From the NCBI GenBank assembly GCA_008015095.1, contig SSEV01000021.1, positions 1 to 64,000 on the forward strand: a stretch of 64,000 bases of DNA. Reading direction: 5' to 3'. Source of the DNA: Lysobacteraceae bacterium (GTDB lineage: Bacteria; Pseudomonadota; Gammaproteobacteria; Xanthomonadales; Xanthomonadaceae). Numbering within the stretch: position 1 is the first letter of the stretch; the number at the start of each line of letters is the position of its first letter. The notes beneath the pieces were generated by a model that was not told where the DNA came from, searched no databases, and saw nothing but the letters and a program-made list of their open reading frames with translations. Positions 1-64,000 of this stretch are shown here, one piece after another. A program made the position numbers and the translations under genes.

Positions 1-46
1 CTCCCCGGAAGAGGAATTCGCGATGGAGCACCGCAACAAGGCCTGA
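1..46 (+). CDS. C-terminal end of an upstream CDS (…SPEEEFAMEHRNKA*), truncated by window
   Basis: Open frame from base 2 to TGA at 44-46, directly upstream of the GS-like gene; product not identifiable. Confidence 0.4.
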   Translation, partial: SPEEEFAMEHRNKA

Positions 47-115
47 TCCGGCGCCCTCCCCCGCGTCGTCCTCCCCTCCCCACGTTTCCTCCATCGCCAC
101 AATCACGGATCCGCC

Positions 116-1483
116 ATGCCCGCACCGCTGAGCTTCGCCGAACTCAAACGCGCTGTCGCCGACGGCGCCATCGACACCGTCGTCGCCTGCATGATCGACA
201 TGCAAGGCAGGCTGATGGGCAAACGCTTCCAGGCCGAGTACTTCGTGGAATCGGCGCACGAAGAGACTCACGCCTGCAACTATCTGCTCGCCGACGACAT
301 CGACATGGAGCCGGTGCCCGGCTACAAAGCTGCGAGTTGGGACCGCGGCTACGGCGATTTCGTGCTCAAACCCGATCTGAGTACCCTGCGCCGCGTGCCT
401 TGGCTGGAAGGCACGGCGCTGGTGCTGTGCGATGTGCTGGATCACCATCACCACGACCTGCCGCACAGTCCGCGCGCGATTCTTAAGCGCCAGGTCGAAC
501 GGCTGCGCGAACGCGGCTGGGTGGGCATGTTCGCCTCGGAGCTTGAGTTCTACCTGTTCGACGAGACTTACGAGGCGTTGCAGGACCGCGATTACCGCGA
601 CCCGAAGACCGCGGGCCGTTACATCGAGGACTACCACATCCTGCAGACCACCCGCGAGGAGCCGGTGATGCGGGCGATGCGCAAGGGCATGCAGGCGGCG
701 GGCATCCCGGTGGAGAACAGCAAAGGCGAATGGGGCCCGGGGCAGGAAGAGTTGAACGTGCGCTACGCCGAAGCGCTGGAGATGGCCGACCGCCATGTCA
801 TCCTCAAGAACGGCTGCAAGGAGATCGCGATCCAGCATGGGAAGGCCATTACGTTCATGGCGAAGTGGCGCTACGACCTGGCCGGCTCCAGCAGCCACAT
901 CCACAACTCACTGTGGAGCGCGAAGACCGGCAAGCCGCTGTTCTTCGATGCCAAGGCCGAGCACGGCATGTCCGATCTGATGGGTGCCTGGGTCGCCGGG
1001 CAGGTGAAGTACGCACGCGACATCACCTTCTTCCTTGCGCCCTACATCAATTCCTACAAGCGCTTCCAGGCCGGCACGTTCGCGCCGACCAAGGCGATGT
1101 GGAGCATCGACAACCGCACCGCCGGCTTCCGCCTGTGCGGCGAAGGCGGCAAGGGCATCCGCATCGAATGCCGCATCGGCGGCGCCGACCTCAATCCGTA
1201 TCTGGCCTTCGCCGCGCTGATCGCCGCGGGTCTGGCCGGCGTCGACGAGAAGCTCAAGCTCGGCAAGCCGCATGCGGGCGATGCGTATCGCGGCGAGTCG
1301 TTGCCGGAAGTCGCCAAGACCCTGCGCGACGCAACCGAGGCGTTACGCGGATCGAAGATGCTGCGCAAGGCTCTGGGCGGCGAAGTCATCGACCATTACG
1401 TCCACACCGCGGAATGGGAGCAGTTCGAGTACGACCGCCGGGTCACCGACTGGGAACTGCGGCGCGGTTTCGAGCGTTACTGA
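116..1483 (+). CDS. Glutamine synthetase family protein (gamma-glutamyl-polyamine/amine synthetase type)
   Basis: 455 aa; GS catalytic-domain motifs (ENSKGEWGPGQEELNVRYAEALEMADRH, SSSHIHNSLW, NRTAGFRLCGEGGKGIRIECRIGGADLNPYLAFAALIAAG). Confidence 0.9.
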   Translation: MPAPLSFAELKRAVADGAIDTVVACMIDMQGRLMGKRFQAEYFVESAHEETHACNYLLADDIDMEPVPGYKAASWDRGYGDFVLKPDLSTLRRVPWLEGTALVLCDVLDHHHHDLPHSPRAILKRQVERLRERGWVGMFASELEFYLFDETYEALQDRDYRDPKTAGRYIEDYHILQTTREEPVMRAMRKGMQAAGIPVENSKGEWGPGQEELNVRYAEALEMADRHVILKNGCKEIAIQHGKAITFMAKWRYDLAGSSSHIHNSLWSAKTGKPLFFDAKAEHGMSDLMGAWVAGQVKYARDITFFLAPYINSYKRFQAGTFAPTKAMWSIDNRTAGFRLCGEGGKGIRIECRIGGADLNPYLAFAALIAAGLAGVDEKLKLGKPHAGDAYRGESLPEVAKTLRDATEALRGSKMLRKALGGEVIDHYVHTAEWEQFEYDRRVTDWELRRGFERY

Positions 1484-1564
1484 TCGGGCGCACGATGATT
1501 CTGAATACGCTGGAAAACGGGCGGTCGAAACGAACTCGACCGAAACGCAATTGAAGAGGCGCGC

Positions 1565-2962
1565 ATGTCCGATCTGATCCGATTGATCTCCCCCGTCGAT
1601 GGCAGCGTCTACGCCGAACGCCGCTGCGCCGACGACGCCGCGATCGCCGATGCGCTCGCGATCGCGGCCGAAGCGCAACGCCAGTGGCGTCGCGAACCGA
1701 TCGGTCATCGTGCGATGTATTGCAGCACCGCCGTAGACGCGATGCTGTCGATGCGCGATGCGATCGTGCCCGAGCTGGCCTGGCAAATGGGTCGGCCCGT
1801 ACGCTACGGCGCAGGCGAATTGCGCGGCTTCGAAGAACGCGCACGTCATATGATCGCGATCGCCGAGGACGCGCTTGCCAAAGTCGAACCGGGCGAAAAA
1901 CCTGGTTTCCACCGCTATATCCGCCGCGAACCGCTGGGCACGGTGCTGGTCATCGCGCCTTGGAACTACCCTTACCTGACCGCGGTGAATTCGGTGATCC
2001 CGGCGCTAATGGCTGGCAACGCGGTGATTCTCAAGCATGCGGCGCAGACCCTGTTGGTGGGCGAGCGCTTCGCGCGTGCGTTCGAAATCGCCGGTCTGCC
2101 AGCTGGGCTGTTCCAACATCTGGTGATGGATCACGGACAGACCGCACGCGTGATCGCTTCGGGCAAGGTAAGGCAGGTGAATTTCACCGGCTCGGTCGCC
2201 GGCGGCCGCGCGATCGAAGCAGCCGCAAGCGGCCACTTCCTCGGCGTCGGACTCGAGCTCGGCGGCAAGGATCCGGCCTATGTCCGCTCGGATGCGGATC
2301 TTGGATTCGCAGTCGAAAATCTGGTCGACGGCAGTTTCTTCAATTCCGGGCAGAGCTGCTGCGGCATCGAACGCATCTATGTCGACCGCAAGGTCTATCG
2401 CGAATTCGTCGATCGATTCGTGCACTTGACCGAGGCCTACGTGCTCGGAAACCCGCTGGAGGAAACGACCACGCTCGGCCCGCTGATCAAAACGTCCAGC
2501 GCCGAGTTCGTGCGCGGACAAATCGCCGAAGCGCTCGCCAAGGGCGCCAGGGCGCTGATCGACGCGAGGCGCTTCAGCGCCGACGCGCAGGGCACGCCTT
2601 ACATGGCGCCGCAAGTGCTCGTCGATGTCGACCATTCGATGTCGGTGATGCGCGATGAAAGCTTGGGCCCCGTGGTCGGGTTCATGCCGGTCGACGACGA
2701 CCAGGAAGCGATCGCGCTGATGAACGACAGCCCTTACGGCCTGACCGCGTCGATATGGACCGCCGACGCCGACGCCGCGGAACACATCGGCGACGCCATC
2801 GAGACCGGGACCGTTTTTATGAACCGCTGCGATTATCTCGATCCGGCGCTGGCCTGGACCGGCGTCAAGGACACCGGCCGCGGCGCGACCTTGTCGCGCA
2901 TCGGTTACGAAACACTGACCCGACCGAAATCCTTCCATCTCCGTCGCGAGATCCCCGCATGA
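1565..2962 (+). CDS. Aldehyde dehydrogenase family protein
   Basis: 465 aa; APWNYPYLTAVNSVIPALMAGNAVILKHA, VNFTGSVAGGR, LELGGKDPAYV, FFNSGQSCCGIERIYV. Confidence 0.93.
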   Translation: MSDLIRLISPVDGSVYAERRCADDAAIADALAIAAEAQRQWRREPIGHRAMYCSTAVDAMLSMRDAIVPELAWQMGRPVRYGAGELRGFEERARHMIAIAEDALAKVEPGEKPGFHRYIRREPLGTVLVIAPWNYPYLTAVNSVIPALMAGNAVILKHAAQTLLVGERFARAFEIAGLPAGLFQHLVMDHGQTARVIASGKVRQVNFTGSVAGGRAIEAAASGHFLGVGLELGGKDPAYVRSDADLGFAVENLVDGSFFNSGQSCCGIERIYVDRKVYREFVDRFVHLTEAYVLGNPLEETTTLGPLIKTSSAEFVRGQIAEALAKGARALIDARRFSADAQGTPYMAPQVLVDVDHSMSVMRDESLGPVVGFMPVDDDQEAIALMNDSPYGLTASIWTADADAAEHIGDAIETGTVFMNRCDYLDPALAWTGVKDTGRGATLSRIGYETLTRPKSFHLRREIPA

Positions 2963-4119
2963 GCGCACGCGCCAACTGGAACTACCCCACCACCGTACGC
3001 TTCGGCGCCGGACGCATCGCCGAACTGGCCGAGGTCTGCGCCACGCATGGCATCCGTCGGCCATTGCTGGTGACCGACGCAGGACTGGCGAGCGCGCCGA
3101 TCACGCAAGACGCGCTTGAACGCCTGCGCGCGGGCGGATTGCAGGCGGCGCTGTTCGCCGATCTCAAGCCCAATCCGGTCGCGGCCAATCTCGACGCCGG
3201 TTTGCGCGCCTATCGCGAAGGCGGCCACGACGGTGTAGTCGCCTTCGGCGGCGGCAGTGGACTGGACACCGGCAAATTGATCGCGTTTATGAGCGGACAG
3301 ACCCGACCTGTCTGGGATTTCGAGGATATCGGCGACTGGTGGACACGCGCCGATGCCGATGGCATCGCGCCGATCATCGCGGTGCCGACCACCGCAGGCA
3401 CAGGCTCCGAAGTCGGCCGCGCGGGTGTGCTCACCGACGAGATCACGCATACCAAGAAAATCATCTTCCATCCGAAGATGATGCCGCGCGTGGTGATCTG
3501 CGACCCCGCGCTGACCGTAGGCATGCCCGCGAAGATCACCGTCGGCACCGGAATGGACGCGCTCTCGCACTGTCTCGAAGCCTATTGCGCGCCGGGCTTC
3601 CACCCGATGGCCGACGGCATCGCGGTGGAGGGCATGCGTCTGGTGGCGCGTGCGCTGCCGCGCGTCTGCGCGCACCCGGACGATCTGGACGCGCGCGGCG
3701 AGATGATGGCCGCGGCGGCGATGGGCGCCACCGCGTTCCAGAAAGGCCTCGGCGGCATGCACGCGCTGTCGCACCCGGTCGGCGCGCTGTTCGATACGCA
3801 TCACGGGATGACCAATGCGGTGTTCATGCCTTACGTGCTCGCTTTCAATCGCAGCGAAATTGCGCAACGCATCGCCCGGCTCTCGGCGTATATCGGCCTG
3901 CAGCGCGCCGACTTCGCCGGGTTCCTCGACTGGATATTGGAACTGCGCGCTACGCTCGGCGTACCGCACACCTTGCCGGAACTCGGCGTCGATCCGTCAC
4001 GCGCCGCCGAGATCGCGCCGATGGCGGCGGCCGATCCATCCGCGGGCGGGAATCCCTTGCCGTTCGATGCGCGCGCCGCCGCGCAGGTATTCGAAGCCGC
4101 GTGCGAGGGGCGGTTGTAG
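2959..4119 (+). CDS. Iron-containing alcohol dehydrogenase
   Basis: ATG at 2959 overlaps ALDH stop; GGGSGLDTGK, PTTAGTGSEV, GMDALSHCLEAY, HALSHPVGALFDTHHGMTNAV metal-binding motifs. Confidence 0.93.
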   Translation: MSARANWNYPTTVRFGAGRIAELAEVCATHGIRRPLLVTDAGLASAPITQDALERLRAGGLQAALFADLKPNPVAANLDAGLRAYREGGHDGVVAFGGGSGLDTGKLIAFMSGQTRPVWDFEDIGDWWTRADADGIAPIIAVPTTAGTGSEVGRAGVLTDEITHTKKIIFHPKMMPRVVICDPALTVGMPAKITVGTGMDALSHCLEAYCAPGFHPMADGIAVEGMRLVARALPRVCAHPDDLDARGEMMAAAAMGATAFQKGLGGMHALSHPVGALFDTHHGMTNAVFMPYVLAFNRSEIAQRIARLSAYIGLQRADFAGFLDWILELRATLGVPHTLPELGVDPSRAAEIAPMAAADPSAGGNPLPFDARAAAQVFEAACEGRL

Positions 4120-4307
4120 ACCGATAGATTCGGCTTGCAGCGGCTTGAACGGCCCGTTCAAATCTCTCCTCCGCGAATGAAGTCCGAACTTCGGTGAAGC
4201 AGATGTCGCACCCGCCGGAGAGCGACAGCGCGACAGGAAACAAACTCACGATATCGCCGGGAATGAGATCTCCGCCGTGGCGGTCGATGGCCGGTACGGC
4301 GATTCTT

Positions 4308-5090
4308 TCAGTAACAGCCCAGTCCGGCGACGATCAACGCACGAATCGCCCGCTGCACGCTGGCGGCGCGGGCCGCGTCATATTCGAAACTGTCCTCGTC
4401 CATATAGATGCGCTGGCTGATTTCCAACTGCACCGCATCGATCCCGTTCGCAGGGTCGCCGTAATGCCGGGTGATGTAGCCGCCCTTGAACCGGCCGTTG
4501 ACCACCCAGCCGTAGTCGTTCTGCGCCTGCAATGCCGCTTCGATCCGAGATTGGCGTTCGTGGCCGCAACTTGCTCCCGATGCGGTGCCGAGATTCAGAT
4601 CGGGTAATCGCCCCTCGAACAGGAATGGACATTCGCCACGGATGGAATGCCCTTCCCATAGCAGCACGCGATCGTGCGCCGTGCGCAGGCGCGCCAACTC
4701 GTCGTTCAGCGCATCATGATACGGACGCCAGTAAGTCTCGACGCGCGCCGCGATCTCTTCGGCATCGGGTTCCTGGCCCGGCACATACACCGGCTCGCCG
4801 CTGAACTGCACCACCGGACATAGGCCCGTGGTGTTTTGCCCAGGGTAAAGCGACACATCGTCCGAAGAGCGATTGAGATCGATCACGTAGCGCGAGAATC
4901 TCGGCGCCAGCATCGACGCGCCCAGATCGTGCGCGAAGGCATAGAGACGCGAGATATTCCAATCGGTGTCCGGCGCCCGCCGCGCACGCGGCGTCATCCG
5001 CGCAGCCAGTGGGCCGGGAATTTCACTGCCATCGTGAGGCAGACTGATCAGCAGCGGCGCGCTGCCGCGGTGTAAGGTGCAGACGTCCAT
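4308..5090 (-). CDS. hutG: N-formylglutamate amidohydrolase (deformylase) family
   Basis: 260 aa; ISLPHDGSEIP, DTDWNISRLY, RYVIDLNRS, LLWEGHSIRGECPFLFEGRLPDLNLGTASG. Confidence 0.85.
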   Translation of the reverse strand: MDVCTLHRGSAPLLISLPHDGSEIPGPLAARMTPRARRAPDTDWNISRLYAFAHDLGASMLAPRFSRYVIDLNRSSDDVSLYPGQNTTGLCPVVQFSGEPVYVPGQEPDAEEIAARVETYWRPYHDALNDELARLRTAHDRVLLWEGHSIRGECPFLFEGRLPDLNLGTASGASCGHERQSRIEAALQAQNDYGWVVNGRFKGGYITRHYGDPANGIDAVQLEISQRIYMDEDSFEYDAARAASVQRAIRALIVAGLGCY

Positions 5091-5250
5091 GCCGGCGAGT
5101 GTACCGGTATGGGCCGCATTCGAGCCATGCGTTCATCTGCCGATGCGGTTTTCAGATATTCCTCACCTCTCACGCACAGGGATGACGCGCTCGCCAAGCA
5201 GGCGCCTGCGCGCTTGACGGCGTCGCAGACGCAGACCTAGTTGAGTCTGC

Positions 5251-5289
5251 GATGCCCGAACAACACCAGAGTGGCGTTGTTCGGGCATC
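5251..5289. terminator. Perfect inverted repeat gatgcccgaacaac…gttgttcgggcatc (14 bp stem), hairpin downstream of the DUF2892 gene
   Basis: Direct reading; stem extends to 17 bp with one mismatch and 5-nt loop agagt. No clear T-tract. Confidence 0.55.
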
Positions 5290-5305
5290 CCTTAACGGAG
5301 CCCCC

Positions 5306-5503
5306 TCAGGACTTCACCTTGCAGGTATTCACGCCGAGCAGGGTGTACAGCGGGCACCAGCCCATGAGCGAGGTGAACAACGGCACGATGCCAATCAGGC
5401 CGAGATACTTCATCGGCGCCTCCAGCACGAACAGCAGGCTGAGCAGGCCGAGACCGATGACGATACGGAGGATCTTGTCGATGGAACCGACGTTCTTTTG
5501 CAT
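5306..5503 (-). CDS. DUF2892/YgaP-like two-TM inner membrane protein
   Basis: MQKNVGSIDKILRIVIGLGLLSLLFVL…GLIGIVPLFTSLMGWCPLYTLLGVNTCKVKS, typical DUF2892 sequence. Confidence 0.85.
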   Translation of the reverse strand: MQKNVGSIDKILRIVIGLGLLSLLFVLEAPMKYLGLIGIVPLFTSLMGWCPLYTLLGVNTCKVKS

Positions 5504-5561
5504 GGGAAGTCTCCATTGGGTTGTCCGACGGGAGACAGCATATGCGCCGCCGCCATGGGAC

Positions 5562-6281
5562 TCAGTGACCTTTGTCACCGGCCCTCTCGCCGGCAGCCAG
5601 GGCGCGCACCCCCTCGGCGTCGGCGATCCGCACGCCCGAACGCGACAGTTCGACCAGCCCCTGCTCGGCCATCTGGCCCAGGGTACGAGTCACCATCTCG
5701 CGCACGCTGCCGATCTCGTCGGCGATCTGCTGATGGGTCATGGCGATACTGAGAAACCCCGCATCGGCGCGTTCGACCAAGAATTCGCCGATCCGGCGGT
5801 CCAGACGATGGAACGCCAAGCGCTCCACGCGCTCCATCAGCCCGGCCAGTCGCTCGGACAAGGTCGCGAACAGAAACCCGCGGAACGCCGGAGACTCGGC
5901 GATCATGCGCTGGAACAGCGACGCGGGCACCATCGCCAACCGCAAAGCGCCCTCGGCCGCACCATCGGCGCTGTAATCCGAACCACCGAGCAGACAACTG
6001 GAGGTGAGCACGCAGGTTTCGCCGCGCGCGACTCGATAAAGCACGATCTCGCGCCCGGCCTCGGAACGCTTGAACACCTTGACCGCGCCTTGCAACACCA
6101 GCGGCAGGCCGCCGCAACCCTGATGCTCGCCAAAGACCATGGCGCCGTCGCGGAACTCATGCACCGCACTCGCGGCCATCACCGCCTCACGTAACGCCGC
6201 AGGCAGTTCCTGCAACAGGGGATACGCCGCACTCAGGGTCTGCGCCAAGGCCTGCTCGTGCTGCGCCCCGCCCATCGTCAT
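5562..6281 (-). CDS. Crp/Fnr family transcriptional regulator
   Basis: 239 aa; N-terminal cNMP-binding-like barrel, C-terminal HTH (LSIAMTHQQIADEIGSVREMVTRTLGQMAEQGLVELSRSGVRI). Confidence 0.88.
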   Translation of the reverse strand: MTMGGAQHEQALAQTLSAAYPLLQELPAALREAVMAASAVHEFRDGAMVFGEHQGCGGLPLVLQGAVKVFKRSEAGREIVLYRVARGETCVLTSSCLLGGSDYSADGAAEGALRLAMVPASLFQRMIAESPAFRGFLFATLSERLAGLMERVERLAFHRLDRRIGEFLVERADAGFLSIAMTHQQIADEIGSVREMVTRTLGQMAEQGLVELSRSGVRIADAEGVRALAAGERAGDKGH

Positions 6282-6306
6282 ACAAACCGCTCCGGGCGGT
6301 AGGGCG
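6278..6306. repeat. 29-bp direct repeat, left copy (tcatacaaaccgctccgggcggtagggcg)
   Basis: Identical to 8306-8334; on the minus strand it carries …PYRPERFV* codons plus GGAG and ATG of the crp-like gene. Confidence 0.97.
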
Positions 6307-6535
6307 CCGAAGTGCGCTCAAAGCCTAGAGAAACTGACATAGGATCAATCGAATCCTGAGCACAGGGCCGGAGGGGCATCGTCTCACAAGAGGCTGAGAT
6401 ATTGCATTGTCTTGAGGGGCGACTGGCACGGATTGACAAACATTTCACCTTGATTGGAAGCTGAGCCCTTGATTCCGTGCCCGCCGCATCCCAAAGCGGC
6501 TCATCTTCTCCGGACCAGCCTGGAAAGAATAACAA

Positions 6536-8251
6536 ATGGACCCCAGTTCAGGATCGTTTTCGTTGAAAGTTTGGGCGGTAAAACAGCTTCTGAACTTGTA
6601 CAACAAGTTGCCCATTACTTGGCAAGAAACTATGCAACGTTCCACGCCATCGATGTTTATGTTGGCCGCCCTTGTCTTCGCCTTTGTGGCCTCAGCCTTC
6701 GCAGTGTTTGGCAATGATATGTGGTTGCTACTGGTCGCCATTACGGCCGTTTGCTCGCTGATATCGTCCGCACTTTTTTGGCGTAGGCACAAGATTCTCA
6801 ACGAAGTCTTGTGCATCGAAGATTGGAACTTCGGACAAGAGACTTCCGAGAACGCGAAAAAACACCTGGCTTCCGCGAAAAAAGATATCCATGTGATGTG
6901 TTTCGGTTTCGGAAAGTACGCAAACACTCTAGATGTCAGCCAAGGCAGCGGTGAACAACCCCACTTGAAAAACGCATTCGAACGAGTTCTTGAACGGAGC
7001 GGAAAAATACAAATCCTTGCCATGGATCCTTTTTCCAAGGATCTGCCTGATTACACGGCCGGAGACAGCCCTGAAACAAGGGAAGCACAAGCAAGGAACC
7101 GCAGAAAAGAGATGATCAAAAATCTATGGCGACTGGCAGGAATTTCCGATGAATTCAAGACAAACTGCATTGAAATTCGGACCTATGCGCAAGCCACCGA
7201 AGCGCCACAGACATCGTTCCGGCTGTTTATGTCCGACAGTGAAAGGATCTTTCTTTCGATGTATCAGGCCCGATACCGTAAGGAAGACGCCAAGGAGAGA
7301 ATCAACGAAATCGTCATCAAGAGCCCTACCGGGCCCAAAGACAACGACAAAGGGCAGTACAACCGTTCGCTGTTTGCGGGATTCAAACGACTCTTCGAAT
7401 ACCAGTGGGAAATCGCGCGCCCTATGCAGTTCCGCACATTAGCGCTGGACCTCAACACTACAGCCCTATCGGAAGACGAGATTACGCGCGTCGTATCGGC
7501 ACTGGACGACTACTGTCTCGCGATCCACAAGAAGACTTTTGACGCATTCCTAAAAAGCGGAAAAGTGATCGCAGCGGCGATCGCCGGCAAAGACAGCATG
7601 GCTGCGATCGCGAACAAGATCGATTCTGGACAATGCGAACTCGTCGTGCCGATTATTGTCGTTGTTCCTACCGAAACAGGACAAGAACATAAACGGCTGG
7701 ATACGCTCGCCAATCTGAGAAAGGCGCTCAAGAACAAAGACTGCCTGACCCCGGCAATCGTTCTGCATGATGACGGAGGCATTTGGCGGGAGGTCAACCA
7801 GGACTTTTCCGAATATTCCGACACCATCATTCCCGCCCCTTGTGTCGGATGCCACTTCTACCTGCACCTGATCCGCTCCATGATCGCCGCGAAATTGGGA
7901 ATCAAGCGCGTCATTTCCGGTGATCGCGAAAAACACGGGCAGAAAATAAAACTCAATCAAACAAAAGGGGTATTGGACAGCCTGATCAGCAAGAGCAAGA
8001 CCAAATATGGGATAGAACTGGAGCTCCCATTGCGCGGAATTCAGGACGACCAGGAGATATGGCGAATCCTGAGAAATTTCAACCTTACCGGCGAGAACAT
8101 TCAAGATACGACCTGTCTTTTTTCAGGAAAAGGCCTGATCGTCGACAACGACGCCCGTATCACGCACGCTAATAATTATTTGGAAAGAGTCGTTTCTGCC
8201 CACTACGACGTGGCAACGAAAATCTACGGATCCGCCGAACAATCCGCATGA
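6536..8251 (+). CDS. Locus A: membrane-anchored sensor-like domain fused to PP-loop ATP-pyrophosphatase-like domain
   Basis: 571 aa; two N-terminal TM segments (FMLAALVFAFVASAFAVF, WLLLVAITAVCSLISSALF), a middle region with PLD-like pattern, then IAAAIAGKDSMAAI (SGGxDS-like PP-loop) and CVGCHFYLHLIRSMIAAKLGIKRVISGDREKHGQKIKLNQTKGVLD. Family assignment by eye. Confidence 0.75.
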   Translation: MDPSSGSFSLKVWAVKQLLNLYNKLPITWQETMQRSTPSMFMLAALVFAFVASAFAVFGNDMWLLLVAITAVCSLISSALFWRRHKILNEVLCIEDWNFGQETSENAKKHLASAKKDIHVMCFGFGKYANTLDVSQGSGEQPHLKNAFERVLERSGKIQILAMDPFSKDLPDYTAGDSPETREAQARNRRKEMIKNLWRLAGISDEFKTNCIEIRTYAQATEAPQTSFRLFMSDSERIFLSMYQARYRKEDAKERINEIVIKSPTGPKDNDKGQYNRSLFAGFKRLFEYQWEIARPMQFRTLALDLNTTALSEDEITRVVSALDDYCLAIHKKTFDAFLKSGKVIAAAIAGKDSMAAIANKIDSGQCELVVPIIVVVPTETGQEHKRLDTLANLRKALKNKDCLTPAIVLHDDGGIWREVNQDFSEYSDTIIPAPCVGCHFYLHLIRSMIAAKLGIKRVISGDREKHGQKIKLNQTKGVLDSLISKSKTKYGIELELPLRGIQDDQEIWRILRNFNLTGENIQDTTCLFSGKGLIVDNDARITHANNYLERVVSAHYDVATKIYGSAEQSA

Positions 8252-8305
8252 TGGCGCGCCCGCGCGAGCGTCCGCTTCACGCGAAGGCAACGCACACCGC
8301 TGTCC

Positions 8306-8334
8306 TCATACAAACCGCTCCGGGCGGTAGGGCG
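8306..8334. repeat. 29-bp direct repeat, right copy (3' end of dadA-like gene)
   Basis: Identical to 6278-6306; repeat-to-repeat distance 2,028 bp. Confidence 0.97.
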
Positions 8335-9572
8335 TCGGATCGAGCGCGGGCGCGCGGCCAGCCATCAGGTCGGCGAGCATTTGCGCGCTGCCTGTGCTCA
8401 TGCCCACGCCCATCATGCCGTGACCGGTGTTCATCCATACCCGGCGCAGCCCCGGCGCACGACCGATCAATGGCATATCGTCACGGCTCATCGGCCGCCA
8501 GCCGTACCAGTGCTCGCGCACTTCGGGTCCGACCGGTGCGTGCAGGTATTCGCGCGCGCCACGCTCCAACGCGCCGATGCGGCGTGCGTTGAGCGTTTCG
8601 TCGAAGCCGGAGAACTCCATCGTGCTGCCGAGCCGGAATCCGTCCTGCCATGAGGTGACGCAGACCAGACGTTCGCGCAGCACAAGCGGCCGTTTCGGCA
8701 CCATGTCCGGTTTGCTGTAGGTAATCGAATACCCTTTGCCCGGTTGGATCACGCGTTTCATCCATGGCAGGCCGATGGCTTCGGCCGAGCGCGCGCTCCA
8801 CGCGCCCATGGCCAATACCGCGTTGCGTGCGCGGATTTCGCCCTGATCGGTGTAAACGGCCACGCCCTCGCGATCCTCACGCAGGGCATGCAGCGGGCAA
8901 TGCTCGATGATCGCTCCGCCGCGCGCTCTGATCACGCGCGCCAGTTCGGCCAGATAGCGATCGGGGCGTAATGCGGCATCGCCGGAAAAACGCAGCGCGC
9001 CAGCCACGCCTGCCTTGACCGCGGGCTCCTGCGCTTCGTAGGCCCGTCCATCGATCACTTCCGTCGCCACGCCCAATTCGCGCAGCAGCGGCAACTCGCG
9101 CTGCCCGTGCTCGAACGCACGCGGGTTGCGGAACACGTAATCCTCGCCTGCTTCGATGAATTCGCAAGCCAAATCGTAACGATCCACCCATTCGCCCAAA
9201 CGCCGCCGCGAATCGTCAAGCAACGCGTATTTGCCGATGGCGCTGGTTCGCCAGTCGCGCGTGTTGCAGCGGCGGGCGAATCCGGTCAACCAGCCCCACA
9301 ACACCGGATCGAAGCGCGGCTGGATGTACAGGGGCGCATCGGGCGTGAGCATCCAACGCAAGGCCTTGAGCAGGACGCCTGGCGCGGCCAGAGGCGGGGC
9401 ATGACTCGGTGTGATCGTGCCGCAATTGCCGTGCGAAGCCCCGCCGCCGATAGCGCCAGCGTCGATGACGCAGACGCCGCGCCCGCTTTCCAGCAGCGCA
9501 AGTGCGGTCGCCAGGCCGCTCACGCCCCCGCCCGCAATCAGAACATCCGCAACCGTCGTTCTTCCCCCGCAT
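8306..9572 (-). CDS. dadA: FAD-dependent D-amino-acid dehydrogenase (DadA-like); apparent 1-nt frameshift near N-terminus
   Basis: ORF 8306-9523 (GTG) lacks an upstream start before the FAD motif; removing one C from the C5 run at 9564-9568 gives MRGRTTVADVLIAGGGVSGLATALALLESG from ATG at 9572. Confidence 0.8.
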
Positions 9573-9689
9573 CCTCACGAACATCCCGCGCGCGCTGCGG
9601 GACACGATGATTGCGATTCTACGGCCCACGGGAGCTGCGCGCATGTTTCGCGCCGCGCCGCTCAGCCGTTGTCGCCGCCATGTCTCAAA

Positions 9690-10937
9690 TCACGCTCGAC
9701 GCATCGCTGGCCATTGCAGGTAGGTCGCCGCGCGCCACAGCCATTCGGCCGGACCATAACGGAAGCGCGCCAGCCACCAGCGGCTGACAAGAACCTGCAG
9801 CGCGAACAGGGCCAGCGCGAACGCCGGCTGCCACGCGCGCGGCAGTCGCTCGAAGTATCCGAGGCCGTAGCCATAAAAAATCAACGTGCAGATCACCGAC
9901 TGCCCCAGATAATTGCTCAGCGCCATCCGCCCCGCTGGCGCGGTCAGCCGCAGGGCCGGGGCCAGCGGCGAAGACAATCCACGTAAAATCCAGGCGAGAT
10001 AGCCCAGGCACATCAACAACCCACCGCACATCGCCAAGCCGCCACTGACGCCGCTCACCAAATCAAGCCGATCATAGGCCTGCGTGGGCACCATCGCGAA
10101 CGAGCACGACATCATGCCGAGTCCCACCGGCACGCCGATCCAGCGCAGACCTGCGAACAGTCGCTGAAAATCCTGTGGCCGTTCGATCGCCCCGCTGCGC
10201 ACGAACCAGGCGCCAAGCAGGAACATGCCGAGAATCTGCCCGCCGATAAACATCAGCAAAGCCAGATTGAATACCGCGTCCGTCGCCCGCTGCGCCACCG
10301 CATCCCAATAGCCGCCGCTGCCATACGCCACACGCTGCGCATCAAGCAACTGCCGCATTTCGTCGCCCTGCTGCTGCAGGGCCTTGCTCATTTCCGCAGC
10401 GATGGTCGGCTCCAGGCTGGCGAGCCAGCCAAGCACGCCAAATCCCACCATCATCGCCACCGCGAACAGATAGCAACCGATCGCCCAATAAGGCAGTTGC
10501 CGCGATGGAACACCACGAAAGATCACCAGCATCGGGAAAGCGATCAGTGCGTACGTGGTCAGGATATCGCCCGACCAGATCAACAGGGCATGGATCAGGC
10601 CGATCAGCAGCAACGCCAGGATCCTACGCAGATACAGCATGAAGAATGGTCGCCCTGCGACTTCGGCGCGATGGCTCATCACCGCGAACCCCATACCGAA
10701 CAGCAGCGAGAACAGCAGGTAGAACTTGCCCTGCACCAGGACGTAGATCGCGGCGTCGACGAGTCGGTCGGCCCCATGCAAGGCCGGGTCGAGACCGGTG
10801 ACCGCCGCCAGCAGCGGCCCGACAAAGGCCTCGATATTCATCAGCAGAATGCCGAATAGCGCCACGCCGCGCAGCACATCCATGGCTTCGATGCGCTCGG
10901 CGGCGGGAATCGGTTGGAGCGACTCAGTCGAGCTCAT
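9690..10937 (-). CDS. DUF418 / YeiB-like multi-spanning membrane protein
   Basis: RIEAMDVLRGVALFGILLMNIEAF…; C-terminal GRMALSNYLGQSVICTLIFYGYGLGYF…RYGPAEWLWRAATY, characteristic of the YeiB/DUF418 family. Confidence 0.9.
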   Translation of the reverse strand: MSSTESLQPIPAAERIEAMDVLRGVALFGILLMNIEAFVGPLLAAVTGLDPALHGADRLVDAAIYVLVQGKFYLLFSLLFGMGFAVMSHRAEVAGRPFFMLYLRRILALLLIGLIHALLIWSGDILTTYALIAFPMLVIFRGVPSRQLPYWAIGCYLFAVAMMVGFGVLGWLASLEPTIAAEMSKALQQQGDEMRQLLDAQRVAYGSGGYWDAVAQRATDAVFNLALLMFIGGQILGMFLLGAWFVRSGAIERPQDFQRLFAGLRWIGVPVGLGMMSCSFAMVPTQAYDRLDLVSGVSGGLAMCGGLLMCLGYLAWILRGLSSPLAPALRLTAPAGRMALSNYLGQSVICTLIFYGYGLGYFERLPRAWQPAFALALFALQVLVSRWWLARFRYGPAEWLWRAATYLQWPAMRRA

Positions 10938-11081
10938 GGCGAAATCCGGAATCGGCAGGCCGTCTATGTTCTCGCAAACGGCGCCCACCGCAAGTGCGGG
11001 ATGCGAAGAACGACCTGATGGCGTCCATCGCTTGGCTTCGCCGCATGGGAGCATCGGCCACCGCCGTCGGCGGAATCGCGA

Positions 11082-12131
11082 TCAGGCTGCGATAATGATC
11101 GGGCGCTCGCCTCTTTCGTGCATTTCGCCGATAACGAACAAGGCTTGACCCTGCCGTTGCGCCAGAGACGACACCGCAGGCAAAGCATCGGCGGCAACCG
11201 TGATCAGCAAGCCGCCATTGGTCTGCGGGTCGCACAACAGCCGCAACTTCCATTCGGGAATGGTCGGACTTGCCGACACGTCCGCGCCGTAATGCGCATA
11301 GTTTCTTTTGGCCCCGCCGGTCTGGCGACCGCTCTCGGCCAAACCCACGGCCGCTGCCATCAGAGGAATTTCGGAGATGACGACGCGCGCGGTCGTTCCC
11401 GCGCCTAGCGCCATCTCGTGCAAATGGCCGATCAACCCGAAACCGGTGACGTCGGTCATGGCGGAAACGCCCTCGACTCCCGATACGATCGCGCCGAACG
11501 AATTCAACGTCGTAACGATACCCATCGCTGCCGCGTAGTGAGGGGACGTCTCCTCGAAACCCGCGATGCGATCCTTGATGGCGGACACTACAAGACCGAC
11601 ACCGATTGGCTTGGTCAGCGCGATGACATCCCCGGGGCGGGACGTGCTGTTCCTCAACATCCTCCGCGCTTCGACCTGCCCGATCACCGACAGACCGAAA
11701 ATCGGCTCCGACAAGTTGATCGAATGCCCACCGGCGATGGGGATTCCCGCCTCCGTGCAGGCCGATCGCGCGCCGTCCAGCACCTTCCGGATGACGTCAT
11801 CGTCGAGCTTGTCGGTCGGAAATCCCAGGATGGCGGTGGCCAACAACGGTTCCCCTCCCATCGCATAGATATCGGATATCGCGTTGCACGATGCGATCCG
11901 TCCCCACAGCAGCGGATCATCGACGATAGGTGGAAAGAAATCGAGCGAAGTCAGCGCGACCTGTCCGTCACGGATGCGGAAAGCCGCGGAATCCTCGTTT
12001 CCCTCGCGACCGACGAGCAACCACGGCAACGGCTCGCTGCGATCAGGCGCGCCGCCCAATAATTGTTTCAGATGCCCGGGCGCGATCTTGCAACCGCAGC
12101 CGCCGCCCATGGTGAGATCGGTCAATCGCAT
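11082..12131 (-). CDS. selD: Selenide, water dikinase (Cys-type)
   Basis: From ATG 12131: MRLTDLTMGGGCGCKIAPGHL…; TSLDFFPPIVDDPLLWGRIASCNAISDIYAMGG; DVTGFGLIGHLHEMA; DPQTNGGLL. Confidence 0.93.
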   Translation of the reverse strand: MRLTDLTMGGGCGCKIAPGHLKQLLGGAPDRSEPLPWLLVGREGNEDSAAFRIRDGQVALTSLDFFPPIVDDPLLWGRIASCNAISDIYAMGGEPLLATAILGFPTDKLDDDVIRKVLDGARSACTEAGIPIAGGHSINLSEPIFGLSVIGQVEARRMLRNSTSRPGDVIALTKPIGVGLVVSAIKDRIAGFEETSPHYAAAMGIVTTLNSFGAIVSGVEGVSAMTDVTGFGLIGHLHEMALGAGTTARVVISEIPLMAAAVGLAESGRQTGGAKRNYAHYGADVSASPTIPEWKLRLLCDPQTNGGLLITVAADALPAVSSLAQRQGQALFVIGEMHERGERPIIIAA

Positions 12132-12584
12132 AGCACCCTTCCTTGTTTGCGCTCGAAGTGCACGAGCCGTCAATACCTGATTATTTACGGATCGACTTCG
12201 TCGATACCGATGCGCAGTCTCAAAGCGCCACCGCATCGCGAATGTTACCGGAGGAATGCTACCGGACAGTCGCCCCATAGCGACACACTGCCGCGCTGAA
12301 CCGTCCATATGGCATCGGAATCGCATCCAAGGCGTCGTTCGAATTCCGGTCTCAGTTCGCCTTGCGCCGGCATGGCATCGGCCCGCCCCCGCACAAAAAA
12401 TCATATGGCGTTGTTTTAACAGGAATTTGCTTACCCGCCGAACGGTGCGATAGAATGCAACCGCATTGATGGCTAACAGCCATACGGCCGATGACCAAAG
12501 ACGTTTCGGATCGAGAGACTGTCTGACATCGATACGATGGCCATCATGGTTTGCCGCCATTTGCGGAACGATCCATTCGCAGAC

Positions 12585-12735
12585 CGTTGAACACGGTTTG
12601 TTCGCGCAGTCACGGAGGGCTGCGCCGACGAAGCAAGCGCGTAAGCGATTGATTCGTCGCGAGCGAATCCGGGGATGCGCCGGACTCGCGACTTGTAAAA
12701 CGCACAGGACGTGTGTGTTTCAACAGTCTGTCAGG
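12585..12735. repeat. Dispersed noncoding repeat copy R1
   Basis: accgttgaacacggtttgtt…ggctgcgccgacgaagcaagcgcg…aaacgcacaggacgtgtgtgtttcaacagtctgtcagg; imperfect but collinear with 15069-15297. Confidence 0.75.
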
Positions 12736-12984
12736 GGGAATTGGATGACCCGTCGGGAACAATCGCGCTGGCGCTTCCGCCAACCGTATTTTGGCTTATC
12801 GGACTCGAACCGAGCTTTTGCCGTCTCTGGAATTCCCCGCCTTGCGCTCGTATTGAACGGAGCGGTTGCAAAAGACCCTGGCGGCGGCCTCTCGCCTTTT
12901 CATCCAGGCGGGCCACATCTCGCGAAGGCATAACGCGATAAGCGCGCCGCGACCAAAGTCCCTCTAATCCGCCATTCAATTCTC

Positions 12985-13563
12985 ATGGCTCGATCACACA
13001 TGCGCATCGGCATCGTCCACGGCAGGTTCCAACCCATTCACAAAGGCCATCTCGATGGCTATATCAAGCCTGCCTGGCAACAGTGCGGTCAGCTGATCGT
13101 CGGCATCACGAACCCCGACCCGACGCATACCCTTCCCGACCCTGTCAATGTTTCCCGCACCGCGGCGCAGAACAACCCCTTGACTTTTTACGAGCGCTTG
13201 TCGCTGGTGCAAACCGCATTGAGCGGGATAGGCATCGACAGCGCCGATTTCCGCATTGTGCCGTTCCCGATCAATTTCCCACAGTTGCTGCGCTACTACC
13301 TGCCCGATGGCGCAACGCATTTTCTTACCATTTTCGACGAATGGGGCAGGCGAAAACGCGCTTTTCTCGAACAGCACGGCCACAAGGTGCACGTATTGGA
13401 AGAATCCGACATCAACAAGAAGAAAATTTCTTCGACAGAAGTGAGAAACAGGATTCTGAAAGGACAACGCTGGCAGGAACTGGTTCCGGAGCCTTGCCAT
13501 CACCTGCTCAGCTCGATGGACATCAAAGACCGCATTCAAAGACAAAGGGAGATTGGACGTTGA
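12985..13563 (+). CDS. Locus B gene 1: NadM-like (archaeal-type) nicotinamide-nucleotide adenylyltransferase family protein
   Basis: IGIVHGRFQPIHKGHLDGYI (GRFQPxHxGH) and KKKISSTEVRNRIL (ISSTxxR). Confidence 0.88.
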   Translation: MARSHMRIGIVHGRFQPIHKGHLDGYIKPAWQQCGQLIVGITNPDPTHTLPDPVNVSRTAAQNNPLTFYERLSLVQTALSGIGIDSADFRIVPFPINFPQLLRYYLPDGATHFLTIFDEWGRRKRAFLEQHGHKVHVLEESDINKKKISSTEVRNRILKGQRWQELVPEPCHHLLSSMDIKDRIQRQREIGR

Positions 13564-14405
13564 ACCGTTTGGCCTCGCTATCCATCCCTATACTTCTGGC
13601 GATCCTTTCAGAATGGATCTCTAGCTTGCTGCCAGTACCCAATGAACTTAAGCCGTTTTCTTGGCTTGCCATCCTATCTCTGTCATTGATTGCATTGCTT
13701 CATCTCAACCATAGATGGTTCATCGCCTACTTGAAGCTGTACACGGTCGCTAACATCCGCGGCCTATGGAGCGGCGAAGCGCTGAACAGATCGCTGACGC
13801 GCGACTACGAGAATTCGTCCCGCGTCGACATCAAAGTGACCCGCGGCTTCGGGCTGTTTCTTGAAAGCGACGGGGTCTTCAAGAAGCTGATTCTCGACCG
13901 GAAGAGCAAAGAAGACCGGAAGGTCAGAATTCTCCTTCATTACCCATGCTTGGAATCCGACCATTTGATCAGACGCGCCGAGGCGAACAACAAACTGCCG
14001 ACAGACTATGTCGACGATTTGTTCTGGGTGCTGAGAGCGCTGTTCCTCCACAGCCGCGATCCAAACAACAAAGAAACCATCATCATCCGCTTTTATTTGT
14101 CGGACAAGGATTCGGAATGGAGATTCTATGTCCTGGAGGACGATGACGGAAAAAAGACCTTGTATTTCAATCACTACAACAAATCCACGTCCGGGGCGAA
14201 ATCCAGGATGTTGAAAGTGCTCGCGGGGAACTACTCCCTATGCGACGAATTGGTTAATACGTTCAATGAATTGTTCGACAACGAGTCTCACGAGATCGTC
14301 ACCAACCACCAGAATCCTTTGTTATCAAAATCCGACCTGTGCGGACACCCCGGATGCAAAGAAGCAATCACCCAATCATTCCAAAAGCATTTTAGAAATG
14401 GCTGA
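13560..14405 (+). CDS. Locus B gene 2: two-TM protein with cytosolic sensor-like (possibly PLD-like) domain
   Basis: TTG start overlapping the TGA of gene 1 (tTGA); TM SIPILLAILSEWISSLL and FSWLAILSLSLIALLHL; soluble part VRILLHYPCLESD…IIIRFYLSDKDSEWRFYVLEDDDGKKTLYFNHYN. Confidence 0.75.
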   Translation: MNRLASLSIPILLAILSEWISSLLPVPNELKPFSWLAILSLSLIALLHLNHRWFIAYLKLYTVANIRGLWSGEALNRSLTRDYENSSRVDIKVTRGFGLFLESDGVFKKLILDRKSKEDRKVRILLHYPCLESDHLIRRAEANNKLPTDYVDDLFWVLRALFLHSRDPNNKETIIIRFYLSDKDSEWRFYVLEDDDGKKTLYFNHYNKSTSGAKSRMLKVLAGNYSLCDELVNTFNELFDNESHEIVTNHQNPLLSKSDLCGHPGCKEAITQSFQKHFRNG

Positions 14406-15012
14406 CACTATCGAAATCGTCAAAGACGAAGTCTTGTATTCCGGCAAGCTGCTCGATCTCGTCGCGCGAACCCTTCGCGTATCCAAAAGCGGGAATTCCT
14501 TCGAATACGCTATCGAAGTCGCAAGACGCCCGCCGGGAGTGCGCCTGCTCGTCAAGCGCGACTCCCGTTATCTGCTGCTGAAAGAATTCCGCGCCGAGTT
14601 GGGCCGATGGGATTACCGCCTTGCCGGGGGCAAGGTGTTCGAATCGCAATCCGACCACTTGGATTTTCTCCGTTCAGGCGAAGATCTTGGTCGAAGACTG
14701 CTGGCGGCCGCGACCGCCGAAGCGCGGGAAGAGCTTGGGATCGCTATCGAGTCCGCGCACCTGTTTCGGAAATCCAGCGCCGGCGCCACCGTAGATTGGG
14801 ATCTTTATTTCTTCGAGGTAGACGAATTCACGCCCCTTGAATCCGGCCCTCAACCGGAAGCAACCGAATTGCTGAAAGCGGAATGGCGCACGCAGGAAGA
14901 GGTTCTGCAACTGATCAAAGACGATCTTTTTTCGGAAGATCGGTCGATAGGCGTTTTTTTGCAGCACATGCTAACGAGCGGGAAATCCTTGATATGCGTC
15001 GATCCAATCTGA
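14398..15012 (+). CDS. Locus B gene 3: Nudix hydrolase
   Basis: 8-nt overlap with gene 2; WDYRLAGGKVFES…LLAAATAEAREELGIAIESAHLF is a Nudix box with insertion; WDLYFFEVDEFTP. Confidence 0.85.
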   Translation: MADTIEIVKDEVLYSGKLLDLVARTLRVSKSGNSFEYAIEVARRPPGVRLLVKRDSRYLLLKEFRAELGRWDYRLAGGKVFESQSDHLDFLRSGEDLGRRLLAAATAEAREELGIAIESAHLFRKSSAGATVDWDLYFFEVDEFTPLESGPQPEATELLKAEWRTQEEVLQLIKDDLFSEDRSIGVFLQHMLTSGKSLICVDPI

Positions 15013-15068
15013 CAAGTGCGGCTACTGAGAGGAAATGACACCGTGAACTGCAACGCGGTCTTGATTTA

Positions 15069-15297
15069 GCAAACCGCTGAAAAACGGTCTGCTAGCGCAA
15101 CCGGAGATGGCTGCGCCGACGAAGCGAGCGCGTCAGCGATGGATGCGTCGTGAGCGAGTCCGGGCATGGCCCAGACTGGCGAATTGGCTGCACCGGCAGG
15201 CGCCGGTGCGCAGCCACGCTGGCCGCGAAGTGGCGAGCCGCATGGATGCGACAAGTCAAAAATGCACAGGAAGTGCGTTTTTCAACAGCCTGCCAAA
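15069..15297. repeat. Dispersed noncoding repeat copy R2 (with extra internal segment)
   Basis: aaaccgctgaaaaacggtctgctag…ggctgcgccgacgaagcgagcgcg…aatgcacaggaagtgcgtttttcaacagcctgcca; same orientation as R1. Confidence 0.75.
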
Positions 15298-15345
15298 TCG
15301 CATCCAACGTCTTTTCCCTACGCGCATATTTCAAGTTTCAAGCAG

Positions 15346-15966
15346 TCAATCCAACCCCTCGATTCCTTGCGCATGCTGCTCCGCTTCCAACTTCAATATC
15401 CGCTCGCGCAATCCCCATCGCTCAATACACTCCGCGACAGACGGGCTGACCATATCTTTCCATCGGTCATCTCCTTGCTTGATCAGCCGCCTGATAGTTC
15501 TGCCGTCGAATCCCATATGTCTGCTGTCCGGGATCACGGAAACGTCGTAACCTTCGTTGCGCAAGCGCCTTATTTTTTCGTCGTTCCAATCGTAAAGCCT
15601 CGTCGTGACGCAAGTCACTTCTTTCGGGATCGAATGTTGGATCAACGATGGAGTATCGATCGGGAATGGCGCGAACTCGATTCTGGCGCTGTCGATACCG
15701 AGGTCATCGCAACATCGGCGGACCAAGATGATGCGTTCCAGATAATTCAGGGGATTTGCCGTAGGCAGAACCCTGTGTTCGACACCAGGGTAGACATCCG
15801 AAACCGGCGTCGCTGCTGCGATTCCGACCACCACGTCATCCCAACCTCTCAGGCAAGCCTGGAGATACTCCGCATGTCCCAAATGGAACGGCTGGAACCT
15901 GCCATGGATACATGCTATTCGACGAATGTTTTGAAATCCCACGAATTTCCCTCGCACGAACGCCAC
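15346..15966 (-). CDS. Locus C gene 2: second, divergent NadM-like adenylyltransferase
   Basis: IACIHGRFQPFHLGHAEYLQACLRGWDDVVVGIAAA…ANPLNYLERIILVRR; C-terminal MGFDGRTIRRLIKQGDDRW. Overlaps the upstream CDS by about 50 nt, or less if a later start is used. Confidence 0.85.
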   Translation of the reverse strand: MAFVRGKFVGFQNIRRIACIHGRFQPFHLGHAEYLQACLRGWDDVVVGIAAATPVSDVYPGVEHRVLPTANPLNYLERIILVRRCCDDLGIDSARIEFAPFPIDTPSLIQHSIPKEVTCVTTRLYDWNDEKIRRLRNEGYDVSVIPDSRHMGFDGRTIRRLIKQGDDRWKDMVSPSVAECIERWGLRERILKLEAEQHAQGIEGLD

Positions 15967-16841
15967 ATCTGTTCGAAATAATCCTTCATCGCACCATAGA
16001 GTTCGAGGTCGTGCGCCCTGTTTTCCGAAGCTGAGATCTCGATATTCGGATTACTGAAGTTATCGTATTCGTTCTCGCCGAATTTCGCGGCGGTCTCCGT
16101 ATATTGACCGAAAAGGCATGATTTTCCATTCAGAAAAATCAATCTGAAGATGGGCTTCTGCGTGTAAAAGCGGACTTCGACATTCCCCGCATAGTTGCTC
16201 TTGATCAACTTGATCCTGGCCAAAGACGCGGTGATTCTTCCTCTGAATTCGTTTTTCGCCAGCCCTCTTCTCTGCGCTGTGTCCGCAACCCACTCAGCGT
16301 CGGGGTGAATGAGCAACAGCCTCACCGGTTGATGCGCGCTTCCGCACCTGTTGACCACTCCCCTGAAGACATCGACGTCCCTGGTGAGCTTATCGGCCCC
16401 GACCCCCATCATCATAAATTCCTTTGCAGCCGATTCGAGGATTTTCCTGTAATCGGCCATTCCAGGCTTGAGGGTCACGCCATGAATCCCCAGCACGTTG
16501 GCTTTCTTCGCGAACGACACGAGCGCTAGCCAGGAATAAGCAAAACGAAGGGCGTAAAACATCAAAGGGACAAAACTCAATATCACAATTACAACCCCAA
16601 GCCCACTGACCTTGTTGTCCTTCGTGACGGAATAAAGGCACAGCGCGGGGAACAGTGAAACGCCCAAAAAGCCGAAAAAGTCCTTATACAAGACTAGTTT
16701 TTGGTTTTTGTTTCTGAGGTAGCGGTCAAGCCATCGCAGAACGACGAGCAGCGCCGTCTGTATAATCAAAAAGAACAGCGATGCATAAAGATTCTGGGTG
16801 ATCGGAACGGCCCAATCTTCAGGTGTCCCCGGATAGTTCAT
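15915..16841 (-). CDS. Locus C gene 1: multi-TM protein with sensor-like (possibly PLD-like) cytosolic domain
   Basis: ATG at 16841 preceded by GGGGGAG; three N-terminal TM segments; FMMMGVGADKL…VRLLLIHPDAEWVADTA…VEVRFYTQKPIFRLIFLNGKSCLFGQYTE…MKDYFEQMW. Confidence 0.75.
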   Translation of the reverse strand: MNYPGTPEDWAVPITQNLYASLFFLIIQTALLVVLRWLDRYLRNKNQKLVLYKDFFGFLGVSLFPALCLYSVTKDNKVSGLGVVIVILSFVPLMFYALRFAYSWLALVSFAKKANVLGIHGVTLKPGMADYRKILESAAKEFMMMGVGADKLTRDVDVFRGVVNRCGSAHQPVRLLLIHPDAEWVADTAQRRGLAKNEFRGRITASLARIKLIKSNYAGNVEVRFYTQKPIFRLIFLNGKSCLFGQYTETAAKFGENEYDNFSNPNIEISASENRAHDLELYGAMKDYFEQMWRSCEGNSWDFKTFVE

Positions 16842-16973
16842 CGCTCCCCCTGATGCTCGCAGCGCAGTTGTTTCAGCCGAGACGCGCACTCCGTTCGGAC
16901 GCTGTCGCCAGACGTCTCCCGGCACATCCAGCCGTGGCGCGAGTCGGCAGGATACGGCTCCTCCTCGCGCAAA

Positions 16974-16998
16974 AGAAGACGGCCCGCGATGGGGCCGT
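16974..16998 (-). terminator. Rho-independent terminator of slyD
   Basis: On minus strand GACGGCCC-CATCGC-GGGCCGTC followed by TTCTTTT. Confidence 0.75.
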
Positions 16999-17033
16999 CG
17001 GATCGCCGCATGGCGGGCATGAAGCCCGTTGCG

Positions 17034-17513
17034 TCAGTGATGATGCCCGCCCTCGCCGTGCACATGACCGTGTTCGATTTCCTCGGCGCTGGCTTCGCGC
17101 ACATCGACCACTTCGATCTCGAAATGCAGATCCTTGCCGGCCATCGGGTGGTTCAGATCGACATCGACCACGCTCATGCCGACCTTTTCGATGGTGACCG
17201 CGCGCGGGCCGAAGTTGGTTTGCAACAGGACTTGCATCCCCGGGATCAGACGCTGCTCGCCGAAATGCTTTTTCGGGATGCGCTGAGTCAGGCCTTCGCG
17301 GCGTTCGCCATAGGCTTCGGCCGCCGGCACGTCGACTGCGAAGCTGTCACCGGCCTCGCGATCCTGCATCGCGTTCTCCAGGCCCGGGATGATCTGACCA
17401 TGGCCGATGAGGATCGTCAGGGGATCGCCGCCTTTGGAGCTTTCGCTGGCGGGCTGGCCGACTTCGGAAACGCTGTAGTGGAAGCGGACGACGCGGTCTT
17501 TTTCGATTTTCAT
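17034..17513 (-). CDS. slyD: FKBP-type peptidyl-prolyl isomerase SlyD-like
   Basis: MKIEKDRVVRFHYSVSE…LIGHGQIIPGLENAM…AYGERREGLTQRIPKKHF…NHPMAGKDLHFEIEVVDVREAS; His-rich tail. Confidence 0.93.
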   Translation of the reverse strand: MKIEKDRVVRFHYSVSEVGQPASESSKGGDPLTILIGHGQIIPGLENAMQDREAGDSFAVDVPAAEAYGERREGLTQRIPKKHFGEQRLIPGMQVLLQTNFGPRAVTIEKVGMSVVDVDLNHPMAGKDLHFEIEVVDVREASAEEIEHGHVHGEGGHHH

Positions 17514-17563
17514 GGAGAACCTGGAAATAGGGACGGACAGGGCCGGCTTGCCGCGGGCCGAGG

Positions 17564-18166
17564 ATGCGGCCAAGATCGACCGCGATGAGAACGAAGGCCG
17601 CGCATTATCCGCACTCCATCGGCCCGGCGCCATTGTCCCGGCCGATGGCCTGGTGCGGCCTGCTCACACTGTGCGCCCTCAGTTCGCTGACGGGCGGTTG
17701 CGGGGGCGGCGATCAGGTCCGTAGGCCCACTCCTGCCGCCGACTCGACGGCGCATCGTGGCTGGCCGGCGATTGAGGCGGAAGATCCTGCCGCGGCCAAT
17801 GCCGTATTGATGCGGGCGATCGGCCTGGTCGGCACGCCCTATCGTTATGGCGGCAACACCCCCGAAAGCGGCTTCGATTGCAGCGGGCTGGTGCATTACG
17901 TCTTTAGCGACACGCTCGATCTCAGACTACCGCGGACTTCGCGCGAACTGGCCCGTATCCAGGGGCCGCAGATCGCTCCGGAGCGGCTGGCCCCAGCCGA
18001 TCTGGTGTTTTTCGGCAGCGGCGGCGAGGTCAGCCATGTCGGCATTTACGTCGGAGAGGGGCGGTTCGTACATGCCCCCAGCACAGGCGGCACGGTCAGA
18101 CTCGATCACCTCGATAGCGCCTATTGGCGGGATCACTACACAGGAGCGAAACGGGTTCTGAAATAG
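17564..18166 (+). CDS. NlpC/P60 (C40) family cell-wall peptidase
   Basis: GTPYRYGGNTPESGFDCSGLVHYVF, LPRTSREL, HVGIYVGEGRFVHAPSTGG. Confidence 0.92.
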   Translation: MRPRSTAMRTKAAHYPHSIGPAPLSRPMAWCGLLTLCALSSLTGGCGGGDQVRRPTPAADSTAHRGWPAIEAEDPAAANAVLMRAIGLVGTPYRYGGNTPESGFDCSGLVHYVFSDTLDLRLPRTSRELARIQGPQIAPERLAPADLVFFGSGGEVSHVGIYVGEGRFVHAPSTGGTVRLDHLDSAYWRDHYTGAKRVLK

Positions 18167-18277
18167 AAAACGCGGACTCCGTCACTAAATTCGCCCCGGC
18201 CGGTAACGAAATTTGAACCCGCGCCCGGCCGGCCTGGGGCACTATCCCCTCTCCTTAGGTTCAGCCGTGAATGCCGC

Positions 18278-19018
18278 GTGACGACCCCAGCCTTTGGCTT
18301 CGGCCGCCCTTCCGACATCCACCCACGTGGTTTTTCCAAGACCACCGTCGCCGTGGCGCGCTTCGCATGCGCCGGACTGCTGGTCTTATGCGCCTTGCCC
18401 GTATGGGCGCAGAAGGCCACAAACGACTCGCGTGACCCGCTGGAGATCAGTCCAGGGCTGATCGCGCCGGTCGGCGGCGCCATTTTCCATAATCCGATGT
18501 CGTTGCCGGAACGGACCCTGCGCTTCGCGAAAGACATCGACGCGCTGTTCCAGGCCGCCAGCGTGCCCGGCGAAGTGAAGCCCGATGAGGCGCAAACCGA
18601 AGAGGCCACGCCGACCGAAGGTCCAGTCAAACGCATGCTCAAGCGCGCGCTGACCCTGCTCGGCACGCCTTATCGCTGGGGCGGCACCAGCCCGGAGCGC
18701 GGCTTCGATTGCAGCGGACTGGTCGGCTATGTCTTCCGCAATAACCTCGGCATCGAACTGCCGCGGATCTCGCGCGATATGGCCAACGTCGGCCAACTCA
18801 TCCTCGACCGCAATGCTTTGATCGAGGGCGACTTGGTGTTTTTCAGCCGCCGCGGCAAAAACGTCGACCACGTCGGCATCTATCTCGGCAACGGTCAGTT
18901 CGTGCATGCGCCGCGCACCGGCAAGGATGTGGAGATCGCCAACCTCGCCACTGGCTACTGGAGCCAGAAGTTCCTGAAAGCCCGTCGCGTCGCAGAGCCG
19001 CAGACCACAGCGGAGTGA
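18278..19018 (+). CDS. NlpC/P60 (C40) family cell-wall peptidase
   Basis: GTPYRWGGTSPERGFDCSGLVGYVF, HVGIYLGNGQFVHAPRTGK; GTG start. Confidence 0.92.
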   Translation: MTTPAFGFGRPSDIHPRGFSKTTVAVARFACAGLLVLCALPVWAQKATNDSRDPLEISPGLIAPVGGAIFHNPMSLPERTLRFAKDIDALFQAASVPGEVKPDEAQTEEATPTEGPVKRMLKRALTLLGTPYRWGGTSPERGFDCSGLVGYVFRNNLGIELPRISRDMANVGQLILDRNALIEGDLVFFSRRGKNVDHVGIYLGNGQFVHAPRTGKDVEIANLATGYWSQKFLKARRVAEPQTTAE

Positions 19019-19046
19019 GCCTGCGGGAAATGGCGTCGGTTTGGCC

Positions 19047-19073
19047 AGGGCCGCGTTCGCGGCCCTGATTTTG
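19047..19073 (+). terminator. Rho-independent terminator (agggccgcgttcgcggccct + gatttt)
   Basis: Perfect stem followed by T-rich tract, downstream of NlpC/P60 stop. Confidence 0.8.
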
Positions 19074-19128
19074 TGTGCGCTGCCGCGTTCGCGGCCCTGA
19101 TTTTGTGTGCGCTGCCGCGTTCGCGGCC
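19050..19128. repeat. 32-bp tandem repeat, ~2.5 copies (gccgcgttcgcggccctgattttgtgtgcgct)
   Basis: Copies at 19050-19081, 19082-19113 and partial 19114-19128; duplicates the terminator hairpin. Confidence 0.95.
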
Positions 19129-19259
19129 AGGTTGTTTCCGGCCGCCGTTCTTCAGGTGGCGTGCAATCTCGACCTACATCCCAGATGACGGTGACGGACT
19201 TGCGCCCCACCCTGCACTGCGCGATGCTCCGGCATAGTCCGAATCCGGGGAGATCGGCC

Positions 19260-19676
19260 ATGCTGCGTTTGCTGTTCGGCGTCATCGTCGGCCTCATCGT
19301 GGCCTGGCTGCTGATGAGTCTGTTCGAGTTCGGCAGCATGGCGCTGCATCCGCCAGGGCCGCACTTCGATCCCTCGAAACCCGAGTCGATCGCCCTCCAT
19401 GTCGCCAACGCCCCCGCCAGCGCGATGTTGCTGGTGTTGGCCGGCTGGTTAAGCGCCGCCTTCTGCGGCGGCTGGGTCGCCGCGAAACTCGCCCACTTCC
19501 GTGGCGCGCTCGCCGCCCTCACCATCGGCGCGCTGGTCACCGCGGGCGTGGTGCTGATGAACGCCATGGTCAAGCACCCCGCCTGGATGTACGCCCTCGG
19601 CGCATTGTTGCCGGTGCCGTTAGCCTGGTTCGCGGCGAAACTTGCGGCGCGACCGGTGAAGGATTTGCCGAAGTAG
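19260..19676 (+). CDS. Multi-TM membrane protein of unknown function
   Basis: MLRLLFGVIVGLIVAWLLMSLFEFGSMALHPPGP…, four hydrophobic segments. Confidence 0.75.
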   Translation: MLRLLFGVIVGLIVAWLLMSLFEFGSMALHPPGPHFDPSKPESIALHVANAPASAMLLVLAGWLSAAFCGGWVAAKLAHFRGALAALTIGALVTAGVVLMNAMVKHPAWMYALGALLPVPLAWFAAKLAARPVKDLPK

Positions 19677-20018
19677 TCGCCTCGTTATCCAAGACGCGCT
19701 TTGGCCCGACCCCGCAAATCTCAACAAGCATCGAGACTAGCGCTGCATTCGCGGCACGCCTTGGTGGACCAACGATCGTTGTAGCGCGACCCGCGCTCGG
19801 GCAGCGTTCCTGTCTCATATCGTCATGTCTGCCGGACCTGAAGCTCGCTCGCCATCTAGCGCCCGACCTCAGGGGGACTTAGCGAGCCTCGCTCGTATTG
19901 CGCCGCAGCACGCGGCGCGGATGCCTAGGAGATACCTTTACACATACTCGCATTGCGCCTCTGGAGAACCGTCGCTGGAATGCGCGGGTCGCACACCGCG
20001 ACCCTACGGACTCGACAG

Positions 20019-20669
20019 ATGAACACCTTCTTGACACTGGCCCTGATCGCTTCGCTTTTCGCCACCTTGCCGGCGCAAGCCCAGCACTCCATGCATGCTG
20101 CTTCGTCGGCCCAGCCCGCGGCGTCGGTGTCCGCAGCCCCACAGCTACAGGCCACTTTGCGCGGGCTCTGGCGTGGACATGTCGCGCAAACCCGCGCATA
20201 CGCGCTCGCCGTGCACGCGGGCAAGCTGCGTGCCGCACAGAAAGCGGAGGCCGATGTGATCGCGAACGCGAAGCAGATCGCGGACGCGGTCGGCGGTTTC
20301 TATGGCGATGCCGCTGGCGAGCGAATGTTGAGCCTTCTGGCCGGGCATTGGGGCGCGGTCAAAGAGATGACTCAGGCGACAAAGCGCAAGGACTCCGTGG
20401 GCAATGCCAAAGCCTTGGAAACGCTGACTGCGAATGCGCGCGAGATCGCCAAGTTCCTCTCCGGCGCGAACCCGTATCTGCCGGATGATGCAGTGTTCGG
20501 TCTGCTGGCCGCGCATGGCGCGCACCATGCTACGCAGATCACGCAGATCATGCGCCGCGAAATGAAAGCGGAAGCCAGCACCAGGGCCGCGATGGAGAAG
20601 CACATGGACACCATCGCCGATGCGCTCGCGCAGGCCCTGGCCAGACAATTCCCGACGAAGGCGCACTGA
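20019..20669 (+). CDS. Secreted/periplasmic helical protein of unknown function
   Basis: Signal peptide MNTFLTLALIASLFATLPAQAQ; translationally close to the next gene. Confidence 0.7.
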   Translation: MNTFLTLALIASLFATLPAQAQHSMHAASSAQPAASVSAAPQLQATLRGLWRGHVAQTRAYALAVHAGKLRAAQKAEADVIANAKQIADAVGGFYGDAAGERMLSLLAGHWGAVKEMTQATKRKDSVGNAKALETLTANAREIAKFLSGANPYLPDDAVFGLLAAHGAHHATQITQIMRREMKAEASTRAAMEKHMDTIADALAQALARQFPTKAH

Positions 20670-20670
20670 G

Positions 20671-21339
20671 ATGAGCAGACTGCGCCAGCTCGGCGGCACC
20701 CAGCAGGCGCTGCTGTGCCATTTATTGAGGCATCCGGACGGCACCGACGTCGAATCTCTGTGCGCACGGCTGCGCATCAGCCATAACGCGGTCAGGCAAC
20801 ATCTGACCGCGTTGATCGCGCACGGCTGGGTGGAGCGCGCGCCATCGCTGCCGACCGGTGGTCGACCACAGGCCCGCTTCCGCCTCACCGGTTCGGGCCA
20901 CGAATTGTTTCCACGGAATTACGCGCTGATCGCCAGCGAATTACTCGACGCGGTGGCCGAGAAATTGGGGGAAGACGGCACGCGTGAAATGCTGACCCGC
21001 CTCGGCGAAAAGCTCGGCGGCGCAGAACCGCTGCACGGCGCGTGCGACGCCGAAATCGCACAAGCGCTGGCCCATCGACTGGATCGGGCCGGCTACGAAG
21101 CGATCGCGACGACGCGCGGCGGCCAAGCCCAAGTGGAAGCGTTCAATTGCGTGTTCCATGGTCTGGCGCGCAGGCATCGTCATGTTTGCAGCTTCGATAT
21201 CGCGTTCATGGAGACGGCCACCGGGCGCAGGATCGAACACACCGAATGCATCGTCCGTGGGGGGAATGTGTGCCGGTTCGCGATCGCCGGAGAACGCCAA
21301 CCCATGCATGAACATGCCCTGGGGGCGAAAAACGAATAG
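20671..21339 (+). CDS. HTH transcriptional regulator (SufR/DeoR-like with C-terminal Cys-rich ligand domain)
   Basis: LRQLGGTQQALLCHLLRHPDGTDVESLCARLRISHNAVRQHLTALIAHGWVER…GGRPQARFRLTGSG; downstream Cys residues (FNCVFH, VCSFD, ECIVRGGNVCRF). Confidence 0.8.
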   Translation: MSRLRQLGGTQQALLCHLLRHPDGTDVESLCARLRISHNAVRQHLTALIAHGWVERAPSLPTGGRPQARFRLTGSGHELFPRNYALIASELLDAVAEKLGEDGTREMLTRLGEKLGGAEPLHGACDAEIAQALAHRLDRAGYEAIATTRGGQAQVEAFNCVFHGLARRHRHVCSFDIAFMETATGRRIEHTECIVRGGNVCRFAIAGERQPMHEHALGAKNE

Positions 21340-21442
21340 CCCACGTCGGCATTCGCCGTTTGTTAGCGCCTGTTTACCGCCGCTATGCCTTCATCCACGA
21401 GTTCCCGCGCGATACGCCTTCGCCATTGCACTCGGCGCAGCA

Positions 21443-22798
21443 TCAGGCCGCTTTTTCTCCGCTCGCCGACTCGGGCTGCGCCTCGACGCCGACATCGGCC
21501 GACGCGCGAGCATAGGCCTCGTGGTCAAGCAGGCCGGTCTGTTTGGCCACCAGCACCGGCACCAGCATCTGGCCGGTCACATTAGTCATGGTGCGCATCA
21601 TGTCGAGCACGCGATCGATCGCGTAGAGATAGCCGATGACTTCCAGAGGCAAACCGGCGGCGCTGAGCACCACGGTCGCCATCACCACGGCGGTGCCGGG
21701 CACGCCAGCGGTACCGAAGCTGCCGAGCACCGAAGCGATCATCACGACCAGGTACTGCTCGGCGCTCATCGGCGTGCCGGTGTACTGGGCGATGAACACC
21801 GCGCACAACGCGGGATAGATCGCACCGCAACCGTCCATCTTGATGCTGGCGCCGAGCGGCACCGCGAATGCGGCGTAGTCCTTGTCCACGCCGAGATTGT
21901 GCGTGGCGCAACGCAGCGAAGACGGCAGCGATGCGAAGCTCGATGAACTGACGAAAGCCACTTCCATCCCCGGCGCCGCGCCACGGAAGAATTTCAGCGG
22001 GTTGAGGCCGTGCAGCATCAACAGTCCACTGTAGACCACGGCGATATGCAGGAAGCAGGCCAGATACAGCGCGAACACGAAATTCCCCAACGGGATGAGC
22101 TTCTCGAACCCATAGGCGCCGACCAGGGCGGCGATCAGACCGAAGGTGCCGAGCGGGGTCATTTCCAACACGAAACGGGTGAGCTGGATGCTGATCGCGC
22201 TGGCTTCGCCCGCGAGCTTGCGCGCCAGCGCGACCTTCTCGCCGAGTTTCACCATCGCGAAACCGATCATCGCGGCGAAAAAGATCACCGGAAGAATCGA
22301 ACCTTTCCCGGCCTTGAGCACCTCCTCACCGGCGCCGTTCTTGGCCGCGCCGATGCCGGTGAGCGCATGAAAGGGATTGGCCGGCACCACGTTCAACAGC
22401 ACTTGCACCGGGCTGGGAATATCCTTCGGAACGTATTGGGGATCGACCTGCAGCGGGATCACGCCCACGCCCGGCTGCACGATCACACCGACCGCCAGAC
22501 CCACGCCCACCGCCAGCACCGCGGTGATGGCGAACCACAGGAAGGTGCGGCCGCCGAGCGCGGCCATGGACTTCTGTCCATGCAACGAGGCCACCGCGTC
22601 GATCACCGCGAAAAACACCAAGGGCACCGCGATCATCTTGATCAGCGTGACGTACAGATCGCCAAGCGGCCCGAACCAGGTTTCGGCGGCCTCGCCCATC
22701 GTCCAGCCGGCCAACGCGCCGAGCACGAAACCGCCGAGCACGCGCTGCCAGAACGGAATCCGAAACCAAGCCGAAGACATGGCGGACAGGAACGACAT
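21443..22798 (-). CDS. Dicarboxylate/amino acid:cation symporter (DAACS)
   Basis: MIAVPLVFFAVIDAVASL, SSSSFASLPSSLRCA, SIKMDGCGAIYPALCAVFIAQ, GTAGVPGTAVVM. Confidence 0.92.
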   Translation of the reverse strand: MSFLSAMSSAWFRIPFWQRVLGGFVLGALAGWTMGEAAETWFGPLGDLYVTLIKMIAVPLVFFAVIDAVASLHGQKSMAALGGRTFLWFAITAVLAVGVGLAVGVIVQPGVGVIPLQVDPQYVPKDIPSPVQVLLNVVPANPFHALTGIGAAKNGAGEEVLKAGKGSILPVIFFAAMIGFAMVKLGEKVALARKLAGEASAISIQLTRFVLEMTPLGTFGLIAALVGAYGFEKLIPLGNFVFALYLACFLHIAVVYSGLLMLHGLNPLKFFRGAAPGMEVAFVSSSSFASLPSSLRCATHNLGVDKDYAAFAVPLGASIKMDGCGAIYPALCAVFIAQYTGTPMSAEQYLVVMIASVLGSFGTAGVPGTAVVMATVVLSAAGLPLEVIGYLYAIDRVLDMMRTMTNVTGQMLVPVLVAKQTGLLDHEAYARASADVGVEAQPESASGEKAA

Positions 22799-22962
22799 GC
22801 ACGACCTCCGGTGCGCGAAAGGCGACGATGGCGCACGATAGCCGATGGCCGCGGCCCGGGCGAGCGTTCGAGGCGCGAAACCGGGCAGAGAATGATTCCG
22901 CTTCGCACGAGCCTCATAACGAACAGGCATAATCCGTGCAGCAACCCCCACCGGTCCCGTTC

Positions 22963-24681
22963 ATGTCCCGCCCGCACCCCTCGTTGCTCGCTCTGATCGT
23001 TTCCTTCGGCGCCGTCACTATCGCCGGCTGCGCATCCATGCCCACGCGTGATGCGCCCATGCCGGGCGCAGCGCATGCTTCGCGGATCGACGTGCCGCAG
23101 ATTCGCCATCCAGAAGACGAAACGCCGGCATGGTGGTTCCGTATGGGCGCGGCGCAGGCCGCCGAGCGCGGCGCGATGTCGGGCAAGGCGAAGAATGTGA
23201 TCCTGTTCGTCGGCGACGGCATGAGCCTGACCACCGTCGCTGCGGCGCGGATTCTGGAAGGCCAGCGTCGGGGACAATCCGGCGAAGAAAATGCCCTGAG
23301 CTGGGAGCGCTTTCCGCATACCGCTTTGAGCAAAACCTACAACACCGATTCGCAAACGCCCGATTCCGCCGGGACCATGAGCGCGATGGCGACCGGGGTC
23401 AAAACCCGCAGTGGCGTTCTGAGTATCGGCCAACAGCCCTTACGCGGAGATTGCAAAGGCGCTCTCGGGGCGCAATTGCTGACCTTGTGGGAATTGGCGG
23501 CCAGCACCGGCATGGCCACCGGGGTCGTGACCACAACTCGCATCACTCACGCCACACCCGCCGCGACCTTTTCGCATTCCGCGCACCGGAACTGGGAAAA
23601 CGACACTGAACTGCCCGCCGATGCGGTGGAGGCCGGATGCATCGATATCCCGAGGCAGATGATCGAAACTCCATATGGCAAAGGGCCCATCGTATTGATG
23701 GGGGGCGGCAGGGAAAATCTGCTGCCGGTTGGTCTCGAAGACCCGGAGTATTCGGATAAAGTCGGATTGCGCCTGGACGAGCGCAATCTGGTCGACGCAT
23801 GGAAACAGCGTCATCCCACCGGCGTCTATGTTTGGAATCACGAACAGATGCGGCAAGCGCCAGCGGACACACCCTTGCTGGGATTGTTTGAACCTGGGCA
23901 TATGCAATACGAGCACGACCGCATTCGCGATCGTGCTAGCGAACCGCCGCTTGCTGAGATGGTCCGCACCGCGATCCAGCGTCTGGAAGCGAATGCCAAC
24001 GATCAAGGGTATGTGCTTCTAGTCGAAGGTGGCCGGATCGACCACGCCCATCATTCCGGCAATGCCCATCGCGCACTCATCGACACCATCGCCCTGAGCG
24101 ATGCAGTACGTGCGGCGACCGAGGCGACTTCCGAGCAAGACACGCTGATTCTGGTGACCGCCGATCATTCGCATACGCTCACCTTCGCCGGCTATCCCGT
24201 GCGTGGCAACCCGATCCTGGGCAAAGTCAAAGGCAGCAGCGGTGAAGGCAATGCGATCGGTCCCTACGCGACCGATGCCACCGGCCTGCCCTATACCACG
24301 CTCAGTTACGCCAATGGCCCCGGCTATGTCGGCGCAACCGACCAACAACCGGAAGGCCCGAAGACCTTGAATTACGAGATCAGCGGCTTCCAGACCGCGG
24401 AACGTGGACGTCCCGACCTGAACGAGGTAGACACCGATGCCCCGGACTATCTACAGGAAGCAATGATCCCACTTGGCTACGAAACCCATGGTGGCGACGA
24501 CGTCGGCATCTGGGCGCGCGGCCCTGGCGCGCATGCGGTGCGCGGTTCGCTGGAGCAGAACGCGATCTTCCATATTCTGCTGCAGGCCACGCCGAGGCTG
24601 CGCCAGCGTTTGTGCGCGGCGAATCTATGCAATGCCGATGGAGTCCCGGTGGAGCTGCCGGATCCGGCGCAGTTCCGCTGA
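22963..24681 (+). CDS. Alkaline phosphatase
   Basis: NVILFVGDGMSLTTVAAARIL, DSAGTMSAMATGVKTRSGVLS, VEGGRIDHAHHSGNAHRAL, VTADHSHTLTFAGY, ETHGGDDVGIWARGPGAH. Confidence 0.93.
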   Translation: MSRPHPSLLALIVSFGAVTIAGCASMPTRDAPMPGAAHASRIDVPQIRHPEDETPAWWFRMGAAQAAERGAMSGKAKNVILFVGDGMSLTTVAAARILEGQRRGQSGEENALSWERFPHTALSKTYNTDSQTPDSAGTMSAMATGVKTRSGVLSIGQQPLRGDCKGALGAQLLTLWELAASTGMATGVVTTTRITHATPAATFSHSAHRNWENDTELPADAVEAGCIDIPRQMIETPYGKGPIVLMGGGRENLLPVGLEDPEYSDKVGLRLDERNLVDAWKQRHPTGVYVWNHEQMRQAPADTPLLGLFEPGHMQYEHDRIRDRASEPPLAEMVRTAIQRLEANANDQGYVLLVEGGRIDHAHHSGNAHRALIDTIALSDAVRAATEATSEQDTLILVTADHSHTLTFAGYPVRGNPILGKVKGSSGEGNAIGPYATDATGLPYTTLSYANGPGYVGATDQQPEGPKTLNYEISGFQTAERGRPDLNEVDTDAPDYLQEAMIPLGYETHGGDDVGIWARGPGAHAVRGSLEQNAIFHILLQATPRLRQRLCAANLCNADGVPVELPDPAQFR

Positions 24682-24858
24682 GAAGTTCTGCTGAAACGTC
24701 ACGTCTAAAAGAACAACACCGTTTCGAAACCGCGCGTCGTCAAAAACCACCGACCGTAGAAAATTGCCGATCGTTGATAATCGCCGATCCCGGCCGATCA
24801 CCAGAAGGCGAGGTCGACCGCGATTTGAAGCTGCTTCTAGAGCTGACCGCGCTGCTAG

Positions 24859-24978
24859 GATCAGAACAGCCTGGGTCAGAACAGCCTAGGTCAGAACAGC
24901 CTGGATCAGATCGACCTCAATCTGAGCGACCTGGACCCGAACAGTTTCTATCAGAAAAGCCGATATCAGAACGGTTTG
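24859..24978. repeat. 15-bp degenerate tandem repeat, ~8 copies
   Basis: gatcagaacagcctg / ggtcagaacagccta / ggtcagaacagcctg / gatcagatcgacctc …; last copy overlaps hemJ stop. Confidence 0.9.
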
Positions 24979-25388
24979 GCCAACACCAACCAGATCACGA
25001 ACACGAGCAGCAGCACCGGCAACTCGTTGAACCATCGCAAGGCTTTCGACGAGGGCAATGCGCGGCCCTTGCCCACACCTTTCAACCAGCGTCCGGCGAC
25101 CAGGTAATGCGCCAGCATCAGCGCGACCAGGGTGAGTTTGGCGTGCAGCCAGCCGCCGACGATATCGAAATGCAGCCATAGCGCCAGACCGAACACCAGC
25201 GACAGACCGAACATGGTGTGACCAAAGCGGTAAAGCCGGCGACCCATCAGACAAAGGCGGTCGCGCACCGGGGGCGCATCGCCGACCTCGGCCAGATTGA
25301 CCAGGATCCGCGGCAGATAGAACACACAGGCCATCCAGGCGATGACGAATACGAGGTGCGCGGTCTTGGTCCAGAAATAAGCCTGCAT
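24966..25388 (-). CDS. CopD/HemJ-family membrane protein
   Basis: MQAYFWTKTAHLVFVIAWMACVFYLPRILVNLAE…MGRRLYRFGHTMFGLSLVFGLALW…HAKLTLVALMLAHY…LRWFNELPVLLLVFVIWLVLAKPF. Confidence 0.88.
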   Translation of the reverse strand: MQAYFWTKTAHLVFVIAWMACVFYLPRILVNLAEVGDAPPVRDRLCLMGRRLYRFGHTMFGLSLVFGLALWLHFDIVGGWLHAKLTLVALMLAHYLVAGRWLKGVGKGRALPSSKALRWFNELPVLLLVFVIWLVLAKPF

Positions 25389-25471
25389 GGAATGCTCCGT
25401 CCCGGAACAAAACGCCGGTGCGCGATAGGATGGCACGATCGCGACCAGACCGCAGCCGGAACGCCCGAACG

Positions 25472-26245
25472 ATGAAGATGCCACTGTTGTTCCTCGGTCA
25501 CGGATCGCCGATGAACGCCATCGAAGACAACGCATGGTCGCGCGCCTGGCGCGCATTAGGCCAACGCCTGCCGCACCCGCAGGCGATTCTGTGCGTCTCG
25601 GCGCATTGGGAAACCCCAGGCGCTTGGCTGACCGGAAGCGCCGCGCCGGACACCCTTCATGATTTCTACGGCTTTCCGCAAGCGCTATTCGATGTGCGCT
25701 ATCCCGCGCCGGGCGCGCCCACGCTTGCCGAACGCATCGTCGCCCTGCTCGGCGCCGAAGCGGACGCCAGGATCGATCCTCGGCGCGGCCTGGATCATGG
25801 CGCCTGGGCCGTGCTGCGGCCGATGTATCCGCAGGCCGATGTGCCGATCGTGCAGCTCGGGCTGGACACGCGGCGCCCCGGCGAGTGGCATGTGCGGATC
25901 GCGCGCGGACTCGCGCCGCTGCGCGAAGAGGGCGTCTTGATCGTCGGCAGCGGCGATATCGTGCACAACCTGCGCCTCTACGATTTCCGCGACCCGCGGC
26001 CGGCGCCATGGGCGCTGCGCTTCCGCGACCGGACAAATGCGCTGATCCGCAAGCGTGATCTCGCCGCGCTCGCCGACTGGCGCGCTCTGGGGCCCGACGC
26101 GGCATTGTCCATCCCTACGCCCGAGCATTATCTGCCGCTGCTCTACCCGCTCGCGCTGGCCGCTGACGACGAACATATCGAATTTTTCAACGACGAGGTC
26201 CATGGCTCGTTGTCGATGACTTCGCTCTTGATAGGTGCGCCATGA
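25472..26245 (+). CDS. ygiD: DODA-type extradiol ring-opening dioxygenase (YgiD-like)
   Basis: MPLLFLGHGSPMNAIEDN, ILCVSAHWET, LDHGAWAVLRPMYPQADVPIVQL, GSGDIVHNLR. Confidence 0.9.
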   Translation: MKMPLLFLGHGSPMNAIEDNAWSRAWRALGQRLPHPQAILCVSAHWETPGAWLTGSAAPDTLHDFYGFPQALFDVRYPAPGAPTLAERIVALLGAEADARIDPRRGLDHGAWAVLRPMYPQADVPIVQLGLDTRRPGEWHVRIARGLAPLREEGVLIVGSGDIVHNLRLYDFRDPRPAPWALRFRDRTNALIRKRDLAALADWRALGPDAALSIPTPEHYLPLLYPLALAADDEHIEFFNDEVHGSLSMTSLLIGAP

Positions 26246-26874
26246 GCGGCCCCGGGGCCAACCGAGGGGCCAACCGAAACGGTGCGGACAAAGTCTACGA
26301 CCGCGATTATTTCCAACGCTGGTACCGCGATTTCGGCATCGGCGGCCGTGGGCGTCTGCAACGCCAGGTCGCGCTCGCGGTGGCGGCGACCGAGTACCAT
26401 CTCGAACGACCGATCCGCAGCGTGCTCGACGTCGGTTGCGGCGAGGGCGTCTGGCGCGCGCCGCTGTTGAAGTTGCGACCGACCGTTCGCTATCTCGGTT
26501 TCGACAGCAGCGAATACGCGATCCGCCGCTATGGCGCGCGACGCCAGTTGCATCTGGCGCGATTCGGGGATTTCGCTCTGCTGCGGCCGTGCCCACCGGT
26601 CGATCTGCTGATTTGCAGCGATGTGTTGCATTACCTGCAGGCGCGCGAAATCGATCGTGGCCTGCCCGGCCTGGCCGAACTATGCGCCGGCGTCGCCTTC
26701 ATCGAGACCTACACCGCGGAAGACGAGATCGAAGGCGATCATCACGGTTTCCTGCGCCGCCCCGCGGCGTTTTATCGCAAACGCCTGCATACGACCGGTT
26801 TTCGCCAGATCGGATCGCATTGCTGGCTTTCGCCCGCCTTGGCCGCTACGGCTGCGGCCATGGAAACTTGCTGA
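26242..26874 (+). CDS. SAM-dependent class I methyltransferase
   Basis: VLDVGCGEGVWRAPLL…RYLGFDSSEYAI…LLICSDVLHYLQ; ATG overlaps previous stop. Confidence 0.85.
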   Translation: MSGPGANRGANRNGADKVYDRDYFQRWYRDFGIGGRGRLQRQVALAVAATEYHLERPIRSVLDVGCGEGVWRAPLLKLRPTVRYLGFDSSEYAIRRYGARRQLHLARFGDFALLRPCPPVDLLICSDVLHYLQAREIDRGLPGLAELCAGVAFIETYTAEDEIEGDHHGFLRRPAAFYRKRLHTTGFRQIGSHCWLSPALAATAAAMETC

Positions 26875-27009
26875 CATCGAACGGCCGCACCGATGTCGGC
26901 ATTGGGCAGCCCGATAGTTTCGGCGCCGCTGCTTTTCGATGTGCGCTTGGGCGAATATTTCTCGATCCGTTCTTTCAGAGCGCTTTTGGATCAGAGGTGA
27001 TCTCTTTCG

Positions 27010-27552
27010 TCACGGCCTGCTCGCGGCTGCCTTTTTCCCTGCGCTTTTCTTCCGCCCCGGCTTTTGAGCCGGGGCCTTAGCGCTCGCCCCTTGCTGCACA
27101 GCCCTTTTTTCGGAAGCTGCCTTCTTGATTGCCGCTTTTTTCATCGCGGGCTTTTTCACCGCAGACTTGTTTTCCGCGCGCTTCTTCGCGCTGATCTTTT
27201 TCGGCGATGCGCTTACCGCCGCTTTGCGTGCCGCGGACGCCGCCTGCAACGCCAGCAGGGCCCAGGGCCGCATCGCATCGGCAGAATCCAGCGCATCCTC
27301 AGGCGTTGTCCAGTAACTCATCGTGATCGGCTTGCCCTTGCCTTCGTAAACGAACGGCCGGCCGCCGGCCGCTTTGAACCTTGCGCGCGTGGCGTCGTCC
27401 GTTTTCAGGTACAGGTTGCCGAAGGCTTCCAGGGCGATCATCACGCCATCGGCGTAAAAACCGACGCCGCCGAACATGCGGCGCGCACTGACCGCGCCCG
27501 CGGCCGCCAGCAGTTCGCGGTACCAGGCGATGTCCTCGTCGCGGATGCTCAT
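27010..27552 (-). CDS. TfoX/Sxy N-terminal-domain protein with Lys/Ala-rich (H1-like) tail
   Basis: LLAAAGAVSARRMFGGVGFYADGVMIALEAFGNLYLKTDD…GKPITMSYWTTPEDALD, then KKAAIKKAASEKRAVQQGASAKAPAQKPGRKKSAGKKAAASRP. Confidence 0.87.
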   Translation of the reverse strand: MSIRDEDIAWYRELLAAAGAVSARRMFGGVGFYADGVMIALEAFGNLYLKTDDATRARFKAAGGRPFVYEGKGKPITMSYWTTPEDALDSADAMRPWALLALQAASAARKAAVSASPKKISAKKRAENKSAVKKPAMKKAAIKKAASEKRAVQQGASAKAPAQKPGRKKSAGKKAAASRP

Positions 27553-27748
27553 ACGGCCAGTCTATGCGACCACGGGGCCGCTAGGGCCGCCTGGACCGCT
27601 AAGAACAGCCACGCAACCATATTTAATCAATTAGTTACATGCTTAAAGTCAGTGTTCCCAGTTCAAGAATGCGTCCGAAGCGCCTCCGCGACACCATGGA
27701 TCACGAATGCGGTATGCTGCAGCGCAACACGACTGCCGCCGAAACCGC

Positions 27749-29053
27749 ATGCTCCTGTACCAAATGCACGAACTCGGCCGCGCCTGGATGGCGCCGATCA
27801 CGTACTGGGCCGAAGCCAATGCCCGCATGTTCTCGGCGCCCGGCAGTTGGTTGTCGTCCTTGCCACACGCCCAACGAATGGCCGCCGGCTACGAATTGCT
27901 CTACCGGATCGGCAAGGATTACGAGAAGCCCAAGTTCGGCATTCACAGTGTCGTCGACGAGGGGCGCGAATACCCTGTGGTGGAACGCGAGATCCTGCGC
28001 ACGCCTTTCTGCCGTCTGCTCCGCTTCAAGCGTTTCTCCGACCAGACCGACGGCATCGTCGATCTCAAGAACGATCCTCCGGTCCTCGTCGTCGCTCCGC
28101 TGTCCGGACACCATGCCACGCTGCTGCGCGATACGGTCCGGACCCTGTTGCGCGATCACAAGGTCTACATCACCGATTGGATCGATGCGCGCATGGTGCC
28201 CAAGGACGCCGGCGCGTTCACTCTCGACGACTACGTCGCCACCATCGAGAACTTCATCCGCCACATCGGCGCCGAGCGCCTGCACGTGATCAGCGTCTGC
28301 CAGCCCACCGTGCCGGTGCTGGCCGCGGTATCGCTGATGGCCGCACGGGGTGAAAAGACCCCGCGTTCGCTGGTGATGATGGGCGGGCCGATCGACAGCC
28401 GCGAATCGCCGACCACCGTCAACAATCTCGCCACGCAGAAGCCGTTATGGTGGTTCGAACAGAATCTGATCCACACGGTGCCGGCGAATCTGCCTGGGCG
28501 CGGCCGTCAGGTCTATCCGGGATTCCTGCAGCACATGGGATTCATCGCGATGAATCCCGAACGCCATGTGGCCTCGCATTGGGATTTCTATCAGGATCTG
28601 GTCAAAGGCGATCTCGACGACGCCGAGGCGCATCGGCGCTTCTATGACGAGTACAACGCCGTACTCGATATGCCGGCGGAGTATTACCTCGATACCGTGC
28701 GCGTGGTCTTCCAGGAGCATCTGCTGCCGCGCGGCCTTTGGAAAGTGGCTGGAGAAACGGTGAATCCCGCCGCGATCCGCGACACTGCGCTGCTGACCAT
28801 CGAAGGCGAGCTGGACGACATCTCGGGCGCCGGGCAGACCCGCGCCGCGCACAAACTCTGCACCGGTATTCCGCAGGGGCATCGCGCGCATCTCACCGCG
28901 GAGGGCGCTGGCCATTACGGCATCTTCAGCGGCCGCCGCTGGCGCGACCAGGTCTACCCGCAGGTTCGGGAATTCATCGCCCGACATTCGACAGCACCGT
29001 CATCGAGCGCACGCAGACAACCGAGTGGTCGCGGGCGCCGCCGCAACGCCTGA
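27749..29053 (+). CDS. phaZ: Intracellular polyhydroxyalkanoate depolymerase
   Basis: MLLYQMHELGRAWMAPITYWAEA…PVLVVAPLSGHHATLLRDTVRTLL…VYITDWIDARMVP…HVISVCQPTVPVLAAVSLMAA. Confidence 0.9.
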   Translation: MLLYQMHELGRAWMAPITYWAEANARMFSAPGSWLSSLPHAQRMAAGYELLYRIGKDYEKPKFGIHSVVDEGREYPVVEREILRTPFCRLLRFKRFSDQTDGIVDLKNDPPVLVVAPLSGHHATLLRDTVRTLLRDHKVYITDWIDARMVPKDAGAFTLDDYVATIENFIRHIGAERLHVISVCQPTVPVLAAVSLMAARGEKTPRSLVMMGGPIDSRESPTTVNNLATQKPLWWFEQNLIHTVPANLPGRGRQVYPGFLQHMGFIAMNPERHVASHWDFYQDLVKGDLDDAEAHRRFYDEYNAVLDMPAEYYLDTVRVVFQEHLLPRGLWKVAGETVNPAAIRDTALLTIEGELDDISGAGQTRAAHKLCTGIPQGHRAHLTAEGAGHYGIFSGRRWRDQVYPQVREFIARHSTAPSSSARRQPSGRGRRRNA

Positions 29054-29295
29054 GCGCCAATCCCTCTCAGCGTGTTTGCTCGCACTGAGGCAGGCCGGGT
29101 CACGTCTCGGCCTCACGCGAGCCATGGGATGTGGCCCTGACCGTCCGATCAGCCGCTTTCGCGATCCCGATCGCCTGCGGCGAGCGGACCGCACCGCCGG
29201 TCGGCTGGACGACGGCCAAAGGGCTACCGGGCTTGACGCGGCGACAGCGACAAGGCGAAAGTCGGCCGATCAACCGATCGTGACGCCAACCCCCA

Positions 29296-29945
29296 TGGCT
29301 TCCCGCTTTTTCCCGCTCGCAGCCTTGACGATGCTCACCGCCATGATGACCAGTTGCCAAAGCGCCACCTCTACAGGAGGCAGAATGGACCCCGTTCCGG
29401 ACACCTTGCCCGTCCCGGAGATCAAAGTCAGCCCGAATCCCGCACCGAAGCGCTCCTATGCGCTCACGCTGCGCTTTGCCGGGCTTCCCGCCGCCATCAA
29501 CCAAGTGACGGTGTACGCCGACTACGACGTCGAGAACATCGACTGCGTCCCGCTGGACTACACGAAAGCGGTCGGCGGCATACGGCTCCCGCCCGAGCAT
29601 CGTCTCGAATTGAGCCTGCATCGCGTCGACGAGAACACCTACACCGCCACGGTGCATGAGGACGCGCTGCAGGACGAGGATTATTACGGCTTGGGCGTGT
29701 GCCAATGGGCGCTGGCCGGCGCAACCGTGCACTTCAGCTCGCCGACCACGCAGTTCATCAGCGGGATCAACGCTGACGAGCTTGCCGCCGAACAGGAAAC
29801 CACCGACCACTATCTGGCTCGGGACTTCAACCAGAAGCCCGCTTTGCTGGATTTCGTCTTCGGCAAGGACTCGGCTGATTACTATCTTGCGAACCTCGGT
29901 CCGCAGTTCACTCTGAATATCAAGGCCAACAGGGAGGCCCAATGA
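29296..29945 (+). CDS. Lipoprotein, candidate inhibitor (immunity) for downstream lipase effector
   Basis: Signal peptide with lipobox-like Cys (ALTMLTAMMTSCQSA); stop overlaps the ATG of the lipase gene. Confidence 0.7.
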
Positions 29946-31225
29946 CGATCAGCAGTCGCGACTACGCCGCACTGAGCGAGCATTCGTACCGGCATCCGCA
30001 GACCCCGCCGCGTAACGAAGTCGAGATCAATGGCGTCTCCTACACGGTCCTTGCCAATAGCGATCGACCCAGCGGCTACCAGGGCACGATCTATCAGCGC
30101 AACGATACCGGCGAGATCATCGTCGCCCATCGTGGGACCGAGCCGAATCGCGGCCTGCGCGAGGCCTATCGCGACTTGGTCAGCACCGACGCCACCATGG
30201 TGACGCACCGGGTCAACCAGCAATCTGCCGACGCGATTGCCCTGACCCAGCGTGCGGTCGACATCGCACGCGAACAGGCCGCGGAGCGCGGTGGTCAGGC
30301 GCCGCAGGTCACCGTGACCGGCCATTCGCTGGGCGGCACGCTGGCGCAGATCACCGCGAACCGGTTCGGCCTGCAAGGCGAAACCTTCAACGCTTACGGC
30401 GCCGCCTCGCTGCGCGGTAACGTGCCGGAAGGCGGCAACAGCGTCATCAACCATGTCCGCGCCACCGACGTCGTCAGCGCCGGCTCCGCGCATTTCGGCC
30501 AGGTTCGGGTCTACGCCACCCAGGAAGACATCACGGCGCTACAGAATGCCGGTTATCGCAATGACCGCTCCGGTTGGGATCTGCGTAATCCGCTCAGCGT
30601 CGCCGGCAGCCGTGGGCTGCCCGCGCACGAGCTGGGGCCGTTCATCCGCGAAGGCGGCGGCGGCCCGTTGATGACCCCGGAGAACCAGCGCCGTGCCGAA
30701 CAGTTCGATCCGATGATCGACAAGTTCCGTAACGACGTCGAGGCCATCCGCACCGGCATCAGCGCCGGCAGCCAAGGTTTCCGCGATGGCATCAATATCA
30801 TGCGCGGCCGTTGGGACCGCCTGTTCACCGACCGCATGGATCGGGCTGACATCGGTGACGGTTCGATCATCAGCGACAACCCGATGGTCGGACAGACCTA
30901 TGCCGCGCTGGCGCGCAGCGGCAACACGGGCCTGCAGAATGCGGACGCGAAGACGGTGGCCGGAATCGTGTCCAGCGCGCAGCAGGGCGGTTTGAACGAA
31001 ATCAACTTCATCGCCGAGCGCAACGGCACCGCCTACGCGATACAAGGCCGCTCGCCGGATGATCCAGGCGCGCGGGTCGTGCCGGTCAATCTCGCCGCGG
31101 CCCAAGTACAGCCATTGGCCGAGAGCTCGCGCATGGCGATGGACACTCCGCAGGGGCAGCCCGAAGTCGCCATGGCCCGTCGCGAGCAGCAACCGGATCA
31201 GCAGACGGCAGGAATGTCCCGCTGA
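29942..31225 (+). CDS. Class 3 lipase with XVIPCD-like C-terminus; candidate T4SS antibacterial effector
   Basis: IIVAHRGTEP, VTVTGHSLGGTLAQI; C-terminus DNPMVGQTYAALARSGN…VAGIVSSAQQGGLNEINFIAERNGTAYAIQGRSPDDPGARVVPVNLAAAQVQPLAES resembles the XVIPCD pattern. Confidence 0.78.
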   Translation: MTISSRDYAALSEHSYRHPQTPPRNEVEINGVSYTVLANSDRPSGYQGTIYQRNDTGEIIVAHRGTEPNRGLREAYRDLVSTDATMVTHRVNQQSADAIALTQRAVDIAREQAAERGGQAPQVTVTGHSLGGTLAQITANRFGLQGETFNAYGAASLRGNVPEGGNSVINHVRATDVVSAGSAHFGQVRVYATQEDITALQNAGYRNDRSGWDLRNPLSVAGSRGLPAHELGPFIREGGGGPLMTPENQRRAEQFDPMIDKFRNDVEAIRTGISAGSQGFRDGINIMRGRWDRLFTDRMDRADIGDGSIISDNPMVGQTYAALARSGNTGLQNADAKTVAGIVSSAQQGGLNEINFIAERNGTAYAIQGRSPDDPGARVVPVNLAAAQVQPLAESSRMAMDTPQGQPEVAMARREQQPDQQTAGMSR

Positions 31226-31268
31226 CACAGCGACATCTCCGCAATCCGCGTTTCTCGAACGCCAAACG

Positions 31269-31298
31269 CCGACGATCTCGCGATCGTCGGTGTTTTTT
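31269..31298 (+). terminator. Rho-independent terminator after lipase gene
   Basis: ccgacgat ctcgcg atcgtcgg tgtttttt. Confidence 0.8.
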
Positions 31299-31512
31299 AT
31301 GGCCACGCTGAGCAAATCCGTCTTGTATTTGTTCAGTGATCGCAAGCTCGGCGCAAGCCCGAACTCGCTGCCGCCGAATCGAACACTTGCATATTCGATT
31401 CCCGAGCGGCGCATTCCCTGTGTCGCGGCAACGCCGACTTTTCAGCGTTGCCTTATGTGCGGTTACGTGCGGACCGTCATTGCTACCGGCATGGATTTCC
31501 CGCATGTACCGC

Positions 31513-32454
31513 TCAGGAATACTGCGCCGTCTTGACCAGCAGATGCTTCGCAAGCTGGCCGTGCAGATAACCGATGCCGCGAGCCAAGTGCAAGGTCGCG
31601 AAGAGCAATGCCACACCGAGCACGAAGATCAGCAGCAGCATGAGGGGCCCGCCGAAGGGCACATTCGATATGCCGTCGACGAGGCCCAGCCAGATCCACC
31701 CGTCGAAGTCCGAACTGATTTCGGCGATCCCCAGCGCCACCAGGAAGGGCGAGGCCACGAATGACAACGACACACTGAGCAGGGTCACCGCCAGAGTGAA
31801 ATAGATCACGCCCAAGGGCAGCATCAGCAGCATGTAGACCATCGAACTCCAGTTGCGCGGGTCGGTGAACATCTCGCCGATACGGCTCAACAGCGGCTTG
31901 CCGCGGCTGCTGTACAACGGACGCCTGGGCATGCGTTCGCCGAGCATGGTCTCCACGATCCGGCCTTCGAGCAGCGAAAACATCCGCACCGAACCGAAGA
32001 ACAGGATCACGAACGGAATGCCGATGATGAGGATGCCGAGCCCGAGCGAGAGCGAAATACCGGTCACCGCCCAGGTGAAATAGAACACCCCGGTCGCCAG
32101 CGACAGCAACATATAGAACAGCGCCGCGTAGGTGCGCGGTTCGGCGATCACGCCGAAGAAACGACCGACTATCGAGCGTGACGACTTTGCCGGCGGCGTC
32201 CGTAGCGCGCTTTGCACCTTGGCCTCGGTGTCACGATAGATCTCGGCGACCTCGTCCGGCGCGCCGTAGCTCGTCGCCACCTGTGCGATGATCTCAGCCT
32301 CGTTTTTGCCCGGATTCTCGGCAAGTTCGGAACGCAGATATTCCTCTGCGTCATATAGCGCGTCCTGGATCAGCGCGGGATCTGCCCCGGCCAGCGAACG
32401 CCGCAGGTGTTCGAGGTATTCGGGAATATTGGTCGGCAAGGCGCGGTCGTTCAT
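31513..32454 (-). CDS. HAAS/DUF1700-type membrane sensor protein
   Basis: IPEYLEHLRRSLAGADPALIQDALYDAEEYLRSELAENPGKNEAEIIAQVATSYGAPDEVAEIYRD followed by multi-TM region; paired with PadR. Confidence 0.82.
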   Translation of the reverse strand: MNDRALPTNIPEYLEHLRRSLAGADPALIQDALYDAEEYLRSELAENPGKNEAEIIAQVATSYGAPDEVAEIYRDTEAKVQSALRTPPAKSSRSIVGRFFGVIAEPRTYAALFYMLLSLATGVFYFTWAVTGISLSLGLGILIIGIPFVILFFGSVRMFSLLEGRIVETMLGERMPRRPLYSSRGKPLLSRIGEMFTDPRNWSSMVYMLLMLPLGVIYFTLAVTLLSVSLSFVASPFLVALGIAEISSDFDGWIWLGLVDGISNVPFGGPLMLLLIFVLGVALLFATLHLARGIGYLHGQLAKHLLVKTAQYS

Positions 32455-32843
32455 GGATGTTCCCCTCTCAAAACGGAATCGACGGAATCTCGTGTGGCGC
32501 ACCAGGCGGTCGTCCAGGTCTGCAACGTGGTCCGTCCGGATGCGGTGATCTGGTAATAGCGGCGCGGTGGGCCGCTGATCGACGGTTCGATCTGGCTCTC
32601 CAACAATCCCGCGGCCTCCAGATTCCGTAGCACCGGATACAACGCACTCTGCTTGCCGCTGAGCACGCCGTCCCCATGGCGTTCGAGGCTCTTGGCGATC
32701 TGATAGCCGTACATCGGCGCATCCGTCGCCCCTAACACGCCCATCAGCGCCAGTGAAACCGTGCCGGCGGAAAGCTCTTTCTGGAATTTCCGCAGTTGGC
32801 TCTCGACCACATCGTCCGGGACAAGTGTCTCGTTCATGGCCAC
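32451..32843 (-). CDS. PadR family transcriptional regulator
   Basis: DAPMYGYQIAKSLERHGDGVLSGKQSALYPVLRNLEAAGLLESQIEPSISGPPRRYYQITASGR. Confidence 0.92.
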   Translation of the reverse strand: MAMNETLVPDDVVESQLRKFQKELSAGTVSLALMGVLGATDAPMYGYQIAKSLERHGDGVLSGKQSALYPVLRNLEAAGLLESQIEPSISGPPRRYYQITASGRTTLQTWTTAWCATRDSVDSVLRGEHP

Positions 32844-33099
32844 CCCTTGTTTGATTTACAGGTTGATTGATCTACCGAATATCTTGAAGATCAATCTATT
32901 ATCAACTTAACTATAGTTGATGTGCCGATCGTCACGCCCTGTCATTGGTCATGCTGTCCGTGAGCCGATCCCGAGCGGCCCCTCCTGCGCCTGGCCTTCC
33001 GCCGAGGCGCTACCTGATGGCGGCCGCAGACTGGCCCGGTATGGATATCTCCGCCAGAATTGAGACCATCTCCGAAAGATAAAGAAAAGGACACCCACC

Positions 33100-34062
33100 G
33101 TGAGCCTGTGCCAGCGCCCCTGCGCCATCCTGCTGATCACCGCCCTGCTCGCCGGCACCGTCGTGGCGAATGCGCAGACCCCTGAGCCCGCCGCTAAACC
33201 TCGGACCATGCAGGACATCCTCGATGCCTCCAAACCCGCCGATTGGCGCAATCTCGATCCCGCACGCACCCTGTACATGGATATCGAAGCCGGGCGGGTG
33301 GTCATCGAACTGGCCCCGGACTTCGCGCCGGCGCATGTAGCCAATATCAAGGCCCTCGCCAAAGGCAAATATTGGGATGGACTGAGCATCAACCGCTCGC
33401 ACGACAACTTCGTCGTGCAATGGGGCGATCCCGCAGAAGAAGAGGGCGCGCGCAAGGCACTGCCGAAAGGCGTAAAGAGCAAACTGCCCGCGGAGTTCAC
33501 TCGCAGCAACAAAAACATCCCGTTCACGCCGCTGCCCGACGCCGACGGCTGGGCGCGTCAGGTCGGTTTCAGCGATGGCTTCCCGATCGGCCTGGATACC
33601 AGTGACGGCACCGCATGGCTGGCGCATTGCTACGGCACAATTGGCGCCGGGCGCGACATCGCCGCCGACTCCAGCACCGGCGCCGAACTTTACGTGGTCA
33701 TCGGCCAATCGCCCCGGCAACTCGATCGCAACATCACCACCATCGGTCGCGTGGTGCAGGGGATGGAACTGCTCAGCGTGTTGCCGCGTGGAGCCGGCCC
33801 GCTGGGCTTCTACGAAAAAGCCGAACAGCGCGTCGCGATCAAATCGATCCGCCTCGCCGCCGATCTCAAACCCGCCGAACGCCTGAAACTACAGGTGCTG
33901 CGCACCGATACGCCCCTGTTCACCGAGCTGGTCGAGGCGCGCCGCAATCGTCGCGACGATTTTTACAAACGCCCGGCCGGCCACATCGATCTGTGCAATG
34001 TGCCGTTGCCGGTGCGTACCGCGCCCGAACCTGCGAAACCCGCCGCGAAGCCCAAACGCTGA
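33100..34062 (+). CDS. Cyclophilin-type peptidyl-prolyl isomerase, secreted
   Basis: Signal peptide; [42 protein letters not shown]…FVVQWGDP…[11 protein letters not shown]-like region. Confidence 0.85.
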
Positions 34063-34232
34063 GGCTTGGACCAAAGCCGCGACGACCGGGAGGATTCCGA
34101 CTCCCGGGCCCGTTCGCTCACTCTGCGCACTTCGCGGTGCGAGCGAACGAGCACTTACGACCAAAGGCGGATCGCGGCGTTCGCGCATGCCGACTACCAT
34201 GACGTTTGCCGTCTGTTTTCCGGTCCGTCCGC

Positions 34233-34982
34233 ATGCGCCTGGCCCTGCTCGCCGATCTGCACGCCAATCGCGAAGCGACCGAAGCTTGCGTATCGAAACT
34301 GCGCAAACTCGGGTTCGACCGCATGGTGATTCTGGGCGATATCGTCGGCTATGGCGCGGACCCGGAGTGGACGGTCGATACCGCGCAGCGCATGGTCGCC
34401 GATGGCGCGATCGCGGTGCACGGGAACCATGACGAGGCGATCTGGTCGCCTCGCGGCGACGACGCGCCGATGCACAGCCACGCCCAGGCCGCCGTGGCCT
34501 GGACACGGGACCGCTTGTCCGCGTCGCAGGTGACGTTCCTATCGCAGCTGCCGGTATCGGTGGACGACGACGACCGCCTCTACGTGCACGCCAACGCATG
34601 GGCTCCGAAGCAATGGGGCTATGTCGCCAACGAACTGGCCGCGGCCAAAAGCATGGCCGCGACTGCTATGCGCGTCACTTTCTGCGGCCATGTCCACGAA
34701 CCGGCGCTCTATCACTCGCAATCCACCGGCGGCGCGCGTCATTTCTCGCCGACGCCGGGTATCGCCGTCCCGCTCATCGGAAGCAGACGCTGGCTCGCAC
34801 TGCCGGGATCGGTTGGTCAGCCACGCGATGGCCATGCCGCCGCATGCTGCGCGCTGTACGACACGGCACGTCATGCGCTGACCCTGTTGCGCGTGGCCTA
34901 CGACCACCATGCCGCAGCGCGCAAAATCACCCAAGCCGGTCTGCCGCAAGCGCTGGCGCAACGTCTGATCGAGGGCTGCTGA
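34233..34982 (+). CDS. Metallophosphoesterase (YfcE/MJ0936-like)
   Basis: RLALLADLHANREATEA, VILGDIVGYGADP, AVHGNHDEA, TFCGHVHEPALY. Confidence 0.9.
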   Translation: MRLALLADLHANREATEACVSKLRKLGFDRMVILGDIVGYGADPEWTVDTAQRMVADGAIAVHGNHDEAIWSPRGDDAPMHSHAQAAVAWTRDRLSASQVTFLSQLPVSVDDDDRLYVHANAWAPKQWGYVANELAAAKSMAATAMRVTFCGHVHEPALYHSQSTGGARHFSPTPGIAVPLIGSRRWLALPGSVGQPRDGHAAACCALYDTARHALTLLRVAYDHHAAARKITQAGLPQALAQRLIEGC

Positions 34983-34983
34983 G

Positions 34984-36405
34984 ATGCCGGTCGCGCTTCG
35001 TCCCGGAATGATGATCGACGGTTTTGAACTCATCGCGCCGCTGCATGAGGGCGGGATGGCCACGCTCTGGCGAGTCTCGCATCCGCAGCATGGCATGCCG
35101 CTGCTGATGAAGCTGGCGCGGATCGGTTACGGCGAAGCGGCGACCCAGATCGTCGGCTTCGAAGTCGAACGGATGATCCTGCCGCAGCTCACCGGCCCCT
35201 ATGTCCCGAAATTCATCGCTGCGGGCGACTACGAAGACCAGCCGTGGCTGGTGATGGAGCATCTTTCCGGAGAAACCTTGCGTCCGCTGCTTGAGCGCGC
35301 GCCCCTGCCGCCGACGCAGGTGGCCGAACTCGGCGCATTGGCCGCGGCCGCGATCCACCATCTGCACCAGCAGGACACGATTCACCTCGATATCAAGCCG
35401 AGCAATCTGCTGCGGAGGCCCGACGGCGAGATCGCCCTGATCGATTTCGGCCTGTCGCATCACGCGCATCTGCCAGATCTGCTGGCCGAACAGTTCCGCG
35501 TACCGATCGGCACCGCGCCCTATATCGCACCGGAACAGGTGTTGGGACAGCGCGACGATCCACGCAGCGATCTGTTCGCGCTGGGCGTCACGCTCTATCA
35601 CTTGGCGACCGGCGAGCGCCCGTTCGGCAATCCGGGCAGCCCCGCCGGCCTGCGCCGTCGCTTGTATCGCGACCCGGTGCCGCCACGCGCCATTCGGCCC
35701 GAGATCCCACGCTGGTTGCAGGAGGTGGTGCTGCGCTGCCTCGAAGTGGACCCGGATGCACGCCACGCCACAGCCGCCCAGCTCGCACACGACCTGCAGC
35801 ATCCCGATCAGGTGATGCTGACCGATCGCGCGGAGCGCAGCCATCGCGACGGCAGATTCACGGTGCTGCAACGCTGGTGGCGCAGCCTGGGCCGCGACCG
35901 CAATCCCCAGGCGTCCAAGCCCGCGACGCATCTGGACGAAGCGCCGCTGTTGATGGTGGCGATCGACCTCAAGCACGAGGATCGCGCCCTGTGCGAAGCG
36001 CTGCGCGGCAATCTTAAACGCATCGTTTCGACCTTCCCGAAATCGCGGCTGGCCTGCGTCACCGTCATGCGCACCGCACGCATCGGCATGGACAGCAATC
36101 TCGACGCCGAAGGCCGCAATCGCCACGTGAAACGATTGATCGCGTTGCGCGACTGGGTCCGCCGGCTCGATCTCGACGAACATCGCATCACCGTGCACGT
36201 GCTCGAACACAGCGACCCTGCCCATGCATTGATCGACTACGCACGCGACAACGGCGTGGACCACCTGATCATGGGCGCCCGCGGCGTGACCGGCGTGCGC
36301 CGCATCCTCGGCAGCGTCTCCGCCCGCGTGGTCGCGGAAGCGCCGTGCACCGTGACCGTGGTACGCGCAGCCGAAGCGCAGGCGGCGGACACCGAGACGC
36401 CATAG
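34984..36405 (+). CDS. Ser/Thr protein kinase with C-terminal universal-stress-protein (Usp) domain
   Basis: Kinase motifs HEGGMATLWRV, HLDIKPSNLLRR, LIDFGLSHH, APYIAPEQ; Usp signature GARGVTGVRRILGSVSARVVAEAPCTVTVVR. Confidence 0.9.
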   Translation: MPVALRPGMMIDGFELIAPLHEGGMATLWRVSHPQHGMPLLMKLARIGYGEAATQIVGFEVERMILPQLTGPYVPKFIAAGDYEDQPWLVMEHLSGETLRPLLERAPLPPTQVAELGALAAAAIHHLHQQDTIHLDIKPSNLLRRPDGEIALIDFGLSHHAHLPDLLAEQFRVPIGTAPYIAPEQVLGQRDDPRSDLFALGVTLYHLATGERPFGNPGSPAGLRRRLYRDPVPPRAIRPEIPRWLQEVVLRCLEVDPDARHATAAQLAHDLQHPDQVMLTDRAERSHRDGRFTVLQRWWRSLGRDRNPQASKPATHLDEAPLLMVAIDLKHEDRALCEALRGNLKRIVSTFPKSRLACVTVMRTARIGMDSNLDAEGRNRHVKRLIALRDWVRRLDLDEHRITVHVLEHSDPAHALIDYARDNGVDHLIMGARGVTGVRRILGSVSARVVAEAPCTVTVVRAAEAQAADTETP

Positions 36406-36576
36406 AGCGCGTCCGCTGCAAGCATCATCCGCCCGCGCCCCGGCCGACGCCACGAAGGCTTCATGTGAATCGATCAAGTCCCAGGGCCTTGGCGTTTTCG
36501 AACATCAAAAACAGCCCGATCGCCCGGATGGCGGGCAGGGCCCCATCCTGCGCCTGGCTGCGAAGCATCCGCCAAA

Positions 36577-36604
36577 CAACAGGCCGCCCGGAGGCGGCCT
36601 GTTG
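36577..36604 (-). terminator. 12-bp-stem hairpin downstream of TonB-receptor gene
   Basis: caacaggccgcc cgga ggcggcctgttg. Confidence 0.7.
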
Positions 36605-36644
36605 TGGTTCAAGCGAACGATAACCCGTTCGATGATCTCGCCGA

Positions 36645-39089
36645 TCAGAACTCCTGACTGAACTTGATGCCGATCGTCCGCGGCTGGCCGCTGACGGTGT
36701 ACACCTGCGCGGCGCAGACCGTTTCCGGGCACTGCACGTTGCGGCCGTACTGCGCGTTCTCGTCGAGCAGGTTCTTGATGTAGAGATCCACCGACCAGTT
36801 GTTCTTGCGCACGCCGAACGCCATATCGACCAGACTGTACGACGGCAGGTCGCCGAGGATGTTGCGCTCGAGGATACGCAGATCCGAGGTGCGCCGGCCT
36901 TCGGTCATCACCGAGCCCTGCCAATAGGCTTCGTAGTCGCGGATGTCGAAGGTGTAACGCGCGGTCAGGTTGCCCTTGTAGTCGGCGGTGACCGGCAGAC
37001 GCGTGCCATCCGGCGCCTGCAGATCGGCCGGATCGCAGGTGGTGATCGGATTGCCGTTGGCATCGATCGCGCCGCAATAGTTCTCGGTCAGTTCCGCATC
37101 GTAGAAGCCCACGCCCGCAGATAGCTTGAGGTTGTAGCTCGCCGCCCAGTTCACGTCCATTTCGAGACCCTGGATCCGGGCCTGGTTGGCGTTGCGGATT
37201 TCGGTCAGGCCGTTCTGACCCAAGACCGGGAACTGGAAGTCGTCCCAGATCTGATGGAAGGCCGCACCGTTGAAGGTCAGGCGGTTATCGAACCAGGACG
37301 TCTTCCAACCGATCTCGTAATTGGTCAGGAACTCGGTGATGTACGGCGGCAAGGTGCCGCGACGGTTGATGCCGCCCGGGCGATACCCTTCCGACCAGGT
37401 GAAATACATCATCTTGTCGGGGCGGAACTTGTACGAGAGATTGACCTTGCCGAGCGTGTCTTTTTCGCTCACATCCTTGTCGAACACGGTGCAGGGCGCG
37501 CCCTCGAACGACGGCCAGTTCGCAGGATCCGGACCGTAGCGCACGATGCACGCGGCCTCGCCGTAGCGGTTCTGCGGCAGCTGGCCGCCCTGCGAGGCGT
37601 AGCCGTTGGCGAAGCCGAAGAAGCCCTTGAGGCTGTTGTCGGCGCGGAAGTGGCGGAACCCGACCGTGCCGGTCAGCTTGTCGGTGAAGTCGTAGGACAG
37701 TTCGCCGAAGATCGCTTCGTCGTGATCCTTGCGCAACTGTTTGGTCAGCCAGATGGTGTCTTCCCAGCCGCGCACCGAGAGGATCGAGGCGAGGCCATCG
37801 ACGCGATAGCGCTGCTGGATGTCGTGGCTCTGATCCATCCAGAACAGGCCCGCGACGAAGCGCAGGCGGTTTTCCTGAGGCGAGGCGATGCGCAGTTCGT
37901 GACTGGTCTTCTTATAGCCGTCTTTGCCTTGGATGTACTGCGCCGGATTCACCAGATCGCCGTTGTCGTCGTAGAAATACGCGCCGTAGCCGAATAGGGT
38001 GTCGTACCAGAAGCCGTAGTCGCTGTAGTCCGAATCGGTGTCGACATCGCGCTTGAGGTGGGCGAATGCGTAGGTCAGGTCGAAGTTGCCGATCTTGCCC
38101 TGCAAGGTCAGCGCCGCCTGAGCCCAGCGGTCGTCGGAGAATTCGCGATAGGCGTGGCTGATCTTGCCTTCGCCGAGCGTGTTGTCGTAGGCGAAGTTGC
38201 CGTTGACCTCCTGACGCTGCCCCATGATCGTGGGCGTGATCGTCCAGTTGTCGTTGAGGTCGACCTTCAACGCGATACGCGCGCCGGCGGTGTCGACATC
38301 GTTGTAGTCGTCCTCGACCCGGTCCGCGTTGTTCTGCGTGATGCCCGAGGTCGGGAAGGTGCGTTCGCCGTAAACGTTGTCGACCCAGCCGGCGTCGTGC
38401 TTCTGCCAACCGACCAGGCGCACCGCCGCGCGATCGCCCATCGGGATGTTGACGAAGCCTTCGGCGACATGGCCCCAACCGCCACCGGTGATGGTGCTGG
38501 CTTCAAGGCCGTAGCCCGCGGAGAAACCCGCGGTGTCCGGCTTGCGGGTCACCAGCTTGAGCGTGCCCGCTTCCGAACTCGCGCCATAGAGGGTGCCCTG
38601 CGGACCGGACAGCGCTTCGACACGCTCGATATCGTAGACGTGCAGATCCAGCGCGCCCTGGATCGTGGTGATCGGCTGCTCGTCGAGATAGATGCCGACG
38701 CTGGGCAGCGGGCCGGAATGGTTGCCGTCGCCGCCGCTGGCCACGCCGCGCATATAGACCTGGCCGAAGCCGGGGCCATTCGGCGTGATCGATACGCTGG
38801 GCAACAACTTGGCGTAATCCTCGAAGTCGTTGACCTGCAACTCGTCGAGCTGCTGTGCGCCAATCACGTTCAGGCTGATCGGCACGTCCTGCGCCTTCTC
38901 GGTGCGTTTCTGCGCAGTCACCGTGATGGTTTCGAGGGTCGGACTGCCGTCCTGCCCCTCGTCGCTGTCCTGGGCCATCGCCATCCCGGCGAAGGCCATG
39001 CTGCCGAAGGCGACGCAAATCGCCGCGGTCAGCGGCAAACGCCGCAACTCAACCGGTCGCGCCGGTCCGGTACCTCGTTTGTGTCGCAT
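36645..39089 (-). CDS. TonB-dependent outer membrane receptor
   Basis: 814 aa; ETITVTAQKRTEKAQDVPISLNVIGAQQLDELQV plug; C-terminal …SGQPRTIGIKFSQEF. Confidence 0.93.
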   Translation of the reverse strand: MRHKRGTGPARPVELRRLPLTAAICVAFGSMAFAGMAMAQDSDEGQDGSPTLETITVTAQKRTEKAQDVPISLNVIGAQQLDELQVNDFEDYAKLLPSVSITPNGPGFGQVYMRGVASGGDGNHSGPLPSVGIYLDEQPITTIQGALDLHVYDIERVEALSGPQGTLYGASSEAGTLKLVTRKPDTAGFSAGYGLEASTITGGGWGHVAEGFVNIPMGDRAAVRLVGWQKHDAGWVDNVYGERTFPTSGITQNNADRVEDDYNDVDTAGARIALKVDLNDNWTITPTIMGQRQEVNGNFAYDNTLGEGKISHAYREFSDDRWAQAALTLQGKIGNFDLTYAFAHLKRDVDTDSDYSDYGFWYDTLFGYGAYFYDDNGDLVNPAQYIQGKDGYKKTSHELRIASPQENRLRFVAGLFWMDQSHDIQQRYRVDGLASILSVRGWEDTIWLTKQLRKDHDEAIFGELSYDFTDKLTGTVGFRHFRADNSLKGFFGFANGYASQGGQLPQNRYGEAACIVRYGPDPANWPSFEGAPCTVFDKDVSEKDTLGKVNLSYKFRPDKMMYFTWSEGYRPGGINRRGTLPPYITEFLTNYEIGWKTSWFDNRLTFNGAAFHQIWDDFQFPVLGQNGLTEIRNANQARIQGLEMDVNWAASYNLKLSAGVGFYDAELTENYCGAIDANGNPITTCDPADLQAPDGTRLPVTADYKGNLTARYTFDIRDYEAYWQGSVMTEGRRTSDLRILERNILGDLPSYSLVDMAFGVRKNNWSVDLYIKNLLDENAQYGRNVQCPETVCAAQVYTVSGQPRTIGIKFSQEF

Positions 39090-39146
39090 TTCAGTCTCCC
39101 CGGTTATTGAACATCGGAACGCAAGGTGGAACGGTTGGAACAGCTC

Positions 39147-41195
39147 TCATGCGGCGCCCCTGGCGAGATCGGGCGTCGCGAATTCCGGAACATCGGGATA
39201 GGCGTCGAGCACCGGCCCGAGCGCCGCCTTTAACGGGTCGAGCCAAGGCTCGTAGTGCCGCCATTGGTCAATGCCGTCGCGGTTGATCGGCCGGCGCACC
39301 TGCTCCGAACTCGCGGTGCGCACCGGGCGGTCGTTCTCGTAGAAGCGCAGGCACGCGTCTTCGAACGGCAGACCGCAATAATCGAGCAGGCGTCTGACCT
39401 CGGCTTCGGTGTCGTCGACCATGCGCTCGTGAATCACGCGATGCACGCGATGCGGCAGCCCGCAGTCGGCGAACACCGTATCGAAATGCGCCATCAGTTC
39501 GACGTAATCGCGATAGTAGCGGCCAAGGTCTTCCAGACCGTAGCTGAACTTCTGGCCGCGCGCGAAATGCTGTTTGAACCCGGAGAAGCAACAGGCCATC
39601 GGGTGCCGGCGCGCATCGACAATCTTCGCGTTCGGCAGCATCAGATGAATCAGGCCCAGATGCAGGAAATTATTCGGCATCTTGTCGATGAACAGCGGCG
39701 CGGCGCTCTTGCGCTGCACACGGGTGCGTTCCAGGTACTGGCGGCCGAGTTCGCGGAATTGCGCCGGGTCGAGTGTCGCGACCGCTTCATGGTAGTTGGT
39801 TGAATTTCCCGCGTCGCGCCGCAGCGCCCGGGTCATCGAGATGATCTCCGGCAATTCCATCGTGCCTTCGACCGCCGAATGACTGGACAGGATCTGTTCG
39901 AGCAGGGTCGAGCCTGACCGCGGCAGGCCGACGATGAAGATCGGGTCCGCCGCGGGGTCGCCGCAACCGGCGCGTGCGGCGAAGAACCCGCAGGTATACA
40001 CCTGTCTGGCGCGGGCGACGCGCGCCGTGGTGTCGCCCGCGCGATACGGCACCTGCTCCAGACGGATGCGGTTGGCGGCGCGGTAATGTTCGAAGGATTC
40101 GGCATAGTCGGCGCGGTCTTCCAAGGCCTTGCCCAGGGTGAACCCGAAATGCAGGCGGTGCTCGGCGTCGAGATCCGCGCGCGCCAGTTGCGCGCGCATG
40201 CGCGCGACATCGTCGTCGTCGAAACGGAAGGTCTTGAGATTGGCCAGGCTCCACCACGCCTCACCGAATCCGGGATCCTCTTCGGTGCAGCGCCGGTACG
40301 CGGCGATCGCCTCGGCCTGACGGCCCTCGGTTTTCAGCGCGTGGCCGTAGCTCATCCAGACGCGCGCGTTGTGCGGGTAGTCGCGCAGCAGTTCCTCGTA
40401 CAGCGCGATGCCGCGCGCGTATTCGCCGAGCCTGCACAAGACGGCCGCCTTGAGCGTGCGTGCGCCTGGGTTCGTGGGGTCGTCGACGAGCAACAGATCC
40501 AACTGTTCCAGCGCCTTCGCCGACTGCTGGTCGCGGTGCAACACCAGCGCGTAGTGCTGGCGCGCTTCGCGGAATCCTGGCGCGAGTTCCAGACAGCGCG
40601 CGAACAGGCGCAGGGCCTCGGCGTTGCGGCCGACACGCACAGCCAGTTCGCCCAGCATCCGGATCGCGACCACATCGGTGGGATGTTCCTTGAGCCATGC
40701 GCGCAACGCGGCCTCCGCCTCGGGAAGGCGGTCGGCTGCCAAGGCTTCGGCCGCATGCAGCAAGGCGGGATCGCGCACGGAATGCCGGATGTAGGCCGCA
40801 TAGGCCGCGTCGGCGCGATCGAGTCGGCCGACCGCGCGTTCGTAGTCGGCGAGCGCAAGCCACACTTGGGGCAATGCCGGATTAGTCGCGATCGCGCGAT
40901 GGAGGGCCTCGATCGCCTCTTCGGTGCGGCCGGCGCGGGCCACGGCCAGCGCATATTCGTATTGCCCGCGCGGCATCCCCGGTTGCGACCGCGTCAACGG
41001 CGCCAGCAACTCGATCGCGCGCTCCAGCCGGCCGCACATCCGGTGAGAGATCCCGAGAATCATCTGCGCGACCGGATGGTCGCGGACCACGCTCAGGATT
41101 TCGTCGGCTTGGCGACCGGCCAGTTCCGGATCGCTCGCGAGCAATTGCGCGGCGTGTTGCAATGCGACATCGACACTGGCTGTGGCTGCGGTCAA
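39147..41195 (-). CDS. TPR-repeat sulfotransferase
   Basis: 682 aa; multiple TPRs, then PIFIVGLPRSGSTLLEQILSSHSAVEGTMELPEI (PAPS-loop) and KIVDARRHPMACCFSGFKQHFARGQKFSYGLEDLGRYYRDY. Confidence 0.92.
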   Translation of the reverse strand: MTAATASVDVALQHAAQLLASDPELAGRQADEILSVVRDHPVAQMILGISHRMCGRLERAIELLAPLTRSQPGMPRGQYEYALAVARAGRTEEAIEALHRAIATNPALPQVWLALADYERAVGRLDRADAAYAAYIRHSVRDPALLHAAEALAADRLPEAEAALRAWLKEHPTDVVAIRMLGELAVRVGRNAEALRLFARCLELAPGFREARQHYALVLHRDQQSAKALEQLDLLLVDDPTNPGARTLKAAVLCRLGEYARGIALYEELLRDYPHNARVWMSYGHALKTEGRQAEAIAAYRRCTEEDPGFGEAWWSLANLKTFRFDDDDVARMRAQLARADLDAEHRLHFGFTLGKALEDRADYAESFEHYRAANRIRLEQVPYRAGDTTARVARARQVYTCGFFAARAGCGDPAADPIFIVGLPRSGSTLLEQILSSHSAVEGTMELPEIISMTRALRRDAGNSTNYHEAVATLDPAQFRELGRQYLERTRVQRKSAAPLFIDKMPNNFLHLGLIHLMLPNAKIVDARRHPMACCFSGFKQHFARGQKFSYGLEDLGRYYRDYVELMAHFDTVFADCGLPHRVHRVIHERMVDDTEAEVRRLLDYCGLPFEDACLRFYENDRPVRTASSEQVRRPINRDGIDQWRHYEPWLDPLKAALGPVLDAYPDVPEFATPDLARGAA

Positions 41196-41369
41196 GAGGG
41201 GTCTGCTTGAGTAGTTCCGGTCGTTCGTCCTAGGCAGGTCGCCTACTGGGCCTGACCGCCCGCAGGCCGTCTCGCTTGCCGACGATCATCGGCAATCTTC
41301 GCCGATGGCAGGTAGGCCGTCCAGCATCGACGGCCGCTGCGACCGCGCCGGCTGCGCTAGCATGCGGGC

Positions 41370-43814
41370 ATGACGCGACATCGGAACGAGCAGGAGAACG
41401 GACGGGACGAAGGGTCTGATCCGTCCGGCGAGAGCGGGTCCATTGGGATCAGACTTTACGATAAGCCCGCCGGCGGCTGGGATGCGCTGCGGGCATCGTG
41501 GCAGGCACTGCGCGACCAACAAGCGCTGCGCCAAGGCGCGACCAGCCTGCTGCGGGCCAATCAGCCCGGCGGGTTCGATTGCCCGGGCTGCGCATGGCCG
41601 GATCGCAACCCGCACTCGACCTTCGAATTCTGCGAAAACGGCGTCAAAGCGGTCGCGAACGAATCGACGTCGAAGCGAGTCGGACGCGCGTTCTTCGCCG
41701 AACATCCGGTGTCGTGGCTGGCGCAACAGAGCGATGAGTTCCTCGAAGCCCAGGGGCGCCTGATCGAACCGATGGCCTACGACGCCGTCAGCGACCGCTA
41801 CGTGCCGATCGAATGGGACGCCGCGTTCGCGCGGATCGCCGCCGCGCTCCGCGCTCTGGGTTCGCCCGATGAAGCGATCTTCTACACCTCGGGCCGGACG
41901 TCGAACGAGGCTGCATTCCTGTACCAGTTGTTCGTGCGCGCCTACGGCACCAACAACCTCCCGGACTGTTCGAACATGTGCCACGAGGCGTCCGGCGTGG
42001 CCCTGACTGAACAGATCGGCAGCGGCAAGGGGTCGGTGACGCTGGAGGATTTCGAACGCGCCGACGCGATCTTCGTGTTCGGACAGAACCCGGGCACCAA
42101 TCATCCGCGCATGCTCGGCGAGTTGCGCAATGCGGCTCGTCGCGGCTGCAGGATCGTGGTCTTCAATCCCCTGCGCGAGCGCGGACTGGAGCGTTTCGTC
42201 GATCCGCAGTCGCCGCGCGAAATGCTCGGCGGCGACGCGACCGCGATCGCTTCGCATTATTTCCAGCCAAGGATCGGCGGCGATCTCGCGGTCGCCGCCG
42301 GGATCGCCAAAACCGTGCTCGCGCGCGCGCGGCCCGGCAACGATGCTGTAGATACCGCGTTTATCGCCATGCACACGCTCGGTTTCGAGTGCTTCGCCGA
42401 AACGCTGGAAAGGATCTCCTGGGACGAGATCGAACGCGAATCCGGACTGGCCCGGGCGCAACTGGAACAGGCCGCGCAGGTCTACCTCGACAGTCATGCC
42501 ACGATCTTTTGCTGGGGCATGGGCATCACCCAGCACCGACGCAGCGTGGCCACGATCCAGATGCTGATCAACCTGATGCTGCTGCGCGGGAACATCGGCA
42601 GGCCCGGCGCCGGCCCCTGCCCGGTGCGCGGCCACTCCAACGTGCAGGGCGACCGCACGATGGGCATCTACGAGAAACCTTCCGCGGCCTTCCTCGACCG
42701 CCTCGGCGCCGAATTCGGATTCGAACCGCCGCGCGCGCACGGCTTCGACACCATCGCCGCGATCGAGGCGATGCGCGATGGCCGCGGCAAAGTCTTCTTC
42801 GCGATGGGCGGCAATTTCGCCGCGGCGACGCCCGACACCGCGATCACCCACGCGGCGTTGCGCAACTGCGCGCTCACCGTGCAGGTCAGCACCAAACTCA
42901 ACCGTTCCCATGTCATCCACGGCCGCGAAGCGCTGATCCTGCCCTGCCTCGGCCGCACTGAGATCGATGCCCAGCGCGAAGGCGCGCAAGCGGTCAGCGT
43001 CGAGGATTCGATGAGTATGGTGCATCTGTCTTCCGGCATGAACCCGCCCGCTTCGGACCGGCTGATGTCCGAACCGGCGATCGTGGCCCGGCTCGCGGCC
43101 GCGACTCTGCCGGACAGCGCGATCCCGTGGCTGGCGCTGATCGCGCATTACGACCGTATCCGCGAACGCATCGCGCGCGTGGTGCCCGGCTTCGAAGATT
43201 TCAATGCGCGCGTGCGGAAGCCCGGTGGTTTCCATCTGCGTCATCCCTGCCGCGAACGCGAATTCCCGAATCCGCAGGGCAAGGCGCGCTTCATCGCGCA
43301 TGCCTTGGGCGACGCCGACGCGCCTCACGCGGCAGAGGCCTCAAGCATGACTGCGGCGGCGGCCGCGCCGGAAGCGGTTTCGGAAGCGGCATCAGGAGGG
43401 GCGCCGGGCCCGACGCCCCTTCTGCACAAGCCGCTGCTGCATATGATGACGATTCGCGCGCACGACCAATACAACACCACGGTCTACAGCGCCAACGACC
43501 GTTACCGCGGCGTGCACGGGTTGCGCCGGGTCTGCTTCATCTCGCGCGCTGATCTCGACGCCTTGGGTTTCGCCGACGGCGACCATGTCGACCTGATCTC
43601 GGTCTGGCGGGACGAAGAACGCATCGCCCGCGATTTCCGTCTCGTCGAATACGATATCCCACCGGGTTGCGTGGCCGGATATTTTCCTGAAACCAATGTG
43701 CTGGTGCCTTTGGATCACCATGCCGAACACGCGCGCACGCCTGCGTCGAAATCGATTCCGGTGCGGCTGCGGCGGACGGCTAACGCGACGGCGACGGGGG
43801 GAGCGACGGCATGA
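41370..43814 (+). CDS. FdhF/YdeP family molybdopterin oxidoreductase
   Basis: 814 aa; FDCPGCAWPD, NNLPDCSNMCHEASGVALTEQIGSGKGSVTLEDFE, FVFGQNPGTNHPRMLGEL, GMGITQHRRSVATIQMLINLMLLRGNIGRPGAGPCPVRGHSNVQGDRTMGI. Confidence 0.92.
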   Translation: MTRHRNEQENGRDEGSDPSGESGSIGIRLYDKPAGGWDALRASWQALRDQQALRQGATSLLRANQPGGFDCPGCAWPDRNPHSTFEFCENGVKAVANESTSKRVGRAFFAEHPVSWLAQQSDEFLEAQGRLIEPMAYDAVSDRYVPIEWDAAFARIAAALRALGSPDEAIFYTSGRTSNEAAFLYQLFVRAYGTNNLPDCSNMCHEASGVALTEQIGSGKGSVTLEDFERADAIFVFGQNPGTNHPRMLGELRNAARRGCRIVVFNPLRERGLERFVDPQSPREMLGGDATAIASHYFQPRIGGDLAVAAGIAKTVLARARPGNDAVDTAFIAMHTLGFECFAETLERISWDEIERESGLARAQLEQAAQVYLDSHATIFCWGMGITQHRRSVATIQMLINLMLLRGNIGRPGAGPCPVRGHSNVQGDRTMGIYEKPSAAFLDRLGAEFGFEPPRAHGFDTIAAIEAMRDGRGKVFFAMGGNFAAATPDTAITHAALRNCALTVQVSTKLNRSHVIHGREALILPCLGRTEIDAQREGAQAVSVEDSMSMVHLSSGMNPPASDRLMSEPAIVARLAAATLPDSAIPWLALIAHYDRIRERIARVVPGFEDFNARVRKPGGFHLRHPCREREFPNPQGKARFIAHALGDADAPHAAEASSMTAAAAAPEAVSEAASGGAPGPTPLLHKPLLHMMTIRAHDQYNTTVYSANDRYRGVHGLRRVCFISRADLDALGFADGDHVDLISVWRDEERIARDFRLVEYDIPPGCVAGYFPETNVLVPLDHHAEHARTPASKSIPVRLRRTANATATGGATA

Positions 43815-44065
43815 GCGAAGAGCATGCGCTCGCCCTGCTCGGTCTGCTTGCGCAGGAAGACGGGCAGTCGTTGCCGCGGCTCGCGAAACGACTCGGTCTT
43901 GGCGCCAGCGAATTGCGCCGTTTGCTGGCCGCGCTGGGACATGATGCGCGCTATGACGGCCTCGGCCTTGTCGAACAGCGCCAAGACGGCGAACGCACCC
44001 TACTGTGGCTGACCGCGCGCGGGCGCACGTTGTGCGCAACCGGCAACCGCGAGAACGCGCCATGA
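43811..44065 (+). CDS. Small winged-HTH-like protein between fdhF-like and fdhD
   Basis: 84 aa; ALLGLLAQEDGQSLPRLAKRLGLGASELRRLLAALGHD; 4-nt overlaps with both neighbours. Confidence 0.75.
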   Translation: MSEEHALALLGLLAQEDGQSLPRLAKRLGLGASELRRLLAALGHDARYDGLGLVEQRQDGERTLLWLTARGRTLCATGNRENAP

Positions 44066-44880
44066 CCACGACAATTGTCGATGGATTGCGTGCGCACCTG
44101 GTCACGCATCATGGCGACGGGACACCGTTGCGGCGCGAAGAGCGCGTCATCGAGGAAACGCCGATCGCCCTGCTCTACAATGGCCGCTCGTTCGCGGTGA
44201 TGATGGCCACGCCCTGCGACCTTGCTGACTTCGCGCTGGGTTTCGCGCTCAGCGAGGGCATCGTCGGCTCGCCCGCCGAGTTCGAACTGGTCGATATCGT
44301 GCGCGCGGAGAACGGCATCGCGCTGCATGCGGCGATTCCGCAGTCGCGATTCGAGGCTTTGGACTCGCGGCAGCGCACGCTCGAAGGTCGCAGCGGATGC
44401 GGGCTCTGCGGCATCTCCCATCTGGAGGCCGCGCTGCGCCCCCACCCTGTGGCCGCTGACGGCCCGCATGTGCCGGCGTCGCGCATCCGCGAAGGTCTGG
44501 ACCTGCTCGCGCGACACCAGCCGCTCAACGCCCGCAGCGGCGGCGTGCACGCCGCCGGCTTTGTCCACGGCGACGGTAAGACCATGGAGATTCTCGTGCG
44601 CGAAGACGTCGGACGCCATAACGCCCTGGACAAACTGGTTGGCGCAATGCGCCGCTGCGAACCGGCGATCGATCCCCATGGCGGATTTCTCACGATCACA
44701 TCGCGCGCCTCTTACGAAATCGTGCATAAGGCGGCGTGCGTCGGCATCTCGATCGTGGTCGCGATCTCTGCGCCGACCAGCCTCGCGATCCGCTGCGCCC
44801 GCGACGCCGATCTGACCCTGATCGGATTCGCGCGCGACGGCCGGATGAATGTCTACCACGGCGACGACCGGATTCGCTGA
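44062..44880 (+). CDS. fdhD: Formate dehydrogenase accessory sulfurtransferase
   Basis: RREERVIEETPIALLYNGRSFAVMMATPCDLADFALGFALSEGIV; RSGCGLCGISHL; GGVHAAGF; VREDVGRHNALDKLVGA. Confidence 0.95.
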   Translation: MTTTIVDGLRAHLVTHHGDGTPLRREERVIEETPIALLYNGRSFAVMMATPCDLADFALGFALSEGIVGSPAEFELVDIVRAENGIALHAAIPQSRFEALDSRQRTLEGRSGCGLCGISHLEAALRPHPVAADGPHVPASRIREGLDLLARHQPLNARSGGVHAAGFVHGDGKTMEILVREDVGRHNALDKLVGAMRRCEPAIDPHGGFLTITSRASYEIVHKAACVGISIVVAISAPTSLAIRCARDADLTLIGFARDGRMNVYHGDDRIR

Positions 44881-44933
44881 GCGCAATCCGCGCCTCTCTT
44901 GTTTCGGCCTGCGCGCGAAACGCGCGGCGGCGC

Positions 44934-45858
44934 TCAGGGCAGCGCTTGCAGCGCTGCGAGCAAGGCGGGGCGTAATTTGGCGATAGCTGCGCCTTCGGAG
45001 CGGGATACTTCGATGTGCAACGCCGAAAGCAGCATCCACAGGTCATGCCTGCGCGCCAGCCATGCCGTATCCCGATATGCGAGGCCGGGCTCGCCGAGAC
45101 GGCCACGCAGGTCTTCGAACCATGCGCCCCACTCCGCCTCCTCGTGCAATCCGCGCATGGCCACGAACAACAGCGGTCGCGCCAGCCGTTCGGATTCGCC
45201 GAACACATAGGCATGCGCATCGCGGGGCACGGCCTGCTCCGCGATGGCGCGGATGATCCGATCCAATTCTGGTTTGCCGATGTTCGGATTCAGCGCCAAC
45301 TGCATCAACCAGTCGGCGCCGTGCGCGACGCCGTGCCGCCAACCGACATCGCGATCGAAGCCGCGATAGTCGCGCACGCTTTCCAGATAGGCCGCAGCGC
45401 GCTCGACCATCGCCGCACGCTCCTCCGCCGTCATCCATGGCGAAACGCGATCGGTACGCGCGATCTCGGCCAACACCAGGGCCGCGAACGGACGGGCCAC
45501 GCCATGGCGGTCGCGGCCATCGAGCATCGTGCGCAAACGCTTTTCCAGCATGCGCAACCGCTCGGGGCCGAATGCGCCGGCCCGCATCCAGTGCTGCAGC
45601 GCTTCGTAGGCGACGCCATCGCGCAATTCCGCGGACGGAGAGGACAGACAACCGATCAGCGCCTCGGCGAGCGCAAAGCGCGCGGTCGGGTCTTCGATCG
45701 CGAAAGACCGCTCCTTCAATTCCTGCAAGGCCGTACGAGTCCAACTCGCAGGCGGACATGCCGCACGCGCGACCTCGACCATCGGGCACAAAAAAAGAAG
45801 CAACGCTACCGATATCCACGCTCTGCTTCCCCGCTTTAAACGACGACAGCGCTGCCAT
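44934..45858 (-). CDS. DUF2785 domain-containing protein (start uncertain)
   Basis: AEALIGCLSSPSAELRDGVAYEALQHWMRAGAF…GRDRHGVARPFAALVLAEIARTDRVSPWMTAEER…YRGFDRDVGWRHGVAHGADWLMQLALNP. Confidence 0.8.
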
Positions 45859-46012
45859 GCCGCATCTGCGCGCGATCGCGCGACTGTTATCGACCGATGC
45901 ATCTGCGCACCCCTCTCAAATCGCATGATCGCCACGATACGTCGATGCGGCACATGCGCCTAGTGCGTCGACGCCCTATGCTTGCCCCACCTCCGCTCGA
46001 TTCAACAATGTC

Positions 46013-47824
46013 ATGCGCACGTCTCTGCTCGCTATCGCCATGCTTGCCGCCACACTGGCCGCTTGCAACGGCCAAAATCAGAACACCTCCGACGCACCCA
46101 CCGCCACGATGGCCGCCAAACCCGATCCCGCCGCGGAAGCGACATTCGCCGAGTTATCGAAACGCTGGCTGGACGGCTGGCTACGTCTGAACCCGGTCAG
46201 CGCCACTCAGCAAGGCGATCATCGCTTCGATTCTGAACTCGACGATCTCGGCGTCGGTGCGCGCAAAAGCTATGTGGAATTCTCCAAGGCCATGCTGGCC
46301 GAACTCGATGCGATCGATGCGGCCAAGCTTTCGCGCGAAAATCAGATCGACGCCGCGATCCTGCGCAACCAGATCATGTCCGACATCTGGGGCATGGACA
46401 CTTTGCAGGCCTGGGCTTGGGATCCGCAGCTCTACAGCGGCTTGGCCGGGGGCGCGATCTACAACCTGATGGCGCGCGAATTCGCGCCGATGCCGGACCG
46501 GCTCAAGTCCGCGACCGCACGGATGGAAAAGCTTCCTCGCCTGTTCGCGCAAATGCGCGAAAACCTCGATCCGGCGCGCGTGCCGAAAATCCATGCCGAA
46601 ACCGTCGCCAAGCAGAACAGCGGCGTGATTTCGCTGATCGACCAGTTCATCGCGCCCAATGCCGGTCAGTTGCAGGGCGAGGATCGCACACGCCTGGATG
46701 CGGCGATCGCCGGTCTGCGCAAAGCGGTGGAGGAACATCAGCAGTGGCTGGACAAGACCTTGGTGCCGAATGCGAAGGGCGATTTCCGCATCGGCGCGAA
46801 GCTGTACGACGAGAAGCTCAAGTTCGCGCTGATGTCCTCGCTCTCGCGCGCCGACATCAAGCAACGCGCCGAGGCCGAACTGAGCCGCGTTCGCGGCGAA
46901 ATGTACAAGGTTGCGCAACAAGTGCTGAAGGATCGCCCCGGCGCGCCGGAGTTGCCCGAACAGGCCGATGAAGCGCAGCAACAGAAGGCGATCGAAGCGG
47001 CGTTGGAACTGGCCTATGCCGAGAAACCGAAGCGCAGCGACGTGGTCGACACCGCCAAACAGACTCTCGCGCAGGCCTCCGAATTCGTGCGCGCCAAGGA
47101 TCTGGTGACGATGCCGGACGATCCGGTCGAAATCATCCTGATGCCGGAGTTCCAGCGCGGCGTCGCCGTGGCCTACTGCGATGCGCCCGGGCCGCTCGAC
47201 AAGGGATTGAAGACCTATTACGCGATCTCGCCGATCCCCGAGGATTGGAGCGACGAACAGACCGATTCGTTCCTGCGCGAATACAACACCAGGATGATCC
47301 ATCTGCTCTCGATCCACGAAGCCATGCCCGGCCATTACCTCGAAGGCGCGCATTCGGCGCGTCACCCCTCGGTGCTGCGCGGCGTGCTGCGATCGGGCAT
47401 GTTCGCGGAGGGCTGGGCGGTGTACACCGAGAGCGTGATGATGGACGCGGGCTACCTCGACAACGACCCGCTGTTCCGGTTGATGCGCTACAAGTTCTAT
47501 CTGCGCGCAATCGCCAACGCGATCCTCGACCAGGGCGTGCACGTCGACGGCTGGACCCGCGAACAGGCGATGGAACTCATGGTCAGGCGCACCTTCCAAC
47601 AAGAACGCGAGGCCGCGGGCAAATGGAACCGGGTCAACCTGACCAGTGCGCAGTTGCCGACCTACTTCGTGGGCGTGCAGGAGCATTTCGATCTGCGTAG
47701 CGCGATGGAGAAAAAGCTCGGCAAAGACTTCAAACTCAAGCCCTATCACGATCAGGTCTTGTCCTACGGCGCCCCACCGGTGCGGCTGGTGCGCGCGATG
47801 ATGCTTGATGAACCGATCCGTTGA
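46013..47824 (+). CDS. DUF885 family lipoprotein (M32-like metallopeptidase-type)
   Basis: Lipoprotein signal MRTSLLAIAMLAATLAACNG; LLSIHEAMPGHYLEGAHSARHPSVLRGVLRSGMFAEGWAVYTESVM. Confidence 0.9.
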   Translation: MRTSLLAIAMLAATLAACNGQNQNTSDAPTATMAAKPDPAAEATFAELSKRWLDGWLRLNPVSATQQGDHRFDSELDDLGVGARKSYVEFSKAMLAELDAIDAAKLSRENQIDAAILRNQIMSDIWGMDTLQAWAWDPQLYSGLAGGAIYNLMAREFAPMPDRLKSATARMEKLPRLFAQMRENLDPARVPKIHAETVAKQNSGVISLIDQFIAPNAGQLQGEDRTRLDAAIAGLRKAVEEHQQWLDKTLVPNAKGDFRIGAKLYDEKLKFALMSSLSRADIKQRAEAELSRVRGEMYKVAQQVLKDRPGAPELPEQADEAQQQKAIEAALELAYAEKPKRSDVVDTAKQTLAQASEFVRAKDLVTMPDDPVEIILMPEFQRGVAVAYCDAPGPLDKGLKTYYAISPIPEDWSDEQTDSFLREYNTRMIHLLSIHEAMPGHYLEGAHSARHPSVLRGVLRSGMFAEGWAVYTESVMMDAGYLDNDPLFRLMRYKFYLRAIANAILDQGVHVDGWTREQAMELMVRRTFQQEREAAGKWNRVNLTSAQLPTYFVGVQEHFDLRSAMEKKLGKDFKLKPYHDQVLSYGAPPVRLVRAMMLDEPIR

Positions 47825-48301
47825 ACCGACGCGTTGAACCGACGCGTCAAAGCGGCGCCGCATAGATCATGCCGCCTTCGGCCGGCCCATTGAGTTACAG
47901 GGCCGGTTTCGCGGGCTGATCCATGGCGTGGACACCGATCGCCGCCGGCGCCCGGCCCCCCAGGACACCGGCGGTCTCATGGAATCCGGTTGGATCGGAC
48001 GCAGAAGGCGACGCCGAGACCCAATACACGCTATCGGGTTCGATGACCCGATGCTCGAGCCGGTGTTCCGTCGTGAATTCGCGCCATTGGGGCGACATCG
48101 CCCATCCGGGGCGGGTATGCTTGCCACCAGCGTGTCATGCCATCGGCATGGATGCGAGCGCCCGACCGGGGGCGTGGGCCGGTAGGCCTGCGCAGGGTGG
48201 TTCACACCGGGGGCGAGCACGCTTCGAGTCCGCTTCTGGTCGGGATCGCCGTTGGGACAGCGGGGTTCCGATCCATAAGGCCGAAACGTGGAGACGTCGG
48301 G

Positions 48302-49039
48302 GTGAGCATTTTCGATTCCGTCAAACGCTGGCGCGCAGCACTGCAGACCGCGACGCAACGCGATGAGGCCGCCACGGCGCAGGCGGGGCCGTCGCGGTCC
48401 GCGGACCTGACGCATGCGACAGGCGCCATGGCGCGCGGCCTCGAAACGAGCGCCATGGAACACACCGACGCCGGGCGGTCCAGCACACCATCGACGTCCT
48501 TGCGTCATGGCGATCTCCGCCAAGAAGAACAGGTTCCGCACGATCTCTACCCCGTAGAGGCCGTCTACGACGGCCCGGAGCGCCGATTGAAACCACGCAC
48601 GCCACCGCGCCGCGGCACCCGGGTGCTGGTGGTCGACGACTCGACCACGATCGTCGCGGTGTTGCGGAAAATGCTGCAACAGAACGGTTACGACACCATC
48701 GAGGCCTACAGCGCGGAAGATGCGCTTGAACTGGCCAAGCGCGAACGCCCGGACCTGATCTTCCTCGATATCGTGCTGCCTGGCATGGATGGTTTTTCGG
48801 CGCTGCGCACTTTACGCCGCGATCCGGAGACCAAGCCTATCCCGGTGATTATGATCAGCGGCAACGCACAGGCCACCGAACAGTTTTACGTGCAGCGGAT
48901 CGGCGCCGACGATTTCATGAAGAAGCCCTTCTCCCGCGCAGAAGTGTTCGCGCGGGTCGAACGCCTGCTCGACGAAGAGGGCGTGCCGCGGCGCGCCAGC
49001 AATATCAATCCGGTCTCGGTGGTGCCGGTCGCGGGCTGA
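48302..49039 (+). CDS. Response regulator (receiver domain) with N-terminal extension
   Basis: GTG start MSIFDSVKRWRAAL…; RVLVVDDSTTIVAVLRKMLQQNGY…PDLIFLDIVLPGMDGFSALRTLRRD…PVIMISGN…GADDFMKKPFSRAEV. Confidence 0.87.
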   Translation: MSIFDSVKRWRAALQTATQRDEAATAQAGPSRSADLTHATGAMARGLETSAMEHTDAGRSSTPSTSLRHGDLRQEEQVPHDLYPVEAVYDGPERRLKPRTPPRRGTRVLVVDDSTTIVAVLRKMLQQNGYDTIEAYSAEDALELAKRERPDLIFLDIVLPGMDGFSALRTLRRDPETKPIPVIMISGNAQATEQFYVQRIGADDFMKKPFSRAEVFARVERLLDEEGVPRRASNINPVSVVPVAG

Positions 49040-49157
49040 GTCGGCTGAGTCGGTCGAATGGGGTGGGCCGGTTGAATTGACGCATTGCGCGACACGCCGA
49101 ATCGTCGGCACGCGCGCCTCTGCGCGCTTGGTCTTCATGGCGTCGTCAGACGCAATT

Positions 49158-50055
49158 TCATTGGTTCCCGCGCTGGCTGATGATGACGCCGCCGAGGATC
49201 AATGCGCCGGCGATCGCCATCGTGAACGTCAACGGCTCATCCAGCAGCAGCCAGGCCCAACCGACTCCAAACAATGGCACCAAATAGGTCGTGGTCGCGG
49301 CGCGCGAAGCGCCGATTCGGGCGATCAAGCGGTAATACACCACGAACGCGATGCCGGTGCAGAATATGCCGAGCGCCGATGCCGCCAGCCACGCGTTGGT
49401 CGAGACAGGGCGCACAGGCCATTGCAAGAATGCGAACGGCGCTGTGAGCAGAGCCGCGCATCCCAGCGTGGCCGCAGCGACAGCCGTCGTCGGCAGACCG
49501 AGCAGATGGCGCTTCACCAGATTGGCGCCGACGCCGTACAGAAACGCGGCGCATGTGCCTGCGGCGGCGGCCATGCCGACGCTCTGGCCTGAGACCTTGC
49601 CGCTGGCCAGGACCGCCACTCCGACGAATCCTGTGAACAGGGCGAGCGCGCGACGCCGGCCTATCCGCTCGCCGTAGAACAAGAAGGCGACCAGTGCGGT
49701 GAACAGCACGGCCATCGCATTGGTGATCGCGCCGATACCCGCTGGCGCGCGCTGCGCTGCCCAGGCGAACAGGATGAAAGGGATCGCAGCATTGATCGCG
49801 CCGATCAGCGCCAGACGAGGCCACAGACGGGGACTGAAAGAAGCCCGGGCCCGCCATAGGGAACGGCAGCAGGATCAGGGCTCCGAGCCCCAGCCGCACC
49901 GAGACGAGCGGCGCCGCGCCGAAATCGGCCGCAGAGATCCGCATGAACATGAAGGACGCGCCCCAGACCGCAGCGAGCGCGGTCAATTCCAGCGGCGTGC
50001 GCCAAGCGGAGACATCGCTTTGCGAGGACATCGAAGGTGAAGGAATGCTGTTCAT
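49158..50055 (-). pseudogene. EamA/DMT transporter split by a frameshift near 49830
   Basis: N-half MNSIPSPSMSSQSDVSAWRTPLELTALAAVWGASFMFMRISAADFGAAPLVSVRLGLGALILLPFP…; C-half LWPRLALIGAINAAIPFILFAWAAQRAPAGIGAITNAMAVLFTALVAFLFYGERIG… in another frame. Confidence 0.8.
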
Positions 50056-50508
50056 GCGCGGCCCCAGATGAGAAAAATCATTTTTGGAACAACCCGAGAG
50101 AGGGAAAACCGACACGCGCAAAGAAAGCGGGCATCGATGGTTCCAGCCTCTGCTACCGCGACAGCGCGGCATGCGCCGAACACGCATCCTGTCCACGAGC
50201 CGTGTCGCCGGCCATCGGCAGCGGCCCGGGAGCGGCTCGCCACCGCAGCGCCACCGATGTGAATCCCAGCGTGGCCATCGGCATCGATGTTCACGCGCAA
50301 CAGACTCGGACGCCCCATGCCTCTCCCTGCACGATCGTCACCTGCGCCGGAAGCCCGGCCGGATCGAGTACGCGCATGAAATCTGGTTTGTGCCTCGGGT
50401 AAGGCCATATCGTCGGCGATCATCCGGCCTACGACTATTATGTTGTTCTGCGTAACTCCGACAAGCGCATACTTTGGAGGCCAGGCACAAATTAAATTTG
50501 AGGCTGAT

Positions 50509-51462
50509 ATGAACATTCGTCCGGAGCTGCTGCCGGCATTGGCCGCATTCGAGGCGGCCGCACGCCACCAGAATTTCGCTCACGCCGCGGAAGAGCTGCA
50601 TCTGACCGCCAGCGCGATCAGCCATCATGTGCGCAGGCTCGAAAGCCGACTCGGGATCAGCCTGTTCCGACGCCATGCGCGCGGCGTGATTCTCACCGCC
50701 CAAGGCCGGATGCTCGCCGACGCTACCGGCAGCGCGCTCGCGGATCTGGAGAGCACCTTGCGCAGCCTGCGCGACGGGCGCGATGAGCATGTCCGGGTAC
50801 GGATCACCACCCTGCATTCGCTGCTCAACGCCTGGTTGCTGCCGAGGCTCGCGGAGTTCTCGACACGCCATCCGCAGGTGCGCTTGGAATTCGACAACTC
50901 GATCGCGCTTACCCGCTTCGACGACAGCGGCCCCGACCTGGGGATTCGCTATGGTCCCGGCCACTGGCCCGGCCTCAGCGCGCATCTGATGATGGGCGAC
51001 GAACTGATCCCGGCGGCGGCCCCGCAATTCGTCAAACGCGCGAAAACGCCTGATGCGATCGCCGGCCTGCCACTCGTATCGGATCTGGCCCGTCAGGGGT
51101 GGCCCGACTGGTTTCGCGCCGCCGGCGTACATGGCGCGCAACCGAATATCCGGCATACCTTCAGCGATAGCACCGACGCATTGGAGGCCTCCGCACGAGG
51201 TCTGGGCGCGGTGTTGGCGCGCACGAAGATCGTCATGCCCTGGCTTGCCGCAGGGCGCCTGCAGCGCTTACCCGGACCGGCATTGCCTACCCGCTGGAGC
51301 TACTACATCGTCCATCCTTCGCATCGGCGCTTGCATCCCGCCGCGAAGCGATTCGCGGATTGGTTGCTGGAAGCCGCCGCACGGGACACGACTGCATCGG
51401 AGGTCTCCGCCGTGGCTGCGAACGCCCATAATGCTCGGCCCCGCCCCCCGAGCCGCCGATGA
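50509..51462 (+). CDS. LysR family transcriptional regulator (GcvA-like)
   Basis: LPALAAFEAAARHQNFAHAAEELHLTASAISHHVRRLESRLGISLFRRHARGVILTAQGR. Confidence 0.93.
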   Translation: MNIRPELLPALAAFEAAARHQNFAHAAEELHLTASAISHHVRRLESRLGISLFRRHARGVILTAQGRMLADATGSALADLESTLRSLRDGRDEHVRVRITTLHSLLNAWLLPRLAEFSTRHPQVRLEFDNSIALTRFDDSGPDLGIRYGPGHWPGLSAHLMMGDELIPAAAPQFVKRAKTPDAIAGLPLVSDLARQGWPDWFRAAGVHGAQPNIRHTFSDSTDALEASARGLGAVLARTKIVMPWLAAGRLQRLPGPALPTRWSYYIVHPSHRRLHPAAKRFADWLLEAAARDTTASEVSAVAANAHNARPRPPSRR

Positions 51463-52424
51463 GTACGTCCGCGATGAGTACGCCCACCGCAACCCGCGCC
51501 GCCTGGCTGCAGATCCACTTCTGTGTGCTGCTGTGGGGATTCACCGCCATTCTCGGCAAACTGATCAGCCTGCCGTCGCTGCCTCTGGTGTGGTGGCGAA
51601 TGCTGATCGTCGTCGTGCTCTTGCTGATGTTGCCGAGGGTCTGGCGCGGGCTGCGCCTGATGACGCCGCGGCTGCGCTGGAGCTATGCCGGCGTCGGCGC
51701 ACTGGTGGCCTTGCACTGGCTGACCTTCTACGCGTCGATCAAGCTGTCGAACGCATCGGTGGGCGCGACCTGCATGGCCTTGAGCTCGGTATTTACGGCG
51801 CTGGTCGAACCGCTGCTCACCGGCAGACGCATTTCCAAGCGCGAGCTGCTGTTGGGTATGGCCGTATTGCCAGGCGTTGCGCTGGTGGTCGGCGGTGTGC
51901 CCGATGGCATGCACGCCGGGATCATCGTCGGCGCATGCTCAGCGCTGTTTGTCGCATTCTTCAGCACGCTCAACAAACGATTAAGCGACCATGGCGACGC
52001 GCTGGCGGTCACCGCGATCGAACTCGGCGGCGGGACGCTGCTATTGAGCATGTTGGCGCCGGTCACCGCCCTGCTCTCGCCTGCATTCGGCGACAGCCCG
52101 TTCGTCCTGCCCGATCTGCGCGACGCGCTGTACCTGCTGACCTTGGCCGTGGCCTGTACTCTGGTGCCGTTCGCACTGTCGCTGGTCGCGATGCGGCCAC
52201 TGAGCGCCTTCGGGATCAATCTGGCGGTATCGCTGGAGCCGGTCTACGCGATCGTGCTCGCGATCGTGCTGCTGGGGGAACAACGTGAACTGAGTCCGCA
52301 GTTCTACTTCGGGGTCGCGATCATCCTCGCTTCTGTGCTGATCTATCCGTTTCTGATGCGCCCGAGCAGAGTGGCGCATCCGGAACTTCTGGCCACCAGC
52401 GAGTCCAAGCAAGTGGGCGAATGA
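51459..52424 (+). CDS. EamA/DMT superfamily transporter
   Basis: 10-TM pattern; LLWGFTAILGKLISLPSLPLVWWRMLIVV…FGINLAVSLEPVYAIVLAIVLLGEQREL. Confidence 0.9.
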   Translation: MSTSAMSTPTATRAAWLQIHFCVLLWGFTAILGKLISLPSLPLVWWRMLIVVVLLLMLPRVWRGLRLMTPRLRWSYAGVGALVALHWLTFYASIKLSNASVGATCMALSSVFTALVEPLLTGRRISKRELLLGMAVLPGVALVVGGVPDGMHAGIIVGACSALFVAFFSTLNKRLSDHGDALAVTAIELGGGTLLLSMLAPVTALLSPAFGDSPFVLPDLRDALYLLTLAVACTLVPFALSLVAMRPLSAFGINLAVSLEPVYAIVLAIVLLGEQRELSPQFYFGVAIILASVLIYPFLMRPSRVAHPELLATSESKQVGE

Positions 52425-52489
52425 ACGGTCGCAGCGGGGCTGTGGCAGTCTAGACGTCCGCTCCCCCGCACGCCCTTAGCCCGGATCTC

Positions 52490-54226
52490 ATGTACCTGGA
52501 GTACTACGGCCTCGAACAGGCGCCGTTCTCGATCACCCCGGACCCGCATTACGTGTTCCTCAGCGAACACCATCGGGACGCGCTGGCGCATCTGCTCTAT
52601 GGGATCCGCCAGGGCGGCGGCGGCGGTTTCGTGCAACTCACCGGGGAAGTCGGCACCGGCAAGACCACGCTCAGCCGGCTGCTGCTGAGCCAACTGCCGG
52701 AGAACACCCAAGCGGCGCTGGTGCTCAATCCGAGGTTGGAGCCGCTGGAGTTGCTCGAAACCATCTGCGAAGAACTTCGCATCCCGCTCGACGGCGCGAC
52801 GGCGCCGCCCGCGGCAAGCGCCAAAACGTCCGCCGCAGCGCGCAAACGCAAACCCACGAACGCCAAGCGCAGCGGGAAAGCGCTTTTCGACGCGCTCAGC
52901 GCGTATCTGCTCGATGCCTACGCCAAGGGCGACCGCGTGGTGCTGATCATCGACGAGGCGCAGAATCTCTCCGCCGACGCATTGGAGCAGGTGCGCCTGC
53001 TGACCAATCTCGAAACCGAAACCCAGAAGCTGTTGCAGATCATCCTGATCGGCCAACCCGAACTGCGCGATGCGCTGGCCCGCCCGGATCTGCGCCAACT
53101 CGCGCAGCGGATCACCGCGCGTTATCACCTGAGCCCGCTCGACGAAATGGAGACGGGCGATTATCTGCGCCATCGCATGACCGCGGCGGGCGCGGCCCGC
53201 TTCCCGTTCGCGCCCGGTGCGGTGCGCCGCATCTACCGGCGCAGCGGCGGCGTGCCGCGCTTGATCAACGTGATCGCCGAACGCGCGCTGCTCGGCGGTT
53301 ACGCGCGCGACCTGCTCACGATCGATGCGGCGACGGTCGAGCGCGCTGCCGACGAGGCGCTGATGCCGGCGGCGGCGGCGTCCGCCTATGCGCGCGCGCA
53401 TCGCGCAGCCTTGCGCAACGCGGCTATCCTGACCCTGCTTGTCGGCGGTATCGTCGCGTGGCTGTCGTGGGCGGCGCGTGATGACGCCGACGATCTCAAG
53501 ATGGCGGGGCAAGGGCCTGCGCGAACCGGTGCCGTTACCGCGCGCACGAATGATTCAGCCGCTGTGCGAGCGCCCACCGCAACGAATGCCGCTCCGCCTA
53601 CGACCGACGATATTCCGAAACTCGACGCGACCGTGGTCGCCGCGCTGGCGGCAAACGCGCCGGATCGTGGCTCCGCCGCTTTCCGCGCACTGCGCGCACT
53701 GTGGGCGGCGCCTGCCGCGTTGGATGCGATTGCGCCGGAAACCTGCCCCGAATTTCCGGTGCCGGGCTGGCGCTGCCTGCGCGCACAGGCCACGCTCGAC
53801 CGCCTGCATGCGCTGAATCGTCCGGTGCTATTGCGACTGCATCACGGCGACGGCCATGGCTGGGTGCTGCTGGCCGGCATCGACGCGCGTTACGCGCGGC
53901 TGGAGCAACAGGGACAGCGTTTCGATCTGGATCGGGTCAGCCTGTCCTCCGTCTGGCGCGGCGAGTATCTCGCGCTTTGGCCGGCGCAGGCGGATCTGGA
54001 GCCGGCCATCGCCCATGCGGACGCTTCGGCGATGGCATGGCTGCGTCAACGGCTCGTCCGCGACGCGAACGCCGCAGGTCTCGCGATCAGCGCCGACACC
54101 GCAACCGCGATCCGTGCGTTTCAGGCGCGCCACGGCCTGCGCAACGACGGTATCGTCGGCCCCGAAACCCTGTTCGCGCTGACGGGCCATGATCCCGGGC
54201 CGCGCTTGCAGACGACGGAACGCTAA
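52490..54226 (+). CDS. exeA: ExeA-like type II secretion AAA ATPase with peptidoglycan-binding domain
   Basis: MYLEYYGLEQAPFSITPDPHYVFLSEHHRDALAHLLYGI…LTGEVGTGKTTLSRLLL…VVLIIDEAQNLSADALEQVRLLTNLET; C-term IRAFQARHGLRNDGIVGPETLFAL. Confidence 0.93.
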   Translation: MYLEYYGLEQAPFSITPDPHYVFLSEHHRDALAHLLYGIRQGGGGGFVQLTGEVGTGKTTLSRLLLSQLPENTQAALVLNPRLEPLELLETICEELRIPLDGATAPPAASAKTSAAARKRKPTNAKRSGKALFDALSAYLLDAYAKGDRVVLIIDEAQNLSADALEQVRLLTNLETETQKLLQIILIGQPELRDALARPDLRQLAQRITARYHLSPLDEMETGDYLRHRMTAAGAARFPFAPGAVRRIYRRSGGVPRLINVIAERALLGGYARDLLTIDAATVERAADEALMPAAAASAYARAHRAALRNAAILTLLVGGIVAWLSWAARDDADDLKMAGQGPARTGAVTARTNDSAAVRAPTATNAAPPTTDDIPKLDATVVAALAANAPDRGSAAFRALRALWAAPAALDAIAPETCPEFPVPGWRCLRAQATLDRLHALNRPVLLRLHHGDGHGWVLLAGIDARYARLEQQGQRFDLDRVSLSSVWRGEYLALWPAQADLEPAIAHADASAMAWLRQRLVRDANAAGLAISADTATAIRAFQARHGLRNDGIVGPETLFALTGHDPGPRLQTTER

Positions 54227-54229
54227 GCC

Positions 54230-55024
54230 ATGTCGATCATCCTCGAAGCGCTGCGCAAATCCGAAGCCGCACGTCGACGCAGCGAAGCGCCCGATGTTTT
54301 CGCGACGATGCCGTCCACGGCAGCGCGCCCACACGAGCGACGCCGCCCGCCTGTCTGGGGTTTCGCCATCGCGGCTTCGCTGGCGGCGCTCGTGAGCGTG
54401 ATCGCGATCTGGTCGCTACGCGGAGAACCGAAGACAGACATCGCGCCCCCGCACGATCGACAGGCGCAGAACGACGGTTCCGGCGCGCGCATCATGCCGT
54501 CGACGCCCACCATGCAGGCGCCGACTCCGATCACGCCCGCGGACGCGCCGACCACGCCTGCCTCGATGCGGCCCCCCATCGCTGTCACGCCTTCGCCGCC
54601 GACCGCGGTTCCCGCGCCTACGCTTGCCGTGAAAGAGCCCCCGGCTGCGCCCCGAGCTGTGATCGCATCCGATCCCGTGCCTTCGCCGCCCGCATCCGAA
54701 CCCGCCGTCATATCGCCTCCTGCGCCGACGACGACTCCGACGCAAACGCCGGCCTTGTCCGATCATGCCTCACCGCCTCGATCCGACTCGAATGAACAGC
54801 CGGTGCGCGTGTCCGATCTCGACCCGGGCACGCGCCGGCAACTGCCTCCACTGAAACTCAGCATGCATCTGTGGGACGAAACGCCCTCACGGCGCTTTCT
54901 CATCATCGACGGACAACGGCTGAAAGAAGGCGATCTGCACGGCGAGGTCGTGATCGAACGGATCGAGCGCGAAGGCGCGATCGTGGTCTGGCGCGGCGTG
55001 CGGATGCGAATCGGCGTGCGCTGA
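54230..55024 (+). CDS. gspB: General secretion pathway protein B (GspB/ExeB-like)
   Basis: MSIILEALRKSEAARRR…; Pro-rich linker; MHLWDETPSRRFLIIDGQRLKEGDLHGEVVIERIEREGAIVVWRGVRMRI. Confidence 0.9.
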   Translation: MSIILEALRKSEAARRRSEAPDVFATMPSTAARPHERRRPPVWGFAIAASLAALVSVIAIWSLRGEPKTDIAPPHDRQAQNDGSGARIMPSTPTMQAPTPITPADAPTTPASMRPPIAVTPSPPTAVPAPTLAVKEPPAAPRAVIASDPVPSPPASEPAVISPPAPTTTPTQTPALSDHASPPRSDSNEQPVRVSDLDPGTRRQLPPLKLSMHLWDETPSRRFLIIDGQRLKEGDLHGEVVIERIEREGAIVVWRGVRMRIGVR

Positions 55025-55138
55025 GACGGCGATCCGCTACGGTTCTTGACCTCCGCATTCAACCCGCATGCTGCTCCGGCAGGCATCTCGACACGGCGCT
55101 GGCGCCTGCGTTTTTCGACCGCTTCGCCGACCCGCGTC

Positions 55139-55828
55139 TCAACCGGGCTCTTCGCAGTCGTAGGCGCGCAGCAGATCGGCGAGGGTCTTGCCCGACTCGT
55201 CGCGAAACCGCTCGGTAGTGACATCGACGCGGCTCAGGCGATCGACCCGGAAATTGCGGAAATCGGACCGCGATTCGCACCAGGCCGCGAGGGTCCACAC
55301 TTCGCCCCAGAAAAAGCAACCGAGCGGACGCACGACCCGCGCGCTGATCCGCCCGCCCAGGTCGACATAGTCGATGTCCAGCTTGCATCTGCCATCGATG
55401 GCCTCGCGCACACGCAGCAGCCGCGCGCGGGTTTCGACGTCGGGCCCCACCGGCGGCGCGAAGATCGAAAGACTGTCCGCGGCCGCGCGTTCGACCGCAG
55501 GCAACACGCCCAGGATTTTCGACAATGCGTCTTCCGCGCTCGCGGCGAGCGCTTGATCGATCCGCGGTTGCGCGACCCTGACGCTGGCCACGAGCGCCTG
55601 GGCTTCCTGCGCGGTGAACATCAGCGGCGGCAGATCGAATCCCTGACGCATGCGGTAGCCCACGCCCGCCTCACCTTCGATCGGCACGCCCTGGGCCTGC
55701 AACACGGAGATATCGCGATAAACCGAACGCAGCGACACGCCGAATCGCTGCGAGATGAAAGCGGCCGTCGTCAAGCGACGGCCGCGGATGAGTTGCACGA
55801 GACGGAACAGGCGATCGGCGCGGCGCAT
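55139..55828 (-). CDS. YafY/WYL-domain transcriptional regulator
   Basis: RRADRLFRLVQLIRGRRLTTAAFISQRFGVSLRSVYRDISVLQAQGVPIEGEAGVGYRM; KLDIDYVDLGGR…RVVRPLGCFFWGEVWTLAAWCESRSDFRNFRVDRL. Confidence 0.93.
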   Translation of the reverse strand: MRRADRLFRLVQLIRGRRLTTAAFISQRFGVSLRSVYRDISVLQAQGVPIEGEAGVGYRMRQGFDLPPLMFTAQEAQALVASVRVAQPRIDQALAASAEDALSKILGVLPAVERAAADSLSIFAPPVGPDVETRARLLRVREAIDGRCKLDIDYVDLGGRISARVVRPLGCFFWGEVWTLAAWCESRSDFRNFRVDRLSRVDVTTERFRDESGKTLADLLRAYDCEEPG

Positions 55829-55989
55829 GTGCGTGGGTTTGGAGCGGCCAGTGTGGCCCTGACTACACGGCTCGACTAAGCGGCTCGACTAAGTGGCTCG
55901 ATTCCACTGCCCGAACCAACGGAACGACCCGATCGGCCGAATCGGCGGCTGTCAGCCATGGTTCGCCCATGCGGTTCGGCGCTTTGGAA

Positions 55990-56364
55990 TCAGTCGCCCA
56001 TGTAGCAGCAGTTGAGTTTGTTGCCGTCGAGATCGCGGAAATAGGCCGCGTAGAAACCCGGATAACGCTGACCCGGCGCACCTTCGTCGGTACCGCCGAG
56101 CTCGATCGCCTTGGCGTAGAGACGATCGACCTGTTCGCGATTGCTCGCGGCCAAGGCCACCATTGTGCCGTTGCCGACCGTCGCCGCTTCCTTGTTGAAG
56201 GGATAGGTGATACCAAGCCCCGCGCCCGCTTCCGAATTGCCCCAGGCGATGAAGTAATCGGGTTCTTCCATGAAGCGTTTGGCCCCGATTTCGGCGAGGA
56301 CGGCATCGTAGAAAGCGGCGGCGCGGGCAAGATCTTTGGTTCCGAGCGTGGCGTAAGCGAGCAT
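55990..56364 (-). CDS. VOC/glyoxalase family protein
   Basis: MLAYATLGTKDLARAAAFYDAVLAEIGAKR…GQRYPGFYAAYFRDLDGNKLNCCYMG. Confidence 0.92.
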   Translation of the reverse strand: MLAYATLGTKDLARAAAFYDAVLAEIGAKRFMEEPDYFIAWGNSEAGAGLGITYPFNKEAATVGNGTMVALAASNREQVDRLYAKAIELGGTDEGAPGQRYPGFYAAYFRDLDGNKLNCCYMGD

Positions 56365-56507
56365 GGTGGTATCCGGTTGGTTGGCTGATTGGTTGGGCAG
56401 ATTGTCCGCGACCGCTGCTGACACCCTTATGTCAGCAGCGTCGCGGCGACAGGAGTATCCTACGCCCGCTTCCACCGCAGACGATACCGTTCATCCGCCA
56501 GGAACCG

Positions 56508-56729
56508 ATGATGCCGACGCTTCATTTCCGACTCGATCGCGATCATGTCGAACTGAATCAGTTGCTGAAACTCAACGGCGTCTGCGACAGCGGCGGCGCG
56601 GGCAAGCATCTGGTCGCGAGCGGGGCGGTCCGCGTCGACGGCGACGTCGAACTCCGCAAGACTTGCAAAATCCGCGCCGGCCAGACGGTCGAGGTCGGCG
56701 CGACCGTCATTCACGTCGTCGCGGACTGA
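56508..56729 (+). CDS. RNA-binding S4 domain protein (YbcJ-like)
   Basis: VELNQLLKLNGVCDSGGAGKHLVASGAVRVDGDVELRKTCKIRAGQTVEVG. Confidence 0.9.
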   Translation: MMPTLHFRLDRDHVELNQLLKLNGVCDSGGAGKHLVASGAVRVDGDVELRKTCKIRAGQTVEVGATVIHVVAD

Positions 56730-56882
56730 CCTGCCGCGACGGACACGCTCGGTAGGCGTCCAATCCCTAGGCGTCCAATCCGTTCGCTTCCCGCGTCTTC
56801 GATCATTCATCCTGCCACATGCGATCCGGCCGCACGATATTTGCTCGTGTTTCAGTCCACCCGACAGATTCCGATCCAGCCT

Positions 56883-57290
56883 GATGCCCGCGAAAGTCCA
56901 TGTGAACGCGCGCTATGGTCATCGCCGGGTTCGTGAACGAAGCGCTGGCGGTGAACCGGCACGAGGCGAAGTGTATGCGGCGGCCTGGGCGGGCGTCGCC
57001 TGCAGACGATGGCGGACGCCAGGCGGAATGGGCAGCAGCAGGCCGAAGGTCGCCACGCCCTTGCTGAACCACTGCGCTGCGCCGGTACGGATGCGATCTC
57101 CGGGTCGCCAAATCGCCTCGCCGAACATCGCATGCGCCACGCAGACGCCGACGAGCGCGCCAGCAACGCCAGCGCATCGATCCCTTGCGACAAACGTTGG
57201 CCCATGATGCCGCTGCCCACCACGATCGCGAGCAGGATCAGGCTGCCGAGAAACTCGGCTGAGAAACTCGGCCGATAACGCGCGCGTAGC
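56883..57290 (-). pseudogene. Decayed aquaporin (AqpS/MIP-like), internally deleted and frameshifted
   Basis: Across frames: AEFLGSLILLAIVVGSGIMGQRLSQGIDALALLA / LVGVCVAHAMFGEAIW…RTGAAQWFSKGVATFGLLLPI. Confidence 0.65.
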
Positions 57291-57295
57291 GGGCC

Positions 57296-57800
57296 TCATC
57301 CGGAACTCCTGCCGATCTCGCAGACCTCTCGTTCGGCTGTCAGCCTGTCGAGCTTCTCCAGTGGCAGCGCCGCCAACCATTCGATGCGCCTGCGCAACTC
57401 GGCGAAGGCCTTGAGATAAGCGTGCCTGCGCGTGCCCTCGTCGCCCTCGACCGCGGCGGGGCCGTCGACGCCCGGTGCGCGAGCATCGGCGCACCAAGCC
57501 ATATCGGGCAGATCTCTCCCGTGGCCTGATCGCAGTCCGTGATCACCGGATCCATTCGCGGCGCATCGGCAGTCGCAAACTCATCCCAGCCAGGACTTGC
57601 TGCGCGAACGCGTGATGTCGTATCCGATCTTCGCCGCCGGTTCGGCGACCATCGGCTGCACGTTCCCGCGCGGTCTGCTGCCGGCGCCTCAGGCGCGAAA
57701 GCGCCCTTCGCCGGGCACATTGAGCAAGGCTTCCGCCATCACGCTGCGCACGGAATTCCCGGTGCACAGCACCAGGATGGCGCTTATGACACCCATCGTC
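57296..57800 (-). pseudogene. arsC: Decayed arsenate reductase (LMW-PTP family ArsC)
   Basis: Three frames carry consecutive ArsC pieces: AILVLCTGNSVRSVMAEALLNVPGEGRFRA; WDEFATADAPRMDPVITDCDQATGEICPIWLGAPMLAH; GVDGPAAVEGDEGTRRHAYLKAFAELRRRIEWLAALPLEKLDRLTAEREVCEIG. Confidence 0.82.
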
Positions 57801-58028
57801 ATTGTCGGAATCCGGATCTCAAGAGTGATTAGAGCCCAGGTGATCTCAACATCCAAGTGGCCGCGAATCTGATTTCGCTCGACGAACGGTCAGCGCAACT
57901 CAGCGTACGAAAGCGGGAGATAACGATGAGGTGTGCTCGGCGCCACAGCAGCGGCGCGTCATCCGGGCTGTCTGTGACGGCAAACCCACGACGCTGATCC
58001 CGTACGGCCAGAGCGTGGGCGAGGGTGC

Positions 58029-59015
58029 TCAGGCCAGCGGCAGCGACTGCTCCGCCTGGCAGAGTTCATCATGCCAGCGCTGCAGAATTTCGATCTGCGG
58101 ATCGGTCTTGCCTTCCCCCAGAGTCTCCACATAGCGGCAGGAAGCGTAATCGCGCGCCTGATGCTCGTAGCGCTCGATCCAGTCGCGCCGCGACGACATC
58201 TCAGCGTGTTCGGGCCGCCAAGCGGCCGAATACGGCGGCCGCAGGCGTTGCATGCCGATCCGCCAAGGCTTGGGGCTGACCCGTGCGCGGAAGCACTGCT
58301 GGTGACGGCACATCCGCGCATAAAGCGCATCTACGCCCCATGCCCCGAAACAGGCGTCGACTTGTGGGTCGTTCGGATCGAAACGACGATGCACGGCGAG
58401 CAGGCGCAGACCCGCAGGCGTGCGATAGATGCGCAGCCGCCATTCCGGCTTCTCGCGCAAAAAAGCCCGAATGCGCCGACGTGCGATCTGTTCGGCGCCG
58501 CCTCGGATGGCGATGAACGCCCCGTCCAATTTTTTTGCCAATGCGCCACTGAAGGTCAATGCCGCGAACACCGCGATGATGGCCGCCGGCACCGGTCGCC
58601 AATGCAGCAGCCCTTGCATCGTGGCCGCGACCGTCAGCGCCACAAGAAGCCCGGCGAGCAAGATTGACCGCAATCCGACAGGGCGCTCGAAATCGATATC
58701 CGCGAACAACACGTCCGGCGTATTCAGGCATAAGGCGCCATATGCGTTGCGGGTGATCACCGTTTCGCCATCGCGGTCCACGATCTCCTCGCGGATCGGC
58801 ACGCCATCGGCGCCATTGTAGGCAACGCGGCGCTCGTAACGCGCGAGATTTTCGCCAGCGAGGATGCGGTCGAAGGCTTCGCGCACGCGGCTCTGGGCAT
58901 GCGCCTGCGCGTCCGCCTCGCTGATGTCCGACCAGCCGAAGCGACGCACCGTGACCTGGCGCTTGCGATCGCGGTGCTGCAAGCGGGCCTCGGACCAATA
59001 GCGGGGAATGATCAT
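58029..59015 (-). CDS. Conserved hypothetical protein with two TM segments
   Basis: MIIPRYWSEARLQHRDRKRQVTVRRFGWSDISEADAQAHAQSRVREAFDRI…RSILLAGLLVALTVAATMQGLLHW. Confidence 0.8.
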   Translation of the reverse strand: MIIPRYWSEARLQHRDRKRQVTVRRFGWSDISEADAQAHAQSRVREAFDRILAGENLARYERRVAYNGADGVPIREEIVDRDGETVITRNAYGALCLNTPDVLFADIDFERPVGLRSILLAGLLVALTVAATMQGLLHWRPVPAAIIAVFAALTFSGALAKKLDGAFIAIRGGAEQIARRRIRAFLREKPEWRLRIYRTPAGLRLLAVHRRFDPNDPQVDACFGAWGVDALYARMCRHQQCFRARVSPKPWRIGMQRLRPPYSAAWRPEHAEMSSRRDWIERYEHQARDYASCRYVETLGEGKTDPQIEILQRWHDELCQAEQSLPLA

Positions 59016-59138
59016 GCGCGCTCCTTCCGGATTCCATGGGCGCTGCGGCCGAGCAGCGCCCTGTCCCGAGCATATCAGGCAATACCGCAGCGTTCCGCGG
59101 AGGCGCATCGAGTGCTGTCATCGCGGAACCCGGTCGAA

Positions 59139-59800
59139 GCTCAGCGCCCCGCATCAGCGCCTCCGCGTACGGCCTCTACGCCGGCCGCGCCATCGCCCAG
59201 ATGCCGACGCAGGAAGGCCAGCACCCGGTTGTAATACTTCAACTGATTCTCGTGCCCGTAGACGCCATGGCTTTCGTCGGCGAAATACCGAGTCTCCAGC
59301 GGTTTACCGGCTTTTTCATCGCCTCTTCCATCGCGCGCGCGCGCTCGAACGAAACCCGATGATCGTGATGGCCGTGAACCAACAGCACGCCGGCGCGGAT
59401 TCTCGCGACAGGCTTCACCGGCGATTGCTCGTACAACGCGGCTTCATCGTCACCAACCGCCTCGTCAAGATAACGCCTGCCCCAGCGAGTGCGATGGGTA
59501 TCGCCCCATTTGCGGGTCAGCACGAGGTTGCTGGCGCCTGCAGCCGAGATCGCGCATTTGAACAGGTCAGGCTCGCGGGCGGCGCTCATCAGCGCGGCAT
59601 AACCGCCGAAACTGGTTCCCCAGATGCACATCCGCTTCGGATCGATCCGACCGCCCTCCATCACCCACCGCGCGCCGTCGACGATATCGTCGATGATCTT
59701 GCCGCCCCATTCGCGATAGCCCGAACGTTCGAAACTCCTTCCGAAGCCTGCGGAACCGCGCAAATTCACTCGCAAAACGCCATGGCCCTGAGGCGGCGTC
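59139..59800 (-). pseudogene. C-terminal fragment of an S9 family (prolyl oligopeptidase/DPP) peptidase with frameshift
   Basis: HGVLRVNLRGSAGFGRSFERSGYREWGGKIIDDIVDGARWV…ICIWGTSFGGYAALMSA-like; C-term YFADESHGVYGHENQLKYYNRVLAFLRRHLG in +1 frame; N-terminal region absent. Confidence 0.8.
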
Positions 59801-59806
59801 GTGGGC

Positions 59807-61723
59807 TCAGCCCTTGCGCGGGCCCTTGCGTGGGCCCTTGTGCGAAGTTTTGCCGTCGCGCGATGGCTTGGGCGCACGCGGCTTCGGCGCATGCGACTTA
59901 GGCAAATGCGCCTTCGACGCGTGTTGCTTCGAAGCATGCGGCTTGGTTTCATGCGGCTTGGAGGTGTGCGTCGCGGGTTTATGCGATTTTGCAGTGTGCC
60001 GATGGGCCGCTCCGGTCCCGCCGTCCGCATCGGTCTCGTCGAGGCGATGCAAGCGCAACATCTGTCCGGAGACTCGCACTTTCTTCAGATGCATCAACAG
60101 CGGGCGCGGCATGCCCTCCGGCAGGTCCAGGATGGAATGATCGTCATGGATATCGATCCTACCGATGTATCTGCTGTCGAGTTCGGCCTCGTTGGCGATC
60201 GCGCCAACGATATTGGCCGGCTTGACCCCATGAATACGCCCGACCTCGATGCGATAGGTTTCCATGCCCGGCTCGGGCGCCGCGCGCGGAGCGATGTCCT
60301 TGCGTCGCGGCGGGGAGGCGTCGTCCCGCACCGCCGAGGGCATGCGATCCGGCCTTGGCGGCTCTGCTCGCTCGCGTTTGCGTTCTGGGGCGAGCAGCAA
60401 CGGCGCATCGCCTTGCAACAGTTTCGCCAATGCCGCGGCGATCTCCACGGCGGGCACGTCGTGCTCGCGTTCGTAGCGTTCAATCAGCTCGCGGAAAAAC
60501 CCCAGCTCGCCCGCACCCGCGGATTCGCGCGCGAGCGTATCGGCGATGCGTCCCAGGAACTTACCGACTCTCGCATCGTTGACCTGCTCCACGCTGGGCA
60601 GCGCCATTTCCGCAATCGGCTGCCGAGTCGCGCGCTCGATCGCGCGCAACATGCCTTTTTCCCGCGGGCTCACGAACAGGATCGCTTCGCCGCTGCGCCC
60701 GGCGCGACCGGTACGGCCGATACGATGAACGTAGCTCTCGGTGTCGTAGGGAATGTCGTAGTTGAGCACGTGGCTGATCCGCTCGACATCGAGACCGCGC
60801 GCGGCGACATCAGTCGCGACCAGAATATCGAGCTTGCCGTCTTTGAGTTGCTGGATGGTCTTCTCGCGTTGCGCCTGCGCGATGTCGCCATTGATCGCGG
60901 CTGCGGCCAGACCGCGCGCTTGTAATTTCTCGGCCAGTTCCTCGGTCGCAGACTTGGTGCGCGCGAACACGATCATCGCGTCGTAGGGTTCTGCTTCGAG
61001 GATGCGGGTGAGGGCGTCGAGTTTGTGCACACCGCCGACGAACCAGTAGCGCTGGCGGATATTGGCCGCCGTCGTGGTCTTCGCGGCGATGGTGACTTCG
61101 ACCGGGTCGCGCAGATAGGTCTGGGCGATGCGCCGGATCTGCGCCGGCATGGTCGCCGAGAACAGCGCAACCTGACGCGATTCCGGCGTCTTCTTCAGCA
61201 CCGATTCGACGTCCTCGATGAACCCCATCCGCAGCATCTCGTCGGCCTCGTCGAGCACCAGCGCATGCAGCGCGGAAAGGTCGAGCGTGCCGCGCTCGAG
61301 GTGATCGATCACCCGGCCCGGGGTGCCGACGACGACGTGCACACCGCGTTTGAGCGATTGCAACTGCGGGTAGTAGCTCTGTCCCCCGTAGATCGGCAGA
61401 ACATGGAAGCCCGGCAATTTGGCCGCGTAACGCTGGAACGCTTCGGCGACCTGGATCGCCAATTCGCGGGTCGGCGCCAACACCAGCACCTGAGGCACGG
61501 CGCGGGCGAGATCCAGACGCGCGAGCAAGGGGAGGGCGAACGCGGCGGTCTTGCCGGTCCCGGTCTGCGCCTGGCCGAGGACATCGCGCCCCGAGAGCAA
61601 AGCCGGAATGGTCGCGGCCTGGATCGGCGATGGCGATTCATAGCCGACCTCGCTCACCGCAGCCATGAGGGCATCGGGCAGGCCTAGATCGGAAAAGCGC
61701 GGCGTCTGGGGTTCGGTCGACAT
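59807..61723 (-). CDS. deaD: DEAD-box RNA helicase (DeaD/CsdA-like) with low-complexity His/Lys/Pro tail
   Basis: AQTGTGKTAAFALPLL, VLAPTRELAIQVAE, VVGTPGRVIDHL, VLDEADEMLRMGF, LFSATMP, HRIGRTGRAGRSG; tail KSHKPATHTSKPHETKPHASKQHASKAHLPKSHAPK. Confidence 0.95.
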   Translation of the reverse strand: MSTEPQTPRFSDLGLPDALMAAVSEVGYESPSPIQAATIPALLSGRDVLGQAQTGTGKTAAFALPLLARLDLARAVPQVLVLAPTRELAIQVAEAFQRYAAKLPGFHVLPIYGGQSYYPQLQSLKRGVHVVVGTPGRVIDHLERGTLDLSALHALVLDEADEMLRMGFIEDVESVLKKTPESRQVALFSATMPAQIRRIAQTYLRDPVEVTIAAKTTTAANIRQRYWFVGGVHKLDALTRILEAEPYDAMIVFARTKSATEELAEKLQARGLAAAAINGDIAQAQREKTIQQLKDGKLDILVATDVAARGLDVERISHVLNYDIPYDTESYVHRIGRTGRAGRSGEAILFVSPREKGMLRAIERATRQPIAEMALPSVEQVNDARVGKFLGRIADTLARESAGAGELGFFRELIERYEREHDVPAVEIAAALAKLLQGDAPLLLAPERKRERAEPPRPDRMPSAVRDDASPPRRKDIAPRAAPEPGMETYRIEVGRIHGVKPANIVGAIANEAELDSRYIGRIDIHDDHSILDLPEGMPRPLLMHLKKVRVSGQMLRLHRLDETDADGGTGAAHRHTAKSHKPATHTSKPHETKPHASKQHASKAHLPKSHAPKPRAPKPSRDGKTSHKGPRKGPRKG

Positions 61724-61944
61724 GAACGCTCTGTTGGTTCTGGGGAAGATATGACGGACCGGGTCGTGGTCCAGCGAAAGGGAGCAACCATCATCGTGCG
61801 AGACGCAAGCATCGCATCCCGCATTCTGTCCCCTCGTCCTGGGGTGCTTGCTCCAATCCTACGTTGACGACGGTCGGCCTAACGACAGCGGGGCGATGAC
61901 AGCGGGGCGATAACGGCAGGTCATTGACAACAGGTCAACCATCA

Positions 61945-62691
61945 TCAGGCCGGCAGCAATTGTTCGGATTCGATGCAATGGCAACCGGGTTCGGCGGTGA
62001 TCGCCGCTTCGAGCAAGGCCTGCGCGATCGCTTCCGCCGGCACAACCCGATAACGGCGAGGGATCAGCGGCCCGACCGCCCGCAACAAACGCATGCTCGC
62101 ATGTTCCAGCGGCCTGCGCCGTTCGCGCTGTCCGTCGATCACCGACGGCCTGACGATGGTCAGCGAAAGAAAACCGAGCTTGCGCAGGACCTGTTCGGTC
62201 TCGCCCTTGATGCGCAGATAGTACGAAGCCCGCGATCGATGGTCGGCGCCGAGCGACGAGTTCAGGGCAAACGCATAAGCGCCGTGACGTTGCGCGCACT
62301 CCGCCGCCATCTGCACATAATCCAGATCAACGCGACGGAACGCCGCCCGCGAGCCAGCCTGCCGCATGGTCGTTCCCAGCGTGCAAATCACCGCATCCAC
62401 CTCCCACCAAGGCGCGTCGGCCGGCAAGCGCTCGTAGTCGACGATCGGAGTCTCTAATTTCGAAGCGGCGAATCCGGATATTTCAGGCATGGAATCACCG
62501 GGCGACGAATTGATCATCGCGGCGTTCTTCGGTATGCCATCCAACGCCGATTCGACCTTGATCGGACGTCGAACCGGCGCGATCACCCGCTCGATACGCC
62601 CATCGGCGAGCGCCAGTTCCAGCGCATGGCGGCCGACCAATCCGCTGGCGCCGACGATCAAGAGTCGAATCATCGAGGAAGGGTACGCCAT
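61945..62691 (-). CDS. NAD(P)-binding/atypical SDR family protein (oxidoreductase, HTATIP2-like)
   Basis: IRLLIVGASGLVGRHALELALADGRIERVIAPVRRP…AVICTLGTTMRQAGSRAAFRRVDLDYV…FALNSSLGADHRSRASYYLRIKGETEQ. Confidence 0.9.
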   Translation of the reverse strand: MAYPSSMIRLLIVGASGLVGRHALELALADGRIERVIAPVRRPIKVESALDGIPKNAAMINSSPGDSMPEISGFAASKLETPIVDYERLPADAPWWEVDAVICTLGTTMRQAGSRAAFRRVDLDYVQMAAECAQRHGAYAFALNSSLGADHRSRASYYLRIKGETEQVLRKLGFLSLTIVRPSVIDGQRERRRPLEHASMRLLRAVGPLIPRRYRVVPAEAIAQALLEAAITAEPGCHCIESEQLLPA

Positions 62692-62804
62692 TTACGGCCG
62701 CACTTGCCTATTGCTCCTGATCGGCCGGATGATCGGGCCTGCTCCAACCAAGCTTGCTCCAGCCAGGCTCGCTCCAATCCATACACGGCCACGTGGAGGT
62801 TGCC

Positions 62805-63164
62805 ATGTCCTATGTCGATGGTTTCGTTGTGCCAGTCCCCCACGGCAAACTCGCCGAATACAGAAAAATCGCCCGTATGGCCGGCAAGGTCTGGCGCGAT
62901 CATGGCGCCCTGGAATACGTGGAGACCGTGGCCGACGACGTGAAACCGGGCAAGCTGACGTCCTTTCCCCAGGCGGTCAAGCTCAAACCGGACGAAGTGG
63001 TGGTGTTTTCCTGGATCGTCTACAAATCGCGCCGCGACCGCGACCGGATCAACAAACTGGTGATGGCCGACCCGCGTCTAGCCGCGATGATGGATCCGAA
63101 GTCGATGCCGTTCGACGCCAGACGGATGTTCTGGGGCGGCTTCAAAACAATGGTGCGACTGTAA
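62805..63164 (+). CDS. DUF1428 family protein (YbaA-like)
   Basis: MSYVDGFVVPVPHGKLAEYRKIARMAGKVWRDHGALEYVETVADDV…FPQAVKLKPDEVVVFSWIVYKSRRDRDRIN. Confidence 0.93.
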   Translation: MSYVDGFVVPVPHGKLAEYRKIARMAGKVWRDHGALEYVETVADDVKPGKLTSFPQAVKLKPDEVVVFSWIVYKSRRDRDRINKLVMADPRLAAMMDPKSMPFDARRMFWGGFKTMVRL

Positions 63165-63228
63165 TCAACGGAAGGCTGCCGCCACGACTCCAGATCCCAG
63201 GTTCGGATACGGACGAATACGGCAGACA

Positions 63229-63260
63229 TAAAAAACAAGGCGGGGTCTCCCCCGCCTTGT
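63229..63260 (-). terminator. Rho-independent terminator of trbM-like gene
   Basis: Minus strand ACAAGGCGGGGGAGACCCCGCCTTGT followed by TTTTTTA. Confidence 0.85.
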
Positions 63261-63315
63261 CGTGCTATCCAGCGCTGACTCCGGCTTGCGGAGCGCGCGC
63301 CGCGATTGGAGCAGA

Positions 63316-64000
63316 TCACCAGCCGCCGACGTACTCGCGCTGGCGCTGCAGTTCTTCCATACGCGCCTCATAAGCGGCCTGTGCAGCGGCATACTCGGCC
63401 GGCTCGACCCAGTAACCACCGGTTTCCGGCGTACCGACATACTTCGGCTCGTTGGCGTCGATATCGGTGTACTCGTGATTGACGTATGCCGCGCAGTAAT
63501 CCGGCATCTGGTTGCTGATGTAGCTCTCGCCCGAATCACCGCCCCACCACACGCGCAGCGTAGCGGTCAAGGTGGCTGCGTCGCAACGGCCTGCGCCGTG
63601 CGCGATGGCGTTGACCAGCGTCCCCATTTGCGGGGTCTCGTTCGAACTCGGGCACAGTTGCAGGAAGTTCAGACGGGCCTGGATGGTTTTCCACGGCTTG
63701 CTGAGGTTGATGCTGAAGTAACGCGCCAGCGAGGCGGCGCACTCGCCCGGACGTGTGCCGCTGGACAAGCAGATGATCGCTTCGCATGCCAGACCGGTAT
63801 CGCCGGTGAGCATGTTCGAGGTCTGGCCCTTGGTGAGCTGATCGACCTGCGACTGCATGTCGCTCGAAACCGTGGACGACGACTGCAGCTGACTGGCGCG
63901 CTGATCCCGTTGGGTCTCATCGTAGTCGTTCAGCAGCGTGGAGGAATCGGGTCCAGTGCTCTGCGCATTCGCGGACGGCGCGGCAACCAGCAGCCCGACA
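63316..64000 (-). CDS. trbM: TrbM-like secreted protein (T4SS-associated), truncated at window edge
   Basis: Frame open to window end: …VGLLVAAPSANAQ signal peptide; MLTGDTGLACEAIICLSSGTRPGECAASLARYFSINLSKPWKTIQARLNFLQLCPS matches the TrbM pattern. Confidence 0.8.
   Translation of the reverse strand, partial: VGLLVAAPSANAQSTGPDSSTLLNDYDETQRDQRASQLQSSSTVSSDMQSQVDQLTKGQTSNMLTGDTGLACEAIICLSSGTRPGECAASLARYFSINLSKPWKTIQARLNFLQLCPSSNETPQMGTLVNAIAHGAGRCDAATLTATLRVWWGGDSGESYISNQMPDYCAAYVNHEYTDIDANEPKYVGTPETGGYWVEPAEYAAAQAAYEARMEELQRQREYVGGW

Follow-up and report, generated by a model that had tools for sequence, protein, structure and literature searches.

The window, which is the whole stretch of 64,000 nucleotides that was analysed, belongs to a metagenome-type host assembly (254 contigs, 75% complete). 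At locus A, an open reading frame extends over 6536-8251 on the forward strand, with an ATG at 6536 and the stop codon at 8249-8251, and encodes a protein of 571 aa, exactly as claimed in the preliminary description of this DNA. GC contents at the three codon positions (0.52/0.38/0.59) were typical of coding DNA, a GGAAAG-like ribosome site was located upstream of the ATG, and the gene as a whole had a GC content of 0.50 compared with 0.64 in the host. The protein is laid out as a transmembrane (TM) hairpin, a middle domain and then a PP-loop domain (approx. aa 320-571). Features were assigned as follows, all positions referring to the window.

6275-6309, no strand: left 35-bp direct repeat, a second copy of the 3' end of a dadA-like gene and boundary of the insert (94% identical to 8303-8337)
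6310-8302, forward strand: body of the insert, GC about 0.50, one gene (GC drop; dadA-crp spacing in the genus)
6536-8251, forward strand: gene of the 571-aa protein (open reading frame with coding-type codon GC)
6641-6784, forward strand: predicted two-helix TM hairpin, approx. aa 36-83 (hydropathy; topology from the positive WRRHK after helix 2)
6803-7435, forward strand: middle soluble domain, approx. aa 90-300 (similar to a domain of locus C)
7493-8185, forward strand: predicted PP-loop ATP pyrophosphatase domain of the CxGCH family (family profile, hhalign, AlphaFold, Foldseek)
7580-7597, forward strand: predicted IAGKDS phosphate-binding loop, aa 349-354 (corresponds to [AS]G[RKAQ]DS of the family; between a strand and a helix)
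7841-7852, forward strand: CVGC with C436 and C439, the first two presumed cluster ligands (invariant in the family; spacing)
7916-7930, forward strand: SGDRE, aa 461-465, in the position occupied by the GH/GD loop in thiolating PP-loop enzymes (C-to-G distance of 26 in the family and in TtcA)
8114-8116, forward strand: C527, the third presumed cluster ligand (invariant in the family; +91 from C436, as in NcsA)
8303-8337, no strand: right 35-bp direct repeat, the native 3' end of the dadA-like gene (8306-9523, reverse strand; repeat comparison)

The boundaries of the insert were defined by comparison with the genus. The inner 29 bp of the two 35-bp repeat copies are exact, with 0 such matches expected by chance. 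By blastn, 34-101 bp separate dadA from the crp-like gene in seven of the ten genus genomes compared, corresponding to an empty site, and the locus A gene was present in none of the ten. The empty sites together with the direct repeats indicate that the 3' end of dadA was the entry point of a piece of approx. 2028 bp with one gene. The approx. 2.0-kb insert contains no integrase. The single-gene insert is probably mobile, and it was likely integrated in a site-specific manner by a recombinase provided from outside the insert.

Hydropathy peaks overlapped across aa 36-83 and were read as adjacent TM helices at approx. 37-58 and 63-82, joined by a GNDM turn. The positive-inside rule, applied to WRRHK after helix 2, suggests that both soluble domains of the protein are cytoplasmic. 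Hydropathy and fold supported the architecture proposed earlier, namely a HUP-fold PP-loop domain and two TM helices with an extra domain in between. Searches with the whole protein gave only weak fragment matches, both in Pfam, NCBIfam, PADLOC, PHROGs and PDB sequences and among phages, plasmids, viral contigs, 148 relatives and 368 other genomes of the class. The combination of a PP-loop domain with a membrane hairpin was not found elsewhere in the data searched; a PP-loop enzyme tethered in this way appears to be new, the enzyme class itself being already known.

All motifs reported previously for the C-terminal half were recovered, i.e. IAAAIAGKDSMAAIANKI (I349-S354), the hydrophobic strand after it, and APCVGCHFYLHL...VISGDREKH (C436, C439, G462). 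An AlphaFold model of the PP-loop domain, calculated with the family alignment described below, had a mean pLDDT of 79.5 and a pTM of 0.81, and placed the phosphate-loop motif between the strand at aa 344-348 and the helix at aa 352-363. The best match of the model in a Foldseek search of the PDB was YcfA of Erwinia amylovora, a protein of 6-thioguanine synthesis (E 2e-7, TM 0.57-0.65 by query length), followed by matches to ThiI, QueC, MnmA, TtuA, LarE, TilS and NAD synthetase (NadE); the named top matches among viral models were likewise PP-loop enzymes. YcfA is 11-14% identical to the locus A domain and, as far as its PDB title shows, is not membrane-bound. HUP-fold matches were present, and the first beta-alpha loop contains the motif, the two points on which the preliminary description had made its assignment depend; that the domain has the HUP/PP-loop fold is near certain. 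QueC (PF06508), which had been put forward as a candidate family, was not borne out: there was no Pfam match, and both the QueC zinc signature C(x)8CxxCxxC (PMC13329287) and SGGxDS are absent from the protein.

The family of the domain was searched for with the DNA pattern CxGCH-60N-[ST]G[DE]R[DE] (20-residue gap), using one genome per species for 85,488 bacterial and archaeal species. The scan returned 48 stretches, 31 of which encode one clear protein family; the remainder look like chance. The members are free-standing proteins of approx. 250-330 aa from Desulfobacterota, Actinobacteria, Nitrospirae, Coatesbacteria and others, with the consensus AIVEIAGRDSxAA...PTYxYTGTEYG...GSPxFWxALNGR...PCxGCHLYLHxxRIPLAxxLG...IISGERExHxGxVKxNQ...PLRxI...CVLSGNYR, and for none of them was an accepted match obtained in Pfam or NCBIfam, nor a sequence match in the PDB. 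Alignment of the family profile with the locus A protein by hhalign gave a probability of 99.8% (E 2.2e-30, 207 columns), and the family HMM found the locus A gene at E 1e-42 with no match in 368 other genomes of the host class. Membership of the C-terminal domain in this so far unnamed bacterial three-cysteine PP-loop family is near certain. Unlike the locus A protein, the free-standing members that were read have neither TM helices nor a middle domain.

Locus A and the free-standing family (e.g. L067:4941-5810) have all core motifs in common. At only 23-29% identity, 24 of the 30 family-invariant residues are kept in the locus A protein: G351, D353, S354, A356, A357, E380, G382, L398, W417, C436, G438, C439, H440, H444, R447, S461, G462, R464, E465, H467, K472, N474, Q475 and C527. 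The Glu before the loop is changed, Asp replaces the Glu of SGER, and a Tyr, a Trp, an Asn and a Pro in or near the C-terminal part are altered as well, a pattern that points to a conserved core with drift at peripheral sites, which perhaps face the substrate. A literal SGGxDS does not occur in the protein; GxDS is kept and the first two positions are changed, as throughout the free-standing family, which follows the pattern [AS]G[RKAQ]DS (IAGRDS, ISGADS and IAGQDS, with IAGKDS in locus A). Since family members carry the same type of motif, the departure from SGGxDS is a family trait and not decay of the locus A copy, and the term 'degenerate', used previously for the loop, does not hold, nor is the previously proposed 'atypical' ATP binding supported, the motif being the family norm in a protein with this set of invariant residues. 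The wording 'degenerate' would suggest a pseudo-enzyme, the PP-loop domain acting as a binding module only. The missing Glu ahead of the loop and the missing family-conserved Tyr, Trp, Asn and Pro would fit such a protein, but retention of GxDS, the three cysteines, SGxRE, H467 and KxNQ at this low identity argues for selection on catalysis, and an inactive enzyme is considered improbable.

The three cysteines of the domain (C436, C439 and C527) are spaced 0, +3 and +91 and align with family-invariant cysteines; in the free-standing members the third is at +87/+88 as against +91 in locus A. The locus A intervals are exactly those between C142, C145 and C233, the three cysteines that bind the [4Fe-4S] cluster of Methanococcus maripaludis NcsA in its crystal structure (PMC10067955). 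A CXXC-C signature and the associated cluster chemistry have been described for cluster-type LarE (PMC9283937) and for methanogen ThiI, Ncs6 and TtuA (PMC5372739), and in TtcA proteins from related genomes a CxxC was found together with further cysteines at +88 and +91. In the locus A protein, the free-standing members and TtcA alike, the Gly of the GH/GD/GE loop comes 26 positions after the first Cys, and the likeness to a CxxC...G[D/H] region that had been noted before can be specified, the region corresponding to that of thiolating PP-loop enzymes. At the profile level, no link to TtcA (0.1%) or TilS was detected by hhalign. As a sequence-level link to these two enzymes is lacking, the proposed chemistry rests on fold and cysteine spacing. 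The preliminary description left the third cysteine, the free-standing family and the direct-repeat insert unmentioned.

These data can be combined into a working scheme. The protein would be anchored in the inner membrane by the two-helix hairpin, its soluble domains probably being in the cytoplasm, and the C-terminal domain would be a catalytically competent PP-loop ATP pyrophosphatase of the three-cysteine (CxGCH...C) family. The IAGKDS loop would bind the ATP phosphates, and a small molecule or nucleic acid would be adenylylated with release of PPi. A [4Fe-4S] cluster would be held by C436, C439 and C527, with its free iron carrying a labile sulfide, and this sulfide would displace AMP to yield a thiolated product, the route taken by TtuA, NcsA, TtcA and cluster-type LarE. 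The middle domain may tune or read the reaction at the membrane. Binding of a [4Fe-4S] cluster is probable, whereas sulfur transfer is given slightly less than an even chance. On balance we lean towards the complete statement, that of a membrane-tethered, ATP-using and probably cluster-dependent enzyme. The data directly show the gene, the TM segments (by hydropathy), the family and fold of the enzyme domain, its retained active-site residues, the spacing of its cysteines, the limits of the insert and the unoccupied site in relatives; we infer that the protein binds a cluster and transfers sulfur, how it is oriented in the membrane, that it is regulated, and that the locus serves as accessory cargo. 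The lost Glu before the loop, together with the Tyr, Trp, Asn and Pro changes, was counted against this reading, as were the ApgM-like neighbours of most free-standing relatives, which do not by themselves suggest thiolation.

Compared with known systems, the [4Fe-4S] tRNA thiolases TtuA, Ncs6-NcsA and TtcA have the same fold and a CxxC plus third Cys at matching spacing, and TtcA also has the same C-to-G distance; they are soluble with SGGxDS (read here in TtcA), whereas the locus A protein has IAGKDS and is predicted to be membrane-bound, and TtcA has no detectable profile similarity to it. Cluster-type LarE has the PP-loop fold and the CXXC-C signature in common with locus A but an SGGxDS loop (PMC9283937) in place of IAGKDS, and no LarA, LarB or LarC genes were seen beside the locus A gene. 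In the QueC-type defence proteins QatC and Cap9, the PP-loop fold has been reused in phage defence; a search of PADLOC-DB found no Qat or CBASS partner genes for locus A.

The surroundings of the relatives bear on a purely metabolic role, in which the locus A protein would be a membrane-localised version of the free-standing family carrying out the same metabolic step, with no part in signalling or defence. An ApgM-like gene adjoins the free-standing member in 16 of the 24 loci inspected, often with a TIM-barrel gene (mostly named by eye); NCBIfam confirmed the ApgM type for two and gave one sub-threshold CbiR match. These neighbours look metabolic and suggest that the free-standing form performs a metabolic step, and the core residues kept in locus A would agree with conservation of that step. 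The locus A gene itself, however, has no ApgM-like or CbiR-like neighbour, is alone in its insert, was absent from all ten genus genomes, and encodes an added TM hairpin and middle domain. A metabolic-only role is regarded as unlikely and, like the inactive enzyme, was ranked below the favoured cluster-dependent enzyme, the confidences given here not being mutually exclusive. Across the 31 family loci (L038-L084), the ApgM-like and often CbiR-like TIM-barrel neighbours form an uncharacterised operon, mainly in Desulfobacterota. SelD/SelB/YedF-like genes, recognised by eye near three of these loci (L064, L068 and L075), and the SelD gene of the window were judged a coincidence.

The middle domain of the locus A protein (aa 90-300) resembled a domain of a TM protein at a second locus, locus C (BLASTP E 8e-4, 0 of 2000 shuffles), and by this comparison the two are taken to be homologous. 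A domain at a third locus, locus B, was weakly similar to those of A and C (49 and 64 of 2000 shuffles), which is suggestive of relatedness. The AlphaFold model of the middle domain had a pLDDT of 41 and was discarded. A profile built from the A, B and C domains matched only these three places in the source genome (75% complete), all within 10.4 kb, and had no match in 320 other genomes of the class; relatives were likewise absent from 308 genomes of the phylum to which an actinobacterial locus belongs and from viral contigs, phages and plasmids. For DUF5919 (PF19319), the locus C domain scored 15.2 bits, below the Pfam cut-off of 23.5, locus A gave no match, and a survey of 299 genomes yielded sub-threshold fragments only. 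A phospholipase-D-like fold, considered as a candidate, found no support in this analysis. Beyond the similarity to locus C, no homolog, fold or ligand was found that would justify the label 'sensor' attached to this domain beforehand, and a sensor role is a guess and unproven.

In each of loci B and C, which lie 5-10 kb from locus A, a 2TM protein is paired with an NMN adenylyltransferase.

12985-15012: locus B, low GC; NadM-type NMN adenylyltransferase (12985-13563), TM protein (approx. 13560-14405) and NUDIX hydrolase (approx. 14395-15012) in overlapping order
15346-16925, reverse strand: locus C, low GC; TM protein with a locus A-like middle domain, and a NadM-type NMN adenylyltransferase gene

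In locus B the TM gene follows the NMN adenylyltransferase gene with a stop/start overlap (TTGA) and itself overlaps the NUDIX gene; in locus C the TM gene and the NMN adenylyltransferase gene overlap by 48 bp. The two NMN adenylyltransferases are 30% identical (E 1e-26), and loci A, B and C are all of low GC. This arrangement raises the possibility of a writer-reader module, in which each locus would pair a 2TM reader with a HUP-fold AMP-transferring writer (the PP-loop enzyme in A, an NMN adenylyltransferase in B and C) and locus B would add a NUDIX eraser. A signal that contains AMP, perhaps produced in response to phage infection, would then act on the membrane, in the manner of the TM-pair effectors of nucleotide-based defence. 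Homology of the A and C middle domains, coupling of the TM proteins to NMN adenylyltransferases by gene overlap in B and C, confinement of the profile matches to 10.4 kb of the source genome and the low GC of all three loci are consistent with such a module. There is also precedent for its parts: effectors built from a TM pair and a CARF-like domain are known (Cap1, PMC12642688), and QueC-type PP-loop proteins act in phage defence (PMC13279940, PMC13329287). Against it, the locus B domain is only weakly similar to the other two, the pairing has no outside examples, no recognised defence gene was seen nearby, and none of loci A, B and C matched a PADLOC-DB family at E values up to 10. The writer-reader arrangement is the most interesting rival and overlaps with the favoured enzyme reading without excluding it, but is considered doubtful, and any defence role of locus A is unproven. 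Less probable still, though conceivable, is that the three loci represent different forms of one so far undescribed module for signalling or defence at the membrane. Its HUP-fold AMP-transferring writer (thiolating PP-loop enzyme or NMN adenylyltransferase) would be fused or coupled to a shared membrane reader, once with a NUDIX eraser, and the membrane would be the target of a new nucleotide or thio-nucleotide signal.

The analysis brings to light an uncurated three-cysteine PP-loop family with a clear set of motifs and with operon partners (ApgM-like, CbiR-like). If the membrane-tethered form is a regulated conflict protein, it would join QatC and Cap9 as another case in which the PP-loop scaffold has been reused, and the nearby NMN adenylyltransferase loci would offer a first handle on the signal.

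Several further observations were made in the window. Two genus genomes lack the stretch 9547-17034, in which a DUF418-like membrane gene, selD and loci B and C are located; in both, dadA is directly followed by DNA matching the window from 17034 onwards, so that this stretch, too, is variable. A dispersed repeat of approx. 200 bp, with 46 matches in the source genome, flanks locus B (12576-12695 and 15050-15340). Two adjacent NlpC/P60-like genes, named by eye, have a 142-bp stretch in common (17812-17953 and 18643-18784, 74% identity), likely by local duplication, and a short tandem repeat with a 32-bp unit, in two perfect copies and one partial copy, is located at 19050-19145.

Follow-up and report, generated by a model that had tools for sequence, protein, structure and literature searches.

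Genes and features at locus C

Locus C consists of two overlapping genes on the minus strand of the window, the 64,000-nucleotide stretch of Lysobacteraceae DNA that was analysed. The first gene (15915-16841) encodes a 308-aa protein, sensor C, which is regarded as a sensor or effector. It carries three N-terminal transmembrane (TM) helices and ends in a PLD-like (DUF5919) domain whose HKD motif is degenerate. The second gene (15346-15942, GTG start) encodes NadM-C, a 198-aa NadM-like nucleotidyltransferase of the HIGH superfamily. Both reading frames were found where an earlier note on this DNA had placed them, and the ribosome-binding-site-like GGGGGAG that it reported ahead of the ATG at 16841 occupies 16850-16844 on the minus strand. 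The three TM segments of sensor C are likewise upheld, since hydropathy (residues 17-35, 55-73 and 80-98) and the AlphaFold2 model (helices 13-42, 48-75 and 80-117; mean pLDDT 83.7) agree on them; the C-terminal domain is modelled as alpha/beta. The overlap of about 50 nt that had been given for the pair holds for the longest NadM-C frame (GTG 15966, 52 nt). However, it is 28 nt when the start is set at GTG 15942 (MGFQNI...HGRFQPFH), to which the homologs align, and the same 28-nt overlap is found in the related loci L006-L010. The nearest relatives of the pair come from Rhodoferax and from two near-identical IMG/VR contigs (56-60% identity for NadM, 38-39% for the sensor). This conservation takes the arrangement far beyond chance, and sensor C and NadM-C are a real gene pair.

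Locus B and its relation to locus C

Locus B lies on the plus strand and is thus convergent to locus C with a repeat in between, as had been noted. Its first gene (12985-13563) encodes NadM-B (192 aa, 30% identical to NadM-C), the second (13560-14405, TTG start) the 281-aa membrane sensor B with N-terminal hydrophobic segment(s) and a remote DUF5919/PLD-like domain, and the third (14398-15012) a 204-aa Nudix hydrolase, which scores above the PF00293 cut-off and is conserved with loci L085 and L052. The AlphaFold2 model of sensor B (pLDDT 48) was discarded as too poor. The intergenic repeat between B and C (15061-15300) has inverted ends at 15063-15099 and 15263-15299, and a second copy lies between selD and B (12576-12733), with 79% identity to it at 12576-12695. 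The two copies flank module B within the island described below; they are absent from the rest of the window and from four related regions. Another repetitive stretch of the window (19050-19145) holds three near-tandem 32-bp repeats (GCCGCGTTCGCGGC...).

The relation between the two loci was assessed by comparing their proteins and by a maximum-likelihood tree of 89 proteins. Pairwise BLAST detects no similarity between sensor B and sensor C; a profile-profile comparison gives moderate agreement (probability 77%, E 2e-5) and links their C-terminal domains remotely. In the tree, NadM-B clusters with B-type loci of Lysobacter and Winogradskyella (3 rows, support 100/97) and NadM-C with 18 C-type loci (19 rows plus L028, support 99/94). 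These two groups are distinct, and both fall within a supported set of 31 proteins (97/96). The set stands apart from the actinobacterial proteins linked to SelD and is very distant from an annotated archaeal NadM. A tandem duplication is set aside by this tree. The view that B and C are two non-identical, divergent versions of one kind of module, and no simple duplication, is therefore borne out: they appear to be homologous modules that have diverged, not recent duplicates. The two Nudix families may even have been recruited separately, as no relation between the B-type and the C-type family could be detected by profile comparison.

The opposite reading, also raised earlier, is that the NadM-like genes are ordinary housekeeping paralogs which chance has brought together with unrelated membrane neighbours. 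The failure of BLAST to relate the two membrane proteins fits this reading. Against it, the sensors are linked by profile, no NadM-like gene occurs in 40 other genomes of the family, and each of the two pairings is found again in further genomes. The recurrence already refutes a chance pairing, and we give this reading next to no weight.

Relatives and gene order

Relatives of the module were searched for in 84,980 genomes, combined with ORF analysis, and simple ORF rules served to call the genes next to them. Seventeen further C-type loci, in which a sensor C homolog lies beside NadM, were recovered from Pseudomonadota, Acidobacteriota, Nitrospirota and Melainabacteria; two more loci, from Lysobacter and Winogradskyella MAGs, are of the B type. 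The module is thus conserved in about 20 genomes from several phyla. Among the loci recovered, B and C never occur together outside the window, each having its own NadM clade. Scans of viral contigs with sensor C or NadM-B alone gave no matches, and those with NadM or Nudix profiles gave only the two Rhodoferax-like contigs. No match to the module was found in phage records, nor any sensor match on plasmids.

The B-type order is (SelD -) NadM - sensor - Nudix, and the C-type order Nudix - sensor - (SelD-like) - NadM. A Nudix gene precedes the sensor in all 16 C-type relatives with a contig long enough to assess; L014 ends at a contig edge, and L023 has the Nudix and NadM genes without sensor C. 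The C-type Nudix protein carries an N-terminal HARE-HTH domain in many loci. Its best match among solved structures is TM1382 (3e57, E=7e-23), which we take to be a Nudix protein, and the REL.EE of the REUxEE box is invariant. Since all assessable C-type relatives have a Nudix gene, its absence from locus C of the window is unusual. Only 192 nt separate the locus from the next gene and they hold no Nudix remnant, and the gene has apparently been lost. The inverted order without a Nudix gene, as described earlier, is accordingly correct for the absence itself but not as a separate design, because here the usual C-type order lacks its first gene. As a side observation, the C-type modules without SelD (L013, L014, L015, L016, L022 and L039) adjoin a gene for a D12-class adenine methylase.

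selD and the acquired island

A selD gene on the minus strand (11082-12131), missed in the earlier note, lies beside locus B. It encodes a canonical selenide, water dikinase of 349 aa (359.1 bits against a cut-off of 125) with the motif GGGCGCK, in which the catalytic Cys and Lys are kept. This gene belongs to the same island as B and C and is the main clue to the function of the module. The island (11082-16841) holds six genes: selD and the modules B and C. It sits exactly between an FKBP gene (17034-17633) and a DUF418-like gene (9690-11054), which directly abut each other in two relatives without it (G682 and G165). This empty site identifies the island as an insertion, and comparison of the regions indicates that selD, B and C arrived as one accessory island. 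In a survey of the family, SelD was found in 2 of 41 genomes and a NadM-like gene only in that of the window; a complete genome of the same genus has neither. The suggestion of a specialised hotspot is not borne out, as the island comprises just the two modules and selD, and other copies lie at unrelated sites. Taken as a whole, the module is an undescribed, horizontally acquired one in which a nucleotide-making enzyme is paired with a membrane protein.

SelD linkage across module genomes

A SelD or SelD-like gene lies beside the module in 13 of the 20 module genomes. Twelve of these 13 lack both SelA and SelU; SelU is present in one (L040) and SelA in none. Conversely, all seven genomes without an adjacent SelD have SelU (L007, L008) or SelA (L013, L015, L016, L022, L039), and six of the seven have a clear SelD elsewhere. 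The Fisher test of this complementarity gives p=1e-4, a value uncorrected for phylogeny and weakened by the non-independence of the module genomes (two Rhodoferax, five of an Acidobacteriota/Nitrospirota group), most of which are incomplete MAGs. The complete chromosome of Methylomonas LW13 contains neither SelA, SelU nor a canonical SelD, but only the diverged SelD-like gene of the module. The GCxxK motif is kept in all module SelD-like proteins, of which the canonical ones alone pass the SelD cut-off, that of L029 scoring close to noise. In the window genome SelA and SelU gave no match and NadD was not found; these absences are provisional, as the genome is 75% complete. The SelD genes of L101 and L095 (G665, G667) contain an in-frame TGA and possibly encode a selenocysteine-containing SelD.

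The simplest account of this complementarity is that the module needs the product of SelD and supplies the gene itself in hosts that lack one. From the gene distribution, the module appears to depend on SelD, a selenium-activating enzyme, and for several modules without an adjacent copy a shared SelD is assumed. We consider it very probable that this is a conserved SelD-linked module.

The NadM-like enzyme

Both NadM-like enzymes keep the HxGH motif of the HIGH superfamily (GRFQPFHLGH and GRFQPIHKGH), and H20 and H23 vary little or not at all in the alignment. Their best matches among solved structures are archaeal NMN adenylyltransferases (NMNATs; 1f9a, E=3.5e-23). However, NadM-C and NadM-B score 55.4 and 66 bits with TIGR01527 (NMNAT, cut-off 181.2) and 71.1 and 76.4 bits with NF002243 (cut-off 127), i.e. 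far below both cut-offs. They could still be true NMNATs that rebuild NAD locally, with the Nudix enzyme turning over NAD or ADP-ribose. The structural matches are in line with this, and the Nudix gene beside NadM recalls the bifunctional NadM/Nudix enzymes (PMC9503650). The low scores and the very long branch to an annotated archaeal NadM speak against it, and it leaves both SelD and the SelA/SelU complementarity unexplained. We therefore regard a role in NAD supply as improbable. NMN is a doubtful substrate on the same grounds, and the name "NadM-like" probably gives a wrong idea of the function.

The neighbors in other clades suggest a different chemistry. Enzymes of the HIGH superfamily attach a nucleotide to a phosphate group, and both SelD and PEP synthase phosphorylate a small compound while turning ATP into AMP and Pi. 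SelD accompanies the NadM-like genes in other clades, together with a gene whose best match is PhpG, and plasmids of Treponema, Enterococcus and Rhodococcus carry a PEP-synthase-like dikinase instead of SelD. PhpG is the partner of PhpF, a PF01467 cytidylyltransferase of phosphonoformate (PMC6697681; PMC8976061). Some further arrangements were seen. In L017-L082 (many actinobacterial and other MAGs) and L105, SelD lies directly upstream of the NadM-like gene, often together with PhpG/ApgM-like and rhodanese-like genes. The Treponema saccharophilum plasmid pTS2 (L103:5986-10349) carries a run of NadM-like, PEP-synthase-like dikinase, cysteine desulfurase and viperin genes, and viperin also adjoins the NadM-like gene of a Bacteroidales MAG (L073).

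The SelD/NadM-like/PhpG-like clusters possibly represent a separate pathway to a selenium metabolite. It can be asked whether the module itself serves selenium metabolism or sensing, with the NadM-like enzyme and SelD making a seleno-nucleotide cofactor or storage compound, the membrane protein acting as regulator or transporter, and no part in defence. Such a role would fit the SelD linkage, the complementarity with SelA/SelU and the many NadM-like genes whose only company is SelD and a PhpG/ApgM-like gene, in clusters that appear metabolic. Those clusters, however, belong to other clades and have no sensor, whereas the sensor-type loci swap in TIR or TIR-NB-ARC proteins, are patchily distributed and, in the window, lie in an acquired island. 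A purely metabolic role is a serious but minority prospect.

The sensor domain and its alternative outputs

A PLD-like fold is predicted for sensor C: the fold search returned FAM83B (5lzk, DUF1669; E=1.5e-4) and Zucchini (4ggj, E=7.9e-4) with a probability of 1.00, at TM-scores of only 0.3-0.5. By eye, the HxKx4D motif is not kept; an invariant R233 (PxFRLMFID..CL.S.Y) replaces the His, and no Lys follows at +2. An active phospholipase or nuclease is discounted by the loss of this motif, and binding is the more likely role of the domain. We know of no function assigned to DUF5919 domains. With DUF5919 (PF19319, cut-off 23.5), sensor C (15.6 bits) and L006 (19.8) remain below the cut-off and the relative L015 (24.9) passes; a PF19319 search of 399 genomes of the phylum gave no matches, the controls being equally silent.

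A profile of the sensor C domain was then run on 4,396 ORFs taken from these loci. Outside its own family it matched only sensor B (window, L085 and L052), the L075 protein with TIR-NB-ARC and a single L028 protein (E 6e-5 to 7e-4), with a clear gap to noise (next E 0.26), and all of these adjoin NadM-like genes. In L075 (Spirochaetales MAG) the DUF5919-like domain forms the end of a TIR-NB-ARC-TPR protein beside SelD-HIT-NadM, the operon (L075:257-5443) reading SelD - HIT - NadM-like - TIR-NB-ARC-TPR-DUF5919. On Rhodococcus plasmids, DUF5919-like proteins (E 3e-11 and 7e-9) adjoin NadM and the PEP-synthase-like dikinase; the one on L106 has a BTAD-like N-terminal region, a weak match below the cut-off. 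In L023 (Microbacteriaceae MAG), a CAP12-type TIR protein replaces the membrane protein, and this locus would be the TIR version of the module. Its genes (L023:3635-8041) are Nudix, NadM-like, D12 DNA methylase, SelD and the CAP12-type TIR with a GAF-like region. As the DUF5919-like domain recurs with TM, TIR-NB-ARC and BTAD-like parts, and TIR is swapped in at L023, the domain architectures suggest that a single sensing domain is combined with varying outputs.

Proposed mechanism

Viewed as a whole, the module resembles a bacterial alarm system with a small nucleotide as its signal. SelD would make selenophosphate from selenide and ATP. The NadM-like enzyme, PhpF-like rather than an NMN adenylyltransferase, would then join a nucleotide to selenophosphate (probably) or to a similar small phosphorylated compound. 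The membrane protein would bind the resulting nucleotide through its PLD-like domain, and upon phage infection it would permeabilise or otherwise alter the inner membrane as abortive phage defence. The Nudix enzyme would cleave the signal and keep the system off, and Nudix B may serve both B and C. The sequence of dikinase, nucleotidylation and DUF5919 sensing is proposed because of the PhpG company, the dikinase swap and the chemistry shared by SelD and PEP synthase. A role in defence is suggested by the swapping of effectors, the patchy and inserted distribution and the neighbors of the defence type: SIR2 and methylases at the modules, TIR and viperin beside NadM-like genes. Counting against the mechanism, the retained HxGH and the archaeal NMNATs as best match leave room for a NAD-type product. 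We hold the full scheme, from nucleotidylation of the SelD product through sensing at the membrane and removal by Nudix to phage defence, only tentatively.

The direction of the signal could also be reversed. In a guard or decoy arrangement, a constantly made nucleotide would keep the membrane protein closed, and signal-destroying enzymes of the phage would release it. The translational coupling of enzyme and sensor by their 28-nt overlap and the lack of a separate phage sensor in the module agree with this. Panoptes, in which phage destruction of signalling nucleotides reportedly releases the effector, offers a precedent for such logic. However, the operon normally also holds a Nudix gene, whose product would remove the ligand, and a guard is unlikely.

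The boldest version of the alarm model is a selenium-based second messenger, in which a nucleotidyl-selenophosphate, made by SelD and a PhpF/NadM-like enzyme, would activate DUF5919 sensors with membrane, TIR or regulatory outputs in phage defence. We offer it as a speculative possibility. In any case, the module provides SelD with concrete partners and with a prediction, namely a selenium-containing nucleotide that is sensed by DUF5919. If the module also acts in defence, immunity by nucleotide signals would gain both an enzyme class and an element that are new to it.

Comparison with known systems

Like CBASS, Pycsar, Thoeris and type III CRISPR, the module places a nucleotide-making enzyme (its signal being putative here) next to a membrane or TIR effector, and it shares with them a putative signal-degrading hydrolase, swappable effectors and a patchy distribution. 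Unlike in these systems, the enzyme is a NadM-like member of the HIGH superfamily and not a CD-NTase, cyclase, TIR or Cas10, the sensing domain is PLD-like DUF5919, and SelD is involved. No CD-NTase (cGAS/DncV-like) is found among the six island genes. PADLOC gave no match among the B and C proteins, so that the core genes fit none of its known defence models, and in open-licence papers no description of DUF5919, of NadM/Nudix in defence or of SelD in defence was found.

The fold family, the HxGH motif and the frequent Nudix company are shared with archaeal NadM (MJ0541, MTH150) and the bifunctional NadM-Nudix enzymes. In contrast to these, the module enzymes fall below all NMNAT cut-offs, belong to separate gene families and have SelD and membrane partners. 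Phage-type NAD salvage combines NadV with a fused NadM-Nudix; the island has no NadV, and its Nudix and NadM are separate genes. With PhpF/PhpG of phosphinothricin biosynthesis, the module would share a PF01467 enzyme activating a small phosphorus compound with a nucleotide, and NadM-like relatives lie beside PhpG-like genes. However, B and C have no PhpG-like gene, their substrate is presumed to be selenophosphate, and the likeness to PhpF is drawn from its description.

To our knowledge, the known roles of SelD are limited to a few selenium traits. The module resembles these (selenocysteine, selenouridine, Se-cofactor, selenoneine) and the orphan SelD genes in its apparent need for SelD; it differs in that the window genome has no SelA or SelU and that its partners are a nucleotidyltransferase, a Nudix enzyme and a membrane sensor. 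Unexplained orphan SelD genes have been described in Methylobacterium nodulans and Brevundimonas (PMC5322559, PMC5029168). These are genera or lineages near the module loci L029 and L038. If true, a selenium messenger would be a new SelD-dependent selenium trait and the first defence signal built with selenium, and it could account for some of the orphan SelD genes.
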